Of a DNA stretch of 64,000 bases, positions 1-64,000 are shown piece after piece. A program made the position numbers and the translations under genes. The notes under the pieces are model-generated. The model did not search any database. It saw only the letters and a list, made by a program, of their open reading frames with translations, and was not told the origin of the DNA. Source of the stretch: an uncultured Oscillibacter sp. (lineage in GTDB: Bacteria; Bacillota; Clostridia; Oscillospirales; Oscillospiraceae); contig CAJOHW010000003.1 of assembly GCA_905234565.1 (NCBI GenBank), positions 1-64,000 on the forward strand, written 5' to 3'. How positions within the stretch are numbered: the first letter of the stretch is position 1; each line of letters starts with the position of its first letter.

Positions 1-382
1 TGTAGTTCCTGTAAAGCCAGATAGAAAAGTTCCAAGAAAAGCTGCGAGAAAGGTCAAATATCACCACAATAAAAAGTCAAATGTTTGATTGTTCTTCCTT
101 TCCACTTTCTGGACCTTTCTACGCAACCCGCCCCTTAAGTTGTTGACAGTGCTTGTAATCCTGGAAGAAGATGGTACAATCTAAAGGACCGGGCCCTCCG
201 TGACAGGGTGTTTGCGCAAGTCCTTAAGCGGGCCTGCCGGGACCCTGTCCAACTGGAACCGGAGAAAAAAGAGGACGCAATCAACCTCATGGACAGGCAA
301 TCCGCTTTTTGGCCTTGTGCGGGGCGGGAATGTGTGGTAAAATCGGGAAAGTGCGGGAAACTTGACGGAGGAGGGACAGAGC

Positions 383-544
383 ATGACGGAAACCGGAAGA
401 ATCGAACGAAAGCCAACGTATGACCCGGAGGACTGGAAGGCTGTCGGAAAACTCAAAGAGTATGTGGAGGGGCTGGAGTTTTCGTTTGGGAAATGGGCGT
501 ACTCGCACCCTTATGTCCTGTTGTACTATACTTATGAGCGATAA
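383..544 (+). CDS. small hypothetical protein (53 aa)
   Basis: ATG at 383 preceded by GGAGG; MTETGRIERKPTYDPEDWKAVGKLKEYVEG...; 3' end runs into dispersed repeat copy A. Confidence 0.3.
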   Translation: MTETGRIERKPTYDPEDWKAVGKLKEYVEGLEFSFGKWAYSHPYVLLYYTYER

Positions 545-605
545 GATTTACCTTCCGTTGCCGTGCCAGTGACCTAAAATGCGGAAAATCTTAAAGAGCG
601 AGAGT
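527..605 (+). repeat. dispersed ~80-bp imperfect-palindrome element, copy A
   Basis: tatacttatgagcgataagatttacc...gttgccgtgccagtgacctaaaatgcgg...cttaaagagcgagagta; shares core and ends with copies at 31.1, 32.3, 36.4, 50.2 and 55.2 kb. Confidence 0.8.
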
Positions 606-708
606 ACAAACAGCACTTCTGCGGTGGTTTTGGACCATACCACCCGGCGGCTGTATCAGTGGACAGTACGCTGGAAACGTATTTGCAGGAATTTTGGAGG
701 AATCGGAC

Positions 709-1026
709 ATGAGGTATTCCCACGTTGTCTCCTGCTGTTGCAGCAACGGCCTTGGCAGCTCTATGATTGTCTCCATGAACGTGCGGAGCGTTTTGAACAG
801 TATGGGGCTTGCCGAAATCACCGTACGCCATATCCCCCTGTCCGACGCCAGCGCGTCCCCGGAGGATTTGTTTGTGGTGGGGCTGGACCTTGCCCCGCAG
901 ATGCGGGGCTTCCGCCGCGTTGTTGTGCTCCACGACCTGATCAGCCGGAAGGAGTTGGAGCAGAAACTCCGGGCGGCCTTTGAGAAACTTGAGAAAAATG
1001 ACAAGGAGGCCTTCCGTATCTCTTGA
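709..1026 (+). CDS. PTS system IIB component (ascorbate/lactose-type fold), stand-alone
   Basis: MRYSHVVSCCCSNGLGSSMIVSMNV... Cys/P-loop-like motif, paralogous to 5252..5557; RBS ggagga upstream of ATG 709. Confidence 0.8.
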   Translation: MRYSHVVSCCCSNGLGSSMIVSMNVRSVLNSMGLAEITVRHIPLSDASASPEDLFVVGLDLAPQMRGFRRVVVLHDLISRKELEQKLRAAFEKLEKNDKEAFRIS

Positions 1027-1045
1027 TACGGAAGGCCCTATCTTT
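1008..1045. terminator. bidirectional hairpin terminator between convergent genes
   Basis: GGCCTTCCGTATC-TCTT-GATACGGAAGGCC; overlaps the IIB stop codon. Confidence 0.75.
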
Positions 1046-3107
1046 ATTCTTTTTCAAGTTTCTTCTGAAGATAGTCCAGCACTTCCAAAACGGTCTTTGT
1101 GCCGCACAGATCGGGGATGGTCTGCAGGTCGCTGAACAGGGCCAAAACATCGTTGAGAATTTGAATATGCCGGGTCTGATCCTCAGCGGACAGCGCCAGA
1201 AACACCCGGACCGGCCTCCCGTTGCCCAGGGTCACCGGCTCACGGCAGATGGTCATGGCGGCGTCAATTTTTTTCACGCCGTCCCTGGGCTGGGCGTGGG
1301 CCAGCACCAGGCCGTCTGTCAGGATCATGTACTGCTGTCTGTCCCGCTGGGCGGCGACGATGGCCTCCACATAGTGTTCCGTAATGGAGTCGTCCAGCAG
1401 CAGGGGACGGCAGCTCCACCGAATGGCCTCCTCCCAGTCCACGCTCCGGCTGAGAAACTGGATGTGAGACGGGAGCAGAACCTGCATCAGTCCGGAACCG
1501 TAGTTGGATTTAGGCAGTTCCGCGCTGGCAAGACCCATAAAATAGTTTTGGATGTCCTGGGAGAAGGCGGGCAGCGCCTCCTCCGGGACATATTTTTTCG
1601 CAATCCGCAGAATGTCGTCCGCCCGCCCCTGGGCCGCCGGACCGGAGCCCAGACAGCGGCGGAGGATGGCGATCTTGTCCATATCCGTGAGAATGGGGTT
1701 CACCTGAATCAGATTTTTCTCCCCGGGAATGGGGACGGTGGAGATCAGCACGTCGAAGTTTTCGTCGGAGGAAAACCTGCTCAGGGGACAGATCTCCACG
1801 TCACTGGCCTGGGGCACCAGGAGGCGCACCTCCTGCCGGATGAGATTGCTGGCCCCCACGCCGTTGGGGCACACCACCAGGATACGGAAACTGCGCTCCT
1901 GACTGGAAAGCGGCGTCAAAATGCCCCCGAAGTGGAGGGCCAGATAGGCGATCTCCGAATCCGAGATATGCAGTCCCGTCTCATCGCTGATCCGCAGAAA
2001 GGCGGCTTTCGTCAGATCAAAGATCTCCTTGTACTGGGACTGAATGTGGTCCAGCATGGGATTCCCGATCTGAATGCCGTAGCGGTAGCGGTAGAGAGAG
2101 GTTTTCATATGAGCGGCCAGGGCGTCTAAAAATTCCGGACGGTCTATACAGGAGACTCCAGTGATCTCCTCGAAACTGTACGCCAGTTTCCGGGCAATGT
2201 CCGCCGCCTGGGTGTCATCCTCTAAAAACAGAGGCTGTACCTGCAGGTGGGAGCCCAGCAGATGGAGGGCCAGATAAATCTGCTCCTGGGGCTCCAGTTC
2301 CGGGAAAGCCTCACTGACCAGGCGGTACTCCTTTGTCCTGGTGATGATCTCCTGGTCCGTGGCGGAGAACGAAAACCGTTCGGACCGTCTGCGCCTCCCG
2401 GCGGACGGCGGCGCGCTGCCCTGGTCCTGCTGATGGACCAGGGAGGACACCAGAGCCGCCAGGGTCGGCAGAATCCCGCTGATGTACTCCGTCTGCAAGG
2501 CAGTCTCCACCCGCTTCAGCCGCAGATGATACTCGTCCACCACCGCCCGCTGTTCCGGGGAAAAGATGGTCTCCGTAAAATACGCCATGAACTGGGGATA
2601 GTACAGGCAAAACAGAGCCCTGGCCCGGACAGGGTCCCCCTGAATGCGGTAGCCCTCCTTCACCACATAGCGAAGCGTCAGATTGTCCTTTTTCAGATGG
2701 ACGCCCAGGTTTTTCAGGTCATTCACCGCCGTGTTTCGGCTGACCACGCACCACTCCATGAAATCCTCCGTGAACACGGGCCGGGAGGACAGAATGATGC
2801 CGCAGATAATCAGCCGCTCCCGCTCTATGGGGGTGAACAGGCGCAGGGGGTTCTCCCCGTCATGGAAGAGAATCTGCTGAATCCGATAGGCCTGCCCGCT
2901 GGTGACGGAGATGCCCTTTGCCCGGTCCCGCAGCAGTTTGGGCAGGGCATGGGCGGACAGCCAGTCGTCAATCTTCTCTAAATCGTAGTAGGCGCTTCTC
3001 CTGGAAATGCCGAACTGTTCGGTGACAGCGCTGACGCGGACCGGCCCGTTTGCGTAGAGGATCACTTTGAGCAAATCCACGCACCGCCGTTCCAATGGGT
3101 AATCCAT
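1044..3107 (-). CDS. BglG/MtlR-type transcriptional regulator with PRD, PTS IIB-like and IIA domains
   Basis: MDYPLERRCVDLLKVILYANGPVRVSAVTEQFGISRRSAYYDLEKI HTH, PRDs, CPNGVGAS IIB-like motif, C-terminal IIA; divergent from the PTS operon. Confidence 0.85.
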   Translation of the reverse strand: MDYPLERRCVDLLKVILYANGPVRVSAVTEQFGISRRSAYYDLEKIDDWLSAHALPKLLRDRAKGISVTSGQAYRIQQILFHDGENPLRLFTPIERERLIICGIILSSRPVFTEDFMEWCVVSRNTAVNDLKNLGVHLKKDNLTLRYVVKEGYRIQGDPVRARALFCLYYPQFMAYFTETIFSPEQRAVVDEYHLRLKRVETALQTEYISGILPTLAALVSSLVHQQDQGSAPPSAGRRRRSERFSFSATDQEIITRTKEYRLVSEAFPELEPQEQIYLALHLLGSHLQVQPLFLEDDTQAADIARKLAYSFEEITGVSCIDRPEFLDALAAHMKTSLYRYRYGIQIGNPMLDHIQSQYKEIFDLTKAAFLRISDETGLHISDSEIAYLALHFGGILTPLSSQERSFRILVVCPNGVGASNLIRQEVRLLVPQASDVEICPLSRFSSDENFDVLISTVPIPGEKNLIQVNPILTDMDKIAILRRCLGSGPAAQGRADDILRIAKKYVPEEALPAFSQDIQNYFMGLASAELPKSNYGSGLMQVLLPSHIQFLSRSVDWEEAIRWSCRPLLLDDSITEHYVEAIVAAQRDRQQYMILTDGLVLAHAQPRDGVKKIDAAMTICREPVTLGNGRPVRVFLALSAEDQTRHIQILNDVLALFSDLQTIPDLCGTKTVLEVLDYLQKKLEKE

Positions 3108-3307
3108 CACGCCCTCCCCTTCCTGTCCGAATACAAGTTTCGCAACGTCCAGTATACCCACAGAAACCGGAAAAAACAATTCCAAATGCTTGCACATTTC
3201 CGTGCAGACATCTGGTCTTGTATCCGGGCCGCGGACGGGGTAAGATAGGCCCATGGAACCGAAAAACAGCGGACACGTAAAGCAAACGCGGGAGAGGAGG
3301 AACCCCT

Positions 3308-3763
3308 ATGATTGAGAAACTGCTGAAAGAGGAGAACTGCCGGATTGTGGAGGGCGTCAAGGACTGGAAGGACGCGGTATACGTCTCTCTGGAACCGCTG
3401 ATCCGGCAGGGGTACTGCACGGAGGACTATGTCCAGGCGGTCTATGACGCCACCGCCGAGTTTGGCCCCTACTACGTGGTGACGGACAACATGGCCCTGA
3501 TTCACGCCTCCAACAAGGTGGGCGTCAACCAGACGCAGATGGCGGTGACGGTGCTGAAGAACCCGATCCAGTTCAGCGAGGACGGGCCGGAGGTACGGAT
3601 CCTCATTGCCCTGGCCGCCGTGGACGGCAGCAGCCATGTGGACGGCATGGCGGCCACCATGGAGCTCTTTGGCGACGACGACAAGTCCGAGGACATCCTG
3701 GCCGCGCCGGACGGAAAGGCGATTCACGAGCTGTTCCTCCGCTACGGCGGAAATCCGGAATAA
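3308..3763 (+). CDS. PTS sugar transporter IIA (ascorbate-type)
   Basis: VTDNMALIHASNKVGVNQTQMAVTVLKNPI IIA active-site context. Confidence 0.85.
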   Translation: MIEKLLKEENCRIVEGVKDWKDAVYVSLEPLIRQGYCTEDYVQAVYDATAEFGPYYVVTDNMALIHASNKVGVNQTQMAVTVLKNPIQFSEDGPEVRILIALAAVDGSSHVDGMAATMELFGDDDKSEDILAAPDGKAIHELFLRYGGNPE

Positions 3764-3796
3764 CCTCAGCGGTGATTTGGAAAGGAGAGAAAAGTC

Positions 3797-5227
3797 ATGT
3801 TAGCGTTTCTCATCAATATCCTGTCCACGCCAGCGATGCTGGTGGGACTGCTGGCCTTGGTGGGCCTGCTCCTCCAGAAGAAGCCGGTGGAGGAGATCGT
3901 CAAGGGCACGGTCAAGTGCATTGTGGGTTTCCTGGTACTGAGCGCAGGCTCCAGTTTTCTGCAAAGCGGTTCCCTGTTGGCCTTCGGCGATGTGTTCAAC
4001 TACGCTTTCCAAATGCAGGGTGTGGTTCCCAACAATGAGGCCATCGTGTCCTTCGCCCTTCAGGACTTTGGCACGGATACGGCGTATGTTATGGCCCTGG
4101 GCATGGTGCTGAACATCGTCCTGGCCCGGTTCTCCCGGCTGAAGTACATCTTCCTTACAGGACACCACACGTTGTATATGGCGGCTATGATTGCGGTGCT
4201 CCTGCACATCGGCGGGCTGACGGGCTTCCCCCTCTGGCTTTCCGGCGGCTGTCTGCTGGCCTTTATCTCCGCCGCCTCTCCCGCCTACTGCGCGCCCACC
4301 ATGGAGAAGATTGTGGAGACCAACGAACTGGGCCTGGGACACTTCGGTGGCCTGGGGTACTGGTTCTCCGCCCAATGCGCCAAGCTCTTCGCAAAGGACA
4401 AAGATAAGACCACCGAGGACATCGAGTTCCCCCAGCGGCTCACCTTCCTGCGGGACACCACCGTCTCCATCGGCATCACCATGATTCTCTTCTTCCTCAT
4501 CGTCACCGCCATTGCCGTGGCCAAGGGGATTTTGAATGAGGATCCCCAGGCGGTGCTGGCCAGCTATCCCAATCTGGGCGGACTGCTGAATGTGGGCGCG
4601 GAAACCCATACCCACTGGGCTGTCTGGGCCTTGACCTGCGGCCTGAGCTTCTCCGGCGGCGTGTATATCATCCTCAGCGGCGTGCGGCTCATCGTCAGTG
4701 AGATTGTTCCGGCCTTCCGGGGCATTGCGGAGAAACTGGTTCCCGGCGCGGTGCCCGCCATTGACTGCCCCGTGGTGTTCCCCTACGCCCCCAACGCCGT
4801 GCTGATTGGCTTCCTGGTGTCCTTCGTGGGCGGCATCGTGGGCCTGGTCGTTCTCTCCTTCTGGAACTCCGGCATCGCGCCGGTTGCCCTGATTCTCCCC
4901 GGTGTAGTGCCCCACTTCTTCTGCGGCGCGGTGGCCGGGGTGTACGGCAACGCGGAGGGCGGCTTGAAAGGCTGCGTGTTCGGCTCCTTTATGCACGGCC
5001 TGCTCATCACCTTCCTGCCGGCCATCTGTATGCCCGTCATGAGCGCTCTGAACTTCTCCAACTGCACCTTCTCCGACGCGGACTTCTCCTGGATGGGCAT
5101 CGTCTTCGGCAACGCCGCCCAGCATATTCAGGGCCTGCCTCTGATGATTCTGTGCGTCCTGGTGTTCCTGGCTCCTGTGGTTTACAACTATGTCGCTCCG
5201 AAAAAAACTCCCGCTGCGGCGGAATAA
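3797..5227 (+). CDS. PTS ascorbate-type IIC (UlaA/SgaT family)
   Basis: polytopic membrane protein; LAFLINILSTPAMLVGLLALVGLLLQKKPVEEIVKGTVKCIVGFLVLSAG typical of UlaA. Confidence 0.88.
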   Translation: MLAFLINILSTPAMLVGLLALVGLLLQKKPVEEIVKGTVKCIVGFLVLSAGSSFLQSGSLLAFGDVFNYAFQMQGVVPNNEAIVSFALQDFGTDTAYVMALGMVLNIVLARFSRLKYIFLTGHHTLYMAAMIAVLLHIGGLTGFPLWLSGGCLLAFISAASPAYCAPTMEKIVETNELGLGHFGGLGYWFSAQCAKLFAKDKDKTTEDIEFPQRLTFLRDTTVSIGITMILFFLIVTAIAVAKGILNEDPQAVLASYPNLGGLLNVGAETHTHWAVWALTCGLSFSGGVYIILSGVRLIVSEIVPAFRGIAEKLVPGAVPAIDCPVVFPYAPNAVLIGFLVSFVGGIVGLVVLSFWNSGIAPVALILPGVVPHFFCGAVAGVYGNAEGGLKGCVFGSFMHGLLITFLPAICMPVMSALNFSNCTFSDADFSWMGIVFGNAAQHIQGLPLMILCVLVFLAPVVYNYVAPKKTPAAAE

Positions 5228-5251
5228 GTTTCTGAAAGGCAAGGGATTGAC

Positions 5252-5557
5252 ATGAAAGAAATTCGTAAGGTAATGTGCTGCTGCGGTCAGGGTCTGGGCA
5301 GCTCCATGATGGTGGAGATGAACATCCAGAAGGCCCTGGTGAAACTGGGCAAGGAGGGCGTCACGGCTGGACACACCTCTCTGTCCGAGATCAACCCGGA
5401 GGCCGCGGACCTGTTCGTGGTGGGCCGGGACCTGGCTCCCCAGCTGAAGAAGTATCCCCGGGTGATTGTCCTCAAGAAGATTATGTCCATGGCGGAACTG
5501 ACCGAAAAGCTGGAAAAGGCCTTCGCCGAGGAGTCCGACACCTTCTTCATTGAGTAA
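5252..5557 (+). CDS. PTS ascorbate-type IIB
   Basis: MKEIRKVMCCCGQGLGSSMMVEMNIQKAL; directly downstream of IIC. Confidence 0.88.
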   Translation: MKEIRKVMCCCGQGLGSSMMVEMNIQKALVKLGKEGVTAGHTSLSEINPEAADLFVVGRDLAPQLKKYPRVIVLKKIMSMAELTEKLEKAFAEESDTFFIE

Positions 5558-5593
5558 AGAGAAACAGTCTCCCTGTCCGGACTCCCTCCCTTT

Positions 5594-5622
5594 GGCCCCC
5601 GCCTCTTTTCGAGGCGGGGGCC
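5594..5622. terminator. strong GC hairpin after the PTS operon
   Basis: GGCCCCCGCCTC-TTTTC-GAGGCGGGGGCC; weak T tract. Confidence 0.5.
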
Positions 5623-5910
5623 CAGTTTGACGCGGCGGAACAGCCGCTTCATGAGGCGAAAAGAAATCGACGCCTCCGGGTCCGGAACGGGTGTCTCAGC
5701 ATCTCTTTGCGCAGCTTTTCCTATTTGCGCATTTGGGAAGGCCCAGCCGTCCTGAAAAACTTCCCTCCGCCTCTTGTATTTTGTTCCTCCGCATTATATA
5801 ATGAGCCTGCTCTCGAAGGAAGTACAGTGCGCGGGCTGTGCGGCAGATTTTTCGCCGGACAAGGCGTTTTGCCGCAGGAATACTTGGTGTATTTCAAGGA
5901 GGAGACGCAT

Positions 5911-8460
5911 ATGAAAACGCTGAAACTGGCAGACGGCCTCTGGTGGAACGGGATCCTGGACCCGGATCTCCGGGTGTTTGACATCGTCATGCGGACTGAG
6001 TTTGGAACCACCTATAACTCCTACGTCTTAAAAGGGAGCGAAAAAACCGCCCTCTTTGAGACCAACAAGCTGAAATTCTGGGACGCGTACCAGGACGCCC
6101 TCAGCGCCGTCACAGATATCCGGAGCATTGACTATATCGTCATGAACCACACGGAACCGGATCACGCCGGAACCGTGGAGAAAGTGCTGGAATTGAATCC
6201 CCGGGCCGTGGTGGTGGGCACCTCCACCGCCATCAGCTTCCTGAAGGAGATCGTCAACCACGATTTCAACAGCCGCGCCGTGAAAGACGGGGATACCCTG
6301 TCCCTGGGGGAAAAGACCCTGCGGTTCATGATCCTCCCCCAGCTCCACTGGCCTGATACCATGTATACCTATGTGGAGGAGGACGGGATTCTCTTCACCT
6401 GCGATTCTTTTGGCAGCCATTACAGCCATGAGGGAATCCTCCGCTCCACCGTTACGGATACGGAGGGCTATCTCCGGGCCACAAAGTACTACTTTGATAA
6501 CATCATCGGGCCCTTCCGGATCCCCTTCATGAACGACGCCCTGGACCGGATCAAAGACCTGAACCTCCGCATGATCTGCACCGGCCACGGCCCCGTACAC
6601 GACAGCCATATCGACGAGATTCTGGCCCTGTACCGGCAGTGGTGCGCGGTGCCGCCGAGGCGGGAGAAGAAGCTGGTGGTGATCCCCTATGTGAACGCCT
6701 ACGGCTATACCGGCCAGCTGGCGGAGCGCATCGGCGCGGGGATTCTGGACGCGGCAGGCGGTCAGGCGGAAGTGCGCTTCCACGACATGGTGACTTCCGA
6801 CGCGGGGGAAGTGGCGGCGGAACTGGCCGCGTCGGACGCCTTCCTGCTGGGGACGCCCACCATCCTTGGCGAGGCCCTGGCCCCCATTTGGAATCTGACA
6901 TTGTCCCTGTTCCCGCCGGTACACGGAGGGAAACTGGCCAGCGCCTTTGGCAGTTACGGCTGGAGCGGCGAGGGAGTACCCCACATCATTGAGCGTCTCC
7001 GCCAGCTTCGCATGATCGTGCCGGATCAGGGCTTCCGGGTACGGCTGAAACCCAGTGAGACCCAGCTGCTGGACGCCTATGAGTACGGCTATGGCTTCGG
7101 ACGCAGGCTGATGAAGGGAAAGCCGGAACATCAGATCTTAGGAAAGAGCAAGGGAACCCGCTCCCTGGTGAAATGTCTGGTGTGCGGCGCGATTTTCGAC
7201 TCCTCCATGGACACCTGCCCCGTGTGCGGCGTGGGAAGCGATAAGTTTGTCCCTGTGGAGGATACCTCCACCAGTTTCCGCAAGGATACGGAGGAGCGGT
7301 TCGTGATTCTCGGCGGCGGACCGGGGGCCCATTTCGCGGCGGAGGCCATCCGTGCCCGGAACGAAACGGCAAAGATCCAAATCCTTACGGCGGAGAGCTG
7401 CCTGCCCTACAACCGGCCCATGCTGACGAAAGTCCTCTTGCAGGATCTCTCCGGAAACCGTCTGGCCATTGAAAACCCGGCCTGGTACCAGGAGCGGAAC
7501 ATCGAGCTGGTGTTTGGCACCACCGTGCAGTCCATCGACACGGCGGCAAAACAGGTGCTGTGCGACAAGGGAACCTTTGCCTATGACAAGCTGATTTACG
7601 CCCTGGGAGCCCGGTGCTTTGTGGTACCCATTCCCGGCGCGGACAAGCCCCACGTGGTCTCCGTGCGCTCCATCGCCGACTGTGAAAAGGTCCAGGCCAT
7701 CGCCAGGAACGCCAAACGGGCCGTTGTCATCGGCGGCGGGGTCATGGGGCTGGAAAGCGGCTGGGATCTGAAGAAAGGCGGGCTGGACGTGACGGTGCTG
7801 GAAACCGCCCCGGGCCTCCTGCCCCGGCAGCTGGACGACGCCGCCTCCGCCATGCTTCAGGCGGCCTGTGAAAAAGCGGGGGTCCATGTGGTGACGGGGG
7901 CGAAAATCGCGGAAATCGCCGACGACGCCGTGATTCTCGCGGACGGTACCCGATATCCCGCGGAACTGGTCATTATGTCCACGGGAATGCGGGGCAACAT
8001 CGCCGTGGGACAGGCGGCGGGCCTAAAGACAAACATTCTGATTCAAATCGATGCCCACTGCGCCACCAGCGCCCCGGACGTGTGGGCCTGCGGCGACTGC
8101 ACAGAGTTCCACGGACAGCCCCATGGGTTCTGGGCCCAGGCAGCGGAGACAGGCCGTGTGGCGGGAGCCAACGCGGCGGGGGAGGACATCACCTTCCAGC
8201 CCATGGGCAGCGCCATGTCGATTCAGGCCATGGATACCGCCATCTTTGCCCTGGGAACCAACGGCAAAGCCGGTCCCAGCGAACTGGAACCCAATCTCCG
8301 CACGGTGGAGATCCGGGACGAGCAGCGGGGGAATTATGAGAAGTACTACTTCCGCAAGAGCCGTCTGGCAGGCGTCATTCTCATTGGCGACACGTCGAAA
8401 ATGGCGGCCATGACAAAGGCGCTGGAAGAGGAAGCGTCCTTCAGCGATATCTTCCAATAA
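5911..8460 (+). CDS. flavodiiron protein / rubredoxin / NAD(P)H:rubredoxin oxidoreductase fusion
   Basis: MNHTEPDHAGT (metallo-beta-lactamase-like diiron domain), flavodoxin domain, CLVCGAIFD...CPVCGVGSD rubredoxin, then FAD/NAD domain VILGGGPGAHFAAEAIRA and VVIGGGVMGLESG; ATG 5911 preceded by aaggagg. Confidence 0.92.
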   Translation: MKTLKLADGLWWNGILDPDLRVFDIVMRTEFGTTYNSYVLKGSEKTALFETNKLKFWDAYQDALSAVTDIRSIDYIVMNHTEPDHAGTVEKVLELNPRAVVVGTSTAISFLKEIVNHDFNSRAVKDGDTLSLGEKTLRFMILPQLHWPDTMYTYVEEDGILFTCDSFGSHYSHEGILRSTVTDTEGYLRATKYYFDNIIGPFRIPFMNDALDRIKDLNLRMICTGHGPVHDSHIDEILALYRQWCAVPPRREKKLVVIPYVNAYGYTGQLAERIGAGILDAAGGQAEVRFHDMVTSDAGEVAAELAASDAFLLGTPTILGEALAPIWNLTLSLFPPVHGGKLASAFGSYGWSGEGVPHIIERLRQLRMIVPDQGFRVRLKPSETQLLDAYEYGYGFGRRLMKGKPEHQILGKSKGTRSLVKCLVCGAIFDSSMDTCPVCGVGSDKFVPVEDTSTSFRKDTEERFVILGGGPGAHFAAEAIRARNETAKIQILTAESCLPYNRPMLTKVLLQDLSGNRLAIENPAWYQERNIELVFGTTVQSIDTAAKQVLCDKGTFAYDKLIYALGARCFVVPIPGADKPHVVSVRSIADCEKVQAIARNAKRAVVIGGGVMGLESGWDLKKGGLDVTVLETAPGLLPRQLDDAASAMLQAACEKAGVHVVTGAKIAEIADDAVILADGTRYPAELVIMSTGMRGNIAVGQAAGLKTNILIQIDAHCATSAPDVWACGDCTEFHGQPHGFWAQAAETGRVAGANAAGEDITFQPMGSAMSIQAMDTAIFALGTNGKAGPSELEPNLRTVEIRDEQRGNYEKYYFRKSRLAGVILIGDTSKMAAMTKALEEEASFSDIFQ

Positions 8461-8488
8461 AAATTCACAGTTCTGGGAGAAAACAAGC

Positions 8489-9088
8489 ATGGATCTGACC
8501 GCATTTCATTGGACCAGAGAGCCGGGAAACTTCACCATTCAGGAAAACAGCGTTGCGATTACAACGCTTCCGCATACCGATCTCTGGCAGCGCACCTATT
8601 ATCATTTCCGCAATGACAACGCGCCTGTTTTCCAGATGGAGACCGAGGAACCGTATTTCAGCTTCGTGGTAAAGACCAATTTTGAGGAGAGCCACCACCG
8701 TTTTGACCAGTGCGGCGTGGTGCTGTATCTGGACAGCGAAAACTGGCTGAAAGGGTCCGTGGAGTATGAAAATGGGGAATTTCAGCATCTTGGCAGCGTC
8801 GTGACAAACCATGGCTGGTCCGACTGGGCCACCACGGAGATTCCGGCCCATGTGAAAACCATGTGGTACCGTCTGAGCAGACGGCAGGACGATTACCGCA
8901 TCGAATGTTCCGAGGACGGCGTTCGGTACCGTCAAATGCGGATCTGCCACCTGCATGAGGGAAAGGACAGAATCCGGTTTGGCATTTACGCCTGTTCGCC
9001 GGAGGACTCCTCCTTTACGGCGGTTTTTACCGATATGCAAATGACGGAGTGCGCCTGGAAGGCCCACGACGGACAACAGCCGGATTGA
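8489..9088 (+). CDS. DUF1349-type (concanavalin-like) protein
   Basis: FDQCGVVLYLDSENWLKGSVEYENGEFQHLGSVVTNHGWSDWA pattern. Confidence 0.75.
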   Translation: MDLTAFHWTREPGNFTIQENSVAITTLPHTDLWQRTYYHFRNDNAPVFQMETEEPYFSFVVKTNFEESHHRFDQCGVVLYLDSENWLKGSVEYENGEFQHLGSVVTNHGWSDWATTEIPAHVKTMWYRLSRRQDDYRIECSEDGVRYRQMRICHLHEGKDRIRFGIYACSPEDSSFTAVFTDMQMTECAWKAHDGQQPD

Positions 9089-9102
9089 AAATGAAAAAAC
9101 GG

Positions 9103-9140
9103 GCTGTCCCATCAGAAAGATGGGACAGCACGTTTTTGTT
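9103..9140. terminator. bidirectional intrinsic terminator
   Basis: gCTGTCCCATCagaaaGATGGGACAGcacgtttttg, with A tract on the other side. Confidence 0.85.
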
Positions 9141-9141
9141 T

Positions 9142-9288
9142 TTACCGGATCTCCGCGCCGTCGCCCTTCAAAACGCGCTTGCGCTTGTACAGCCCACCCG
9201 GACCAGCTGTCTCCGCCGCCCGGACGGGTGCCAGCAGCGCGAAAAGCAGGCAGAGCGCCAGCGCGGTTTTTTCCCAGCGTCTCTTCAT
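9142..9288 (-). CDS. small secreted peptide precursor (48 aa, unknown function)
   Basis: MKRRWEKTALALCLLFALLAPVRAAETAGPGGLYKRKRVLKGDGAEIR*; GGAGGATTCCCTC before ATG; signal peptide with ARA/AxA-like site; ends at a terminator. Confidence 0.5.
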   Translation of the reverse strand: MKRRWEKTALALCLLFALLAPVRAAETAGPGGLYKRKRVLKGDGAEIR

Positions 9289-9347
9289 GAGGGAATCCTC
9301 CTGTGATATATTTATTTATGTTTATTTGAGAGGTTGGGATAGCACCC

Positions 9348-11057
9348 TCAGCCATTTTTGCTGATGACCCGGAGGACCTCTCCGGCTGTGGTGACGCCCT
9401 CCCGCATCAGGCGCAGGGCATTTTGGCGCATGGACACAAAGCCCTTCTCCGGACGCTTCAGGGCCTCTTCTATGGCCTTGCGGCCCCGCTGTTCGTAAAT
9501 CAGGGCGCTGACCTCCTCGTCAATGGACAGCATCTCAAATACCGCCGCCCGGCCCATATAGCCGCTGTTGTAGCACTCCGGACAGCCGGTGCCCCGGGAG
9601 AAGGGGAAGCGTTCCTCCGGCGTCAGGCCCAGGGACCGCAGTTCCATCTCCGACGGCTCATAGGTCTCCCGGCAGTGGGGACACACCCGCCGCACCAGAC
9701 GCTGGGAGATGACCCCCCGCAGGGCGCTGGCGATGACATAGGGCTCCACGCCGATGTCCCGCAGACGGTCAATGGTGCCCACGGCGTCGTTGGTGTGGAT
9801 GGTGGACAGGACGATGTGTCCGGTGATGGCCGCCCGCATGGCGATGCCCGCCGTCTCCCCGTCCCGGATCTCGCCCACGGCGATGATGTCCGGGTCCTGG
9901 CGCAGAATGGACCGCAGGCCCCCGGCAAAGGTCATGCCCGTCTTTTCGTTGATCTGCACCTGGTTCACGCCGTCCACGTTGTACTCCACCGGGTCCTCCA
10001 GGGTCACCAGATTCACCTCGTCCGTGTTCAGCTGGTTGATCATGGCGTACATGGTGGTGGTCTTGCCGCTGCCCGTGGGGCCCACCAGCAGCAGTACCCC
10101 GCTGCGAAGGCTCAGCATCTCGTCGTATTTCTCCAAATCCGCCCCCGTCAGGCCCACGGCGTCCTTGGTCACCCGGCCTCCGGACTTGTCCAAAAGCCGC
10201 AGGACGATCTTCTCCCCGTACACCGTAGGCAGGGTGGACACCCGTACGTCAATGCTCTTATCCTTCACCTGGATATTGAACCGGCCGTCCTGGGGCACCC
10301 GGCGCTCGGCAATGTCCAGACTGGCCATCACCTTGATCCGGGAGATGACGGAGGCCTGTAAGTTCTGGGGGATGGTCAGAATGCTGCGCATGACGCCGTC
10401 AATGCGCATCCGCACCCGCATATGGTCCTCCCGGGGCTCCATGTGGATGTCGCTGGCCCGCTCCGTCACGGACCGCTCCATCATGGAGTTCACCAGACGG
10501 ATGGTGGGGGCGCTGGTGGTGCCGGTGTCGTCTAAGCGGTTGGTGACGAAGGCGTTGCTCTGGGTGTAGTCCTCTTCATTGTTGGCGGCGGCCTCCCGCT
10601 TCATGTCCTCAATGGCTTTCGCCGCGCCCTCGTTGCTGTACAACACCTGGATGGCGTGTTCCACCCCGGCGGCAGTGGCCACCATGGGGACGATCTTCTT
10701 GCGGACCGCTTTTTTGATCTCCCCTGTGGCAAAAAAGTTCAACGGATCGCTCATGGCCAGGTACAGGGTGTCCTTCTCCATGCGGACCGGAACCACTTTG
10801 TGCTGCTTTGCCAGGTTCCGGGGCAGGGCCTGGGCCATGTCCGTGGGGATCGTCACCTTGGTCAGATCAATGAACTCGATGCCCAGCTGCATTTGCAGGG
10901 CCTCGATGAGCTGTGCCTCTGTAATGATGCCGTTTTCAATGAGCACGGTGCCCAGCCGGCTGCGGCTGGTCTTTTGCAGCTCCATACCCCGTTCCAACTG
11001 TTCCTTCGTAATCGCCCCGGCGGCGATGAGCAGTTCTCCAAGCCGCATAACCTGCAT
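9348..11057 (-). CDS. GspE/PilB-family type II secretion / type IV pilus assembly ATPase with MshEN-type N-terminus
   Basis: Walker A GPTGSGKTTTMYAM, EDPVEY, CPHCRETYEP zinc site; N-terminal RLGELLIAAGAITKEQLERGMELQ / RLGTVLIENGIITEAQLIEALQMQ. Confidence 0.93.
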   Translation of the reverse strand: MQVMRLGELLIAAGAITKEQLERGMELQKTSRSRLGTVLIENGIITEAQLIEALQMQLGIEFIDLTKVTIPTDMAQALPRNLAKQHKVVPVRMEKDTLYLAMSDPLNFFATGEIKKAVRKKIVPMVATAAGVEHAIQVLYSNEGAAKAIEDMKREAAANNEEDYTQSNAFVTNRLDDTGTTSAPTIRLVNSMMERSVTERASDIHMEPREDHMRVRMRIDGVMRSILTIPQNLQASVISRIKVMASLDIAERRVPQDGRFNIQVKDKSIDVRVSTLPTVYGEKIVLRLLDKSGGRVTKDAVGLTGADLEKYDEMLSLRSGVLLLVGPTGSGKTTTMYAMINQLNTDEVNLVTLEDPVEYNVDGVNQVQINEKTGMTFAGGLRSILRQDPDIIAVGEIRDGETAGIAMRAAITGHIVLSTIHTNDAVGTIDRLRDIGVEPYVIASALRGVISQRLVRRVCPHCRETYEPSEMELRSLGLTPEERFPFSRGTGCPECYNSGYMGRAAVFEMLSIDEEVSALIYEQRGRKAIEEALKRPEKGFVSMRQNALRLMREGVTTAGEVLRVISKNG

Positions 11058-11252
11058 AATCTCTCGCTCCTTACAATCGCATTTTGAAAATCATATACTA
11101 CGATTACTACGATTATAGCACCGGCAAAAACGCCCTGTCAACAGGCACAGCGTCTCCCGCACGGGTGACAGGGCGATCCGGCCCCAAATCCCTTGCAATC
11201 CCCAGCGTTCTCTGGTAGAATAGAGGAAACTATTCCAGAGACAAGGAGGCGG

Positions 11253-11711
11253 ATGGCTGTGATCATTCATGAGTCGGCGGAAGACTATCTGGAATCCATT
11301 CTGGCCCTGCAAGAGCAGTTGGGAGAGGGGCAGGTGCGCTCCATTGACATTGTCAACCGCCTGGGCTACTCCAAGCCCAGTGTCAGCATTGCCATGAAGA
11401 AGCTGCGGGAGAACGGCTATATCTCCATGTCCCGGAACGGCGGCATTACCCTGAACGAGAGCGGCCTGGCCATCGCCGGGAACATCTACAACCGCCACAA
11501 GACCCTGACCCGGTTCTTTGAACTGCTGGGGGTGTCCCCGGTCCAGGCGGACGAGGACGCCTGCAAGGTGGAACACGACCTCAGCGTGGAGACTTTTGAC
11601 CGGATTGTGGACTTTCTCCGCCGCTGTCCCCGGATTGACCCATCGGTGGATCCGTCGAAAGGGCAGCAGGCCCAGTGCCCCGGGGGAACCCAAACGGAGA
11701 ACGTCTTCTGA
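11253..11711 (+). CDS. DtxR/MntR-family metal-dependent transcriptional regulator
   Basis: ESAEDYLESILALQEQLGEGQVRSIDIVNRLGYSKPSVSIAMKKLRENGYI; RBS aaggagg. Confidence 0.88.
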   Translation: MAVIIHESAEDYLESILALQEQLGEGQVRSIDIVNRLGYSKPSVSIAMKKLRENGYISMSRNGGITLNESGLAIAGNIYNRHKTLTRFFELLGVSPVQADEDACKVEHDLSVETFDRIVDFLRRCPRIDPSVDPSKGQQAQCPGGTQTENVF

Positions 11712-11730
11712 AACCGTACGCAAAAACCGC

Positions 11731-11760
11731 CGCCCCACCGTTTTTGGTGGGGCGGTTTGC
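11731..11760. terminator. bidirectional terminator
   Basis: CCGCCCCACC-gttttt-GGTGGGGCGG-tttg, A tract upstream. Confidence 0.75.
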
Positions 11761-11780
11761 GTTGACGAAAATGCGGTTTC

Positions 11781-14700
11781 TCACGCCCGGACCCGGCGGC
11801 GGCGCCGGGAAAAGAGGCGGGGGATGTTGTCAATCACGGAGTAGAATACCGGCGTGAAGATCAACGTCACAATGGTAGAGATGATCATGCCGCTCATCAT
11901 GGTGACGCCCATATCCGTCATCATCTCATTGGTGTTGCCCCAGCCGATGGCCATGGGCACCATAGCAAGCACCGTGGTCAAGGTGGTCATCAGCACCGGA
12001 CGCACCCGCAGGGGACAGGCGTGGAGAATGGCGTCCTCCCGCTCCTCTCCCTCCCGGCGGCGGACGTTGATGTAGTCCACCAGGATGATGGAACTGTTCA
12101 CCACCGTGCCCGCCAGCATAATGAGGGCCACGATGGAGATCATGGAGATGTCCTTTCCCGTGAGAGGCAGGGCGAACAGGGCCCCGGAGAAGGCCACAGG
12201 CAGAATCAGCATGACGATAACCGGCATCAGGAAGGACTCGAACTGGGCCGCCAGCACGAAGTACACCAGGCCCATAGCAACCACAAGGGCCAGCCCTAAG
12301 TCGGCGTAGTTCTCCATCATGTCCTCATAGGCCCCGGCGGTCTCCGCGCTGTACCCCTGGGGGGTGGGATAGGCGTCCAAAATCTCATGGATCTGGGCGG
12401 TCATGGCGGTGGTGTTGCCGCTGCGGGTGCTGCCGGAGACCGTCACCTGCCGGGACTGGTTGTCCCGGGCGATGGACTGGGGGGCCTGCACCACGTTCAC
12501 CTCCGCCACGGAGGACAGCGCCACGGATCCCCCAAAGGCCGTGGACACGGCCATGGACCGCAAAGCGTCCAAACTCTGGGCCGCGACCCCGTCGCCCTTG
12601 ATCACCACGTCCAACTCCGTGTTGTCAATGGTGACGGTGGTGGCGGTGGCTCCGGTCAGTTCCGCCCGGACGGCGGCCCCCACCTGGGCGGCGGTCAGGC
12701 CGTACTGGGAAGCGGTCTGGCGGTTCATGGTGACTTCCACCTGGGGCACCCGCTCGGAAACGCTGCTGGTGACCTCCTGGGCGTCGGGCAGGGCGGAGAT
12801 CTCCCGGACCAGGTCCTCCGCCATTAAGGTCAGGGTGTCGTAGTTCTCCCCGGTGATCTCCACGTTGATGTCGTCGCCGCCCATCATGCTGCCCATGTCC
12901 GAGGCGCTGACGGTGATCTCACAGCCCGGGATATCCCGCAGTTTCTCCCGCAGATCCGCCGACACTTCCGCGGCACTGCGGTCCCGCTGGCTCCGGTCCA
13001 CCAGGTTCAGCCCCACAGTGGCGTCGCCGGAGGTCATCATAGACGTAATGCCGCCGCTGCCGCCGGACACCATGTAGTAGCAGTTTTCCAGTTCCGGCAC
13101 TTCCCGCTCCACCACGGCCACCACCTGTTCCGCGATGTCCACAGTTTCCTCCGTGCTGGACCCAATGGGCAGGGACACGGACACATTGACCTCTCCCTGG
13201 TCCATGTCCGGAATCAGCACCATATTGGTTCCGGCGCAGGCAATCAGGAACACCGCCACCATGGCGGCACAGGCCAGCATTCCGACACCTAAATGATAGG
13301 TGAAGAACCGGAGAATGGCCAGATAGCCGTTATAGAGGCCGATGCGAAGCCGCCCGAAGAAGCCGGGACGGCGGTTCACGTCCAAATGCCCCCGGCGGGC
13401 CCTGGCGCTGTCCAGCATGAGGTAGCACAGAAGCGGCACCCAGGTCAACGCGATCACCAGGGACGCCAAAATCAAAAAGGCGATGGTCAGGCAGAAGTCC
13501 TTAAACATCATGCCGGCGGTGCCTCCGGTGAGCCCCAGAGGCAGGAACACCGCCACGGTGGTGAGGGTGGAGGCCACCACGGAGGTGGTGACTTCCCGGG
13601 TACCCTCCACGCAGGCCTCCTCCCGGTCATAGCCCTCTGAGGCGAAGCGGTAGATGTTTTCCAGCACCACAATGGAGTTGTCCACAATCATGCCCACGCC
13701 CATGGCAATGCCGCCTAAGCTCATCATGTTCAGCGTCAGATCGAACACGTTCATCAGCACGAACACCGTCAGAATGCACACGGGCATAGAGATGGCGATG
13801 GTCATGGTGGGGCCGAAGCGCCGCAGGAAGAGAAAGACGATAATGGCCGCCAGTCCCACGCCTAAGACGATGTTCTGCATGGCGGACTGCACCGCCTGGT
13901 TAATATAGTCCGCGGCGCTGTACGCCACATAGTACCGCAGTTCCGGGTTCTCCGCCGACAGGCGTTCCAATCGCTCTACCACCGCCGACGCCGCCCCGGC
14001 CTCATTGGCCCCGGACTGCTTGGAGACCAGCAGCAGCACGCACTCCTGTCCGCTCATTTTGGCGATGGTGTCCCGGTCCTTGTCCTCTAAGGACACCTCC
14101 GCCACCTCTCCCAGCCGCACGGCTCCCCCGGCGGGCAGGGTGATGAGGGTGTTTTCCACGTCCGTCAGAGAGGTGTACTTGGCGTCGGTGGAGACGGTGA
14201 GGGTCTTTTTCCCGTTGTGGACCTCGCCGCCGGGATAGAGCAGGTTCTCCGCCGCCAGGAACTGGGAGATATAGCTGTTGCTCAGGCCGTAGCCCTCGGA
14301 CCGGGCGCTGTCCAGCCGGACGGCGATCTCCTGTTCCGTGCCGCCGTAGATGGTCACGGAGGCAATGCCGTCAATGCGCTCCAGGGCCGGGACCACCACG
14401 TCCTCCGCCAGGGTTTGCAGACGGTTCAGATCATCTCCCTGCAAGGCGATGTAGGCCGTGGGCATGAGGTCGGAGATATTGATGTTCAAAATAATGGGTT
14501 TCGTGGCGTCCTCCGGCAACGACGCCATGTCAAACTGCTCCCGCAGACGGGTGGCGGCCTGGTCCAAGTCCGTCCCGTCCACGTACTGGATCCGCAGGAC
14601 GCTGGCCCCGTCGGAGGAGGTGGAGGACACCTCCTCCACCCCGGACACCGACATGGCGGCGCTCTCCAAGGGCCGGGTCACCAGTTCCTCAATGTCCGTG

Positions 14701-14867
14701 GGGTTGGCCCCGTTGTAATAGCACATGACCACCGCCACCGGGGCCTCCATATCCGGAAGCAAAGACATTTGCAGCCGGGTGGAGAACACCACGCCAAAGA
14801 TCAATATCATGATCACCGCCAGGATGGTGGAGACCTTGTGCCGGATGCAAAACCGCGCTACGCTCAT
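11781..14867 (-). CDS. RND efflux transporter permease (AcrB/HAE1-like)
   Basis: 1028 aa; two 6-TM blocks with GGIAMGVGMIVDNSIVVLENIYR and VALIMLAGTVVNSSIILVDYI. Confidence 0.93.
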   Translation of the reverse strand: MSVARFCIRHKVSTILAVIMILIFGVVFSTRLQMSLLPDMEAPVAVVMCYYNGANPTDIEELVTRPLESAAMSVSGVEEVSSTSSDGASVLRIQYVDGTDLDQAATRLREQFDMASLPEDATKPIILNINISDLMPTAYIALQGDDLNRLQTLAEDVVVPALERIDGIASVTIYGGTEQEIAVRLDSARSEGYGLSNSYISQFLAAENLLYPGGEVHNGKKTLTVSTDAKYTSLTDVENTLITLPAGGAVRLGEVAEVSLEDKDRDTIAKMSGQECVLLLVSKQSGANEAGAASAVVERLERLSAENPELRYYVAYSAADYINQAVQSAMQNIVLGVGLAAIIVFLFLRRFGPTMTIAISMPVCILTVFVLMNVFDLTLNMMSLGGIAMGVGMIVDNSIVVLENIYRFASEGYDREEACVEGTREVTTSVVASTLTTVAVFLPLGLTGGTAGMMFKDFCLTIAFLILASLVIALTWVPLLCYLMLDSARARRGHLDVNRRPGFFGRLRIGLYNGYLAILRFFTYHLGVGMLACAAMVAVFLIACAGTNMVLIPDMDQGEVNVSVSLPIGSSTEETVDIAEQVVAVVEREVPELENCYYMVSGGSGGITSMMTSGDATVGLNLVDRSQRDRSAAEVSADLREKLRDIPGCEITVSASDMGSMMGGDDINVEITGENYDTLTLMAEDLVREISALPDAQEVTSSVSERVPQVEVTMNRQTASQYGLTAAQVGAAVRAELTGATATTVTIDNTELDVVIKGDGVAAQSLDALRSMAVSTAFGGSVALSSVAEVNVVQAPQSIARDNQSRQVTVSGSTRSGNTTAMTAQIHEILDAYPTPQGYSAETAGAYEDMMENYADLGLALVVAMGLVYFVLAAQFESFLMPVIVMLILPVAFSGALFALPLTGKDISMISIVALIMLAGTVVNSSIILVDYINVRRREGEEREDAILHACPLRVRPVLMTTLTTVLAMVPMAIGWGNTNEMMTDMGVTMMSGMIISTIVTLIFTPVFYSVIDNIPRLFSRRRRRVRA

Positions 14868-16486
14868 GCAGTCCCTCCCACCAGCCGTACGGGCGCGCCG
14901 TCGGTGACGTAGGACTGGCCTACGGTGATAAGCAGTTCCCCGCCGGTGAGGCCGGAGAGGATCTCCGTGACGCCGGAGCCGGTAAGCCCTGTGGTGACGG
15001 GTACGTACTTCGCCGTGCCGTTCTCCACGGTGTACACATACTGGGCGGTTCCGCTGGTCAATACCGCCTCAGAGGGCACCACGATGGCGCTGTCCACCCG
15101 GTCCGTGTGGAAGGTGACATCGGCGAACATCCCCGCCATCAGATCCTCCATGCCCTCCGGCAGGGACAGCGTCACGGTGTACAGCCGGGTCTGGACGTTG
15201 GCGGACTTCTCAATAGACCGGATCTCCGCCGTCAGGGACCGGTCCACAGAGGCGATGTACACATCCGCCCGGTCCCCCGCCGAGAGCTTGGGCACCAGGG
15301 CCTCCGACACGGAGGTGGTGAGCTTCATGCGGTCCATGCCGTTGATCACCGCCAGGGGGGCGGCGTTGGAGATGTAGCTGTTCTCAATGGCGTTGAAAGA
15401 CGCCAGCAGTCCCCCGATGGGGGCGATGACGTTGCCCTGGTCGTCCACGTCGGAGAGGACCCCGTCCAGCTGCTGCACCCCGGACTTGGCGTTCTCAATC
15501 CCCGCCTCCAACTGGGCCAGGGTAGAGTTCCGGGTACTCTCCAGCTGCCGGACCTGCAGCTCCGCGTTGTCCCGGTTCAAAACCAGCTGGGTCAGCTGGA
15601 AGCGGGACTGGTTGATCTGGACCCGCATCTGCTCCACGGAGAAACGGGACTGGTCCAGCTGGGCCTGGGTGGATTCCAGGGACTGCTTCAGCTGGGAGAT
15701 GGTGTATTCCAGCTGGTCCCGGGAGGATTTCAGCTGGTCCAGCTGAATCTTCGCCTGATCCGCCGCGATCCGGGCCTGGTCCAGTTCCTTCTGGGAGGCC
15801 GCCCCGGCGGCGAACAGGGCCTGGGTGTCGGTGACGTTCTTCTGGGCCAGGGCCACCTGCCGCTCCGTCAGTTCCACCTGGGGGTCCAGCTGGTCCAGCT
15901 GGGTCTGGGTCATGGAGATCTGATTCTCAATCAGGGGCAGGTTCCCCTCGGACACGGCGATCTGCTGCTCCGTCACGGGGATCTGCCGCTCCGCCAGGTC
16001 GATCTGCTCCTGGACGGAGGCGATCTGTCCCTCCGCCACGGCCACGTTCTCCCGGGCCACGGCGATCTGCTTGTCAAAGAGTTCCCGCTGGTCGTTGAAG
16101 CTCTGGACGGCGGAGTCATAGCCGATTTTGGCGGCGTTGTAGGAGGACAGGGTGCTGTCCAAATCCAGGCGGCACAGCACCTCGCCCCGGCGGACCGTGT
16201 CCCCCGCCTCCACGTAAGTGGCAATGCACTTGGCGGCCACGCCCACCATAATGGTGGCCTCCTCCTCCGGCACCACCCGTCCGGAGACTTTGTTGTCCGT
16301 GGCGATGCTCTGGGCTGTCACCACCGATGCCTGCACCGCCACCCCGACAGGTTCCTCACCCGCGGGATTCTCTCCGGGATCGGTTTTCGATTCCCTGCCG
16401 CAGGCCGCCAGGCTCACCGCCAGGAGTCCGGCCAGAACCGCCGCCAGGATCCTCCGGCGGCTTTGATAGAGAGCCATAGGTTGCAC
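14864..16486 (-). CDS. RND periplasmic-adaptor-type (HlyD/AcrA-like) lipoprotein
   Basis: lipobox LAACG, biotinyl-lipoyl halves, very long coiled coil; overlaps the RND start (ATGA). Confidence 0.9.
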   Translation of the reverse strand: MQPMALYQSRRRILAAVLAGLLAVSLAACGRESKTDPGENPAGEEPVGVAVQASVVTAQSIATDNKVSGRVVPEEEATIMVGVAAKCIATYVEAGDTVRRGEVLCRLDLDSTLSSYNAAKIGYDSAVQSFNDQRELFDKQIAVARENVAVAEGQIASVQEQIDLAERQIPVTEQQIAVSEGNLPLIENQISMTQTQLDQLDPQVELTERQVALAQKNVTDTQALFAAGAASQKELDQARIAADQAKIQLDQLKSSRDQLEYTISQLKQSLESTQAQLDQSRFSVEQMRVQINQSRFQLTQLVLNRDNAELQVRQLESTRNSTLAQLEAGIENAKSGVQQLDGVLSDVDDQGNVIAPIGGLLASFNAIENSYISNAAPLAVINGMDRMKLTTSVSEALVPKLSAGDRADVYIASVDRSLTAEIRSIEKSANVQTRLYTVTLSLPEGMEDLMAGMFADVTFHTDRVDSAIVVPSEAVLTSGTAQYVYTVENGTAKYVPVTTGLTGSGVTEILSGLTGGELLITVGQSYVTDGAPVRLVGGTA

Positions 16487-16495
16487 CTCGTTTTC

Positions 16496-18292
16496 TCAGT
16501 TCATAATTCCCTTCTGCACCGCCCAGAGATAGTCGTTGTAGGCGGAGAACAGGTTGTTGGCGTCAGAGGCCGCTTTTTCCTCCGCCGCTTTCAGCTCGTC
16601 CCGGGCGGACAGCAGGGCGTTTTTCGACAGGTTCCCCTGATGATAGCGCAGTTCCTGGGCTTTACAGGCCGCCTGCTGGGTTTCCAGGGCGGACAGGGAC
16701 GCCTGATAGATCTGGTAGTAGTCCAGCACCTGGGCGTAATGGGTCCGGAAGGACAGTTCAAAGCTCCGGACGGTGTTGTTGTAGGTGTTCTGATCCGCCG
16801 CCCAGGTGTGGATGGCCATGCGGTAGGTGTTGTTCTTCTCGTTGTAATGGGTGGATTTGCCCGTGTCGTTGAAGGTCTCCTGGGCGGCTTCCAGGGTCCG
16901 GGCAGCGGCGTAGAGGGAATAGCTCTTCTCCCGGGCGGAGGCCAGGTCCGCCTCCAAATCCATGGACCGCAGCTGCTCCTCCGTCACCTCCGGCAGGGCC
17001 CCTAACCGGATCTCCCCGGTGGGAGCGGTCCCCAGGAGGGCTTCCAGCTGCATTTTGTAGTTGGAGATGTTCATGCGCAGCGTCTCCAGGCCGCTGGCCA
17101 GGGCCGTGCGGCCGGATTTGGTCTGCTGAAGGGTCAAATTGGAGATCTGCCCCAGGTCATAGCGCAGTTCCATCTCCTCCACGGTCCGGTTCACGGCCGC
17201 CAGCTGCCGCTCTAAGGACGTTTCCTGGGCGTCCATGGCAATGAGGGCAATGTAGGTGGCCTCCCCCGCTTTGACCAGAGAATCCTGGGCATTGCGCAGC
17301 TGTAAGACCGTGTCGGCGTTGCTCCGCTGCATATCCCCGTTGCGGATGGACAGGAAGGTCTGATAGGCGGAATCATAGGCGCTCTGCATGGAGTTTGCCG
17401 CCACACCCGCCGCCATGGACTGCCCGCTCAGGCTTCCCGCAAGGTACATGGCGTCCTGGGCGGTGGCGATGCCGTTGATGCTGTCCCGGAGGTTGTTTTC
17501 TAATTTCTCATAGTCCGTGGACTGGATGCCGGTAATCGTCTCCTCCAAGCCCTGGACCGTCAGGTTATTGGCCCGCACCAGGGGAGCCACATCCGTGAAG
17601 GACACGAAGTCCAGTTTCTCCGGATTCACCGTCACCTGCTCCACCAGCTGTTCCAGTTTGTCCAGCTTTTTCTGTTCCTGGGCGCTGACTTCCCGGTCCC
17701 CCAGGTCCCACATCCTGCCGGACCCCTCCGCTTCATCCAGATCCTCCTGATAGCCGATAGGCCCATACCAGGGCTCCTCCGGGGGTTCCGGTTCCTCCGA
17801 TTTCTCCGGGGCGGGATCGGCCTCCGCTTCCGGCTCCGCCGGGGACGCCTCCACGTCAGATTCCTCCGGCGGCGTTTCGGCGTCGGAACGCTCCCCGTCC
17901 TCCGATGTCTCCATCAGCACCGCCTCGGCTAACATCTCCTGATCTTCCCCCTGGGATTCTTCCTCCCCGGTTTCTTCCAGGTTCAGGGCCAGCCAGCCGA
18001 TGGGTTCCGGCGGCGGGGCGGTCTGCTCCTCCCCGGAATCCTCGGCGTCCTCAAGGGCGGCGTCCTCCGCCGCGTCTTCGTCAGGTTCTCCGGGTTCCTC
18101 GGCTTCTTCTTCCGCCGGGACTTCCTCCGGTTCAGCCGCCGCCTCCGGCGCTTCCGGGGCCTCTATGGTCTCCTCCGTCCGAACGGCCTCCGCTTCGCTC
18201 TCCTCCGGCGTACCGGGGAACAGTCCCGCCGCCCCGGCGGAGGCGGTCATTGCCGCCGCCAGCAGTGCCGCCATAATCCGCGCTTTTGTCAT
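16496..18292 (-). CDS. TolC-family outer-membrane-efflux-like protein with acidic N-terminal region
   Basis: signal MTKARIMAALLAAAMTASAGAAG, ~180 aa Glu/Pro-rich segment, then helical TolC-like region (RYDLGQISNLTLQQTKSGRTALASGLETLRMNISNYKMQLEALLG). Confidence 0.82.
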   Translation of the reverse strand: MTKARIMAALLAAAMTASAGAAGLFPGTPEESEAEAVRTEETIEAPEAPEAAAEPEEVPAEEEAEEPGEPDEDAAEDAALEDAEDSGEEQTAPPPEPIGWLALNLEETGEEESQGEDQEMLAEAVLMETSEDGERSDAETPPEESDVEASPAEPEAEADPAPEKSEEPEPPEEPWYGPIGYQEDLDEAEGSGRMWDLGDREVSAQEQKKLDKLEQLVEQVTVNPEKLDFVSFTDVAPLVRANNLTVQGLEETITGIQSTDYEKLENNLRDSINGIATAQDAMYLAGSLSGQSMAAGVAANSMQSAYDSAYQTFLSIRNGDMQRSNADTVLQLRNAQDSLVKAGEATYIALIAMDAQETSLERQLAAVNRTVEEMELRYDLGQISNLTLQQTKSGRTALASGLETLRMNISNYKMQLEALLGTAPTGEIRLGALPEVTEEQLRSMDLEADLASAREKSYSLYAAARTLEAAQETFNDTGKSTHYNEKNNTYRMAIHTWAADQNTYNNTVRSFELSFRTHYAQVLDYYQIYQASLSALETQQAACKAQELRYHQGNLSKNALLSARDELKAAEEKAASDANNLFSAYNDYLWAVQKGIMN

Positions 18293-18924
18293 GGCTCCAT
18301 GCCTCCCTCTGTTTCCTCCGTTTTCACACAGCCCCACTGCAGGATCTCCAATTTCTCCATCAGTTCCTCCCGGTTCCGCTCCCCCCGCTCGGGATGTTCC
18401 AGGGTGGCCAGCACCGTGCCCACCAGGCTGAACGCCGTGAGACAGCACACTTGCAGGAGAAACGCCCGATCCTGCCGCCGGAACCTCCCCGCGTCCACAG
18501 CCCCCGCGTACAGCTCCATGACCTCCTCCGGGTTACTGACCACCATCCGGTCCAGGTCAATCTTGGGGTTAATGCGCATGACGCTGATCATGCGGTCCAT
18601 GACTGGGTGGGGCCCCTGGCGGAGCTGGTCTAAGAAGCTGTCGTAGATCACCACCGCCGTGCGGAAGATATCCCCCCTGGCCCGTTCCAGGATCTCCCGG
18701 ACCTCTTCCAGAATCTGTCCCCGCACGTCCTCCATGAGATAGGAGAACAGATCGCTCTTGTCGGTGAAGTACTGGTAGAAGCTGCCCCGGGGGATTCCGG
18801 CCCGGCGGATGATCTGGTTGATGGACGCCCGGGCAAAGGGCACCGCCGTGAATTCCGCCCAGGCGGCGTCCAAAAAGCGGCCGCGTTTCTCTTCCGGGAG
18901 ACGGAGAAACGTCTCGGTACACAT
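18289..18924 (-). CDS. TetR/AcrR-family regulator (first gene of efflux operon)
   Basis: INQIIRRAGIPRGSFYQYFTDKSDLFSYLM HTH; stop overlaps the next start. Confidence 0.92.
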   Translation of the reverse strand: MCTETFLRLPEEKRGRFLDAAWAEFTAVPFARASINQIIRRAGIPRGSFYQYFTDKSDLFSYLMEDVRGQILEEVREILERARGDIFRTAVVIYDSFLDQLRQGPHPVMDRMISVMRINPKIDLDRMVVSNPEEVMELYAGAVDAGRFRRQDRAFLLQVCCLTAFSLVGTVLATLEHPERGERNREELMEKLEILQWGCVKTEETEGGMEP

Positions 18925-18951
18925 ATTCCTCTCCCCTCACAATTCGCCCTG

Positions 18952-19016
18952 TTGTGACAAACTGTCACAATATGACAAGTTGTCATGATTATACAGAGGG
19001 AACCCCGCCCTGTCAA
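18952..19016 (-). promoter_or_regulatory. sigma-A promoter with two tandem palindromic TetR-type operators
   Basis: minus strand TTGACA (19011-19016), 17-bp spacer, TATAAT (18988-18993), then ATGACAAGTTGTCAT (18972-18986) and TTGTGACAAACTGTCACAA (18952-18970). Confidence 0.8.
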
Positions 19017-19055
19017 CCGTCGTTTTCACGAAAAACCACGGCAGGCAAGGCGGGG

Positions 19056-19320
19056 GTCCTGGGCGGACAGCCAGTCCTGGGCGGACAGCCAGTCCTGGGC
19101 GGACAGCCAGCGCGCTCTAAAAGTTTTCTCTGTTCATAGCGTCTGCGACGGCAACGGTCCTTGGCGGACAGCCAGTCCTTGGCGGACAGCCAGCGCGCTC
19201 TAAAAGCTTTCTCTGTTCATAGCGTCTGCGACGGCAACGGTCCTTGGCGGACAGCCAGTCCTGGGCGGACAGCCAGCGCAAGGCTTTTTCTGTTCATAGC
19301 GTCTGCGACGGCAACAAAGG
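19056..19320. repeat. nested tandem repeat array: seven 18-bp units in groups of 3+2+2, separated by a repeated ~47-bp unit
   Basis: GTCCTGGGCGGACAGCCA x3, 47 bp, GTCCTTGGCGGACAGCCA x2, same 47 bp, GTCCTTGG../GTCCTGGG.. x2, shortened third spacer. Confidence 0.9.
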
Positions 19321-19335
19321 CGGGATCATTTCCCC

Positions 19336-21159
19336 TCATTCCTCCCCCGCCGGGGACGCCGCGTCCAGCAGGGCGAAATACTGGTCGCGGGCGGCACGGA
19401 AGGCGGCGTTGTACTTCTCGTCCCCGCCGGAGCGCAGACGCTCATAGTAGACGTGTTCATGGTCCGCCAGTTCCGGGTGGACCCGCACCACCGTGGCAAC
19501 GCCGATGTTGGAGCAGGCGGAACAGATCCGCCGCAGATCCGTCAGAAGGCTGGTATAGCTGGAATAGGCGTGGGAGCCGCACTGTCCCGCCCGGTTCCGC
19601 CGCTGGTTCCGGTGTTTCAGTTCGGTGATCAGCTCTCCCGCCGCCTGGACCCGGGGCTCTATCTCATAGGCCGCCTCCACGTTCCGCTTCTGGAAGGCGG
19701 ACTGGGCCAGATCTAAGATTCCCTGTACCGCCTCCTCCGCCGCGGCCAGTTCCCGCAGAGCGGTTTTCGAGTAGGAGGCGCGGTGCTGGTCCAGTCCGGC
19801 GGCGTTGTTGGCGATGTGGACGGCGTAGTCCCCCAGGCGCTCAAAGTCGGAGATGATCTTATAGTACTGGTCCAGAATCGTGACGTGGAGGTCCAGTTGG
19901 AGATGGGGCAGCAGTTCCATGGTGTACCGGCTCAGGTGGTCCGTCATGGCGTCGATGCGCTCCTCCTCCGCCATCAGCTTTTCCCGGGCGTTTCCGTCAA
20001 ACCGTTCCAGAAGCCGGAAGGACCGCTGGATGTTGTCCCGGGAGGCCCGGAAGATGGTCAGAAGCAGTTCATAGCAGCTGTTCAGGGCCAGGGCGGGGGT
20101 GTTGAAGAACACCGGGTTCAGTGCGTCCAGCTTCTCCTGATATTTTCCCCCCTGTTTCGCCCCCTCCGGGCCGTCCGGCACGATCCGCCGGCTCATGGTC
20201 TCATAGACCCCCAGCATGGGCAGCAATAACACGGCGCAGGTCAGATTGAACACCGTATTCGTATTGGCGATGATGCCGGAGTTCACGGTGGTATCCCACA
20301 GCCTGTCCAGCAGTCCCAGGGCGTGGACCGCCGCCACCCCCGCCAGCACAAGCACCGTCTTGCTGAGGTTGAACAGGATGTTCACCACCCCCACCCGCTT
20401 GGCGTCCGGCTCCGCGCCGATGGAACAGACAATGGCAGTGGTGACGCAGTCCCCTAAGTAGATGCCCACAATGACGGCGTAAATGGACTTGAAGGTCAAA
20501 AGCCCCGTGGCGGAGAACGCCTGTAAAATGCCCACCGTGGCGGAGGAGCTTTGCAGCAGAAAGGCGATGCCCGCCCCGGTCAGATAGCCCAGCACCGGGT
20601 TGGACCCCAGCCGGGCGAACAGGCCCTCGATCATGCCGGACTCCGCCAGGGCGTTCACTGCCCCGGTCATGTTCAGCAGTCCGGAGAACAGCACCCCAAA
20701 GCCGATGGCGATGCCTCCGATGGATCGGGCGTTTTTGATCTTCCCGGTCATAATCACCCCCATGCCCAGAATCAGGGCCACGGAGGACAGTGTGGCGGGC
20801 TGGAAGAACCGCAGCCAGGACACGCCGCCGGAGGCGTCCAGGTCCAGCAGGCGGATGATCTGGCCCGTGACGGTGGTGCCCACGTTGGCCCCCACCAGAA
20901 TCCCCAGGGACTGCCGCAGGGTCAGAATCCCCGCCCCCACCAGGCCCGCCGTAATGACGATGGTGGCGGTGGAGGACTGGATCAGGGCCGTCACCAGCAT
21001 TCCCAGCACAAAGGCCTTCACCGGATTGTTGGTCACGTGCTCCATGGCGATTTTCAGGGTGCCGGAGGCATTTTCCTTTAAGGAATCCCCCATGAGCCGC
21101 ATCCCGTACAGGAACATGGCAAGGCCTCCCAGCAGGGAGAGAATGTCATAGAAATCCAT
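19336..21159 (-). CDS. Na/Pi cotransporter family protein with C-terminal PhoU-like domain
   Basis: GMRLMGDSLKENASGTLK, TALIQSSTATIVI and QSSSATVGI repeats. Confidence 0.9.
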   Translation of the reverse strand: MDFYDILSLLGGLAMFLYGMRLMGDSLKENASGTLKIAMEHVTNNPVKAFVLGMLVTALIQSSTATIVITAGLVGAGILTLRQSLGILVGANVGTTVTGQIIRLLDLDASGGVSWLRFFQPATLSSVALILGMGVIMTGKIKNARSIGGIAIGFGVLFSGLLNMTGAVNALAESGMIEGLFARLGSNPVLGYLTGAGIAFLLQSSSATVGILQAFSATGLLTFKSIYAVIVGIYLGDCVTTAIVCSIGAEPDAKRVGVVNILFNLSKTVLVLAGVAAVHALGLLDRLWDTTVNSGIIANTNTVFNLTCAVLLLPMLGVYETMSRRIVPDGPEGAKQGGKYQEKLDALNPVFFNTPALALNSCYELLLTIFRASRDNIQRSFRLLERFDGNAREKLMAEEERIDAMTDHLSRYTMELLPHLQLDLHVTILDQYYKIISDFERLGDYAVHIANNAAGLDQHRASYSKTALRELAAAEEAVQGILDLAQSAFQKRNVEAAYEIEPRVQAAGELITELKHRNQRRNRAGQCGSHAYSSYTSLLTDLRRICSACSNIGVATVVRVHPELADHEHVYYERLRSGGDEKYNAAFRAARDQYFALLDAASPAGEE

Positions 21160-21235
21160 AGGCTTCCCTTTCTGTCAGAGGTTTGGCGGATACGGACAGA
21201 TACGCCCAGTATACCCTATCCCTTCCGGGAAAGCA

Positions 21236-21277
21236 ACGCGGCGGGAGAAAGTTTTCAAAAACTTTCTCCCGCCGCAG
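21236..21277. terminator. long hairpin terminator
   Basis: gcggcgggagaaagtttt-c-aaaaactttctcccgccgc. Confidence 0.8.
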
Positions 21278-21297
21278 TAAGGTTACACCGCTTCCCC

Positions 21298-23460
21298 TCA
21301 CTCCGCCGCGCCAGCCGCCGCCGTCTCCGGCAGGGGTTCCGGCACAGGCTCCGGCGGCGGGGCCGGGGGCATAGTTTGAGGCGCGGCTGGGGACGGCGCT
21401 TTGCGCCAGTTGCGGGTGGTCTTGTTGAACACCGGTTCAAACAGGCACAGCACCGCCGGAAGAAGAAACAGACAGATCAGGGCCGAGATCACCGCTCCCC
21501 GGGCCAGCATGGTGCAAATGGCCCCGATCATGCCGATGGAGGCGATAAACGACACCCCCAGGGTAGCGGCGAAAAGCACCAGGGCGCTGGTGATGATGGA
21601 GGGGTCGGAGCTGTCCGCCGCAATGCGGATGGCCTCTTTCCGGTCCTTCCCCGCCTGCAATTCCTCCTGGAACCGGGAGGTCATGAGAATGGCGTAGTCC
21701 ACCGTGGCCCCCAGCTGGATGCTGCTGATGATGATGGGGGAGAGGAAGAAGATCTCCGTGCCCTTGAGATAGCTGATGCCCTGGTTGATGAAAATCGCCA
21801 GCTCAATGGCCGCCACCAGCACCGCCGGAATGGTGAGGGACTGGAAGGTCAGGGCCACAATCACAAAGATCGCCACCGCCGACAGGATGTTCGTCACCTG
21901 GATGTCCACCAGGCTGGTCTCAATGAGGCCCTGATACATAGCCCCCTCTCCCGTCACCATGGCGTTGGGGTCGTACCGGTGCAGAATTTCGTCCATAGCC
22001 TGGAGCTGTTCCGCCGTCTCTGTGGTGGCAGACTTCAGGGAGGAGTTTACCATCATCAGCTGATAGCCCCCCTGTTTCAGCATCTCCGACACGGCGGCGG
22101 GGATGAAAAACTCCGGAATCCCCGTGCCCAGAATCTTGTGGTAGGACACCACGGAGCTGATCCCCGGCAGGGCCTCCAAAGCCGCCTCAATCTCCCCCAT
22201 CTCCGTGCCGCTCAAATCGTCCCGCAGAACGATGAAGTGGGAGGAGGCCATGTCAAAGGCGGTTTTCATCTTGTCGTTGGCCACAATGGACGGGGTATCC
22301 GGCGGCAGGGTGGTGTCCACGGTGTAGAAGAACTCCGCGTGGTTGGAGCAGTAGATGGCGGGCGCCGCCAGCAGGGCCATGAACACCGCCATGCCCACCC
22401 GGTGGCGGATGACAAAGGCGTTGCTGTGGTTCAGCTTCGGAATCAGCACCCGGTGGCGGTGCTTTTCAATCCGCTGGTCAAAGAGCAGCAGCATGGAGGG
22501 CAGCACCAGCACCACCGTGGTCACCCCCAGGATCACGCCCTTCACCATCACCACGCCCAGGTCCATGCCCAGTTTCATTTTCATAAAGCACAGGGCCAGA
22601 AACCCCGCGATGGTGGTCAGGCTGGACCCGGACAGGGACTTGAACGCCGCCACAATGGCCTTGGCCATGGCGTCCCGGGGATCCGGGTGCAGGGGCCGCT
22701 CCGCCACATACCGATGGTACAGGAAGATGCAGTAGTCCACAGTGACGCCCAGCTGTAATACCGCCGCAATGGCCTTGGTGATGAAGGAGATCTCCCCCAA
22801 AAAGACGTTGGTGCCCATGTTGTACACCACGGCGATGCCGATGCTCATGATCAGCACAAAGGGCAGGACTGTGGATTCCAAGCACAGCGTCATGACCACC
22901 AGGGCCAGGGCCACCGCCACCGCCACAAACAGCACCAGTTCATTGTTCATCAGATCCTGGGTGTCCTTCACCACCACGGAGAACCCCGCCAGGAAGCACT
23001 TTTCGCTGCACAGGGCCCGGATGGCGTCAATGGCCCGGATGGTCTCGTCCGACGCCCCGGCGTGGCTGTACTGGATGATCATCATAGTGGCCTCGCCGGA
23101 GAAGAACATATCCCGGAAGTTGGCGGGGATCATCTCCGTGGGGATCTGGACGCCTACCAGATTGCTGACCCACAGGGCGTTGGACACCCCGTCCACCTTT
23201 TTGATGTCGTTCACCAGCTGGTTGGCGTACCCCGCCGGCATTCCCTCCACAATCAGCATATTGGTGGCCGCCATGTGGAAGGGTTCTTCCAGCAGTTTCT
23301 CCCCCTGGGAGGCGGGCAGGTCCGCCGGGATGTAGGACAGAATGTCATAGTTTACCCGGGTGGCGATGTAGCCCAGGGCGGAGGGGATCATCAGCAGTAC
23401 CGCCACGGTCATGACCAGGGAGGGTTTCCGGGTCAGCCAGTGGGCAATTTTGTCAAGCAT
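21298..23460 (-). CDS. MMPL-family RND transporter
   Basis: two TM blocks with VTVDYCIFLYHRYV and ATVDYAILMTSRFQEE. Confidence 0.92.
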   Translation of the reverse strand: MLDKIAHWLTRKPSLVMTVAVLLMIPSALGYIATRVNYDILSYIPADLPASQGEKLLEEPFHMAATNMLIVEGMPAGYANQLVNDIKKVDGVSNALWVSNLVGVQIPTEMIPANFRDMFFSGEATMMIIQYSHAGASDETIRAIDAIRALCSEKCFLAGFSVVVKDTQDLMNNELVLFVAVAVALALVVMTLCLESTVLPFVLIMSIGIAVVYNMGTNVFLGEISFITKAIAAVLQLGVTVDYCIFLYHRYVAERPLHPDPRDAMAKAIVAAFKSLSGSSLTTIAGFLALCFMKMKLGMDLGVVMVKGVILGVTTVVLVLPSMLLLFDQRIEKHRHRVLIPKLNHSNAFVIRHRVGMAVFMALLAAPAIYCSNHAEFFYTVDTTLPPDTPSIVANDKMKTAFDMASSHFIVLRDDLSGTEMGEIEAALEALPGISSVVSYHKILGTGIPEFFIPAAVSEMLKQGGYQLMMVNSSLKSATTETAEQLQAMDEILHRYDPNAMVTGEGAMYQGLIETSLVDIQVTNILSAVAIFVIVALTFQSLTIPAVLVAAIELAIFINQGISYLKGTEIFFLSPIIISSIQLGATVDYAILMTSRFQEELQAGKDRKEAIRIAADSSDPSIITSALVLFAATLGVSFIASIGMIGAICTMLARGAVISALICLFLLPAVLCLFEPVFNKTTRNWRKAPSPAAPQTMPPAPPPEPVPEPLPETAAAGAAE

Positions 23461-23471
23461 GGTTCACCTCG

Positions 23472-26400
23472 TCACTGGAAGATGCCGGAGACAGTGTGCC
23501 ACAGATCCCGGAACATCTTCCCGATGCGGCCCAGGAGCGTGGCAGGTTTCTCGTCAGCCGACGCGCCGTCACTTTCGGAGGCGGCAGTCTCGTCATCCTC
23601 CTCCGGCACCTCAATCTCCTGGGTGCGGATCAAGATCTGTACGCTCTGGGGAGCGGGATTGGAGGGAGAGGTCAGGGACTCCGCCGCCGCCGTGGCGTCC
23701 ATCAGCAAAAGGTTGTTGGTGTCCCCTGTGTACTCGTCCCAGGCGTCCTCAATGAGGTCTGTAATGGTGTCTTTCGCGTCCTGAAGGTCCTGGGTGGAGT
23801 CCATGCTGTCCGCCGCCTTGCGGAGGGTGGAGGACAGGCCCCCCAAACTCTGATGGGTGCCCGCGTCCAAATCGGTACCGGCGGACTTGGCCAGGGACTC
23901 TGTGGCGGAGATCAGGCGGTTGGTGTCCCGGACCGCCGCGGCGGCGGTGGTGCCCAGCTGGCCCAGGGTGGAGAGGACCTGCTGTAATTTGGGCTCATAG
24001 CCGTTGAGGACGTTTCGCAGATTGTCCGCGTCCGTCAGTACGTTCTGGACAATGCCGGAGGCCTCCCGCAGTTTGGCGGAGCCGTCCCGGGCGGCGGCGC
24101 TGACGCCCCGGAGAACCTCGGAGGTCCCCGTCACGTCCTGGATGGTCTGCCGCAGCGCGCCGGAGGTGTCCGACAGGGCGGAGAGGGTCTGCCGCAAAGC
24201 GCCGGAGGTGCCCCGCAGTTCCCCGGAGGTGTCCGACAAGGCCCCTAAAGTCTCCCGCAGGGAGCCGGAGGTCCCCCGGAGGGCGGAGAGGGTGGTCCGC
24301 AGATCCCCGGAGGCGGAGCCAATGGCGCTGAGGGTGGACCGCAGGTCCCGGGACGCCCCCCGCAGATCCCCGGAGGTATCCCGCAGGGTTTCGGAGAGAT
24401 CCTCCACGTCGTCCATCAGATCCGTCAGTCTCCCCAGCCGCTGGCAGAGGTCGGAGAGCTGGCGGACCACCTGGGCGGTGGGGGCGGCGATGCTTTGCAG
24501 GGTATCGTTGGCGGATCCGGCGATGTCGCCGCTGGTCCGATTGATGCCGCTTCGGATCTGGCCCTCAATCTTTTCCCCTAAGTACTCGCTGGTGATCAGC
24601 TCTAAGGCGGCTTTCTCTCCCTCGCCGCTGTTGTAGATGGTCCATACCCGGGCCATAAGGGGGGCCAGTTTGGGATCCCGGCCCGTGGACCGGAGAATCA
24701 GGGCTGCAAAATCTTCATAGCTCTCCGCGTGATACAGGGTCTGTAAGGACTGGTACAGGGTGGTCAACCCCTGGGCCTCGATCATGGCGGCTTTCGTCTC
24801 GTCATCCAAGTCCTCATTGGTAAAGAGGCCCACTACCGCCTCCCGCTGTTCCTCCGGGAGATTCTTCGCGGCGTCCAGCTGGCCCAGCATGACCCGGTAG
24901 AAGGCCGCCTCGTCTCCGCTCTGGGCCAGGGCGTAGAGCTGTCCCACGGACACCACTTGGTCCAGCAGGGCGCTGGCGGAGGCAGTGTCCCCGCTGTCCT
25001 CGTCGTCATAGTCGTCGTAATCCGGCAGGGAGATCCGGGCGGTATCCAGGGCCCGGGCCAGACGGTTCAGACTGGTTTGCAGATCCGCCGTCTTGTCCAG
25101 CACGGACCGCACATCGTCTCCCCCGTCCTCCAAATCCTCTAAGCCGTCCTCCAAATCCTCCAAACCGCCCTCTACATTTTTTAAGCTCCGGTCCAGATCC
25201 GACAATCCGTCCTCCACGTCCCGGAGGCTCCCTTCCATGTCGCCCAAACCGTCCTCTGTGTCCCGCAGGCCGTCCCGGGTATCCCCCAAGCCGTCCTCTA
25301 CCTCAGCCAAGCGGTTCTCCACCTGTTCCAACCCGGACTGGGTGTCCGTCAAACCGCCTTCCACCCCTTCCAGACCGCTGACCGTCACGGCCAGGCTCCG
25401 CTCTACCTTTTCCAGTCCCCCTTCCAGGGACGCCATGCCCCCTTCCAGGGTCTCTAAGATGCCGTCAGAATCGGAAAGGACCTTTTGCAGCTGCAAGGTG
25501 GTGTCCAGGAGGGTATTGGCGGCGTCCTTGCCGCTGGTGACAAAGGCGCTGGCGTCCCGGGCCTCCTGGGCGATGGGGTCCAGGGCCCCCGCCACGTCAT
25601 TCAGGTCCTTTCGGACGCTGTCAATGTTCTGGTACACGCCGCTCTTTCCGCTGGACACGGTCTGGCGGGCCTTATCTAAGGTATCCAAGCCGTTGGCGGT
25701 GTCGTTGAGGCTGCTTTTCATGGCGTTGAAGGAGTCCAGCACCGTGTCTAAGCTGTCGGACAGTTTGTGGTAGCTGTCCTCTAAGTCCTCTTTTCTCTCG
25801 CTGAGTTTGGCGATCTCCTCTAACTGGGACAATGTAGCGGGCACCATCATAAAGGTCAGTCCCCCGAAGGAGAAGTCCTCCGCCCCTACCCGGATGCTGA
25901 AGTGCTGTTCCTCCCCGGGGAAGGCCAGGAACAGCACCGCCCGCAGGTTGCCGATGAGCTGGAGCTGTGCCCCGGGGGCCTCCAGGGACAGAATGTCGTC
26001 CTGGTTAAACACGGCGGTGGCGGTTAGGATGTAGTTGTTCCGGGCATAGTCGCTGGCCTCCAAATTGGGCAGGGCGTCCACGTTGATCTCCACCAGCCCG
26101 GTTTTTCCCGCCAAATCCTCCGCCCGGGCGGCCACGCCGTTGAGCCGGTAGTGGACGGACAGAGTCCAGGGCAGATTCCGGAAGGGGGCGCTGGTTTTGC
26201 CCTCAAAGTAGAAGTGGGTGGGGGCCGTGCGGTCAAACCGGAAGGTCACCTTCCCCCCCTCCTGGGCGGGAGAGGAGCCGTCCGTCAGATTCGTGACGCT
26301 GTCATAGACGCCGTAGTCCGTCAGGGCCTGGGTGCCGTTGAGGACATAGCTTTTCACCACACTGCCGTCGGACAGATTGCCGTAGTAGTCCGTGGTGGCG

Positions 26401-26525
26401 TAGTACGCCTCGTCGCACACCGGGCGGACGCCGTCGTCGATTTCCGACGCCGCCGCCGTCGTTCCGACGCCAAGGCACACAGCCAGCAGGGCGGAGAGGA
26501 TCCGTTTTCTTGATTGGGCAGCCAT
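23472..26525 (-). CDS. large secreted/cell-envelope coiled-coil protein partnered with MMPL transporter
   Basis: signal peptide MAAQSRKRILSALLAVCLGVGTTAAAS; long 7-residue repeats; 11 bp upstream of the MMPL gene. Confidence 0.8.
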   Translation of the reverse strand: MAAQSRKRILSALLAVCLGVGTTAAASEIDDGVRPVCDEAYYATTDYYGNLSDGSVVKSYVLNGTQALTDYGVYDSVTNLTDGSSPAQEGGKVTFRFDRTAPTHFYFEGKTSAPFRNLPWTLSVHYRLNGVAARAEDLAGKTGLVEINVDALPNLEASDYARNNYILTATAVFNQDDILSLEAPGAQLQLIGNLRAVLFLAFPGEEQHFSIRVGAEDFSFGGLTFMMVPATLSQLEEIAKLSERKEDLEDSYHKLSDSLDTVLDSFNAMKSSLNDTANGLDTLDKARQTVSSGKSGVYQNIDSVRKDLNDVAGALDPIAQEARDASAFVTSGKDAANTLLDTTLQLQKVLSDSDGILETLEGGMASLEGGLEKVERSLAVTVSGLEGVEGGLTDTQSGLEQVENRLAEVEDGLGDTRDGLRDTEDGLGDMEGSLRDVEDGLSDLDRSLKNVEGGLEDLEDGLEDLEDGGDDVRSVLDKTADLQTSLNRLARALDTARISLPDYDDYDDEDSGDTASASALLDQVVSVGQLYALAQSGDEAAFYRVMLGQLDAAKNLPEEQREAVVGLFTNEDLDDETKAAMIEAQGLTTLYQSLQTLYHAESYEDFAALILRSTGRDPKLAPLMARVWTIYNSGEGEKAALELITSEYLGEKIEGQIRSGINRTSGDIAGSANDTLQSIAAPTAQVVRQLSDLCQRLGRLTDLMDDVEDLSETLRDTSGDLRGASRDLRSTLSAIGSASGDLRTTLSALRGTSGSLRETLGALSDTSGELRGTSGALRQTLSALSDTSGALRQTIQDVTGTSEVLRGVSAAARDGSAKLREASGIVQNVLTDADNLRNVLNGYEPKLQQVLSTLGQLGTTAAAAVRDTNRLISATESLAKSAGTDLDAGTHQSLGGLSSTLRKAADSMDSTQDLQDAKDTITDLIEDAWDEYTGDTNNLLLMDATAAAESLTSPSNPAPQSVQILIRTQEIEVPEEDDETAASESDGASADEKPATLLGRIGKMFRDLWHTVSGIFQ

Positions 26526-26580
26526 AGGCGGGCCTCCTTTGTAGACACTTTGTAGACAGATGTTGAGTAACAAAAAGTTG

Positions 26581-26640
26581 TTGACTTATCCACGGATGTA
26601 GATTATAATCCTTTCTCGCAGGAAATGCAATAGGCATTTC
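26581..26640 (+). promoter_or_regulatory. promoter TTGACT-N17-TATAAT plus downstream palindrome
   Basis: TTGACT 26581-26586, TATAAT 26604-26609, palindrome GAAATGC-AATAG-GCATTTC 26622-26640. Confidence 0.65.
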
Positions 26641-26691
26641 GCGCTTTCTGAGAATCTGTGCGCAGACGCGCAAAGGAGAGGGGTGTGCGCC

Positions 26692-27285
26692 ATGGGGGAG
26701 GGGGACCGCCGGACCAGAAGGTCCCGGAAACTGCTCAAACAGGGACTGCTGGAACTCTTGCGGGAAAAAGGCTTTGCCCACATCTCCGTCCGGGACATTA
26801 CGGAGCGGATGGATCTGAACCGGGGGACCTTCTACCTCCACTATCCGGACACCACCGCCCTGCTGCGGAGCGTGGAGGACGATATGGCGGCGGAGGTCCA
26901 GGCCCTCATCGACGCCCATATGGGGGAGACGGTGGAAGGCGGCTCTCTGCGGCCCGTGTTCGAGCCGGTGCTGGACTACACCGTGGACCACCGGGAGGCC
27001 TGCGCCGCCCTGTTCGACAGCGGGTCCGGCAGCGAGTTTTTGGAGCGGCTGCAAACCCTGGTGTACCGCAACGGCGTGGGGCTGATCCAGGCCTGGTACC
27101 ACCCGGAGAGCGCGGAGGATCTGGCCTATCTGCTGAACTTTATCGCCTTCGGCCTGGTGGGGCTGATGAAAACCTGGTTTGGCGGGAACATGGCCCTGCC
27201 AAAAGAGGAACTGCTGTCCATGTCCGACGCCCTGGCCCGGGGCGCCGCGGCGGAGGCCCTGGGGCGGAAGCAGAGCGCGGTGTAA
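26692..27285 (+). CDS. TetR/AcrR-family regulator, divergent from the MMPL locus
   Basis: KLLKQGLLELLREKGFAHISVRDITERMDLNRGTFYLHYPD; alternative GTG start at 26683. Confidence 0.88.
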   Translation: MGEGDRRTRRSRKLLKQGLLELLREKGFAHISVRDITERMDLNRGTFYLHYPDTTALLRSVEDDMAAEVQALIDAHMGETVEGGSLRPVFEPVLDYTVDHREACAALFDSGSGSEFLERLQTLVYRNGVGLIQAWYHPESAEDLAYLLNFIAFGLVGLMKTWFGGNMALPKEELLSMSDALARGAAAEALGRKQSAV

Positions 27286-27292
27286 AAGGAAA

Positions 27293-27335
27293 ACAGCTGT
27301 CAGTGGTCTTAACCGCTGACAGCTGTATTATATTC
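27293..27335. terminator. intrinsic terminator
   Basis: ACAGCTGTCAG...CTGACAGCTGTattatatt. Confidence 0.75.
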
Positions 27336-27345
27336 TTAGTGAGCC

Positions 27346-28284
27346 TTAGAACGTATCCCGGATCCCCCTGCGGATCTCCCGGATGTCATAGGGCACGGTC
27401 TGATAGACGCAGTAGTTCAGCCAGTTGCCATAGAGCAGATGGGCACAGCTGCGCCAGTTCACCACAGGGGTTTGGGCCGGGTCATCGCCCGGGAAGTAGT
27501 TCTGGGGGATCTGGATGTCAAGCCCCGCTTTCACGTCCCGCAGATACTCCGCTTTCAGGGTGTCCCGGTCGTACTCCGCGTGGCCCATGAGATAGACCTG
27601 CCGCCCCCCGTCGGTTTTCACGGCGTACACCCCCGCCACCGGGGAAGATGCCAGGATCTTCAGCTCCGGCACCGCCTCAATGTCCCTCCGGTCCACGGTG
27701 GTGTTCCGGGAGTGGGGCACCCAGAAGGCGTCGTCAAAGCCCCGGAAAAGGATGTAGTTGGGATCTTCCAGGGTGTGCTGGAACACGCCGAAGAGCTTTT
27801 GGGGCAGGAGCCGCTTGGGGATGCCGTAGTGGTAGTACAGCGCCGCCTGGGCCCCCCAGCAGATGTGGAGGGTGGAGTGGGCGTGGGTCTTGCTCCACTC
27901 CATCATCTCGCACAGTTCCGGCCAGTAGTCTACCTGCTCATAGTCCAGCATCTCCACGGGAGCCCCGGTGATGATGAACCCGTCAAAATACCGGTCCCGG
28001 ATCTCCGGGAAGGTCTTGTAAAAGGCCAGTATATGGGCCTGGGAGGCGTTTTTGAAGGTGTGGTTGGAGGGGGCGATGAGTTCCAGTTCGATTTGCAGGG
28101 GGGTATTCCCCAGCACCCGGGCAATCTGGGTCTCCGTCTCCACCTTGGTGGGCATCAGGTTCAGCATGAGGATCTGCAAGGGCCGGATGTCCTGCCGGAC
28201 GGCCCGGGTCTCCGTCATAACAAAGATATTCTCCGCCGTCAGCGTTGCGGTGGCGGGCAGCTGGTTGGGAATGCGGATGGGCAT
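27346..28284 (-). CDS. metA: homoserine O-acyltransferase (MetA family)
   Basis: MPIRIPNQLPATATLTAENIFVMTETRAVRQDIRPLQILMLNLMPTK; FIITGAPVE; HICWGAQAALYYHYGIPK. Confidence 0.95.
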   Translation of the reverse strand: MPIRIPNQLPATATLTAENIFVMTETRAVRQDIRPLQILMLNLMPTKVETETQIARVLGNTPLQIELELIAPSNHTFKNASQAHILAFYKTFPEIRDRYFDGFIITGAPVEMLDYEQVDYWPELCEMMEWSKTHAHSTLHICWGAQAALYYHYGIPKRLLPQKLFGVFQHTLEDPNYILFRGFDDAFWVPHSRNTTVDRRDIEAVPELKILASSPVAGVYAVKTDGGRQVYLMGHAEYDRDTLKAEYLRDVKAGLDIQIPQNYFPGDDPAQTPVVNWRSCAHLLYGNWLNYCVYQTVPYDIREIRRGIRDTF

Positions 28285-28337
28285 GAAGTTCTCTCCTTTC
28301 CGCAAGAGCCGGAAAGGACCGGTCCTTACGCCGTTTT

Positions 28338-29159
28338 TTACGCCTTGTTTTCCACGATGTGTACGTTCAGGTGGTCGTAGGTCATCTCCACGTTGTGGGC
28401 GTCGAAGGCCGGCCGCAGATTCCGGTTCAAGTTGCACATCACGGACCAGTAGTTGGCGGGCAGGGCCCAGCAGAAGATGGTGTATTCAATGGAGCTTTCG
28501 CCGTAATTCGTCAGCCAGATGGCGGGAGCGGGATTTTGGAGGACGTTCTCCGTCTTGTCCAGGGCGTCCTGGCAGGCGGCGAACACGTCCTCTGTCGGCG
28601 CGTCATAGGAGGCAGTGATCTTCACCGTCACCCGGCGGCGGCCCAGGGAGGTGTAGTTGATGATCCGGGAGGCCGCCAGGTCCTTGTTGGGGATGAGCAC
28701 ATAGTGTCCGTCCGGGGTCAGGAGTTTCGTGTGGAACAGGTCAATCTCCTCCACGGTGCCCACGGTTCCGGCGGACTCCACCGCGTCCGTAATGGCAAAG
28801 GGATGGGAGGTCATAATCACCAGGCCTCCGGCGAAGTTGGCCAGAATGTCCTCCATGGCCAGGGTCACGCCCAAAGACAGCACCGACAGCAGCGCCACGA
28901 AGGAGGTCATATTCACGCCTAAGCCCTGGGCCACAATGACCACGGTCAACACGTACATGACCACTTTGGCGGCGGTGCAGACGTACCTCTGGATCCGGCG
29001 CTCCAAGTTCGTGCGGCTCAGGATCCGCTCCAAAAGGTGCATCACCACCCGGATGATCATCAGACACACCACCAGCGTCACGGCGGCGGTGAGGATATGC
29101 CCCAGGGAGTAGCCTCCCACGGACTGGTTGAGAATGTCGGCAACGCTCATAGCTCCCAT
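28338..29159 (-). CDS. mechanosensitive ion channel family protein (MscS)
   Basis: LGVTLAMEDILANFAGGLVIMTSHPFAITDAVE; VLIPNKDLAASRIINYT. Confidence 0.9.
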   Translation of the reverse strand: MGAMSVADILNQSVGGYSLGHILTAAVTLVVCLMIIRVVMHLLERILSRTNLERRIQRYVCTAAKVVMYVLTVVIVAQGLGVNMTSFVALLSVLSLGVTLAMEDILANFAGGLVIMTSHPFAITDAVESAGTVGTVEEIDLFHTKLLTPDGHYVLIPNKDLAASRIINYTSLGRRRVTVKITASYDAPTEDVFAACQDALDKTENVLQNPAPAIWLTNYGESSIEYTIFCWALPANYWSVMCNLNRNLRPAFDAHNVEMTYDHLNVHIVENKA

Positions 29160-29379
29160 AGTGTTCGCTCCTTTTTCCATTGTTTTCCTTCGTTTGGTGC
29201 GGGTTTTCCCCCGCACACGCTTTTTTCATTATAATAACCGGGGGGAAAAATGTCAACCGCCGGAGAGAAGAAAAACGATCCCTTCTCCGCCGTCCAGACG
29301 AAGCCTTCCCGGGACGAAGCATAAGAAACGCTTTTCCCGGGCATTCTAAGATGTGATTTCAGCATGGGAGCGAGGCAGA

Positions 29380-29736
29380 ATGGAGTATTGGAACGCGTTT
29401 TTGTGCGGCGGGGCCCTGTGCGCCATCGGGCAGGTGCTCATTGACCGGACAAAACTGACCCCCGCCCGGATTCTGACGGGCTATGTGGTGGCGGGAGTGC
29501 TTCTCAGCGCCCTGGGGCTGTACGACGCCATCGCGGACTGGGGCGGGTCCGGGGCCTCCGTGCCCCTGACGGGCTTTGGCCATGCCCTGGCCAAGGGCGT
29601 GCGGCAGGCGGTGGCGGAAAAGGGCTGGATCGGGGTCCTGACCGGCGGCTTAGGGGCGGCGGCGGGAGGCGTCACGGCGGCGGCGGTGTGCGGCGTCGTC
29701 ATGGCCTTAGCGTTTAAGCCCGGGGAGAAGCGGTGA
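29380..29736 (+). CDS. spoVAE: stage V sporulation protein AE
   Basis: ALCAIGQVLIDRTKLTPARILTGYVVAG...VPLTGFGHALAKGV...EKGWIGVLTGGLGAAAGGVTAA. Confidence 0.88.
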   Translation: MEYWNAFLCGGALCAIGQVLIDRTKLTPARILTGYVVAGVLLSALGLYDAIADWGGSGASVPLTGFGHALAKGVRQAVAEKGWIGVLTGGLGAAAGGVTAAAVCGVVMALAFKPGEKR

Positions 29737-29776
29737 GGTTCCCGGTTTCGGGCCGCGTGTCGCCCGCAAAAAAGAC

Positions 29777-29816
29777 GGCGCGTCCGGATTTTCCCGGACG
29801 CGCCCCCATTTTTTCT
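29777..29816. terminator. intrinsic terminator
   Basis: GGCGCGTCCGG-attttc-CCGGACGCGCC...attttttctc. Confidence 0.75.
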
Positions 29817-29919
29817 CAAATTCCTGTTGTTTTTTACGAAAAAAGATGTATACTGGTTGGGTGTGAGACGCGGACGTGCCCTGGGGGCCCGCCGGAAACA
29901 GTGTGGAGGAGATGGAAGC

Positions 29920-31083
29920 ATGGACAATACGTTTACGATTGAGGACGGCGTCCTGGTAAAATATGGCGGTCCCGGGGGCAATGTGGCGGTCCCGGAGGGC
30001 GTGCGGGCCATTGGACAGGGGGCGTTTCTGAACTGCACCGCCCTGCGCAGCGTCACGATTCCCCAGGGAGTGGAGGAGATCCGGGGGGACTTCTTCTCCG
30101 AGCAGCCCTCCGGGGCCTTCTCCGGCTGTACGGGCCTGAGCAGCGTACAGCTGCCCGACAGCCTCCGGGAGATCGGCTGCTGGGCCTTCTCCGGCTGTAC
30201 GGGCCTGAAAAACGTGGAGATCCCCCGGAAGGTGGAGCGCATCGGCAACCGGGCCTTCCAGGACTGCACGGGGCTGAAAAGCATGGTGATCCCGGAGGGA
30301 GTCCGGGAGATGGACTACGGCGTGTTCATGGGCTGTACGGGGCTGAAATCCGTGGAACTGCCCCGCAGCGTCAGCGTCATCCGGGAGTACGCCTTCGCGG
30401 ACTGCGCCGCCATGGAGCGGATCGTCCTGCCCTCCGGCGTCCGGACCATCGACTTCTGCGCCTTCCGCAACTGCGCCAGCCTCAAAAGCGCGGCGATTCC
30501 CGCCGCCACGACGGAGCTGGGAGAGTACGCCTTTGAGAACTGCGGGGAGCTTTTGAGCGTATCCATCGGGGAGAACGTGGAGAAGATCGGGGAAAACGCC
30601 TTCTCCAACTGCCCGAAACTGACGGTACGCACCCGGAAGGACTGCCCGGCGGAACGGTACGCCCGGGAGCGGGAGATCCCTGTGGTCACGTATGAGCAGC
30701 TCAAAGACGCCGCCGGAGCCATGATGGAGCGGGCCTATGTGCCCTACTCCCGCTTCCCGGTGGGAGCGGCGTTGGAGTGCGAGGACGGGGCGGTGTTTAC
30801 CGGGTGCAACGTGGAAAACGCGGTGTACCCCGCGGGCATCTGCGCCGAGCGCAACGCGGTGTTCCACGCCGTGTCCCAGGGCAAGACCCGGTTCTCCCGC
30901 ATCGTCATCGCCTCCCAGGGCAAGGACTTCTGCGTCCCCTGCGGCATCTGCCGCCAGGCCATGGCGGAGTTCTCCCCGGACATGGAAGTGGTGTGCCTGA
31001 ACAGCGCGGGAGACGAGGAGCGCTTCTTCCTGCGGGACCTGCTGCCCCACGGCTTCGGCCCCAAGAATTTGGAGAAGGATTAA
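29920..31083 (+). CDS. BspA-type leucine-rich repeat / cytidine deaminase fusion
   Basis: LRR_5-like repeats (GAFLNCTALRSVTIPQGVEEI...) followed by cytidine deaminase: CAERNAVFHAV...PCGICRQAMAEF. Confidence 0.88.
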   Translation: MDNTFTIEDGVLVKYGGPGGNVAVPEGVRAIGQGAFLNCTALRSVTIPQGVEEIRGDFFSEQPSGAFSGCTGLSSVQLPDSLREIGCWAFSGCTGLKNVEIPRKVERIGNRAFQDCTGLKSMVIPEGVREMDYGVFMGCTGLKSVELPRSVSVIREYAFADCAAMERIVLPSGVRTIDFCAFRNCASLKSAAIPAATTELGEYAFENCGELLSVSIGENVEKIGENAFSNCPKLTVRTRKDCPAERYAREREIPVVTYEQLKDAAGAMMERAYVPYSRFPVGAALECEDGAVFTGCNVENAVYPAGICAERNAVFHAVSQGKTRFSRIVIASQGKDFCVPCGICRQAMAEFSPDMEVVCLNSAGDEERFFLRDLLPHGFGPKNLEKD

Positions 31084-31134
31084 AAGAGAAGGATTAAAAA
31101 AATCCGCCCCGCCGGGGTTTCCATACATGAGTTC

Positions 31135-31212
31135 ATATCCTTGTGAACGATAAGATTTACCGTCGGTTGCCGTGTCAGTAACCTAAACTGCGGCAAATCT
31201 GAAAGAGCGCGA
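31135..31212 (+). repeat. dispersed ~80-bp element, copy B
   Basis: atatccttgtgaacgataagatttaccgtcggttgccgtgtcagtaacctaaactgcggcaaatctgaaagagcgcga. Confidence 0.85.
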
Positions 31213-31249
31213 AAAAACATGATTTACTGTTAAGGAGATGTCATTGACT

Positions 31250-32326
31250 ATGCTGGATATCCAAATCACCCGGACCCAGAGCCCCCGGCAGCGTCCTACG
31301 GACGAGACCAAGCTGGGCTTCGGCAAGATCTTCACAGACCATATGTTCCTCATGGACTACGACACGGAGCGGGGCTGGCATGACCCCCGGGTGGTGCCCT
31401 ACGCCCCCTTTACCCTGGACCCGGCCTGCGTCATCTTCCACTACGCCCAGGAGCTGTTTGAGGGCCTGAAGGCCTACCGTACGGCGGACAACACCATCCA
31501 GATCTTCCGCCCCGAGTGCAACGGAGCACGGATGCAGGACTCCTGCGACCGGATGTGCGTGCCCCAGATTCCCGTGGAGGACTTTGTCCAGGCGGTGAAA
31601 ACCCTGGTGGAAGTGGACAGGGACTGGGTGCCCCACACGGAGGGCGCGTCCCTTTACATCCGGCCCTTTATTTTTGCCACGGATGTGGGCATGGGCGTCC
31701 ACGCCAGCCACCACTATACCTTCTGCATCATCTGCGCCCCCTCCGGCGCGTATTACGCCGAGGGCATCAACCCCGTGCGTATCTACGTGGAGGACGAGTA
31801 CATCCGGGCGGCCCCGGGACTGACGGGCTTCACCAAGTGCGGCGGCAACTACGCCGCGTCCATTAAGGCCGGGGCCCTGGCGGAGGAAAAGGGCTTCGCC
31901 CAGGTGCTGTGGCTGGACGGCGTGGAGAAGAAGTACGTGGAAGAAGTGGGCAGCATGAACATTCTGTTCAAGATTGCCGGGAAGATCTACACCGCCGCCT
32001 GTGTGGGCACGGTGCTGCCCGGCGTCACCCGGAGAAGCTGCATCGAACTTTTGAACGACTGGGGTTATGAGGTCATTGAGGGGAAACTGGCCATTGCGGA
32101 CGTGATGAAGGCCGGACACGACGGCACATTGGAAGAGGTGTTCGGCACGGGCACCGCCGCCGTGGTGTCCCCGGTGAAGGAACTGTACTGGAAAGGCGAC
32201 AGCGTCCACATCGGCGGCGGGAAAATCGGTCCCGTCACCCAGAAGCTCTACGACACCATGACGGGCATCCAGTGGGGCCGCCTGCCCGACGAGAAGGGCT
32301 GGATCGTGCCGGTGTGCAAGGGATAA
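31250..32326 (+). CDS. ilvE: branched-chain amino acid aminotransferase
   Basis: FGKIFTDHMFLMDYD...FHYAQELFEGLKAYR...GTGTAAVVSPVKEL. Confidence 0.95.
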   Translation: MLDIQITRTQSPRQRPTDETKLGFGKIFTDHMFLMDYDTERGWHDPRVVPYAPFTLDPACVIFHYAQELFEGLKAYRTADNTIQIFRPECNGARMQDSCDRMCVPQIPVEDFVQAVKTLVEVDRDWVPHTEGASLYIRPFIFATDVGMGVHASHHYTFCIICAPSGAYYAEGINPVRIYVEDEYIRAAPGLTGFTKCGGNYAASIKAGALAEEKGFAQVLWLDGVEKKYVEEVGSMNILFKIAGKIYTAACVGTVLPGVTRRSCIELLNDWGYEVIEGKLAIADVMKAGHDGTLEEVFGTGTAAVVSPVKELYWKGDSVHIGGGKIGPVTQKLYDTMTGIQWGRLPDEKGWIVPVCKG

Positions 32327-32333
32327 ACACCTG

Positions 32334-32411
32334 TATCCTCGTGAGCGATACCATTTTCCATCAGTTGCCGTGCCAGTGACCTAAACTGTGGCAAATCTGA
32401 AAGAGCGCGGG
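32334..32411 (+). repeat. dispersed ~80-bp element, copy C
   Basis: tatcctcgtgagcgataccattttccatcagttgccgtgccagtgacctaaactgtggcaaatctgaaagagcgcgg. Confidence 0.85.
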
Positions 32412-32416
32412 AAAAA

Positions 32417-32453
32417 GCGCCTCTCCTCCGGACCGGAGGAGGGGCGCTGATCT
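32417..32453 (+). terminator. hairpin terminator after ilvE
   Basis: gcgcctctcctccggaccggaggaggggcgctgatcttt. Confidence 0.7.
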
Positions 32454-32578
32454 TTGGCGGGTTGTGGGCAGGTAGGAACCGCCGGGGAAAATCCCTCCGG
32501 GGCGGACAGTTTTGCTTGTATTCGTGCCGGGAAGCTGTTATAATCGGGGTGTATTGCCTGTGAGAGGGGGCGTGGGAT

Positions 32579-33250
32579 GTGCTGGGATATCTGCGGGCGC
32601 TGTGGGGGGCTCTGAACACGGAGGCCCTGTGGTACGCGCTTTTGCGGACAGGGGCGGTCTTTTTGTGTCTGACGGTCCACGAGTCCTGCCACGGCCTGGC
32701 GGCTCTGGCCCTGGGGGATCCCACCGCCCGGGACCGGCACCGCCTGTCCCTGAACCCCCTGCGGCACATCGACTGGCTGGGCCTGGCCATGATGTTCGCC
32801 GCGGGATTCGGCTGGGCAAAGCCGGTGCCCATCGACCCCCGGTATTTCCGCCATCCCAAGTCCGGCATGGCCCTGACAGCCCTGGCGGGCCCGGCGTCCA
32901 ATTTCGTGCTGGCGGCCGCCGCCCTGTACGGGGTGAAGCTGGTTTTGCTGTACAGCCCGGAGGCGGCGTGGAGCGCGTACCTGTTCCTGTTCCTGTACAT
33001 GACGGCGCGGCTGTCCGTAGGGCTGGGGGTGTTCAATCTTCTGCCCTTCCCGCCTCTGGACGGGTCCAAGGTAGCGGCGGCGGTGCTGCCCGACCGGCTG
33101 TATGTGCAGTGGATGCGCTATGAGCAGTTCGGCATGGTGATTCTGCTGGCGGCGGTACTGCTGGGCTGGCAGGCCAACATTGTGGGTACGGCGGCGGAGG
33201 CGGTGAACGGCGCGCTCTACCGCCTGATCGCCTGGATCCCCCCGGGCTGA
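32579..33250 (+). CDS. site-2 protease family (M50) membrane protein
   Basis: TVHESCHGLAALALGD (HExxH variant context), NLLPFPPLDGSKV; GTG start. Confidence 0.85.
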   Translation: MLGYLRALWGALNTEALWYALLRTGAVFLCLTVHESCHGLAALALGDPTARDRHRLSLNPLRHIDWLGLAMMFAAGFGWAKPVPIDPRYFRHPKSGMALTALAGPASNFVLAAAALYGVKLVLLYSPEAAWSAYLFLFLYMTARLSVGLGVFNLLPFPPLDGSKVAAAVLPDRLYVQWMRYEQFGMVILLAAVLLGWQANIVGTAAEAVNGALYRLIAWIPPG

Positions 33251-33281
33251 CCGGGCAGATCCTGTTTTTTGGAGAATTCCC

Positions 33282-34082
33282 ATGGACAACCCTGTCTTCA
33301 AACTGGAAAAAGTGGTCCACGCCCCCCGGACGGAGGAAATGCAGGACTTTGAGGGGCCGCTGGATCTGATATTGTACCTGCTGAGCCGGAACCGCATGGA
33401 GATCCAGGATATCTCCGTATCCCTGATCTGCGATCAGTATCTGGCGTGGCTGGCCCTGCGGCAGAGCATGGATTTGGAGATTGCCAGCGAGTTTGTGGCT
33501 ATGGCGTCCCAGCTGATGGTGATCAAGTCCCGGATGCTTCTCTCCATTGAGGACGAGGAGACGAAAAACGAGATGGACGCCCTGATCCAGTCCTTGGAGG
33601 AACGGAAGCGGAATGAGGGCTACGCCCTGATCAAGCAGATGGCGGAGCGGATGGCATCCTTGGAGGAGTTCGGACGGAGTATCGTCACCCGGCCCCCGGA
33701 ACCGGCGGAGCATGGAAAGGTTTACATCTACAAACAGGCCCCGTCGGACCTGGAAAAGGCCCTGGCGGAACTGCAAAACCGGTCCAACCGGGTGCTGCCC
33801 TCCCCGGAGGCGGCCTTCCGGGAGATTGCCCGGCATGAGCCCTACCCGGTGGAGAGCAAGGCCCAGGAGATTCTCCACCGGATCCGGGAACACGGCCTGC
33901 TGAAGCTGATTCAGCTGTTTTTCGGGTGCCGGAGCCGCAGCGAAATTGTGGCGACATTTTTGGCGGTGCTGGAACTGTGCCGCTCCCGGCTGCTGCGGCT
34001 GTCCGAGGCGGGACGGGATTTGACGGTCCGCCCCCGGAATGAGGGAGACGAGGAAGAATTGGAGGAACCGGAGGCCAGTTAA
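33282..34082 (+). CDS. scpA: segregation and condensation protein A
   Basis: FEGPLDLILYLLSRNRMEIQDISVSLICDQYLAWL. Confidence 0.93.
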   Translation: MDNPVFKLEKVVHAPRTEEMQDFEGPLDLILYLLSRNRMEIQDISVSLICDQYLAWLALRQSMDLEIASEFVAMASQLMVIKSRMLLSIEDEETKNEMDALIQSLEERKRNEGYALIKQMAERMASLEEFGRSIVTRPPEPAEHGKVYIYKQAPSDLEKALAELQNRSNRVLPSPEAAFREIARHEPYPVESKAQEILHRIREHGLLKLIQLFFGCRSRSEIVATFLAVLELCRSRLLRLSEAGRDLTVRPRNEGDEEELEEPEAS

Positions 34083-34120
34083 TCCGGCTTTGAACGTTTC
34101 GATGGAAAGGAGGGACAGGC

Positions 34121-35302
34121 ATGGCTTCACAGCCCCAGGAAGTACAGGAGACACAAGGGGATCTGTCGGACCAGGAAGTGGAGTCCGCCGTGGAGGGCAT
34201 TCTGTTCGCCTCCGGGGAACCGGTCCATCTGGATCGGATCTGCCTGGCCCTCTCCATGGACCGGCAGGCGGTGGAGGCGGCGCTGCGGCGTCTGCGGGAC
34301 TACTACGCCTTTGAGCGCCGTGGAATCCGGCTGCTGCAATTAGAGGACAGCTGGCAGCTGTGTTCCGCCCCGGACCACGCGGAGATCATCCGCAAAGCCT
34401 TTGAGATCCGAAAACCCGCCAAACTCAGTCCCCCGGCCTTGGAAGCCCTGACCATTGTGGCCTATTACCAGCCCACCACCCGGGCCTATGTGGACAAGCT
34501 GCGGGGGGTGGACAGCGCCTATACCATGGGGCTCTTGCAGGAGCGGGGGCTGATTGAGGCCTGCGGACGGCTGCAAGTCCCGGGACGGCCCCTGCTGTAC
34601 CGGACCACGGAGCAGTTTCTGCGGGCGTTCCACCTGTCCAGTTTAGATGACCTGCCCCCTCTGCCGGAGGGCGGCATCGTCCCGGCGAAACCCAAAATCA
34701 GCGCCGACGAACCGGAACCGCCGGAGGACGGAGAGCGCGAACCGTCCCCGGAAAGCGAAAAGGAAGGCGCGGAGCAGAACGCGCCGCCGGAACCGGACCC
34801 CCCCGCGCCGCCGGTGATGCCGGTGGAAATCGGCCCGCCGCCGAGAGAAGCGCCAGAGGATCCCGTGGGCCCCATAGAGGACGGTTCGATAGACGCGGAG
34901 CCCATGGAGGAACCCTCAGAGGAAGATCTCATAGGGGATAACGCCGGGGAACCAGAGAACACCTGCTATGTCCCCCCTATGGGAAAGGGGCGGAAGCGTC
35001 CCCCACGGCGGAGACGAAAGATCAGCCGCCGCCGGAGGCTGGAAAAACGCCGCAGCCGCCGGGAGGTCCGCCGGGAACATCGCCATCGGCGGTGCCGCCG
35101 CCAGCGCAGAAGCCCTCCGGCGGAACCGGAGGGCGGCGTCCCGGGCGGTGAGTCGGCGTCAAATCCGGCTGCTGCGCCGGAGAGACAGACGGTCCGGCCT
35201 GGGAGCCGGGTGCGGCGTGTGCGAAGAAGCGCGGGGAGGTGGTTTCGATGCCTGCTCTTTGGGTGCTGGCTGTCCTGGCCCTGGTGGCCCTCCTGCTGCT
35301 GA
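34121..35302 (+). CDS. scpB: segregation and condensation protein B with low-complexity C-terminal extension; 3' part probably frameshifted (see findings)
   Basis: VEGILFASGEPVHLDRICLAL...LEALTIVAYYQPTTRAYVDKLRGVDS; tail turns Arg-rich after C6 tract at 34972-34977. Confidence 0.85.
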   Translation: MASQPQEVQETQGDLSDQEVESAVEGILFASGEPVHLDRICLALSMDRQAVEAALRRLRDYYAFERRGIRLLQLEDSWQLCSAPDHAEIIRKAFEIRKPAKLSPPALEALTIVAYYQPTTRAYVDKLRGVDSAYTMGLLQERGLIEACGRLQVPGRPLLYRTTEQFLRAFHLSSLDDLPPLPEGGIVPAKPKISADEPEPPEDGEREPSPESEKEGAEQNAPPEPDPPAPPVMPVEIGPPPREAPEDPVGPIEDGSIDAEPMEEPSEEDLIGDNAGEPENTCYVPPMGKGRKRPPRRRRKISRRRRLEKRRSRREVRREHRHRRCRRQRRSPPAEPEGGVPGGESASNPAAAPERQTVRPGSRVRRVRRSAGRWFRCLLFGCWLSWPWWPSCC

Positions 35303-35889
35303 GTGTCCCTCTGGGGCTGCGGCTGACCGTCCGGGGACGGGAGATCACCTTGGACGCCCAGGCGGCGTTTCTCCGTCTGCGGCTGTATCCCCGTCCTGTC
35401 CGGAAGCCGGAGAAAAAACGTCCCAAACGGGAAAGGCCTCCGGAAAAACCCAGGGAGCCCAGGAAGTCAGAACCCTTTGACCTGTGGATGATTCCTGACG
35501 GGATCCGGGCCCTGCCGGGGCCCGCTTTGCGGGGACTGGGACGGATTCTGCGGGGCATCCGGGTGGAGCCTTTGGAAGTGTACTTCACCGCCGGGGGCAA
35601 GTTGGACCCGGCCCGGGCGGCGGACTTAAGCGGACGCCTGCTGTCGGCCATCTGGACCGTCATGCCCACGGCGGAACAGCTCCTGACCATCCCGGATCCC
35701 CTGCTGTACGTATCCCCGGACTTTGACGCGGAGAGAGACTACCTGTGGGCGGATGTGGGCCTCCGTCTCCGGCTGGCCACGGTACTCTCGGCGGTCATCC
35801 CGGTGCTTTTGGCCCTGGTGGAAATCCAAGGCCGGTCCCAAGAGCGGCGGGAAGCCAAAAAAGACGAAAAAACGGAAAAAGCCTCTTAA
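35248..35889 (+). CDS. DUF2953-type membrane-associated protein
   Basis: N-terminal TM MPALWVLAVLALVALLLLSVPLGLRL; gene precedes ytfJ, as in many sporulating Firmicutes. Confidence 0.7.
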   Translation: MPALWVLAVLALVALLLLSVPLGLRLTVRGREITLDAQAAFLRLRLYPRPVRKPEKKRPKRERPPEKPREPRKSEPFDLWMIPDGIRALPGPALRGLGRILRGIRVEPLEVYFTAGGKLDPARAADLSGRLLSAIWTVMPTAEQLLTIPDPLLYVSPDFDAERDYLWADVGLRLRLATVLSAVIPVLLALVEIQGRSQERREAKKDEKTEKAS

Positions 35890-35935
35890 GCGATCCTCAT
35901 ATACGATGATTCTACAAAGGAAAGGAAGCGGAAGC

Positions 35936-36340
35936 ATGGACAAGGACACGACCAGCCCCCTGGACGCGGTCATGCGCTCTGTGGTGGAGCGGGTGCGGGA
36001 GATGGCGGACACCAACACGATTGTAGGCACCCCCATTCACACGCCGGACGGCGTGACGCTGATTCCCATCTCCCGGCTGAGCTTCGGATTCGGAAGCGGC
36101 GGCGGCAGTTACGGCAAAAACACCAAGGACGGCTTCGGCGGCGCCGGCGCGGCCAGCGTGCGCATCGACCCGGTGGCCTTTCTCACCGTGCGGGACGGCA
36201 TCACCCGGGTACTGCCCGTGGCCCCCGCGCCTATGAACACGGTGGAGCGGATTGTGGACATGGCCCCGGACCTGGTGGACCGGGTGGAAAATTATTTTGA
36301 CCGCAGAAAGGAAAAGAATCCGCCGGACGGGGTATCCTAA
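35936..36340 (+). CDS. ytfJ: GerW/YtfJ-family sporulation protein
   Basis: NTIVGTPIHTPDGVTLIPISRLSFGFGSGGGSYG. Confidence 0.93.
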   Translation: MDKDTTSPLDAVMRSVVERVREMADTNTIVGTPIHTPDGVTLIPISRLSFGFGSGGGSYGKNTKDGFGGAGAASVRIDPVAFLTVRDGITRVLPVAPAPMNTVERIVDMAPDLVDRVENYFDRRKEKNPPDGVS

Positions 36341-36364
36341 GAAGGATTTTTTCAAAGCGACACT

Positions 36365-36446
36365 TATCCTCGCGCTCTTTAAGATTTGTCACATTTCAGG
36401 CCGCTGACACGGCAACTGGCGGGAAATCTTAGGGCTCACGAGGATA
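36365..36446 (-). repeat. dispersed ~80-bp element, copy D (inverted)
   Basis: tatcctcgcgctctttaagatttgtcacatttcaggccgctgacacggcaactggcgggaaatcttagggctcacgaggata. Confidence 0.85.
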
Positions 36447-36469
36447 CAAAAACAGGAGATGCTTGTAAA

Positions 36470-37576
36470 ATGCGCGTACTGACAAAACGCCTGGTTTCCC
36501 TGGCCTTCGCGGCGCTGGTTCTGGTTTCCGCCCTTCCGGTTTCCACGGCGGAGGCCGCGCCGGAGATCTCCGCCACCGCCGCCATTCTGGTGGACGCCTC
36601 CTCCGGACAGGTGCTGTATGAGAGAAACGCGGACCGGAAGATGCTCATCGCCAGCACCACCAAAATTATGACCGCCCTCATCGCCATGCGGGACGGGAAC
36701 CTGTCCGACACCGTGACGGTCAGCGCCCACGCGGCGGCCACGGAGGGGTCCTCCATGTATTTGAAGGCGGGGGAGAAACTGTCCTTAGAGGCACTGCTGT
36801 ACGGCGTGCTGCTGTCCTCCGGCAACGACGCCGCCGCGGCGGTGGCGGAACATATCGCCGGAAGTGAGACGGCCTTTGCCCAGCGCATGAACGAGAAGGC
36901 CCAGGAACTGGGCATGACCAACAGTTCCTTTGCCAACCCCCACGGCCTGGACCACCCGGACCACTACTCCACCGCCCGGGATATGGCAAAACTCGCCGCC
37001 GCCGCCATGGAGGATCCGGTGTTCCGGCGCATCGCCTCCACCCGTACCGCCACCGTGGCGGGCCGGACCCTGACGAACCACAACAAGCTCTTAGGAACCT
37101 TAGACGGCTGCATCGGCCTGAAAACCGGATACACCCGGGCGGCGGGCCGGACCTTAGTCACCTGCGTGGAGCGGGAGGGACGGCGGCTGGTGGCCGTGAC
37201 CTTGCAGGACGGCAACGACTGGGCGGACCACACCAGCCTGTATGCGTACGGCTTCGCCCAGCCCGTCGCCCCGGCGGCTCCCGCTCCGATTCAAGGCAGC
37301 TATACCCTCCGGCCCCTGGTGTCCTCCGGCACCTACATGGGGGACGCCCCGGTCAGCGGCGGGGCCTTTCCCGCCGTGCCCCTGATGGCGGACACGGATC
37401 TTGCCTGCCGGGTACCGGAGGGGGCCCAGGTGTCCTGCCGTCTGCTGCTGTACGGCACCTTGCAGGCCCCGGTGACGGCGGGAACCCGGGCGGGAGAGGC
37501 GGTGTTTACCGCCGGAGGCGTGGAGATCGGACGGGTGTCCGTGCTGTGCGCCGTGAACATCCCGGCGGCGGCGTAA
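36470..37576 (+). CDS. D-alanyl-D-alanine carboxypeptidase (DacF-like)
   Basis: signal peptide; ASTTKIMTALIA (SxxK), SSGNDAAAAVAEHI (SxN), KTGYTRAAGR (KTG). Confidence 0.93.
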   Translation: MRVLTKRLVSLAFAALVLVSALPVSTAEAAPEISATAAILVDASSGQVLYERNADRKMLIASTTKIMTALIAMRDGNLSDTVTVSAHAAATEGSSMYLKAGEKLSLEALLYGVLLSSGNDAAAAVAEHIAGSETAFAQRMNEKAQELGMTNSSFANPHGLDHPDHYSTARDMAKLAAAAMEDPVFRRIASTRTATVAGRTLTNHNKLLGTLDGCIGLKTGYTRAAGRTLVTCVEREGRRLVAVTLQDGNDWADHTSLYAYGFAQPVAPAAPAPIQGSYTLRPLVSSGTYMGDAPVSGGAFPAVPLMADTDLACRVPEGAQVSCRLLLYGTLQAPVTAGTRAGEAVFTAGGVEIGRVSVLCAVNIPAAA

Positions 37577-37592
37577 CAGGGCAGGAAACAGC

Positions 37593-38291
37593 ATGGAACA
37601 GCGGATCCAAAAACTGTTTTCCGGCGTCTGTTCCCGGCGGAAGGCGGAGAGCTATTTGGCCGCCGGACGGGTGACGGTGAACGGGAAACCGGCGGTGCTG
37701 GGCCAGAAGGCGGACCCGGACCGGGACCGGATCCTCTTGGACGGGGAGCCCATCCCCCAGCCCCGCCGGACCGTGGTGATCCTTCTCCACAAGCCCCGGG
37801 GCTATGTGACCACCCTCTCCGATGAGCGGGGACGGAAAACCGTGGCGGAGTTGGTGCGCTCCTGCGGCCTCCGGGTGTATCCGGTGGGCCGTCTGGACCG
37901 GGACTCGGAGGGGCTTCTGCTCCTCACCAACGACGGAGATCTGGCCCAGCGGCTGGCCCATCCCAGTTCTTCCGTGGAAAAGGTCTACGAGGCCACGGTG
38001 GCGGGGAACCTCTCCGGGGCGGCGGCGCGGCTCTCCGCCCTGGGGGAACTGGACGGGGAACCTATCCGCCCGGTGGAGGTGTCCGTGATCCGGGAGAAGC
38101 CGGACCGGGCGGTGCTGTCCCTGACTCTCCGGCAGGGGAAGAACCGCCAGATCCGGCGGATGTGCGAGCAGTGCGGACTGCGGGTGCTGCGGTTGAAGCG
38201 GGTGCGGGAGCACACGTTGGAATTGGGGAACCTGCCCTGCGGCGCGTGGCGGTATCTGACGCCGGAGGAGACGGCGGCGCTATATCGGTGA
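37593..38291 (+). CDS. RsuA/RluB-family pseudouridine synthase
   Basis: S4 domain N-terminus; YPVGRLDRDSEGLLLLTNDG. Confidence 0.93.
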   Translation: MEQRIQKLFSGVCSRRKAESYLAAGRVTVNGKPAVLGQKADPDRDRILLDGEPIPQPRRTVVILLHKPRGYVTTLSDERGRKTVAELVRSCGLRVYPVGRLDRDSEGLLLLTNDGDLAQRLAHPSSSVEKVYEATVAGNLSGAAARLSALGELDGEPIRPVEVSVIREKPDRAVLSLTLRQGKNRQIRRMCEQCGLRVLRLKRVREHTLELGNLPCGAWRYLTPEETAALYR

Positions 38292-38329
38292 GGCACGGTT
38301 TGAGGCGCGATGTGAGGGGGCGATGATCG

Positions 38330-39175
38330 GTGAACATTCTGGGGACCATCCAGGGCAGAATGAACCGTTTCTCCAAGGGCCAGAAACGGATTGCCCGGTA
38401 CATCTTGGACCACTGTGACAAGGCCGCCTTTATGACCGCCAGCCGCTTAGGGGAGACGGTCCAGGTCAGCGAGTCCACGGTGGTGCGCTTTGCCTCGGAG
38501 GTGGGCTGTGACGGCTATCCGGGCTTACAGCGGGCCTTGCAGGATCTGCTGCGAAGCCGTCTCACCGCCGCCCAGCGCTTCCGGGAGACGGACTTCTCCG
38601 GGCCGGACCTTTTGGGGGCCGTGGTCCACTCGGACATGGAGAAACTCCGGCAGATGGCGGCTCTGGGGGACCGGGCCGCCCTGGAAGAGGGAGCGGAACG
38701 GATTCTGGGCGCCCGGCGGGTGTACATCTTAGGGGTCCGGTCCTCCTGTTTCGTGGCGGGCTACCTGCACTTCTATCTCCATCTTCTGCTGGAAAACGTG
38801 TCCCTGGTGCAGCCCAACGCCGCCGGGGAGATGTACGAGCAGCTCTTCCGCATCGGCCCCGGAGACGCGCTGATTGCGGTGAGCTTTCCCCGGTACTCCC
38901 GGATCACGGCGGACACGGTGAAGTTCGCCCGGGACCGGGGGGCCTCCATTCTGGCCGTGACGGACGGGGAGCGGTCCCCGGTGTACGCCCTGGCGGACAC
39001 CCGGCTGCTGGCCCCCTGTGAGATGATCTCCTTTGTGGACTCCATGGTGGCCCCCCTGTCCCTGATGAACGCCCTGCTGGTGGCCCTGGCCCGGCGCATG
39101 GATGCCGGGGATACCTTCTCCCAGCTGGAGGAGATCTGGAACGCCTACGGGGTCTTTGGACAGGAAGAAGAATAA
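38330..39175 (+). CDS. MurR/RpiR-family transcriptional regulator
   Basis: RpiR HTH (GETVQVSESTVVRFASEVGCDGYPGLQRAL) and SIS domain. Confidence 0.9.
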   Translation: MNILGTIQGRMNRFSKGQKRIARYILDHCDKAAFMTASRLGETVQVSESTVVRFASEVGCDGYPGLQRALQDLLRSRLTAAQRFRETDFSGPDLLGAVVHSDMEKLRQMAALGDRAALEEGAERILGARRVYILGVRSSCFVAGYLHFYLHLLLENVSLVQPNAAGEMYEQLFRIGPGDALIAVSFPRYSRITADTVKFARDRGASILAVTDGERSPVYALADTRLLAPCEMISFVDSMVAPLSLMNALLVALARRMDAGDTFSQLEEIWNAYGVFGQEEE

Positions 39176-39260
39176 ACAGAGAAGAAAACGGAAGCTCCGA
39201 TGAAATCCGCCATGGTTTCCGCCGGATTTCATCAGCGCTTCCCGGACGCGGTGAGGGAAC

Positions 39261-40493
39261 GTGAGAAAGCGGATTGTGGTGATTGGCGGCGGGGCGGCGG
39301 GAATGCTGGCCTCCATCCGGGCCTCGGAGGCGGGAGGCGCCGTGACGGTGCTGGACCCCAACGAGCGCCTGGGAAAAAAACTGAATATCACGGGGAAGGG
39401 CCGGTGCAACCTGACCAATGACGCGGAGTTAGAGACGGTGCTGTCCCAAATCCCCCGGAACGGGCGGTTCCTGTACAGCGCCCTGGCCCGCTTCGGCCCC
39501 CGGGAGGTCATGTCCTTCTTTGAGGGGCTGGGAGTGCCTTTGACGGTGGAGCGGGGAAACCGGGTGTTTCCCGCGTCGGGACGGGCCTTCGATGTCAGCG
39601 CCGCTTTAGAGCGACAGATGAAAGCCCTGGGCGTCCGCTGGATCCGGGACCAGGCCCTGGCCGTGGAGACAGACGCCGGGAAAGTGACCGCCGTCCGGGG
39701 GGCACAGGACACCTATCCGGCGGAGGCGGTGATTCTGGCCACCGGGGGCGTGTCCTATCCCGCCACCGGGTCCACCGGGGAGGGACACCGTATCGCCCGG
39801 GAACTGGGCCATACCGTGACGCCCCTTCGGGGATCCCTGGTACCCCTGTGCGAACGGGGGAACCAGTGCGCCCGGATGCAGGGACTGAGTCTGCGGAACG
39901 TCCGCCTCACGGCGTTCGAGGACGGCAAACCGGTCTATGAGGGCTTCGGGGAACTGCTCTTTACTCACTTCGGCGTCAGCGGACCCTTGGTGCTGTCCGC
40001 CTCCGCCCACTTGGAGGACTTCTCCGCCCACCCCTGCCGCCTGGAACTGGATTTGAAGCCCGCCTTGGACCAGGCCGTCTTAGACCGGCGGCTGGTGTCG
40101 GACCTGCGGAAGTACGCCAACAGTGACTTTCAAAACGCCTTAAACGACCTCCTGCCCCGGAAACTGATCCCGGTGCTGGTGGACCTCAGCGGCGTGCCCC
40201 CGGAGGAAAAGGCCCACGACATCACCCGGGCACAGCGAAAGCGGGTGCTGTCCCTGCTCAAAGGCTTCCCCATTGAACTGGCGGGGCGTCGGAGCGTGGC
40301 GGAGGCGGTGGTCACCGCCGGAGGCGTGGCGGTATCGGAGGTGTCTCCCAAGACCATGGAGTCCAAACTTGTCAAGGGCTTATACTTCGCGGGGGAACTG
40401 CTGGACCTGGACGCCTACACGGGGGGCTTCAACCTGCAAATCGCCTGGTCCACGGGAAACGCGGCGGGCCTTGCCGCGGCGGGGGACACGTAA
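39261..40493 (+). CDS. HI0933-family NAD(P)/FAD-dependent oxidoreductase
   Basis: VIGGGAAGMLASIRASE; GKKLNITGKGRCNLTN; YFAGELLDLDAYTGGFNLQIAWSTGNAAG. Confidence 0.93.
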   Translation: MRKRIVVIGGGAAGMLASIRASEAGGAVTVLDPNERLGKKLNITGKGRCNLTNDAELETVLSQIPRNGRFLYSALARFGPREVMSFFEGLGVPLTVERGNRVFPASGRAFDVSAALERQMKALGVRWIRDQALAVETDAGKVTAVRGAQDTYPAEAVILATGGVSYPATGSTGEGHRIARELGHTVTPLRGSLVPLCERGNQCARMQGLSLRNVRLTAFEDGKPVYEGFGELLFTHFGVSGPLVLSASAHLEDFSAHPCRLELDLKPALDQAVLDRRLVSDLRKYANSDFQNALNDLLPRKLIPVLVDLSGVPPEEKAHDITRAQRKRVLSLLKGFPIELAGRRSVAEAVVTAGGVAVSEVSPKTMESKLVKGLYFAGELLDLDAYTGGFNLQIAWSTGNAAGLAAAGDT

Positions 40494-40539
40494 GCCGCGC
40501 TCATCGCGCTTATAAAGATAGAACAGGAGAAAAAGAACC

Positions 40540-42006
40540 ATGAAAAAGAGACTTGTCCGGGCGCTTTTGCTGTGCTGGGCGGCGCTGGCGTTTGTAAACG
40601 GCGCGTGGGCGGAGGAAGCAAACGCCCTAAAGGGATTGACTGTGTCCGAGGCTCAGGCGGAGGTCTCGTTCACCTGCGGAGAACCCGCCCGGTTGATCGT
40701 GGGCGTCTACAACGGGGACACCGGGGCCATGACAGCATCCGGCGGCGTCACGGTCCAACCGGGGCAGAAAACCGCCGCCGTCCCTCTGTCCGGACCCCTT
40801 CCGGAGAACTTCACCGCCTCCGCCTTTCTGACCGGAGCGGAGACTGCCCGCCCTCTGTGCGAAAAGTATACCGTGGATTCCCGTCCCCCCAAGGGATCGT
40901 CAGTCTATGCGGCGCTCTTTGACGGCGGGGAACTGGAATTTTACAGCGCGGATTCCGCGTCTCAGCTGGACCTGGGCGGCAGAACCCCGAAACAGGTCCA
41001 GGAAGTCACCCCATGGTGGCAGGCTCCCACGGAGATCACCCGGGTGACCTTTGTGGACCGGATCCAGCCGGAATCCGCCAGACGGTGGTTTTATGAATGC
41101 GGACAGTTGCGGGAAGTCCGGCAGATCGAAAATTTAGACACCTCCCGCACGACAAATTTATCCGGGATGTTCTGGGGCTGCGGCGCTTTGGCAGAGTTAA
41201 ATGTCAGCGGCTTCGATACCCGGAACGTGACGGATATGAGCCTGATGTTCACAAACTGCGCCAGTTTGACGGAACTGGATGTCAGCCATTTCGATACCCG
41301 CAATGTCACGGATCTGCGCTCCATGTTCCTTGGCTGCGGCGGACTGACAGCCCTGGATGTCAGCGGCTTTGAGACCCGCAACGTGACGGATATGAGCGGG
41401 ATGTTCTCCGGCTGCGGAAGTCTGACCCGCGTGGATGGGCTGGATCTGGAGACCGGAAACGTGAGAAATCTATCCCAGATGTTCTATGAATGCGCCAGTC
41501 TCACGGAACTGGATTTGAGTGGTTTCGATACCCGCAATGTCACGAATATGGGCATGATGTTCTATGGCTGCGCCGGGCTTACGGAATTGGACCTGAAAAA
41601 TTTCGATACCCGCAATGTCACGAATATGCGCACCATGTTTTTTGGGTGCCTGCGTCTGGAAAGCTTAAATGTCAGCAGTTTTGATACCGGTAAAGTCAAA
41701 GATATGGCGTATATGTTCGCAAGCACCAGCGTGAAAACCCTGGACCTCAGCGGCTTTGATACCGCCGCGGTGACGAATATGTCCCGGATGTTCGCCGGAT
41801 GCAGCAGACTACGCACCATCTATGCCTCGGAGCGGTTTGTGTGCCCTGATAACGCAAAAGAGATGTTTCTCGACTGCCTGTCCCTCATGGGCGATATCTC
41901 GTCCCACTATCAGAATATGCCTGCCTCGAACCGCAGCCAGTCCCTCTATGCCCACCTCGACGGCGGCGTGAACAACCCCGGGTATTTTACCCGCAAGCGT
42001 TCATAA
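40540..42006 (+). CDS. secreted BspA-family (DUF285-type) leucine-rich-repeat protein
   Basis: signal peptide; about ten repeats LTELDVSGFDTRNVTDMSGMFSGC. Confidence 0.9.
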   Translation: MKKRLVRALLLCWAALAFVNGAWAEEANALKGLTVSEAQAEVSFTCGEPARLIVGVYNGDTGAMTASGGVTVQPGQKTAAVPLSGPLPENFTASAFLTGAETARPLCEKYTVDSRPPKGSSVYAALFDGGELEFYSADSASQLDLGGRTPKQVQEVTPWWQAPTEITRVTFVDRIQPESARRWFYECGQLREVRQIENLDTSRTTNLSGMFWGCGALAELNVSGFDTRNVTDMSLMFTNCASLTELDVSHFDTRNVTDLRSMFLGCGGLTALDVSGFETRNVTDMSGMFSGCGSLTRVDGLDLETGNVRNLSQMFYECASLTELDLSGFDTRNVTNMGMMFYGCAGLTELDLKNFDTRNVTNMRTMFFGCLRLESLNVSSFDTGKVKDMAYMFASTSVKTLDLSGFDTAAVTNMSRMFAGCSRLRTIYASERFVCPDNAKEMFLDCLSLMGDISSHYQNMPASNRSQSLYAHLDGGVNNPGYFTRKRS

Positions 42007-42080
42007 AGCCCGTGAATGAAAGAGAACCTCCCAGGAGAGGAAACCCATAGATCCACAAATATCCACAAAGGAGAGACGAC

Positions 42081-42794
42081 ATGAAACACATCAGCGTAGC
42101 CATTGACGGCCCCGCCGGGGCGGGCAAAAGCACCCTGGCCCGGGAGATGGCCAAACGCTTCGGGTTCCTGTATGTGGACACCGGGGCGATTTACCGGACC
42201 GTGGCCCTCCACGCCCTGCGGGAGAGCATCGATCCCCAGGACGGCGGCACCCTCATGGCGGTGCTGCCGGAACTGCGGGTGGAGATCACCTACGGGGAGG
42301 ACGGCTTGCAGCATATGCTCCTGAACGGAGAGGACGTGACGGAGGCTATCCGATCTCCGGAGGTGTCCATGTCGGCCTCCGCCATCTCCGCCCATCCCGG
42401 GGTCCGGGTGTTTCTGCTGGAAACCCAGCGCCAGCTGGCCCGGGACAACGACGTGGTCATGGACGGCCGGGACATCGGCACGGTGGTGCTGCCCGGGGCG
42501 GATGTAAAGGTGTTTCTCACGGCGTCGGCGGAGGAGCGGGCCTGGCGGCGGACCCTGGAACTGGACGCCAAGGGCATGGCCCGGCCCTATCAGGAGGTGC
42601 TGGACGATCTCAAGCAGCGGGATTACAACGACGCCAACCGCTCCGTGGCCCCTCTGCGCCAGGCGGAGGACGCCATCGCCTTAGACACCACCCACCTGAC
42701 GCTGTCAGAGAGCATTGAGGCCCTGGAACAGCTGATCACGGACCGGACCGGACGGTCCCCCCTGCCCCGGGAGGAAGACGAGGAAGAATCGTGA
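42081..42794 (+). CDS. cmk: cytidylate kinase
   Basis: IAIDGPAGAGKSTLAREMAKRFGFLYVDTGAIYR; VVMDGRDIGTVVLPGADVKVFLTASAEERAWRR. Confidence 0.96.
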   Translation: MKHISVAIDGPAGAGKSTLAREMAKRFGFLYVDTGAIYRTVALHALRESIDPQDGGTLMAVLPELRVEITYGEDGLQHMLLNGEDVTEAIRSPEVSMSASAISAHPGVRVFLLETQRQLARDNDVVMDGRDIGTVVLPGADVKVFLTASAEERAWRRTLELDAKGMARPYQEVLDDLKQRDYNDANRSVAPLRQAEDAIALDTTHLTLSESIEALEQLITDRTGRSPLPREEDEEES

Positions 42795-43471
42795 GCGGAA
42801 CGAAGGAAGAAAAGAAGGGAGAGAACGCCCACGGCCTCCGGGTGGCGGGGTGGTTCTACGCCCTGGCCTGGTTCCTCATCGGCCTTCTGCTCCGCGTCCT
42901 CCATCCCGTGACGGTGGAGGGCCTGGAAAACCTGCCGGACCACAAGGTCCTGCTGTGCGCCAACCACGCCAGCAACTGGGATCCCCTGATCATCGCCACC
43001 CGCCTGCCCGTGAACTACCGCCTCCGGGCCATGGCCAAGAAGGAACTGTTTCAAAACCCCATTCTGGGCTTTCTCCTGCGGCATTTAGGGGTCTTTCCCG
43101 TGGACCGGGAGGCAACGGACATCAAGGCCGTGAAAACCGCCATTCAGGTGCTGAAAGACGGGGACAACCTGCTGATCTTCCCGGAGGGCACCACAATCCA
43201 CCACGGCATCGGCTACGCGGACGGCCTGCCCGCCCACGCCAAAAGCGGCGCGGCCATGATCGGCATCCGCACGGGGGCGTCCCTGGTGCCGGTGTTCGTG
43301 GACGGGGAGAAGCGCCCCTTCCATAAAACCCGCCTGGTGTTCGGCACCCCCTACGCCCCCCGGATCACCGGACGCCGGGGCACGGCGGAGGAAGTCCAGC
43401 GGGCGGCGGACGAACTGTTGGAGGCCGCCTACGCCCTGGGAGGCCAGCGGGTGGGCGGAGAACCGCTGTGA
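42791..43471 (+). CDS. plsC: 1-acyl-sn-glycerol-3-phosphate acyltransferase
   Basis: NHASNWDPL and FPEGTTIHH motifs. Confidence 0.93.
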   Translation: MSGTKEEKKGENAHGLRVAGWFYALAWFLIGLLLRVLHPVTVEGLENLPDHKVLLCANHASNWDPLIIATRLPVNYRLRAMAKKELFQNPILGFLLRHLGVFPVDREATDIKAVKTAIQVLKDGDNLLIFPEGTTIHHGIGYADGLPAHAKSGAAMIGIRTGASLVPVFVDGEKRPFHKTRLVFGTPYAPRITGRRGTAEEVQRAADELLEAAYALGGQRVGGEPL

Positions 43472-45555
43472 AGGTATTGACGGCCCAGAGCGCCGGGTTT
43501 TGCTACGGGGTCCGGCGGGCGGTGGAACTGGCGGAGCGGACGGCGGCGGAGGACGGCGGCTGTTCTCTCTTAGGGGATCTGATCCACAACGCCTATGTGG
43601 TGGAGGATTTGGAGCGCCGGGGGGCAAGGAAAATCCAGGATCCCGCCTCTCTGGGCCCCGGGGACACGGTGGTGATCCGGTCCCACGGGGAACTGCGGGG
43701 GGTGGTGGAGGATCTGAAGCGCCGGGGGGTCCGGTGCGTGGACGCTACGTGTCCCAACGTGTGCCGGATCCAGAATTTGGTTGCCCGGGCGGAGGCGGAG
43801 GGGCGTCAGAGCGTCATCATCGGGGAGCCCAACCATCCGGAAGTCATGGGCGTGGCCAGTTGGGGCGATCATCCCCTGGTGTTCGACGGCCCGGAGGCGG
43901 TGAAAGCGTGGCTCCAAACGCCGGAGAACCGGGATCTGCCCTTGACCGTGGTGGCCCAGACCACCTGCGTCCGGGAAATTTTTGAAAGTTCCTGGGAAAT
44001 TATAAAAAAAGAGTGTACAAACGCGAAAAAATTTGATACAATATGTGGTGCTACGCAAAGGCGTCAGACGGAGGCGGCGGAGATTGCCGCCAAAGTGGAC
44101 GTGATGGTGGTGGCGGGCGACCGCAAGAGCGCCAATACCCGGCATCTGGCGGAGATCTGTCGGAAGTACTGTCCCAGGGTTTTCCAGGTGGAGAACGCGG
44201 ACGAGCTTCCCGATCTCACCGGCTGCTCCGTGGCGGGGCTGACAGCGGGGGCTTCCACCCCGGCGGGCATCATTAAGGAGGTAGTTGCAGCGATGAGCGA
44301 AGAAATCAAAAACGAAGTGGCCCAGGAGACCGAGGCGGCAGAAGAGACCGAACTCCGTCCGGAAGAGACTGTGGCAGAGGAGCCGAAGGCGGAAGAGGCC
44401 CCGGTCCAGGCCCAAGAGGCCCAGGAACAGGCAGAGGAGGCAGCCGCTCCCGAGGCGGCGGCTGAGGCCGGGCGCGAGGAGTCCTTCGAGGAGTTACTGG
44501 ATCAGTCGATTAAAACTTTGAATACAGGAGAGAAGGTCACCGGCATTGTCAGGGCCATCACCCCCACGGAGGTGGAGGTGGATGTGGGCGCCAAGCAGAC
44601 CGCCTACATTAAATTCAACGAGCTCAGCGACGATCCCAACGCCAATCCTGAGGACATCGTGAAAGTAGGCGACGAGATCGAGGCCACCGTCATCCGGGTC
44701 AACGATGTGGAGGGCTTTGCGGAACTGTCCAAGAAGCGCCTGGACGCCCAGAAGAAGTGGGAGGACGTGGAGCGCGCCGTGGAGGAGAAAACCATCCAGG
44801 AGGGCGTGGTCACGGAGGAAAACAAGGGCGGCATCGTGGTGAACGTGGACGGTGTGCGGGTGTTTGTGCCGGCGTCCCAGAGCGGCAAGCCCAGGGGAGC
44901 GGATCTCTCCGCCATGCGGGGAGAGCATGTGAAACTGCGCATCACGGAATTCAACCGTGCCCGCCGCCGGGTGGTAGGCTCCATCCGCTCCGTGCTGGAC
45001 GAGGAGCGCCGGGCCGCCCAGGAGCAGGTCTGGGCCAACATCGAGGTCGGCAAGCGCTATACCGGCACCGTCAAGTCCATGACCTCCTACGGCGTGTTCG
45101 TGGACATCGGCGGCGTGGACGGTATGGTCCACATCTCCGAGCTGAGCTGGAGCCGCATTAAGGACCCCAAAGAGGTCTGCAAGGTGGGCGACACCCTGGA
45201 AGTGTACGTCATCTCCTTCGATCCGGACCGCCGGAAGATCTCCCTGGGCGTGAAGGACCACAACCGGGATCCCTGGAGCGATTTCATGAACACCTATGGT
45301 GTCGGCGACATCGCCAAGGTCCGGGTGGTCAAGCTCATGACCTTCGGCGCCTTCGCGGAAGTGGTTCCCGGCGTGGACGGCCTGATCCACATCTCCCAGA
45401 TCGCCGACCACCGTGTGGAGCGGCCCGAGGACGTGCTGGCGGAGGGCGACATCGTCTACGCCAAGATCACCGCCGTGGATGAGGAGCGGCAGAAGATCTC
45501 CCTGTCCATGCGTGCCGTCCCCGCCGGATACGGCGACGAGGGCGGAGAAGAGTAA
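43468..45555 (+). CDS. ispH-rpsA: bifunctional IspH / ribosomal protein S1 fusion
   Basis: GFCYGVRRAVELAE... VVAQTTCVREIFESSWEIIKKECTNAKKFDTICGATQRRQTEA (IspH) followed by four S1 repeats. Confidence 0.93.
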   Translation: MKVLTAQSAGFCYGVRRAVELAERTAAEDGGCSLLGDLIHNAYVVEDLERRGARKIQDPASLGPGDTVVIRSHGELRGVVEDLKRRGVRCVDATCPNVCRIQNLVARAEAEGRQSVIIGEPNHPEVMGVASWGDHPLVFDGPEAVKAWLQTPENRDLPLTVVAQTTCVREIFESSWEIIKKECTNAKKFDTICGATQRRQTEAAEIAAKVDVMVVAGDRKSANTRHLAEICRKYCPRVFQVENADELPDLTGCSVAGLTAGASTPAGIIKEVVAAMSEEIKNEVAQETEAAEETELRPEETVAEEPKAEEAPVQAQEAQEQAEEAAAPEAAAEAGREESFEELLDQSIKTLNTGEKVTGIVRAITPTEVEVDVGAKQTAYIKFNELSDDPNANPEDIVKVGDEIEATVIRVNDVEGFAELSKKRLDAQKKWEDVERAVEEKTIQEGVVTEENKGGIVVNVDGVRVFVPASQSGKPRGADLSAMRGEHVKLRITEFNRARRRVVGSIRSVLDEERRAAQEQVWANIEVGKRYTGTVKSMTSYGVFVDIGGVDGMVHISELSWSRIKDPKEVCKVGDTLEVYVISFDPDRRKISLGVKDHNRDPWSDFMNTYGVGDIAKVRVVKLMTFGAFAEVVPGVDGLIHISQIADHRVERPEDVLAEGDIVYAKITAVDEERQKISLSMRAVPAGYGDEGGEE

Positions 45556-45591
45556 TCCAGTCCCCGCGGTTTGACGTGCGCTGTACGCATT

Positions 45592-45617
45592 GATACTCGT
45601 GAGCAAAGAGCGCGAGA
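45592..45617 (+). repeat. ends-only remnant of the dispersed ~80-bp element, copy E
   Basis: gatactcgtgagcaaagagcgcgaga: left end tactcgtgagc joined to right end aaagagcgcgag. Confidence 0.6.
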
Positions 45618-45620
45618 AAA

Positions 45621-45650
45621 GCCCCCTGTCCGGGAGGACAGGGGGCTTTC
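45621..45650 (+). terminator. intrinsic terminator after ispH-rpsA
   Basis: GCCCCCTGTCC-ggga-GGACAGGGGGCtttcgtt. Confidence 0.8.
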
Positions 45651-45863
45651 GTTACGCGCCGGACCCGAAAGAGAGCGGGTATGGAATTTCACACTTTTTT
45701 AATATTTGCCTCTGGTTTGCTTAACATTTTTCCCGTATCTTAATCCTTGCAAGAGGCAAACTTCTTTTTCATCCAATCTTCCAAACCTTGGCCGGGACCG
45801 CCTGCGGGCGGTCCCGGTCAGGGTTTTAAGGGCGCGTTTTTGTGAATTTCCGCGAAAAAACCC

Positions 45864-45894
45864 TTGACTCTCCCCTTGGGGCAGGGCGTATACT
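45864..45894 (+). promoter_or_regulatory. MerR-type promoter with 19-bp spacer and dyad
   Basis: TTGACT-N19-TATACT; spacer contains the CCCC-TT-GGGG dyad. Confidence 0.75.
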
Positions 45895-45938
45895 GTCCGC
45901 AGGATCCGGATCCCACAGGAAAGGGGGCGGTACGGTCC

Positions 45939-46751
45939 GTGTATCAGATTGGGGAATTTTCAAAAATCTGTCAGGTCAGCGTGAAAACCCTGCGGCACTA
46001 TGACAAACTCGGCCTGCTCCGGCCGCTGAAAGTGGACGCCGCCACAGGGTACCGCTACTATGGGCGGGAACAGTTGGAACGGATGCTGTTCATCCAGAAG
46101 CTAAAGCGGTATGGGTTCTCTTTGGACCAGATCCAGCCCCTGTTGTCCTGTGACCGCCATGCCCTCTGCCAGGAACTGCGGCGGCAGAGGGAGGTCCTGC
46201 AATGGCGGCAAATGGAACTGGGCATGGTCTTGCAGGAGCTTGCCCTGCATCTGGGAACCTTGGAAAGGACAGGAGAGAAGATGGAACTGTGCAACGGCTA
46301 TGAGATCGCACTGACGGAGCGCCAGCCCATGGCGGTGCTGTCGTGCAGGAGGCGCATGGGGGTGGACGAGTTTGGCAGGTATTACGGCACCCTCTATGAG
46401 CGGGCGGCCAAAGAGGGACTGACGCCCTCCGGCGTGGTTGGGGCCATGTACCACGACGAGGAGTTCAACCGGGACGCCTCCGACATCGAACTGTTTCTGG
46501 GCGTCCGGGAGGAGGACCGGGCGGACAAGCGCCTGGGCGGCGGGACCTGCGCCAAAACCCTCCACCGGGGGAGCTATTCCACCCTGACGGAGGCCTATGC
46601 CGCCCTGGTCTCCTGGATCGAGGAGAACGGATACCAGTGGAGCGGCGCGCCCTATGATATCTACACCAAAACCGCCCACAACGGGTTCGCCCCCCAGGAC
46701 TGGGAGACGGAGGTCTATTTCCCGGTCCGGAAAAAGGACGCTTCTCTGTAA
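45939..46751 (+). CDS. MerR-family regulator with GyrI-like effector-binding domain
   Basis: YQIGEFSKICQVSVKTLRHYDKLGLLRPLKVDAATGYRYYGREQLERM; GTG start. Confidence 0.92.
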   Translation: MYQIGEFSKICQVSVKTLRHYDKLGLLRPLKVDAATGYRYYGREQLERMLFIQKLKRYGFSLDQIQPLLSCDRHALCQELRRQREVLQWRQMELGMVLQELALHLGTLERTGEKMELCNGYEIALTERQPMAVLSCRRRMGVDEFGRYYGTLYERAAKEGLTPSGVVGAMYHDEEFNRDASDIELFLGVREEDRADKRLGGGTCAKTLHRGSYSTLTEAYAALVSWIEENGYQWSGAPYDIYTKTAHNGFAPQDWETEVYFPVRKKDASL

Positions 46752-46770
46752 AAAAGACAAAAAGTGAAAA

Positions 46771-46808
46771 AGGCTTCCCGTCATTTCTGACGGGAAGCCT
46801 CTTGATTT
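46771..46808. terminator. bidirectional terminator
   Basis: AGGCTTCCCGTC-atttct-GACGGGAAGCCTcttgatttt. Confidence 0.8.
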
Positions 46809-46821
46809 TACAGGCCACCGC

Positions 46822-47421
46822 TCACAGCAGGCTGTCCGCCTCCGTAATCGGCCGGATCACCCGGCAGGGCACCCCCGCCGCGAATACGCCGGGGGGAATG
46901 TCCCGGGTCACCACGCTGCCCGCGCCGAGAACGCTGCCCTCCCCGATGGTGACGCCGCCGCAGATGGTGACGTTACCGGAGATCCAGCAGTTGGAGCCGA
47001 TGACAATGGGCCGGGCGTACTCCCGGTCGGTCATCACGCCGTCGGCTCTGCGGTACAGGTTCCGCTCCTGCCACCGAAGGGGATGCACCGGCGTCAGCAG
47101 CGACACGTTGGGGCCGATGAACACATCGTCCCCGATGGTCACGGGACAGCAGTCCAGGACCGTAAAATTGAAATTGGCGTAGGTATTCTTTCCGATGCTG
47201 GTAAAGATGCCGTAGTCAAACTGGACCGGCCCCTGAAGATACACGTTTTCCCCCTGCCGGGGCACCAGACGGCCCAGCAGTTCCCGCCGCCGCTCCGCCT
47301 CCGTCTCCAAGGTGCCGTTGTACTCCTGGGACAGGGCGTGAGCCTGGGCCCGGAGGCGCAGGAGTTCCGGATCCGAGGGGTCATACAGCTCCCCCGCCAG
47401 CATTTTCTCCCGTTCCGTCAT
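46822..47421 (-). CDS. sugar O-acetyltransferase (maltose/galactoside type)
   Basis: MTEREKMLAGELYDPSDPELLRLRAQAHALSQEYN; left-handed beta-helix hexapeptides. Confidence 0.93.
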   Translation of the reverse strand: MTEREKMLAGELYDPSDPELLRLRAQAHALSQEYNGTLETEAERRRELLGRLVPRQGENVYLQGPVQFDYGIFTSIGKNTYANFNFTVLDCCPVTIGDDVFIGPNVSLLTPVHPLRWQERNLYRRADGVMTDREYARPIVIGSNCWISGNVTICGGVTIGEGSVLGAGSVVTRDIPPGVFAAGVPCRVIRPITEADSLL

Positions 47422-47457
47422 AATAATCTCCTTCCATAGCACGCAGGTTCTTTTCCT

Positions 47458-48195
47458 TTACGCCTCCCGGATGGTGACGGAGGTGATGACAGGCTGGTCC
47501 TCCGGGGAAATGGTGCCGTTGTCGTCAATGGGGTTGGCGTCGGCGCAGATCCGGTCCACCAGATCCATCCCCTCCGTCACATGGCCGAAGGCGGCGTACT
47601 GGCCGTCCAAGAAGGTGCTGTCCGACTGGACGATGAAGAACTGGGAACTGGCGCTGTTGTTGTCGCCGCTTCTGCGGGCCATGGAGATGGTCCCCCGGAG
47701 GTGGGAGATGGGGTTTTCATGGCCGTTGGCGGTGAACTCCCCCTCTATGAGGTCCTCGGATCCGCCGCTGCCGGTGCCGGTGGGGTCCCCGCCCTGCATC
47801 ATAAAGCCGTCCATAATCCGGTGGAAGGTCAGGCCGTCATAGAACCCGCTCTCCGCCAGAGACACGAAATTCGCCACGGTAATGGGGGCGGCGGAGGCGT
47901 CTAAGGCCACGGTGATGGTGCCGTAGTCCTGGACGGCGATGTCCGCGAAGTAATCCCCGGCGACAGTCTGGACCGGTTCCTCTGTCTCCTGGGGCTGGGA
48001 CTGGTTCCGGTTCCGGCTGCTGCCCAGGACCAGGATTGCAAAGACGCACAGTCCCGCCACGGCGGCCAAAATCAGGGAACTGCTCTGGGCTCCGGACTTT
48101 CCGCCGCTTCCGGCGGAACGGCGGGCGGAAGATCCGGCGGCTCCGCTGGAACCGCGGCGGCTGGTATTTCGGGTGTTTCGCTTTCTGGATGCCAT
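47458..48195 (-). CDS. peptidyl-prolyl cis-trans isomerase (cyclophilin), membrane anchored
   Basis: GFYDGLTFHRIMDGFMMQGGDPTGTGSGGS; N-terminal Arg/Ser-rich cytoplasmic tail plus TM. Confidence 0.93.
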   Translation of the reverse strand: MASRKRNTRNTSRRGSSGAAGSSARRSAGSGGKSGAQSSSLILAAVAGLCVFAILVLGSSRNRNQSQPQETEEPVQTVAGDYFADIAVQDYGTITVALDASAAPITVANFVSLAESGFYDGLTFHRIMDGFMMQGGDPTGTGSGGSEDLIEGEFTANGHENPISHLRGTISMARRSGDNNSASSQFFIVQSDSTFLDGQYAAFGHVTEGMDLVDRICADANPIDDNGTISPEDQPVITSVTIREA

Positions 48196-48986
48196 AGGGG
48201 GGTTCCTCCTGACTGTAAAGTGTTTTCCTGTGTCATAGCCTCGAACTCCTGCCGGGCCTCCTGCAGGATCCGCTTCTCGGCCTTGGTGGACAGGGCGCTC
48301 TCGTCGAACCGGGCGAACAGATCCGGACGCCGGGCCATGGTGCGCTTATAGCTCTCCTTTTTCCGCCACGCCGCCACCTTGGCGTGGTCCCCGGACAGCA
48401 GAATCTCCGGGGCGGCCCGGCCGTGCCATACCGCCGGACGGGTGTAGTGGGGGTATTCCAGCAGGCCGTTCCAGTGGGACTCCTCCTCATAGCACTCCGC
48501 CGCCGGAAGCACCCCCGGCACCATGCGGCACACCGCGTCCGCCACCGCCATGGCGGGGATCTCCCCTCCGGTGAGGACGAAGTCCCCCAGGGAAATCTCC
48601 TCCTCCACGCACTCGTCCAAAAACCGCTCATCCACCCCCTCATAGTGCCCGCAGACCAGAATCAGGTGGTCCCAGCGGGCATAGAGGGCCTTGGCGGTCT
48701 CCTGGGTGAAGGGCTTCCCGCAGGGGGAGAGGAAGATGGTGTGTCCGGGGCCGTAAGTTTCCACCACATGGGCCCAGCAGCGGTAAAGGGGATCCGCCTG
48801 CATAATCGCTCCCCGTCCTCCGCCGTAGGGGTAGTCGTCCACCTGCATCTGCTTGTTGGTGGTATAGGATCGGATCTGGTGGGACTGAATGGCAATGAAC
48901 CCCCGCTCCTGGGCCCGGCCCAGGATACTAACTCCCAGCATGGCGTCCACGGCCTCGGGGAACAACGTCAGAATATCAATCCGCAT
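48072..48986 (-). CDS. trmD: tRNA (guanine-N1)-methyltransferase with C-terminal Pro/Ala/Glu-rich extension
   Basis: MRIDILTLFPEAVDAMLGVSILGRAQERG; DDYPYGGGRGAIMQADPL; SLGDFVLTGGEIPAMAVADAVCRMVPGVL. Confidence 0.95.
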   Translation of the reverse strand: MRIDILTLFPEAVDAMLGVSILGRAQERGFIAIQSHQIRSYTTNKQMQVDDYPYGGGRGAIMQADPLYRCWAHVVETYGPGHTIFLSPCGKPFTQETAKALYARWDHLILVCGHYEGVDERFLDECVEEEISLGDFVLTGGEIPAMAVADAVCRMVPGVLPAAECYEEESHWNGLLEYPHYTRPAVWHGRAAPEILLSGDHAKVAAWRKKESYKRTMARRPDLFARFDESALSTKAEKRILQEARQEFEAMTQENTLQSGGTPLWHPESETPEIPAAAVPAEPPDLPPAVPPEAAESPEPRAVP

Positions 48987-49476
48987 CGACGGCCATGCCC
49001 TCCCAGACCCGCACCTCCATGCGGTTGGCGTCTAAGTCCACGGACAGGAGGAAGGCGTCCTCCACGGCGGGGATCAGGTAGGTGTGTTCCCCCTTCACCG
49101 TCAGGACCTTGCTGGCGGGATAGGGTTCCACGGCGGTGATCTCCCCCAGGCGCTCCCCTGTGGCCCCGTCCCGGACCTCCATGCCCAAAAGCTCGTCGTC
49201 ATACCAGGGCCGGTCCCCGCCGTCTGCGCGGTCAAAGTACAGCCCCCGGCCCCGCAGGGCCTCGGCGGCGTCCATGGTGTCGATACCCGGGAGTTTCACC
49301 AGGGCGAAGCCCTTGTGGACCCGGACGGATTCCGGCACATAGGCGGTATCGTCCACATAGAACCGGGGCAGTCCCATGAGGAAGGCGGGATCCCCCTCCC
49401 GGGGCAGCACCCGCAGTTCCCCGTGGACGCCGTGGGGCCGGACCACGGTGCCCGCCAGGATTTTCTCAAGCCGCAT
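48976..49476 (-). CDS. rimM: 16S rRNA processing protein RimM
   Basis: ILAGTVVRPHGVHGELRVLP; PRC barrel LLGMEVRDGATGERLGEITAVEPYPASKVLTV. Confidence 0.93.
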   Translation of the reverse strand: MRLEKILAGTVVRPHGVHGELRVLPREGDPAFLMGLPRFYVDDTAYVPESVRVHKGFALVKLPGIDTMDAAEALRGRGLYFDRADGGDRPWYDDELLGMEVRDGATGERLGEITAVEPYPASKVLTVKGEHTYLIPAVEDAFLLSVDLDANRMEVRVWEGMAVDAD

Positions 49477-49589
49477 GGGACCGCTCTCCTTTCGTCTGTG
49501 CAACGCTTGCGCTCAGTATACAACGCTTTTTGTGAAATTGCAAGCCGGTTTGGGGCACCGCTGGATTTGCGGCGTATCAAAGAAAACCC

Positions 49590-49618
49590 TTGCATTTTGG
49601 CGCTCGACCTGATATACT
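49590..49618 (+). promoter_or_regulatory. predicted promoter of the SecB-like cassette
   Basis: TTGCAT-N17-TATACT. Confidence 0.55.
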
Positions 49619-49663
49619 GGTTGGCAACGGCGGATCAAACAGACAGAGAAGGAGCGTTTCCCT

Positions 49664-50164
49664 ATGGCGGACAAAGATCTTTCTGCGAAACCTCTTTCGA
49701 TCTATGCCCTGTACAAGCAAGCCCAGGGAGAGAGAAAAAAGGAACTCAGGCTGCTGATGACAAAATTCAGCCCGCAGGAACTTCCGTTTCAAGAAATCCC
49801 AGTGTTCCGCATCTGCAAGAGCGGAACCGTGGACAGGGACGCGTTTCTCACCACATATGAGGAAACCCGCCAGGGACTACGTCCACGCCCACGGAAGGAT
49901 AACAGGTGGAGCGAGGATGTCCTAAATCCAAGTACCTACTCCACCTCCTGTAATTTGACCTATGAATCCGCAGAGCGGGTACTGGATGTCCTTACCCGAC
50001 ACCACCCTCCCGCTGTGATTGCCAAAGGGACCGCCTCCTCCGCCCTTGGCCCAGTGCAAAAGACTGTGGACCGGACCCATAATCCCAAGGATGAAAATCA
50101 TGTTGACTGGTGGCTGGATGGGTGTATCAACGACCCCAGCGCGTCTTTTGATGTCGTATCATGA
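49664..50164 (+). CDS. hypothetical protein (166 aa), first gene of SecB-like cassette
   Basis: RBS gagaaggag before ATG; no family recognised. Confidence 0.7.
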   Translation: MADKDLSAKPLSIYALYKQAQGERKKELRLLMTKFSPQELPFQEIPVFRICKSGTVDRDAFLTTYEETRQGLRPRPRKDNRWSEDVLNPSTYSTSCNLTYESAERVLDVLTRHHPPAVIAKGTASSALGPVQKTVDRTHNPKDENHVDWWLDGCINDPSASFDVVS

Positions 50165-50180
50165 GAGCGCGCAGAGGTTC

Positions 50181-50260
50181 TATACTCGTGAACGATGAGA
50201 TTTACCGTCAGTTGCCGTGCTGGTGACTTGAAATGTGGCAACTCTTAAAGAGCGCGAGTA
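50181..50260 (+). repeat. dispersed ~80-bp element, copy F
   Basis: tatactcgtgaacgatgagatttaccgtcagttgccgtgctggtgacttgaaatgtggcaactcttaaagagcgcgagta. Confidence 0.88.
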
Positions 50261-50276
50261 GAAAAAGGAAAGAGAG

Positions 50277-51017
50277 GTGGCCAGCGTGTCTGCGTATTTT
50301 GAAAAGATACTCAGCATTGGTGACTTAAATTTGGAATATGTATTCTATGAATATGAAGAACCGGTTTTGTTCGTCTGCACAGACGCGCTGGAAAACAGGT
50401 ATCTGTGTTCCTGCTGCCGCCTGGGCGAAAACTGGATTGTAGGAAGAATCACCGACAGCGCTCTGGTGGATGTGATAGACGGGACGGAGACGCTGGAAGG
50501 CGCGTTCCGCAAGAGTTCCTTTGTGTTCTTTCTTGTGTGGGACGGCGAGCGGCTGGACTGCCATTTAGAGATTCCGGAGGACGCCTACCCCAGGGCCGGA
50601 GCAGCGCTGAAATTACTGGGACAGGAAAAAGCGGCGGTTGCAGACTATCGGGCCAAACTGGTCCCCACACAGTCGGATTCCGTGGTACGGGTCCGTCTGG
50701 ATCCTGCACTTTATTCCCCTTTGCTGTACCATCAGGATTTTGGGGACGCATTCAGCGTTTCGCGGGAAATGCCTTTATCTGAATCTGTCACAAGCGCAAA
50801 ATGGGACAGCGCAGTTTACGCACCCCTGACGCTGCAAATCCAAAGTTGTATTCCCGGAGTTTCTGAAGAAAAACGTATGCCGCATTCCCCCTCGCTGCGC
50901 CAGCAGAACTACGGGAACGCATTCAACATCTCGCAGGAAGTACCTCTGAAAGTCTTACTGCTTGAAAGTGAAGAAAGCCCGTACGCAGGGCTTGAGGAGT
51001 TTCCCATAGCGGCATAG
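50277..51017 (+). CDS. hypothetical protein (second gene of cassette) with duplicated C-terminal motif
   Basis: YFEKILSIGDLNLEYVFYEYEEPVLFVCTDALENRYLCSCCRLGENWIVGRITDSALVDVIDG...; alternative GTG start at 50286 fits the RBS better. Confidence 0.7.
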   Translation: MASVSAYFEKILSIGDLNLEYVFYEYEEPVLFVCTDALENRYLCSCCRLGENWIVGRITDSALVDVIDGTETLEGAFRKSSFVFFLVWDGERLDCHLEIPEDAYPRAGAALKLLGQEKAAVADYRAKLVPTQSDSVVRVRLDPALYSPLLYHQDFGDAFSVSREMPLSESVTSAKWDSAVYAPLTLQIQSCIPGVSEEKRMPHSPSLRQQNYGNAFNISQEVPLKVLLLESEESPYAGLEEFPIAA

Positions 51018-51027
51018 GAGATGGCAT

Positions 51028-51465
51028 ATGGCACAGAGTAAATTCCAATTTCAAAATCCGGTGCTTACAAAGCTTGATTACGCAATCAACGAGGATTATA
51101 ATTCTGAATCCCCGGATCCGAAGGATTTGCCGCTTTCCATGCAGGTACAGGTCAGCAGGCAGGAAGAGGAATCTGCCGCCTATGTGCGGCTCATCGTCTC
51201 TGTGGCAGAACAGAATCCGGCATATCCCTTCTTCCTCTCCGCTTCCATGGTTGCCCGCTTTCAGTGGAACGAGGATCTGCCGCCTAAGCTGGTAGATACT
51301 CTTTTGCGGCAGAACGCTCCTTCCCTTCTTTTGAGCTATCTGCGGCCTTATATTGCCCAAATTACCGGCGCGGGTCCAGGCAATCCGATTCATATCCCAT
51401 TTATGGATTTTACCCATAAAGACACCGCCCCGGAGCAAGTTGCCGCCCCGGAACAGGGCGTTTGA
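51028..51465 (+). CDS. SecB-like chaperone family protein
   Basis: FQFQNPVLTKLDYAINEDY N-terminal strand and C-terminal LLSYLRPYIAQITGAGPGNPIHIPFMDF resemble the SecB fold; RBS aggag upstream. Confidence 0.65.
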   Translation: MAQSKFQFQNPVLTKLDYAINEDYNSESPDPKDLPLSMQVQVSRQEEESAAYVRLIVSVAEQNPAYPFFLSASMVARFQWNEDLPPKLVDTLLRQNAPSLLLSYLRPYIAQITGAGPGNPIHIPFMDFTHKDTAPEQVAAPEQGV

Positions 51466-51491
51466 ACCCCCAAAAAAGTCATGCTTTTACC

Positions 51492-51534
51492 GCGTTTCCC
51501 CTCTCCAAACCGGAGAGGGGAACGCTTTTTCTCG
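51492..51534 (+). terminator. intrinsic terminator at cassette end
   Basis: GCGTTTCCCCTCTCC-aaac-CGGAGAGGGGAACGCtttttctcg. Confidence 0.85.
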
Positions 51535-51543
51535 TATCAATTC

Positions 51544-52989
51544 TTACTTATGCTGTGCCGCCAGCCAGTCCCAGAGCAGGACGCCGTTTTCCTCGCACTC
51601 TCCGTTGAAGAAGTACAGCCAGGACCAGTGGCCCATATACTCGTAGGGGGTGCCATCCTCGTTCTTGTACAGGCCGGAGGTGTCCACTACGTTGGGGAAC
51701 ACGCTGGTGTGGACATTGGCCCCAATGGCCCGGAGGCGGTCCACCGTGGGGATCTCAAAGGTTTCCGGCACCACGGTGTCGTCATTGGCGGCCCAGATGA
51801 ACCAGATGGGCAGGTCCCGGATGCCTTGGAGCTGTTCATCGGTGATGCCGCTGTCCCGGTAGGCCTCGCAGATGGGATAGGCCGCCGCGAAGAAGTCCGG
51901 ATAGGTCAGAACCATGTCCATGGTCATAAAGCCGCCGTTGGAGCAGCCGCCGATGTAGATCCGGTCCTCGTCCACGCCGGGATGGGTGTCAATAAAACTC
52001 CGGATCAGTTCCATAAGCGTGGCGTTGTACACGGAGGACACGCCGGGGTTGTCCTGCCAGTCCCCGTTTTCATTGTAGGTCAGCCAGAAGTCCGGGGTCT
52101 GGGGGACCAGGACATAGGCCCCGCCCATGACGGACTGAAAGGCGTCCCCAAAGAGGGCGGTGACTTTATTGCCCAGCAGAGGGATGGTGGGGTCCTCCCC
52201 GCCCTCCCCGGCACCGTGGATCCAGATCACCAGGGGATGGAGGGAATCCGGCTCCACCATTGGGGCGTAGTAGGCATAGCGCAGGGTGCGGCCGTCGGAG
52301 CCGGCGAAGGCGTCATAGAGGTTCACCTGTTCCAGCTGGGGCATGGTGAACTGGGGGAGCAGGCTGGGACGGCCCGTCTCCCAGGCGTCATAGTGGACTT
52401 TCAGATCCAGATCCGGGGCGATTTCCAGAGCCTCTACGGGGGTCTCCCCCTCCGCCGCTTTCAACGTGCTGTCCTCCGTCAGGGTCACGGCCAGCTGATA
52501 GGGATCGCATACCGTGTTGTGCCAGGTCAGCAGGTCAAAGCAGTAGGGGTTGCCGGAATCGGGATCGCAGGCCAGTTCCAACGCCACGGCGCTGCCGGAC
52601 ACGGCACCCTCCACCTTGGCCCCGGTCTCGTCGCACACATAGGCGTCCGCCACAGTGCGCTGAGCGGTGACGGTGGTGTGGAGGCCGGGATCTACGCTCT
52701 CATCCCCGCCGGCCCACGCGCCATAGGCGGCATAGTCAAAGGACTCCTTGGTCTCAAAGACCCGGAAGCTCTCCGGCGTCACGGAGTCCGCCAGCACCTC
52801 CCGGTCCAGAAGCAGAATGGTTTTCGTCACGCCGGGGCCCCAGTCGAAGCCCTCCAGCACCACCTGCTGCTGTCCAATCAGGACCATGGGGGCGTTCTCA
52901 TCCTCCGGCGGGGTTTCGGCGGGGGAGCCGCCGCAGGCCGTCAGCAGCGCAAGAGACAGGACCATGATCACAAACCATGCGTTTTTCAT
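51544..52989 (-). CDS. secreted lipoprotein alpha/beta-hydrolase (PHB-depolymerase/prolyl-oligopeptidase type esterase)
   Basis: lipobox LLTACGG; GxSxG-like GGCSNGGFMTM; WIHGAGEGG. Confidence 0.85.
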   Translation of the reverse strand: MKNAWFVIMVLSLALLTACGGSPAETPPEDENAPMVLIGQQQVVLEGFDWGPGVTKTILLLDREVLADSVTPESFRVFETKESFDYAAYGAWAGGDESVDPGLHTTVTAQRTVADAYVCDETGAKVEGAVSGSAVALELACDPDSGNPYCFDLLTWHNTVCDPYQLAVTLTEDSTLKAAEGETPVEALEIAPDLDLKVHYDAWETGRPSLLPQFTMPQLEQVNLYDAFAGSDGRTLRYAYYAPMVEPDSLHPLVIWIHGAGEGGEDPTIPLLGNKVTALFGDAFQSVMGGAYVLVPQTPDFWLTYNENGDWQDNPGVSSVYNATLMELIRSFIDTHPGVDEDRIYIGGCSNGGFMTMDMVLTYPDFFAAAYPICEAYRDSGITDEQLQGIRDLPIWFIWAANDDTVVPETFEIPTVDRLRAIGANVHTSVFPNVVDTSGLYKNEDGTPYEYMGHWSWLYFFNGECEENGVLLWDWLAAQHK

Positions 52990-53221
52990 CGGGAATCCTC
53001 CTTTTTCTTTGGCGTTCTATCCCGGGCAGCCGGATTCTCCCAGACCGCCGGGACTTCTCTCATTATATCCGTTTCCGGCGTCTGTGGCAAGGGGCGTAAA
53101 AAATTTCTGATGTTTTTTCTCCCGCCGCCCTTGCGGGAACCGGGCGGGGGTGGTATACTCAAGGGAAATCCCTTTCTGCCCTGCCGGGAAGGGCGGGTAA
53201 AAATCGTGAGGAGGAACCGCC

Positions 53222-53986
53222 ATGAACCCCATGAGCCCCTATCTGCAAGCCCCCTATACCACCCTGGCGGGGTATCTGAACGCCCAGTTTACCATGGCTA
53301 TGACGCTGGAACTGCTGGCCCGGTTTGTGGTGGCGGGCCTTTGCGGCGTGTGCATCGGCATTGAGCGCATGAAGCGGCTGAAGGAAGTGGGAATGCGGAC
53401 CCATGTGGTGGTGTGCTGCACCGCCGCGCTGATGATGGTAGTGTCCAAGTACGGTTTTGCGGACCTCACCAGCCTCACCGGTACGGCGTTCAACGGCACC
53501 CGGGGGGCGGACCCCGCCCGGATTGCCGCCCAGGTGGTCAGCGGCGTGGGCTTCTTAGGGGCCGGGACCATTTTCAAGGGGGGCAGCAGCATCAAGGGCC
53601 TGACCACGGCGGCAGGCGTGTGGGCCACGGCGGGCATCGGCCTGGCCATTGGCTCCGGGATGTACATTCTGGGCATCGCCTCCACCGCCATCCTGATTCT
53701 CATCCAGACCATCCTCCACCGGTACAGCTTAGGGGCCCCCGTCCTCACCACCCACCAGCTGAACTTCTCTATCCAGGCGGATAAGGACTTCCAGAGGGAG
53801 TTCTATGACTATTTGGAGGCCCGGAACGTCCAGGCCATTGCCAGCGAGGTCACCTATACGGAGGACGGCATCGTCACCTACCAGCTCCTCTTGAAAATGC
53901 CCCACGGCACCATCCAGGACCTGGACGACTTCCTCCACGCCCACGGACAGGTCCGCACCGTGAGCTATTCCAACATTACGGAATGA
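53222..53986 (+). CDS. MgtC/SapB family membrane protein
   Basis: GIERMKRLKEVGMRTHVVVCCTAALMMVVS; GVGFLGAGTIFKGGSSIKGLTTAAGVWATAGIGLAIGSG. Confidence 0.93.
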   Translation: MNPMSPYLQAPYTTLAGYLNAQFTMAMTLELLARFVVAGLCGVCIGIERMKRLKEVGMRTHVVVCCTAALMMVVSKYGFADLTSLTGTAFNGTRGADPARIAAQVVSGVGFLGAGTIFKGGSSIKGLTTAAGVWATAGIGLAIGSGMYILGIASTAILILIQTILHRYSLGAPVLTTHQLNFSIQADKDFQREFYDYLEARNVQAIASEVTYTEDGIVTYQLLLKMPHGTIQDLDDFLHAHGQVRTVSYSNITE

Positions 53987-54035
53987 CACCCAAAAATACG
54001 CGAAGAACTGCGCGGGAGGATAAGGAGGCGGAAGC

Positions 54036-54491
54036 GTGAGTGTCATCTGTTTTCTCTTATGGCTGGTGCTGAACGGCCGGATCACCTGGGAGATTGTACT
54101 CTTTGGCATTGGAATTGACGCGGTGCTGATGGCCTTTCTCTGGAAGATCCTGGGCTGGTCGGCGGAGAAGGAAAGCCTGTTTCTGCGGAGCCTGCCGATA
54201 TTTTTAGAATACCTGGGGAATCTCCTGTGGGAGACGGTGAAGGCGGCGCTGAGCGTGCTGGGAGTGGCCTTGAATCCCTCTCTGCACCCGGAGCCGGTGC
54301 TGGTGGAATTCCGGTCCGGGCTGAACCGGGAGTATCAGAACGTGATTCTGGCCAACTCCATCACCCTGACCCCCGGCACCATTACGGTGTTCCAGGAGCA
54401 CGACCGGTTTGTGGTCCACGCCCTGCGGCGGGAGTACGCCCAGGGATTGTCAGACTCGTCCTTCGTGCGGATTTTGAAGCGGTTTCCCTGA
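54036..54491 (+). CDS. mrpE: Mrp-type Na+/H+ antiporter subunit E
   Basis: NVILANSITLTPGTITVFQEHDRFVVHAL. Confidence 0.88.
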   Translation: MSVICFLLWLVLNGRITWEIVLFGIGIDAVLMAFLWKILGWSAEKESLFLRSLPIFLEYLGNLLWETVKAALSVLGVALNPSLHPEPVLVEFRSGLNREYQNVILANSITLTPGTITVFQEHDRFVVHALRREYAQGLSDSSFVRILKRFP

Positions 54492-54509
54492 GAGGAGGCG
54501 GGTTCCATC

Positions 54510-54848
54510 ATGACATTGGAGGAGGCCTACGGTGCGCTGTACTCCGGGGCATTGATTGTCATCGCGGCGCTGCTGTGCGTGATGCTGTTCCGGTCCGTGA
54601 AGGGGCCGGGGGTCACGGACCGGCTGCTGTCCATCAACATGATCGGCACGCTGGTGATTGCGGGCATTGTGATTCTCTCCCGGCTGCTGCATGAGGCGTG
54701 GCTGCTGGACGTGGCGCTGATCTACACCATGATCTCTCTGGTGTCGGTGCTGATTCTGGCCCGGGTGTTTATCCCCGCCAACCCCTCCCGGCGGCCCTTC
54801 CGGGACAAGAAACGAAAGAAGAAAAAGGAGGCGGAGGACCATGATTGA
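54510..54848 (+). CDS. mrpF: Mrp-type antiporter subunit F
   Basis: KGPGVTDRLLSINMIGTLVIAGIVILS. Confidence 0.87.
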   Translation: MTLEEAYGALYSGALIVIAALLCVMLFRSVKGPGVTDRLLSINMIGTLVIAGIVILSRLLHEAWLLDVALIYTMISLVSVLILARVFIPANPSRRPFRDKKRKKKKEAEDHD

Positions 54849-55158
54849 GTGGATCCGGTTTTGGATCTCGGCGGCGCTGCTGGCGGCGGGACTGGTGTTT
54901 TTCTCTGGGGCGGCCCTGGGGAACTGCCGCTTCGACTATATTATGAACCGGGTCCACGCCGGGGGTCTGGGGGACACCATGGGCCTGTTCTGCGTGATTG
55001 CGGCTCTGGTGGTCAGCGCGGAGGGGGGCTGGGAGGCCTGCAAACTGCCCCTGCCTTTGATCTTTTTGTGGCTCTGCTCTCCGGTATCCTCCCACTTTCT
55101 GGCCCAGATGGAGTACTACACCAACGAAAACCTCTATGAACACATGGAACGGTTATAA
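54841..55158 (+). CDS. mrpG: Mrp-type antiporter subunit G
   Basis: position and GLVFFSGAALGNCRFDYIMNRVHAGGLGDTMGLF. Confidence 0.87.
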   Translation: MIEWIRFWISAALLAAGLVFFSGAALGNCRFDYIMNRVHAGGLGDTMGLFCVIAALVVSAEGGWEACKLPLPLIFLWLCSPVSSHFLAQMEYYTNENLYEHMERL

Positions 55159-55238
55159 ATATCTCGCTCTATAAGGTTTGCCGCGTTTTAGGTCACTGAC
55201 ACGGCAACCAGGGGCGAATTGAATCGCTCACAAGTATA
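55159..55238 (-). repeat. dispersed ~80-bp element, copy G (inverted), inside the antiporter operon
   Basis: atctcgctctataaggtttgccgcgttttaggtcactgacacggcaaccaggggcgaattgaatcgctcacaagtata. Confidence 0.8.
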
Positions 55239-55255
55239 GAAGGAGGGAATCCGGT

Positions 55256-55537
55256 ATGGAATTGTCGGAACTCTATGAAATCGTCCTGCTTGCCCTGCTG
55301 GTTGCCTGCGCCGTGTCGGTGAACCTGACAAAGAGCCTGCTGCAGGCGGTGATCATCTTCATGTCGTACAGCTCCATTATGTGCCTGGTGTGGATCCTCA
55401 TGGAATCCCCGGACCTGGCCATTACGGAGGCGGCGGTGGGCGCGGGGGTCAGCGGCTATCTGTTTCTGGTGACGCTGAAAAAGCTCCGTCAGGCGGACGC
55501 GGCCTCCGCGGATCCGAAAGGCGGCGGGGAGTCGTGA
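55256..55537 (+). CDS. DUF4040/MbhD-like antiporter subunit
   Basis: KSLLQAVIIFMSYSSIMCLVWILMESPDLAITEAAVGAGVSGYLFLVTLKKL. Confidence 0.85.
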   Translation: MELSELYEIVLLALLVACAVSVNLTKSLLQAVIIFMSYSSIMCLVWILMESPDLAITEAAVGAGVSGYLFLVTLKKLRQADAASADPKGGGES

Positions 55538-56475
55538 AAGAGGCGTTTTTCCGCTGGCTGGACGGGGACATGGACGTGTTCTCCCGGTTCCAGGAGGGTC
55601 AGGAGGGCCACGACCTGCCCCGGCAGGCCTGGCGGCAGATCCGTCAGGACGCGGAGGCCGGGGCCGTGGAGCGCATGGGCGGCGTCATCCGGGTGGAGCA
55701 GAAGGCCTTCCAGCTGGGCTACCGGATTGCGGCGGTGGGGTGCTGTCTGGCGCTGATGGCGGTGTTTCTGTTTATGACCGCCAACATCACCCGCTACGGC
55801 GAGGAAAACCCCCGGGCGTCGGAGGTGGCCCAGCGGTACATCGAAAGCGGCCTGGAAGAGACGGGAGCCGTAAACATTGTGGCGGGCATGATCCTGGACT
55901 ACCGGGCCTTTGACACCCTGGGGGAATCCCATGTGCTCTTTACCGCCTTGATCTGCGTCATGATCCTCCTTCGCATCGACAGCAAAAACACCCGTACCGC
56001 CTATGAGGACTACTACCGGACCTTGCAGGAGCCTTACTTCCCCACGGACCGGGACCCCATCCTCCGGGAAGTGGGCACCGTGCTGGTGCCCTGCATCCTG
56101 CTCTATGGGATCTACGTCCTGCTGAACGGGCAGATCTCCCCCGGCGGAGGCTTTTCCGGCGGGGCGGTGCTGGGGGCGGGACTGGTCATCGCCGCCTCCG
56201 CCTTCGGGGACGGCACTGTGGACCGCTTCTTAACCCGGAAACGGTTCCAGGCCGCGTCCTTCTGCGCCCTGTCCTTTTACAGCTTCGCCAAAGGCTACGT
56301 GTTCTTCACCGGGGCCAACCACCTGGAAAACCACATCCCCAAGGGCATCCCCGGGGCCATTCTCTCCGGCGGGCTGATTCTGCCCCTGGACATCGCCGTG
56401 GGACTGGTGGTGGCCTGCACCATGTTCGGCTTTTACAGCCTGTTCCGCCGGGGGACCATCGGAGGGGGGAATTGA
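55534..56475 (+). CDS. MrpB/MbhE-F-like antiporter subunit
   Basis: VPCILLYGIYVLLNGQISPGGGFSGGAVLGAGLVI (MnhB domain); GTG start. Confidence 0.87.
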   Translation: MKEAFFRWLDGDMDVFSRFQEGQEGHDLPRQAWRQIRQDAEAGAVERMGGVIRVEQKAFQLGYRIAAVGCCLALMAVFLFMTANITRYGEENPRASEVAQRYIESGLEETGAVNIVAGMILDYRAFDTLGESHVLFTALICVMILLRIDSKNTRTAYEDYYRTLQEPYFPTDRDPILREVGTVLVPCILLYGIYVLLNGQISPGGGFSGGAVLGAGLVIAASAFGDGTVDRFLTRKRFQAASFCALSFYSFAKGYVFFTGANHLENHIPKGIPGAILSGGLILPLDIAVGLVVACTMFGFYSLFRRGTIGGGN

Positions 56476-56477
56476 CC

Positions 56478-56867
56478 ATGGGACAGATTTTCCGGGCGCT
56501 CCTGGCCAACTATGAGGAGGCCGCCGCCATTGTCCTCTTTGCCATTGGCCTTGCCATGCTGCTCTTTCAGCGGAACCTGATCCGAAAGCTCATCGGCATG
56601 AACATCATGGACACGGGCAGCTTCCTGTTCTTGGCCAGCATGGGCTACATCAAGGGCCGCCGGGCCCCCATTCTGGTGGATGGAATCCGGGAGGCCTCCG
56701 CCTATATCAACCCCGTTCCGGCGGGGCTGGTGCTGACGGGCATTGTGGTGTCCGTTTCCGTGACGGCGGTGATGCTGTCCCTGACCATCCGGCTCTACCG
56801 CCGCTACCATACCCTGGACCTGGACGAGATCTATGTCCTGTCCCGGCACCAGTTAGAGGATCGGTGA
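56478..56867 (+). CDS. MrpC/NuoK-like subunit
   Basis: AIGLAMLLFQRNLIRKLIGMNIMDTGSFLFL; VLTGIVVSVSVTAVMLSLTIRLY. Confidence 0.88.
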   Translation: MGQIFRALLANYEEAAAIVLFAIGLAMLLFQRNLIRKLIGMNIMDTGSFLFLASMGYIKGRRAPILVDGIREASAYINPVPAGLVLTGIVVSVSVTAVMLSLTIRLYRRYHTLDLDEIYVLSRHQLEDR

Positions 56868-56869
56868 CT

Positions 56870-58414
56870 ATGGACTTTATCCGTAATTTCCCCCTGTTTA
56901 CCATCGTGCTCAGCCTCTTTTCCGGAGTGCTGTGCATGACCCTGGGGGGCCGAAAGGCGAAAAACTATACGGTGTGCTATGAGTGCGTCCTCATCGGCCT
57001 GTGCGCCGCCGTGCTGTGGTACACCGTCCAAAACGGCGCCTTCACCTATGTCATGGGAGAGTTTCCCGCCCCCTGGGGCAATGAGATCCGGGCGGGGGTG
57101 CTGGAGGCCCTGCTGGCCCTGGTCTTTCTGCTGGTGCTGCTGTGCGCGGTACTGGGAGGCTGGCGGTTTTTGCGGCTGGACGTGGAGGAGAGCAAGATCA
57201 ACCTCTATTTCACCTTGGTGAACCTTCTGACCGCCGCCCTCATGGCCCTGGCCTGGACCAACGACATCTTCACAGGCTACGTCTTTTTAGAGATCCTGAC
57301 CCTGTCCTCCTGCGGCATCCTGATTGTCCGGGAGATAGGCCGGACCACCCTGGCGGCGGTGCGGTACATGATCCTGAACCTCATGGGCTCCGGCTTATTC
57401 CTCCTGGGCGTGGTGCTGCTGTACTCCCTGACGGGGCACCTGCTCATGGTGCCCATGCGGGGAGCCATCGCGGAGATTATGGCGGAGGGGAACTACGCCC
57501 TGATAGCCTTCTCCACCGGGGTCCTGACCATCGGCTTGGGCATGAAAAGCGGCCTGTTCCCCTTCCACTTCTGGATGCCGGATACCTACGGCACCGCCAC
57601 TCCTTCCAGCGCGGCGATTTTGGCGGCTCTGGTGTCCAAAGCCTACATCTTCCTGCTCTTTAAGATCTACTGGCGGGTCCTGGGCTGGGAGGTCTACGAG
57701 GCCCTGCCCATTCGGAACCTGCTGTTCCTGCTGGGAATCCTGGGCATGATCTTCGGCTCCGTGTCCGCCATCCGGGCAAACAACATCAACCGCATGGTGG
57801 CCTTTTCCTCCGCCGCCCAGATCGGCTATATCTACATGGGCTTGGGGCTTCCCGGAGGCTGCGCCGCCGCCATGTTCCAGATCATCGTCCACGCGGTGAC
57901 GAAATCCCTCCTGTTTCTGGCTACCCCCCGTCTTGCGGAGGTGTCCGGGGACAGCCTGCTCTTTGAGAACCTGCAGGGAAGCGGCCTGCGGGCAAGAGAG
58001 GCCGGGATTTTTTTCACCGTGGGGTCCTTTTCCATGGTGGGCATCCCGGTGTTCGCGGGCTTCGCGGCGAAACTGTCCTTCGCCGTGGCGGCGGCCCAGA
58101 CCGCCCGTCCCGCCATCATCTTCGCCACCATGGTGGCCCTGGGCATCAGCTCCACGCTCAACGCCATCTACTTTATCCGCACGGTCATCCGGGTCTACAC
58201 CGCCGGACGGGGCGGCGCGGACATCTCCGCCCCCCGGATCTACGCCGTGGAACACAACGACGCGGCGGCTCTGCTGCCCGTGTCCATGCCCGCCGTGCGC
58301 CGGATCACCTATCTGGCCCCCTGCCTGCTGCTCACCGCCGCCAACGTCTTTCTGGGCCTGTTCTCCTGGATTGTCATGGACCTCATCCAGCGGGGCTTAG
58401 GGATGTTCGCGTAA
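56870..58414 (+). CDS. proton-conducting antiporter subunit (NuoN/MrpD-like) 1
   Basis: GLGMKSGLFPFHFWMPDTYGTATPSSAAILAALVSKAYIFLLFKI. Confidence 0.92.
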   Translation: MDFIRNFPLFTIVLSLFSGVLCMTLGGRKAKNYTVCYECVLIGLCAAVLWYTVQNGAFTYVMGEFPAPWGNEIRAGVLEALLALVFLLVLLCAVLGGWRFLRLDVEESKINLYFTLVNLLTAALMALAWTNDIFTGYVFLEILTLSSCGILIVREIGRTTLAAVRYMILNLMGSGLFLLGVVLLYSLTGHLLMVPMRGAIAEIMAEGNYALIAFSTGVLTIGLGMKSGLFPFHFWMPDTYGTATPSSAAILAALVSKAYIFLLFKIYWRVLGWEVYEALPIRNLLFLLGILGMIFGSVSAIRANNINRMVAFSSAAQIGYIYMGLGLPGGCAAAMFQIIVHAVTKSLLFLATPRLAEVSGDSLLFENLQGSGLRAREAGIFFTVGSFSMVGIPVFAGFAAKLSFAVAAAQTARPAIIFATMVALGISSTLNAIYFIRTVIRVYTAGRGGADISAPRIYAVEHNDAAALLPVSMPAVRRITYLAPCLLLTAANVFLGLFSWIVMDLIQRGLGMFA

Positions 58415-58469
58415 AGTTTACAGGGAGAACCCCTCGGAGAACGACCGATCAATGCGAGGAGGCATTTTC

Positions 58470-59918
58470 ATGCTGTTAAGTACCATTCTCTTCCCCATGA
58501 TCGCGGGGACGGCGGTGTCCGCCCTGGACATGGACCGGGGGCGGCGGCGGAAACTGTACGCCGTGGTGCTGGCCCTGGCGGATCTTCTGGGGGTGCTGGC
58601 CCTGGTCCGGGGCGGGCCGTTGCACCTGCTGCCCCTGGCGGGAGGGCTGGAGCTGTACTTCGCCCTGGACCGGATAGGCCGGTGGTTTCTGGCCATTGTG
58701 CTGCTGGTGTACACCGCCGCCTGTGTCTATGCCTTTGAGTACATGAACATGGAGGAACGGGAACCCTGGTTCTTCGGCTTCTGGTTCGCCTCCTTTGGGG
58801 CGGTTATGGCGGCGTGTATGGCGGGGAACCTGGTGACGCTGTACCTGTGCTTTGAGCTGGCAACCCTGTCCTCCATGCCCATGGTCCTCCACGAGGGCAC
58901 CCGGGAGGCCATTGCGGCGGCCCTGAAGTACCTGTTCTACTCCATCGGCGGGGCCCTGCTGGGGCTTTTTGCCGTCATGGTGGTGTGCGTCTACGGCGGG
59001 GAGGCCGCCAACGCCTTTGCGCCCGGAGGCTTTTTGGACGCCGCTGTCCTCCGGGAGCGGGGAGCCCTGCTGGAATGGGCGGTCTTTTGCGGGGTTGTGG
59101 GCTTCGGGGCCAAATCCGGTATGTACCCCCTCCACGGCTGGCTGCCCGCCGCCCATCCCATTGCCCCGGCTCCGGCGTCGGCCCTGCTGTCCGGCGTCAT
59201 TGCGAAACTGGGGATCCTGGCGGTGATCCGGCTGGTGTACTTCTCCGCGGGGCCTGCCGTCCTGGCGGGGACCACCGCCCAGAAGGTGTGGATTGCCCTG
59301 GCCCTGTTGACGATCTTCATGGGCTCCATGATGGCCTTCCGGGAGAAGGTCATGAAAAAACGCCTGGCCTACTCCTCCATCAGCCAGATCTCCTATATCA
59401 TGCTGGGCCTGGCCCTGCTGAATGAGGAGGGGCTGACGGGAGGGCTGCTGCACTTCGCCGCCCACGCCGTCTCCAAGGGGGCCTTGTTCCTGTGCGCCGG
59501 GGTGTTCATCTACAAACTGGGCAAACGGGAGGCCGGGGAACTCCGGGGCGCGGGGGTCCGGATGCCCGTGACCATGTGGTGCTTTTTGATTGCGTCCCTG
59601 TCCCTGGTGGGCATTCCGCCTCTGGGAGGCTTTGTGAGCAAGTGGCATCTGGCCCTGGGGGCCTTGGGCAGCGGCCTGGGGGTATGGGGGGTGCTGGCAC
59701 CGATTGTTCTGCTGGTGTCCGCCTTCCTCACCGCCGGATACCTGCTGCCTGTGGCGGTGGACGCCTTCTTCCCGGGCCGGGACTTCCCGGAGGAGGAGCG
59801 GGCGGAGCCCTCCGCGCTGATGACCGTACCGCTCTGTGTGCTGTGCGGGGCGGCGGCGTGCGTGGGACTGTTTGGGGCCTGGCTGGCGGGAGCCTTGGAT
59901 GTTCCCGCCCTGTTTTGA
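58470..59918 (+). CDS. proton-conducting antiporter subunit (NuoM/MrpD-like) 2
   Basis: GFGAKSGMYPLHGWLPAAHPIAPAPASALLSGVIAKLGILAVIRL. Confidence 0.92.
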   Translation: MLLSTILFPMIAGTAVSALDMDRGRRRKLYAVVLALADLLGVLALVRGGPLHLLPLAGGLELYFALDRIGRWFLAIVLLVYTAACVYAFEYMNMEEREPWFFGFWFASFGAVMAACMAGNLVTLYLCFELATLSSMPMVLHEGTREAIAAALKYLFYSIGGALLGLFAVMVVCVYGGEAANAFAPGGFLDAAVLRERGALLEWAVFCGVVGFGAKSGMYPLHGWLPAAHPIAPAPASALLSGVIAKLGILAVIRLVYFSAGPAVLAGTTAQKVWIALALLTIFMGSMMAFREKVMKKRLAYSSISQISYIMLGLALLNEEGLTGGLLHFAAHAVSKGALFLCAGVFIYKLGKREAGELRGAGVRMPVTMWCFLIASLSLVGIPPLGGFVSKWHLALGALGSGLGVWGVLAPIVLLVSAFLTAGYLLPVAVDAFFPGRDFPEEERAEPSALMTVPLCVLCGAAACVGLFGAWLAGALDVPALF

Positions 59919-59927
59919 GGTTGCGCC

Positions 59928-61397
59928 ATGAATCCGGTATTGCTGTTGATTCCCATTTTACTGCCCTTCTTAGGCGGCGGGTTCCTGCTTCTGCGGCCCA
60001 TACTGGGCAACCGGCGGCGGAACCTCTACACAGAGGCCGTGGCCTGCACGGTCAGTGTGCTGGTGTTCGTATTGCTGTCCGGCATCCCCCGGGGGCAGAG
60101 CGCAACGGTGTACAGCTTCGTGGAGGGCTTCTCCGTGGGCTTCATGGTGGACGGACCCTCCATGCTCTTTGCGGGCATGATCGCGGTCATGTGGCCCCTG
60201 GCGCTGCTGTACGCCTTTTCCTACATGGAGGCGGAGGAGCGCCGGGCAGGGTGGCGGAACACCTTCTTCGCCTTCTATCTCATGACTTACGGCGTCACCC
60301 TGGCCATTGCTTTCGCGGAGAACCTGGTGACCATGTACGTGTTCTTTGAGATGCTGACCTTAATCACCATCCCCCTGGTGAGCCACTGGCAGAACCCGGA
60401 CAGCGTATATTCCGGGCGGGTTTACACGGCCTACTGTATCGCGGGGGCGTCCATGGCCTTCATCGCCGTGGTCATGGGCACCCTGGACGGCAGCGGCAGT
60501 TTCCGCTACGGCGGGAACCTGGCCAATGAGTTTGACCCGGCCCTCATGCGGGGGGTGTTCCTCTTTGGGTTCTTCGGCTTCGGCACGAAAGCGGCCCTGT
60601 TCCCCCTGTTCCGGTGGCTGCCCCAGGCGTCGGTGGCCCCTACGCCGGTGACTGCCCTGCTCCACGCCGTGGCGGTGGTGAACAGCGGGGCCTACGCCGT
60701 CATGCGCCTGACCTGGTACGCCTTCGGTCCGGATCTGCTGCTGGGCAGCCGGGAACAGACGGTGTGCGTACTGGCGGCGGCGTTCTCCATGGTGTTCGCC
60801 GCCTGGATGGCCCTGCGGCAGCGGCATTTCAAACGCCGTCTGGCCTACTCCACCATGAGCAACCTGTCCTACATCCTCTTCGGCGTGGCGTTGATGACGC
60901 CGGAGGGCTTCTGGGGGGGCCTGGCCCATATGCTCTTCCACGGGATCATTAAGATGTCCCTGTTCCTGTGCGCCGGGGCCTTCATGTGCCTGACGGGGAA
61001 CGCCTACATCTACGAGTTAGACGGCGCGGGGCGGCGGATGCCCGTGACCTTCGTCTGCTACACCCTGGGGGCCCTGTCCCTGACGGGAATCCCCCTCTTT
61101 TGCGGGTTCGTGTCCAAATGGCGGCTGCTGACCGCCGGGATCCAGGCCGGGACAGCGGCCTCCGTGGCGGGGGCGGCGGCGCTGGTGATCTCCGCGTTCC
61201 TCTGCGCCGTGTACTCCCTGACGGTCAGTGTCCGGGCCTTCTTCGCCCCGGAGAGCCGCTATCCCCAGGGGGTCCAGGAGGCGTCCTGGCGGATGCTGGT
61301 GCCCATCGGCCTCTTTACGGCGGCAAACCTGCTCTTCGGGCTGTGGTCCGGGCCTGTCATGGCCTTTTTGGAGTCCATCGCCCGGGGAGCCTTGTGA
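59928..61397 (+). CDS. proton-conducting antiporter subunit (NuoM/L-like) 3
   Basis: GFGTKAALFPLFRWLPQASVAPTPVTALLHAVAVVNSGAYAVMRL. Confidence 0.92.
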   Translation: MNPVLLLIPILLPFLGGGFLLLRPILGNRRRNLYTEAVACTVSVLVFVLLSGIPRGQSATVYSFVEGFSVGFMVDGPSMLFAGMIAVMWPLALLYAFSYMEAEERRAGWRNTFFAFYLMTYGVTLAIAFAENLVTMYVFFEMLTLITIPLVSHWQNPDSVYSGRVYTAYCIAGASMAFIAVVMGTLDGSGSFRYGGNLANEFDPALMRGVFLFGFFGFGTKAALFPLFRWLPQASVAPTPVTALLHAVAVVNSGAYAVMRLTWYAFGPDLLLGSREQTVCVLAAAFSMVFAAWMALRQRHFKRRLAYSTMSNLSYILFGVALMTPEGFWGGLAHMLFHGIIKMSLFLCAGAFMCLTGNAYIYELDGAGRRMPVTFVCYTLGALSLTGIPLFCGFVSKWRLLTAGIQAGTAASVAGAAALVISAFLCAVYSLTVSVRAFFAPESRYPQGVQEASWRMLVPIGLFTAANLLFGLWSGPVMAFLESIARGAL

Positions 61398-61415
61398 GAG
61401 GGGAGGGCGGAGATC

Positions 61416-63419
61416 GTGCGGATTGCGCTGTTGGTGTTTCTGCCCCTGCTGACAGGCCCTGCCGCCTACGCCTTGGGGCGGCGGCGGGAGGTCTGGCGGG
61501 ACAACGCCGGGGCTTTTTTAGCGGCGGGCTCAGTCTTGCTGTCGGTATCGTTGGTAATTGCCCGGCTGTACGGAGAGGCCGCGTCCCTCTCGATTCCCGG
61601 CGTTCTGGCCGGAGGGCTGTCCTTTACGGCGGACGGTTTCCGGTCCGTGTACAGCCTCATCACCTCCGTCATGTGGCTGGGGACTTCCCTCTTTGCCCGG
61701 GAGTACTTCCGGCGGGAGCGGGAGGGCCTGGACCGCTACTGGATGTTCACCCTCATGACCTTAGGGGCCACCCAGGGGGTCATGCTGTCGGCGGACCTGA
61801 TGACTACCTTCGTGTTTTTCGAGATCCTGTCCCTGACCTCCTTCACCTGGGTCATGCACGAGCAGACCCCGGGGGCCCTTCGGGCGGGGTATACGTACCT
61901 GTTCATCGCCATTTTCGGCGGACTGGTGCTGCTCATGGGACTGTTCCTGCTCTACGACCAGTGCGGCACCCTGGCCTTTGGGAAATTGGGGGCGGCGGCG
62001 TCCCGGGGAGATCCGGCGGTGATTTTTACCGCCGCCGTGTGCGTTCTTCTGGGCTTCGGGGCCAAGGCAGGGATGTTCCCCCTCCACGTGTGGCTCCCTA
62101 TGGCCCACCCGGTGGCCCCCTCTCCCGCCTCCGCCCTGCTGTCCGGCATTCTGACGAAAGTGGGCATCTACGGGATCCTGATGACTACCCTGGAGATCTT
62201 CGCCGACAGCCGTCCCTTCGGGGCCCTGATCCTGGTCCTGGGACTGGTCACCATGTTCTTAGGGGCGGTGCTGGCCCTGTGCTCCGTGAACCTGAAACGG
62301 ACCTTAGCCTGTTCCTCCATGTCCCAGATCGGCTTCATCCTGACGGGCATCGGCTCCATGGCCCTGTGCAACGCCGCCGGGGAGACGGCGGGGGCGGCCC
62401 TGGCCCTGTCCGGGGCGGTACTCCACATGGTGAACCACTCCATGCTGAAACTCCTGCTCTTTATGGCGGCGGGCGTGGTGGTCATGAACCTCCACGTCCT
62501 GACCCTGGACCAGATCCGGGGCTGGGGCCGGAAGAAATACGCCCTGCACATCGCCTTCCTCCTGGGGGCCCTGGGCATCAGCGGCGTTCCCCTGTTCAAC
62601 GGCTATCTCTCCAAGTCCATGCTCCATGAGGGGCTGGTCCACCTGATGGAGGCGGAGGAGGGCTGGCTGCTCCACGGGGCGGAGTGGATCTTCCTGATCT
62701 CCGGAGGCTGTACTTTCGCCTATATGCTAAAATTATACCGCTGCCTGTTCTGGGAGAAGAACACCCCCAAACGCCAGGCCCGGTTTGACCGCATGGGCTC
62801 CGGCATGAACCCCCTCAGCACAGCGGTGATTCTCCTCTCCGCCCTGTTCCCGGTGCTTCTGGGACTGCCAGGGGCGGCGACCGCCCTGGGATCCTTTATG
62901 ACGGGCACCTCCGTCCACTTCTCCGCCTTTGCCTGGGAGAACCTGAAAGGCGCGCTGATTTCTTTGGGCATCGGCGGGGCGGTGTACGCGGGCATCGCGG
63001 AGACGGTCCTGCGGTCCAAGGGGTCCTATGTGAACCGCTGGCCCGTATGGGCGGATTTGGAGGGCAAGGTCTACCGCCCCCTGTTCCAGCGTTGGCTGCC
63101 AGAGACTTTCGGCCCGGTGGCGGCGGTGTTCGCCCACAATGTGGTGCTTGTGCCCCTCTGCCGGAACCTGGTGCTGGCAGGCACTCTCATAGGCCGGGTA
63201 CTGGCGGACAGCTTAGACGCGGTGCTGGTATTGTTGCGGCGGACCGTGGTCCGGGAGGTGAAGATCCAGACCGGACAGGGGCCTATTGGACGGCTGCGGC
63301 AGTTTGAACGGGCCAGTGAGGAGGCCTTCCGTCCTCTGCGGGAGAATTTCTCCTTTGCCATGCTCATGGCCTGTCTGGGGATTCTGCTGATTTTTGGACT
63401 GCTGGTATGGATGCTCTGA
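61416..63419 (+). CDS. proton-conducting antiporter subunit (NuoL/HyfB-like) 4
   Basis: GFGAKAGMFPLHVWLPMAHPVAPSPASALLSGILTKVGIYGILM; 667 aa. Confidence 0.92.
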   Translation: MRIALLVFLPLLTGPAAYALGRRREVWRDNAGAFLAAGSVLLSVSLVIARLYGEAASLSIPGVLAGGLSFTADGFRSVYSLITSVMWLGTSLFAREYFRREREGLDRYWMFTLMTLGATQGVMLSADLMTTFVFFEILSLTSFTWVMHEQTPGALRAGYTYLFIAIFGGLVLLMGLFLLYDQCGTLAFGKLGAAASRGDPAVIFTAAVCVLLGFGAKAGMFPLHVWLPMAHPVAPSPASALLSGILTKVGIYGILMTTLEIFADSRPFGALILVLGLVTMFLGAVLALCSVNLKRTLACSSMSQIGFILTGIGSMALCNAAGETAGAALALSGAVLHMVNHSMLKLLLFMAAGVVVMNLHVLTLDQIRGWGRKKYALHIAFLLGALGISGVPLFNGYLSKSMLHEGLVHLMEAEEGWLLHGAEWIFLISGGCTFAYMLKLYRCLFWEKNTPKRQARFDRMGSGMNPLSTAVILLSALFPVLLGLPGAATALGSFMTGTSVHFSAFAWENLKGALISLGIGGAVYAGIAETVLRSKGSYVNRWPVWADLEGKVYRPLFQRWLPETFGPVAAVFAHNVVLVPLCRNLVLAGTLIGRVLADSLDAVLVLLRRTVVREVKIQTGQGPIGRLRQFERASEEAFRPLRENFSFAMLMACLGILLIFGLLVWML

Positions 63420-63438
63420 CAAAGGAGGGACAGCGGCG

Positions 63439-64000
63439 GTGTATAAACTGATTGCCTTGGATATGGACGGCACCTTGCTGAGAACGGACCAGACCATCCA
63501 CCCGGACACCCTCCGGGACCTCCGGGCCGCCGCCGAGCATGGCGTACAGGTTGCCTACTGTTCCGGACGGGCCCTGTCCGAACTGCGGCCCTATTTCTCC
63601 CTCCTGCCCATGATGCGCTGGGCGGTGTGTTACAGCGGGGCCATGGTCTACGACTGCCGGGAGGAACGGGCGGTCTTTCACGCCCCTATCCCCCAGCCCC
63701 TTGTGGCGGAGATTTTAGACGCCGCCCGGGACTACGGGGCCATGCCGGAACTGCTGCGGGAGGCGGAGAGTATCGTGTCCGGGGCGGATTTGGATCACAT
63801 CCGGGACTTCCACTTGGAGGCCTTTTTGTCCCTGTTCCGGAAGACGGCTCGGCAGAGCAACGATCTGCTGGCGGAGGGCCGCCAGTACCGGGATCTGCTG
63901 AAATTAAACCTGTTCTTCCGCACGATATCGGACCGCCAGGAAATCCGGAAACGGTTGGATGCCCTGCCCCTGGAATTTGTGGAGTTGTACGACACCGCCC
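63439..64000 (+). CDS. HAD-family (Cof-type) hydrolase, truncated by window end
   Basis: GTG start; YKLIALDMDGTLLRTDQTIHPDTLRDLRAAAEHGVQVAYCSGRALSEL; no stop before 64000. Confidence 0.88.
   Translation, partial: MYKLIALDMDGTLLRTDQTIHPDTLRDLRAAAEHGVQVAYCSGRALSELRPYFSLLPMMRWAVCYSGAMVYDCREERAVFHAPIPQPLVAEILDAARDYGAMPELLREAESIVSGADLDHIRDFHLEAFLSLFRKTARQSNDLLAEGRQYRDLLKLNLFFRTISDRQEIRKRLDALPLEFVELYDTA

Follow-up and report, generated by a model that had tools for sequence, protein, structure and literature searches.

A SecB-type chaperone gene beside a PD-T4-10-type gene pair: a probable toxin–antitoxin–chaperone operon in an uncultured Oscillibacter

The three-gene cassette at 49664-51465 of the window, by which we mean the whole 64,000-nucleotide stretch of DNA analyzed here, is very probably a toxin–antitoxin–chaperone (TAC)-type module, as judged from its sequence. 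Taken as a whole, the cassette is best explained, with good though not overwhelming probability, as an acquired toxin–antitoxin–chaperone operon, in which a PD-T4-10-type pair is followed by a SecB-type chaperone and acts by the mechanism proposed below. What the sequence itself shows is an operon found repeatedly, with a SecB fold in its third product, PD-T4-10 homologues as genes 1 and 2, and an Ala-Ala tail on gene 2; from these we infer the mechanism. An earlier note on this DNA had suggested a module of the TAC-like, defense, or chaperone-addiction kind, a reading that is supported by the SecB identity of the third gene and by the co-occurrence of the three genes.

All three ORFs lie on the forward strand with a terminator 3' of them, and the three consecutive same-strand genes of the earlier note are present as ORFs of 166, 246, and 145 aa. 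Gene 1 (49664..50164, 166 aa) encodes a putative toxin of the HxDWW family. The ORF of gene 2, which encodes a putative chaperone-dependent antitoxin, opens at GTG 50277 (246 aa, to 51017), and GTG 50286 gives a protein of 243 aa starting with MSAYF. The latter start (50286..51017) is preferred, since the homologues start with MS or MN and AGAGAGG is located 5' of 50286. The gene 2 protein is divided into an N-terminal DUF6575 domain (residues ~1-125) and a C-terminal tail (~129-246). Gene 3 (51028..51465, 145 aa) encodes the SecB-like protein. Each of the three genes has a Shine-Dalgarno-like sequence shortly 5' of it, and genes 1 and 2 are separated by a 112-bp spacer containing a copy of a repeat described later. 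The strong terminator claimed previously is found on the same strand as an 11-bp stem (51496-51522) followed by a T-rich tract (to 51530). The claim of one promoter (TTGCAT-N17-TATACT, 49590..49618, forward strand) holds for its hexamers, which can be read directly at 49590-49595 and 49613-49618; they match the consensus at 8 of 12 bases, fall below the promoter-scan threshold, and are unlisted by the scanner. This putative promoter is weak, and its serving the whole cassette as a single promoter is plausible but unproven. An Rfam match to RNase P at 51161-51240 (22.5 bits against a cut-off of 100) was taken as a chance match.

The third protein had been described as resembling SecB, and both profile matches (PADLOC, Pfam, and PDB) and the predicted fold bear this out. 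The best match of gene 3 among curated defense profiles is PADLOC PD-T4-9_C, that is CmdC, the chaperone of CmdTAC, with an E-value of 1.7e-8 over residues 1-130, as for a CmdC-type SecB. The Pfam SecB model is matched at 3.8e-4, below the Pfam cut-off, and phrog_21664, an unnamed phage family in PHROGs, at 4e-10. A PDB profile search with eight gene 3 relatives gave SecB as the only match. The AlphaFold2 model (pLDDT 79.6), for which six sequences were used, shows four long strands together with one long helix, and all its Foldseek matches with E ≤ 1e-5 are SecB; E. coli SecB, H. influenzae SecB, and M. tuberculosis Rv1957 (a SecB-TA chaperone; 5mtw, with an antitoxin peptide bound) are matched at E-values of ~1e-6 to 1e-5 and TM scores of 0.58-0.71. 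Relatives of gene 3 are found in just 4 of 201 same-family genomes, its own genome counted; therefore, gene 3 is not a housekeeping gene. The profile and model evidence identifies gene 3 as a TAC-type chaperone with the SecB fold. Though Pfam places gene 3 in SecB, as would suit an ordinary export SecB with genes 1 and 2 as unrelated neighbors or its clients, this explanation is highly improbable, considering that gene 3 is nearer to the PD-T4-9_C model than to Pfam SecB, that its relatives are so rare in the family, and that the same two genes lie 5' of SecB in 5/5 operons.

These five operons, in which the three genes keep the same order while their proteins have diverged, are the window cassette and four further contexts: two IMG/VR contigs (L016 and L012/L013), a MAG contig labeled Bacteroides with phage-like neighbor genes (L021), and a same-class genome (L076). 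Co-occurrence in other genomes, which had been proposed as a check, is thus observed. Identities to the window proteins across the other operons are 26-41% for gene 1, 27-39% for gene 2, and 33-54% for SecB. BLASTP aligns gene 1 with its L012 counterpart at 34% identity over 110 aa and gene 2 with its L012 counterpart at 39% over 80 aa; the identity of gene 2 to its L016 counterpart is 46%. L012/L013 were found via an alignment of SecB relatives, and alignments built from L012/L013 led to L016, L021, and L076. The family of genes 1 and 2 was reached only through SecB-derived alignments. As single-sequence queries, genes 1 and 2 have no match in Pfam, NCBIfam, PADLOC (no model being matched directly by either), or PHROGs, and no relatives were detected by tblastn of plasmids and phages, by single-sequence search of viral contigs, or in 297 genomes of the order. 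Gene 1 likewise has no match in the contigs of 85,462 species' genomes, and PDB profile searches with genes 1 and 2 gave only matches with E > 0.3. The previous statement that the first two proteins match no family is accordingly right for single-sequence searches; it does not stand once homologues are used, by which both genes are connected to the PD-T4-10 pair.

PD-T4-10 is a two-gene anti-phage toxin–antitoxin system of E. coli, composed of protein A and a DUF6575 protein B (Vassallo et al. 2022, PMC9519451). The link of window genes 1 and 2 to it runs through homologues and profile comparison. When the five gene 1 proteins of the TAC-type operons are compared with seven PD-T4-10_A-type proteins by hhalign, the probability is 97.6% and the E-value, for a single comparison, is 3.3e-12. 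R49, S95, G129, T134, H146, and W150 are invariant in 10/10 sequences across the gene 1 and PD-T4-10A families. By this profile-profile comparison and these common invariants, gene 1 is assigned as a remote homologue of PD-T4-10A. For gene 2, the L012 homologue matches Pfam DUF6575 at 5.8e-4 (below the cut-off) and PADLOC PD-T4-10_B at 8.2e-8, and hhalign of gene 2 with DUF6575/PD-T4-10B gives 95.9% and a single-comparison E-value of 5.5e-9, with alignment restricted to the N-terminal 115 columns. On these alignments, the N-terminus of gene 2 is a DUF6575 domain, as found in PD-T4-10B, an anti-phage protein. Gene 2 does not correspond to a full-length PD-T4-10B, its length being 243-246 aa against 398-430 aa and the C-terminal region remaining unaligned. 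Gene 1 and gene 2 each find a counterpart in the PD-T4-10 pair, and the gene order is also kept, which gives independent support for the homology.

The DUF6575 proteins of other lineages, plasmids, and E. coli prophages each have a 130-150-aa protein upstream, and 4/4 of those tested (L019, L020, L079, and L080) match PD-T4-10_A. The pairs of the E. coli prophages overlap by 4 bp and match both PD-T4-10 models; they (L079 2064-3790 and L080 2027-3738) adjoin lysis genes. A Rahnella query was matched in 11 of 5426 E. coli genomes. No PD-T4-10_A family member was detected in 250 genomes of the phylum, in a search where the positive control also gave no match. The C-terminal regions of the DUF6575 proteins at L019 823-2061 and L020 1474-2706 match PADLOC PDC-M63B models, and this region is therefore common to another candidate defense system.

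The invariant R, S, T, and H residues suggest that gene 1 encodes a toxic enzyme. The AlphaFold model of gene 1 (pLDDT 41) is too poor for a fold search; therefore, only conservation points to an active site. Assignment as an ADP-ribosyltransferase of the R-S-E or H-Y-E type was backed by no tool and was dropped. Gene 1 and its homologues match no PD-T4-9_A model, while the toxins of L007 and L011, described later, do.

The C-terminal tail of gene 2 should be noted. It replaces the C-terminal region of PD-T4-10B in all five operons, varies among them, and cannot be aligned between the distant ones. In the window it ends with Ala-Ala and the stop codon (FPIAA*, 51009..51017, forward strand), resembling a degron. 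The terminal Ala-Ala is present in gene 2 of 5/5 operons with SecB and in 0/8 DUF6575 proteins without SecB, though few systems were counted. CmdA and other TAC antitoxins end with LAA, a ClpXP signal (PMC11618068), and chaperone addiction domains vary between systems (PMC5105189). Within the window tail, a 22-residue repeat is encoded twice on the forward strand, YSPLLYHQDFGDAFSVSREMPL at 50709..50774 and HSPSLRQQNYGNAFNISQEVPL at 50880..50945, with a score reached by 0/5000 shuffles. The addiction domain of M. tuberculosis HigA1 also contains a second motif resembling a SecB-binding one (PMC6377645); the 22-residue repeat is a possible chaperone-binding motif. By its sequence and by analogy to these systems, the tail appears to be a chaperone addiction domain.

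Composition and genomic setting bear on the origin of the cassette. Its low G+C content had been pointed out, and the contrast is clear: 52.1% against 61.8% for the window, with exactly 26/60 at 51061-51120. Of all 1.8-kb stretches in the 64 kb, this one has the least G+C; two of 622 segments of equal size are as low, both overlapping it. GC3 is 0.55-0.59 in the cassette genes against 0.83-0.85 in rimM, the esterase gene, and mgtC. The flanking genes are rimM (PF01782) and an EstA-like esterase gene, as named before. In two same-genus genomes (L033 and L041), rimM and mgtC are adjacent with a gap of ~150-180 bp, whereas the distance here is 3.7 kb, holding the cassette and the esterase gene; therefore, the corresponding gap is an empty site in those genomes. 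DNA matches within the three genes were absent from 30 sampled same-genus genomes. An acquired operon is the simplest reading. The esterase gene itself (51544-53222), which separates the cassette from mgtC, is likewise absent from the gap in the two genomes, so that the gap may be a site of repeated insertion.

The spacer between genes 1 and 2, on which the earlier note was silent, contains a copy of a genome-wide dispersed repeat of ~82 bp (50181..50268, forward strand, with the ends TATACTCG and CGAGTAGA). The genome has ~40 or more copies, some in tandem, with 78-90% identity to this copy, and a second one is located at 523-613 of the window. In the consensus, TATACTCGTGAACGATAAGATTTGCCATTCGTTGCCGTGCCAGTGACCTAAAATGTGGCAAATCTTAAAGAGCGCGAGTATA, the ends form an inverted repeat, and AAGATTTGCCA and TGGCAAATCTT make up an internal pair. 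Among 30 same-genus genomes, nothing matched the repeat at E ≤ 0.001. Judging from these features, it appears to be a REP- or MITE-like element specific to this lineage. In the homologous operons it is not present, and genes 1 and 2 overlap by 8 bp (L012, L021, and L076) or lie 9 bp apart (L016), indicating that the window copy has gained the repeat. As RNA, the spacer is not unusually stable (z -0.77), and no compensatory pairs were found in the repeat family.

This setting might also be taken to indicate a prophage or mobile-element locus for maintenance or addiction that plays no part in defense, the window copy being a relic between rimM and the esterase gene. Two relatives in IMG/VR viral contigs, the phage-like neighbors in L021, the gap empty in two same-genus genomes, the low GC3, and the repeat inserted between genes 1 and 2 agree with such a locus. 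However, all three frames are open and accompanied by ribosome-binding sites and a terminator, so the cassette is not obviously decayed. Defense genes are common on prophages, so the location is compatible with defense, and PD-T4-10 and CmdTAC, the nearest characterized relatives of both halves, defend against phage. We give the maintenance locus about one chance in four. By analogy to these relatives, an anti-phage role of the cassette is somewhat favored.

The mechanism that we propose for the TAC module is as follows. Gene 1 would be a toxic enzyme with a putative R/S/T/H site, and the DUF6575 domain of gene 2 would bind and silence it. The tail would make gene 2 unstable unless it is held by the SecB tetramer. 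Once SecB is occupied by a phage protein, gene 2 would fall to Clp proteases, and gene 1 thus freed would stop the cell from supporting the phage. The release by a phage product acting on the chaperone is modeled on CmdTAC, which is released by the T4 capsid protein (PMC11618068).

The toxin is placed at gene 1 rather than gene 2 with moderate confidence on three arguments from the sequences: the addiction-like tail is on gene 2; the polar invariants are in gene 1, whereas the residues conserved in the DUF6575 domain are limited to G, L, F, W, and P; and L081 has a DUF6575 protein of 142 aa standing by itself, as an orphan antitoxin could. They do not settle the polarity, because in E. coli PD-T4-10 protein B is reported to be toxic and required for defense, and A is neutralizing and not deletable (PMC9519451). 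Since genes 1 and 2 are both homologous to this pair, the polarity could be reversed, with gene 1 as the antitoxin and gene 2 as the toxin; SecB would then hold an aggregation-prone toxin or the whole complex, or deliver the toxin for degradation. We consider this arrangement unlikely, though the published polarity speaks for it. Gene 2 is without the C-terminal region of PD-T4-10B and has the Ala-Ala tail, an antitoxin hallmark. The other TAC loci described here carry the Ala-Ala or Ala end on the gene adjoining SecB, not on the enzyme. The catalytic-looking invariants in gene 1 and the lone DUF6575 domain in L081 also argue against reversal. The L081 protein (7051-7479; L077/L081) has no relative of gene 1 or SecB within 16 kb and is located in an apparent integrated element with ORFs resembling a cytosine methyltransferase and an integrase nearby; it could be an orphan antitoxin or an anti-defense protein.

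With gene 1 as the preferred toxin, the cassette may tentatively be viewed as a natural chimera, a DUF6575/HxxWW anti-phage pair under chaperone addiction. The HxxWW protein would be an uncharacterized toxic enzyme with the R/S/T/H site and DUF6575 its inhibitor, and the C-terminal region of PD-T4-10B would be a phage sensor, replaced here by the SecB-bound tail. If so, the published PD-T4-10 polarity needs re-reading. Chaperone addiction can be grafted onto unrelated antitoxins in the laboratory (PMC5105189), and the cassette looks like the same graft made by evolution on an anti-phage pair. It also gives a hint of where DUF6575 might have its antitoxin function and offers a route to deciding which PD-T4-10 partner is the toxin.

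Relatives of the window SecB are also found with other TA-like pairs upstream. Operons of a GNAT gene, a small-protein gene, and a SecB gene (L002 1-1209, L003 1510-2942, and L008 2011-3414; in two same-family genomes and viral contigs) are, from their sequences, apparent TAC modules with a GNAT toxin. CmdTAC-like operons with a CmdT-like ADP-ribosyltransferase are located on Lactobacillus gasseri plasmid p1 (L007 2980-4420) and a viral contig (L011 2097-3426), their toxins matching PD-T4-9_A at ~2e-6, and L004 has a HigBA-like pair. The antitoxins of these loci end with SDAA (L008), QLAA (L011), or a single Ala (L002, L003, and L007), and the HigA-like protein of L004 has neither end. In a handful of loci from Bacillota and viral contigs, the toxins partnered with related SecB-TA chaperones are of no fewer than four types: GNAT, ART, HigB-like, and HxxWW. 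The GNAT operons share the architecture of the cassette, with SecB proteins 36-42% identical to that of the window, and differ in their acetyltransferase toxin gene and unrelated antitoxin.

The cassette ties together two defense systems of one screen, PD-T4-9 and PD-T4-10. It shares with PD-T4-10 the A-B gene order, the R, S, G, T, and HxxWW residues of A in gene 1, and the DUF6575 N-terminus of B in gene 2. It differs in gene 2, where the Ala-Ala tail stands in place of the ~250 C-terminal residues of B, in the spacer with the repeat where A and B overlap in PD-T4-10, and in its third gene for SecB, PD-T4-10 being a two-gene system without a chaperone; the toxin/antitoxin polarity may also be reversed relative to PD-T4-10. 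CmdTAC/PD-T4-9 (PMC11618068) has the same T-A-C order, a homologous SecB-like chaperone, and a middle protein whose variable C-terminal tail ends in AA, but the middle protein of the cassette is of the DUF6575 type, not the CmdA type. TAC systems have been described with HigBA, HicAB, and MqsRA pairs (PMC5105189) and with the CmdTA pair, and PMC9519451 is the only paper found in the open-licence literature that names PD-T4-10 or DUF6575; we found no earlier description of a PD-T4-10-type pair within a TAC system. In common with the classical TAC systems (M. tuberculosis HigBA-SecB, MqsRAC, and HicAB-SecB; PMC5105189), the cassette has a SecB-like chaperone gene in the operon, following a gene pair that is conserved beside it in five operons and is homologous to the validated TA pair PD-T4-10. 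The partner adjoining SecB, the presumed antitoxin gene 2, has at its C-terminus a variable extension that its homologues without a chaperone do not have, and the Foldseek match of gene 3 to Rv1957 (5mtw) is a further likeness. Unlike in the classical systems, the pair is not HigBA, MqsRA, or HicAB, and gene 2, having no Pfam match, has no recognized DNA-binding domain.
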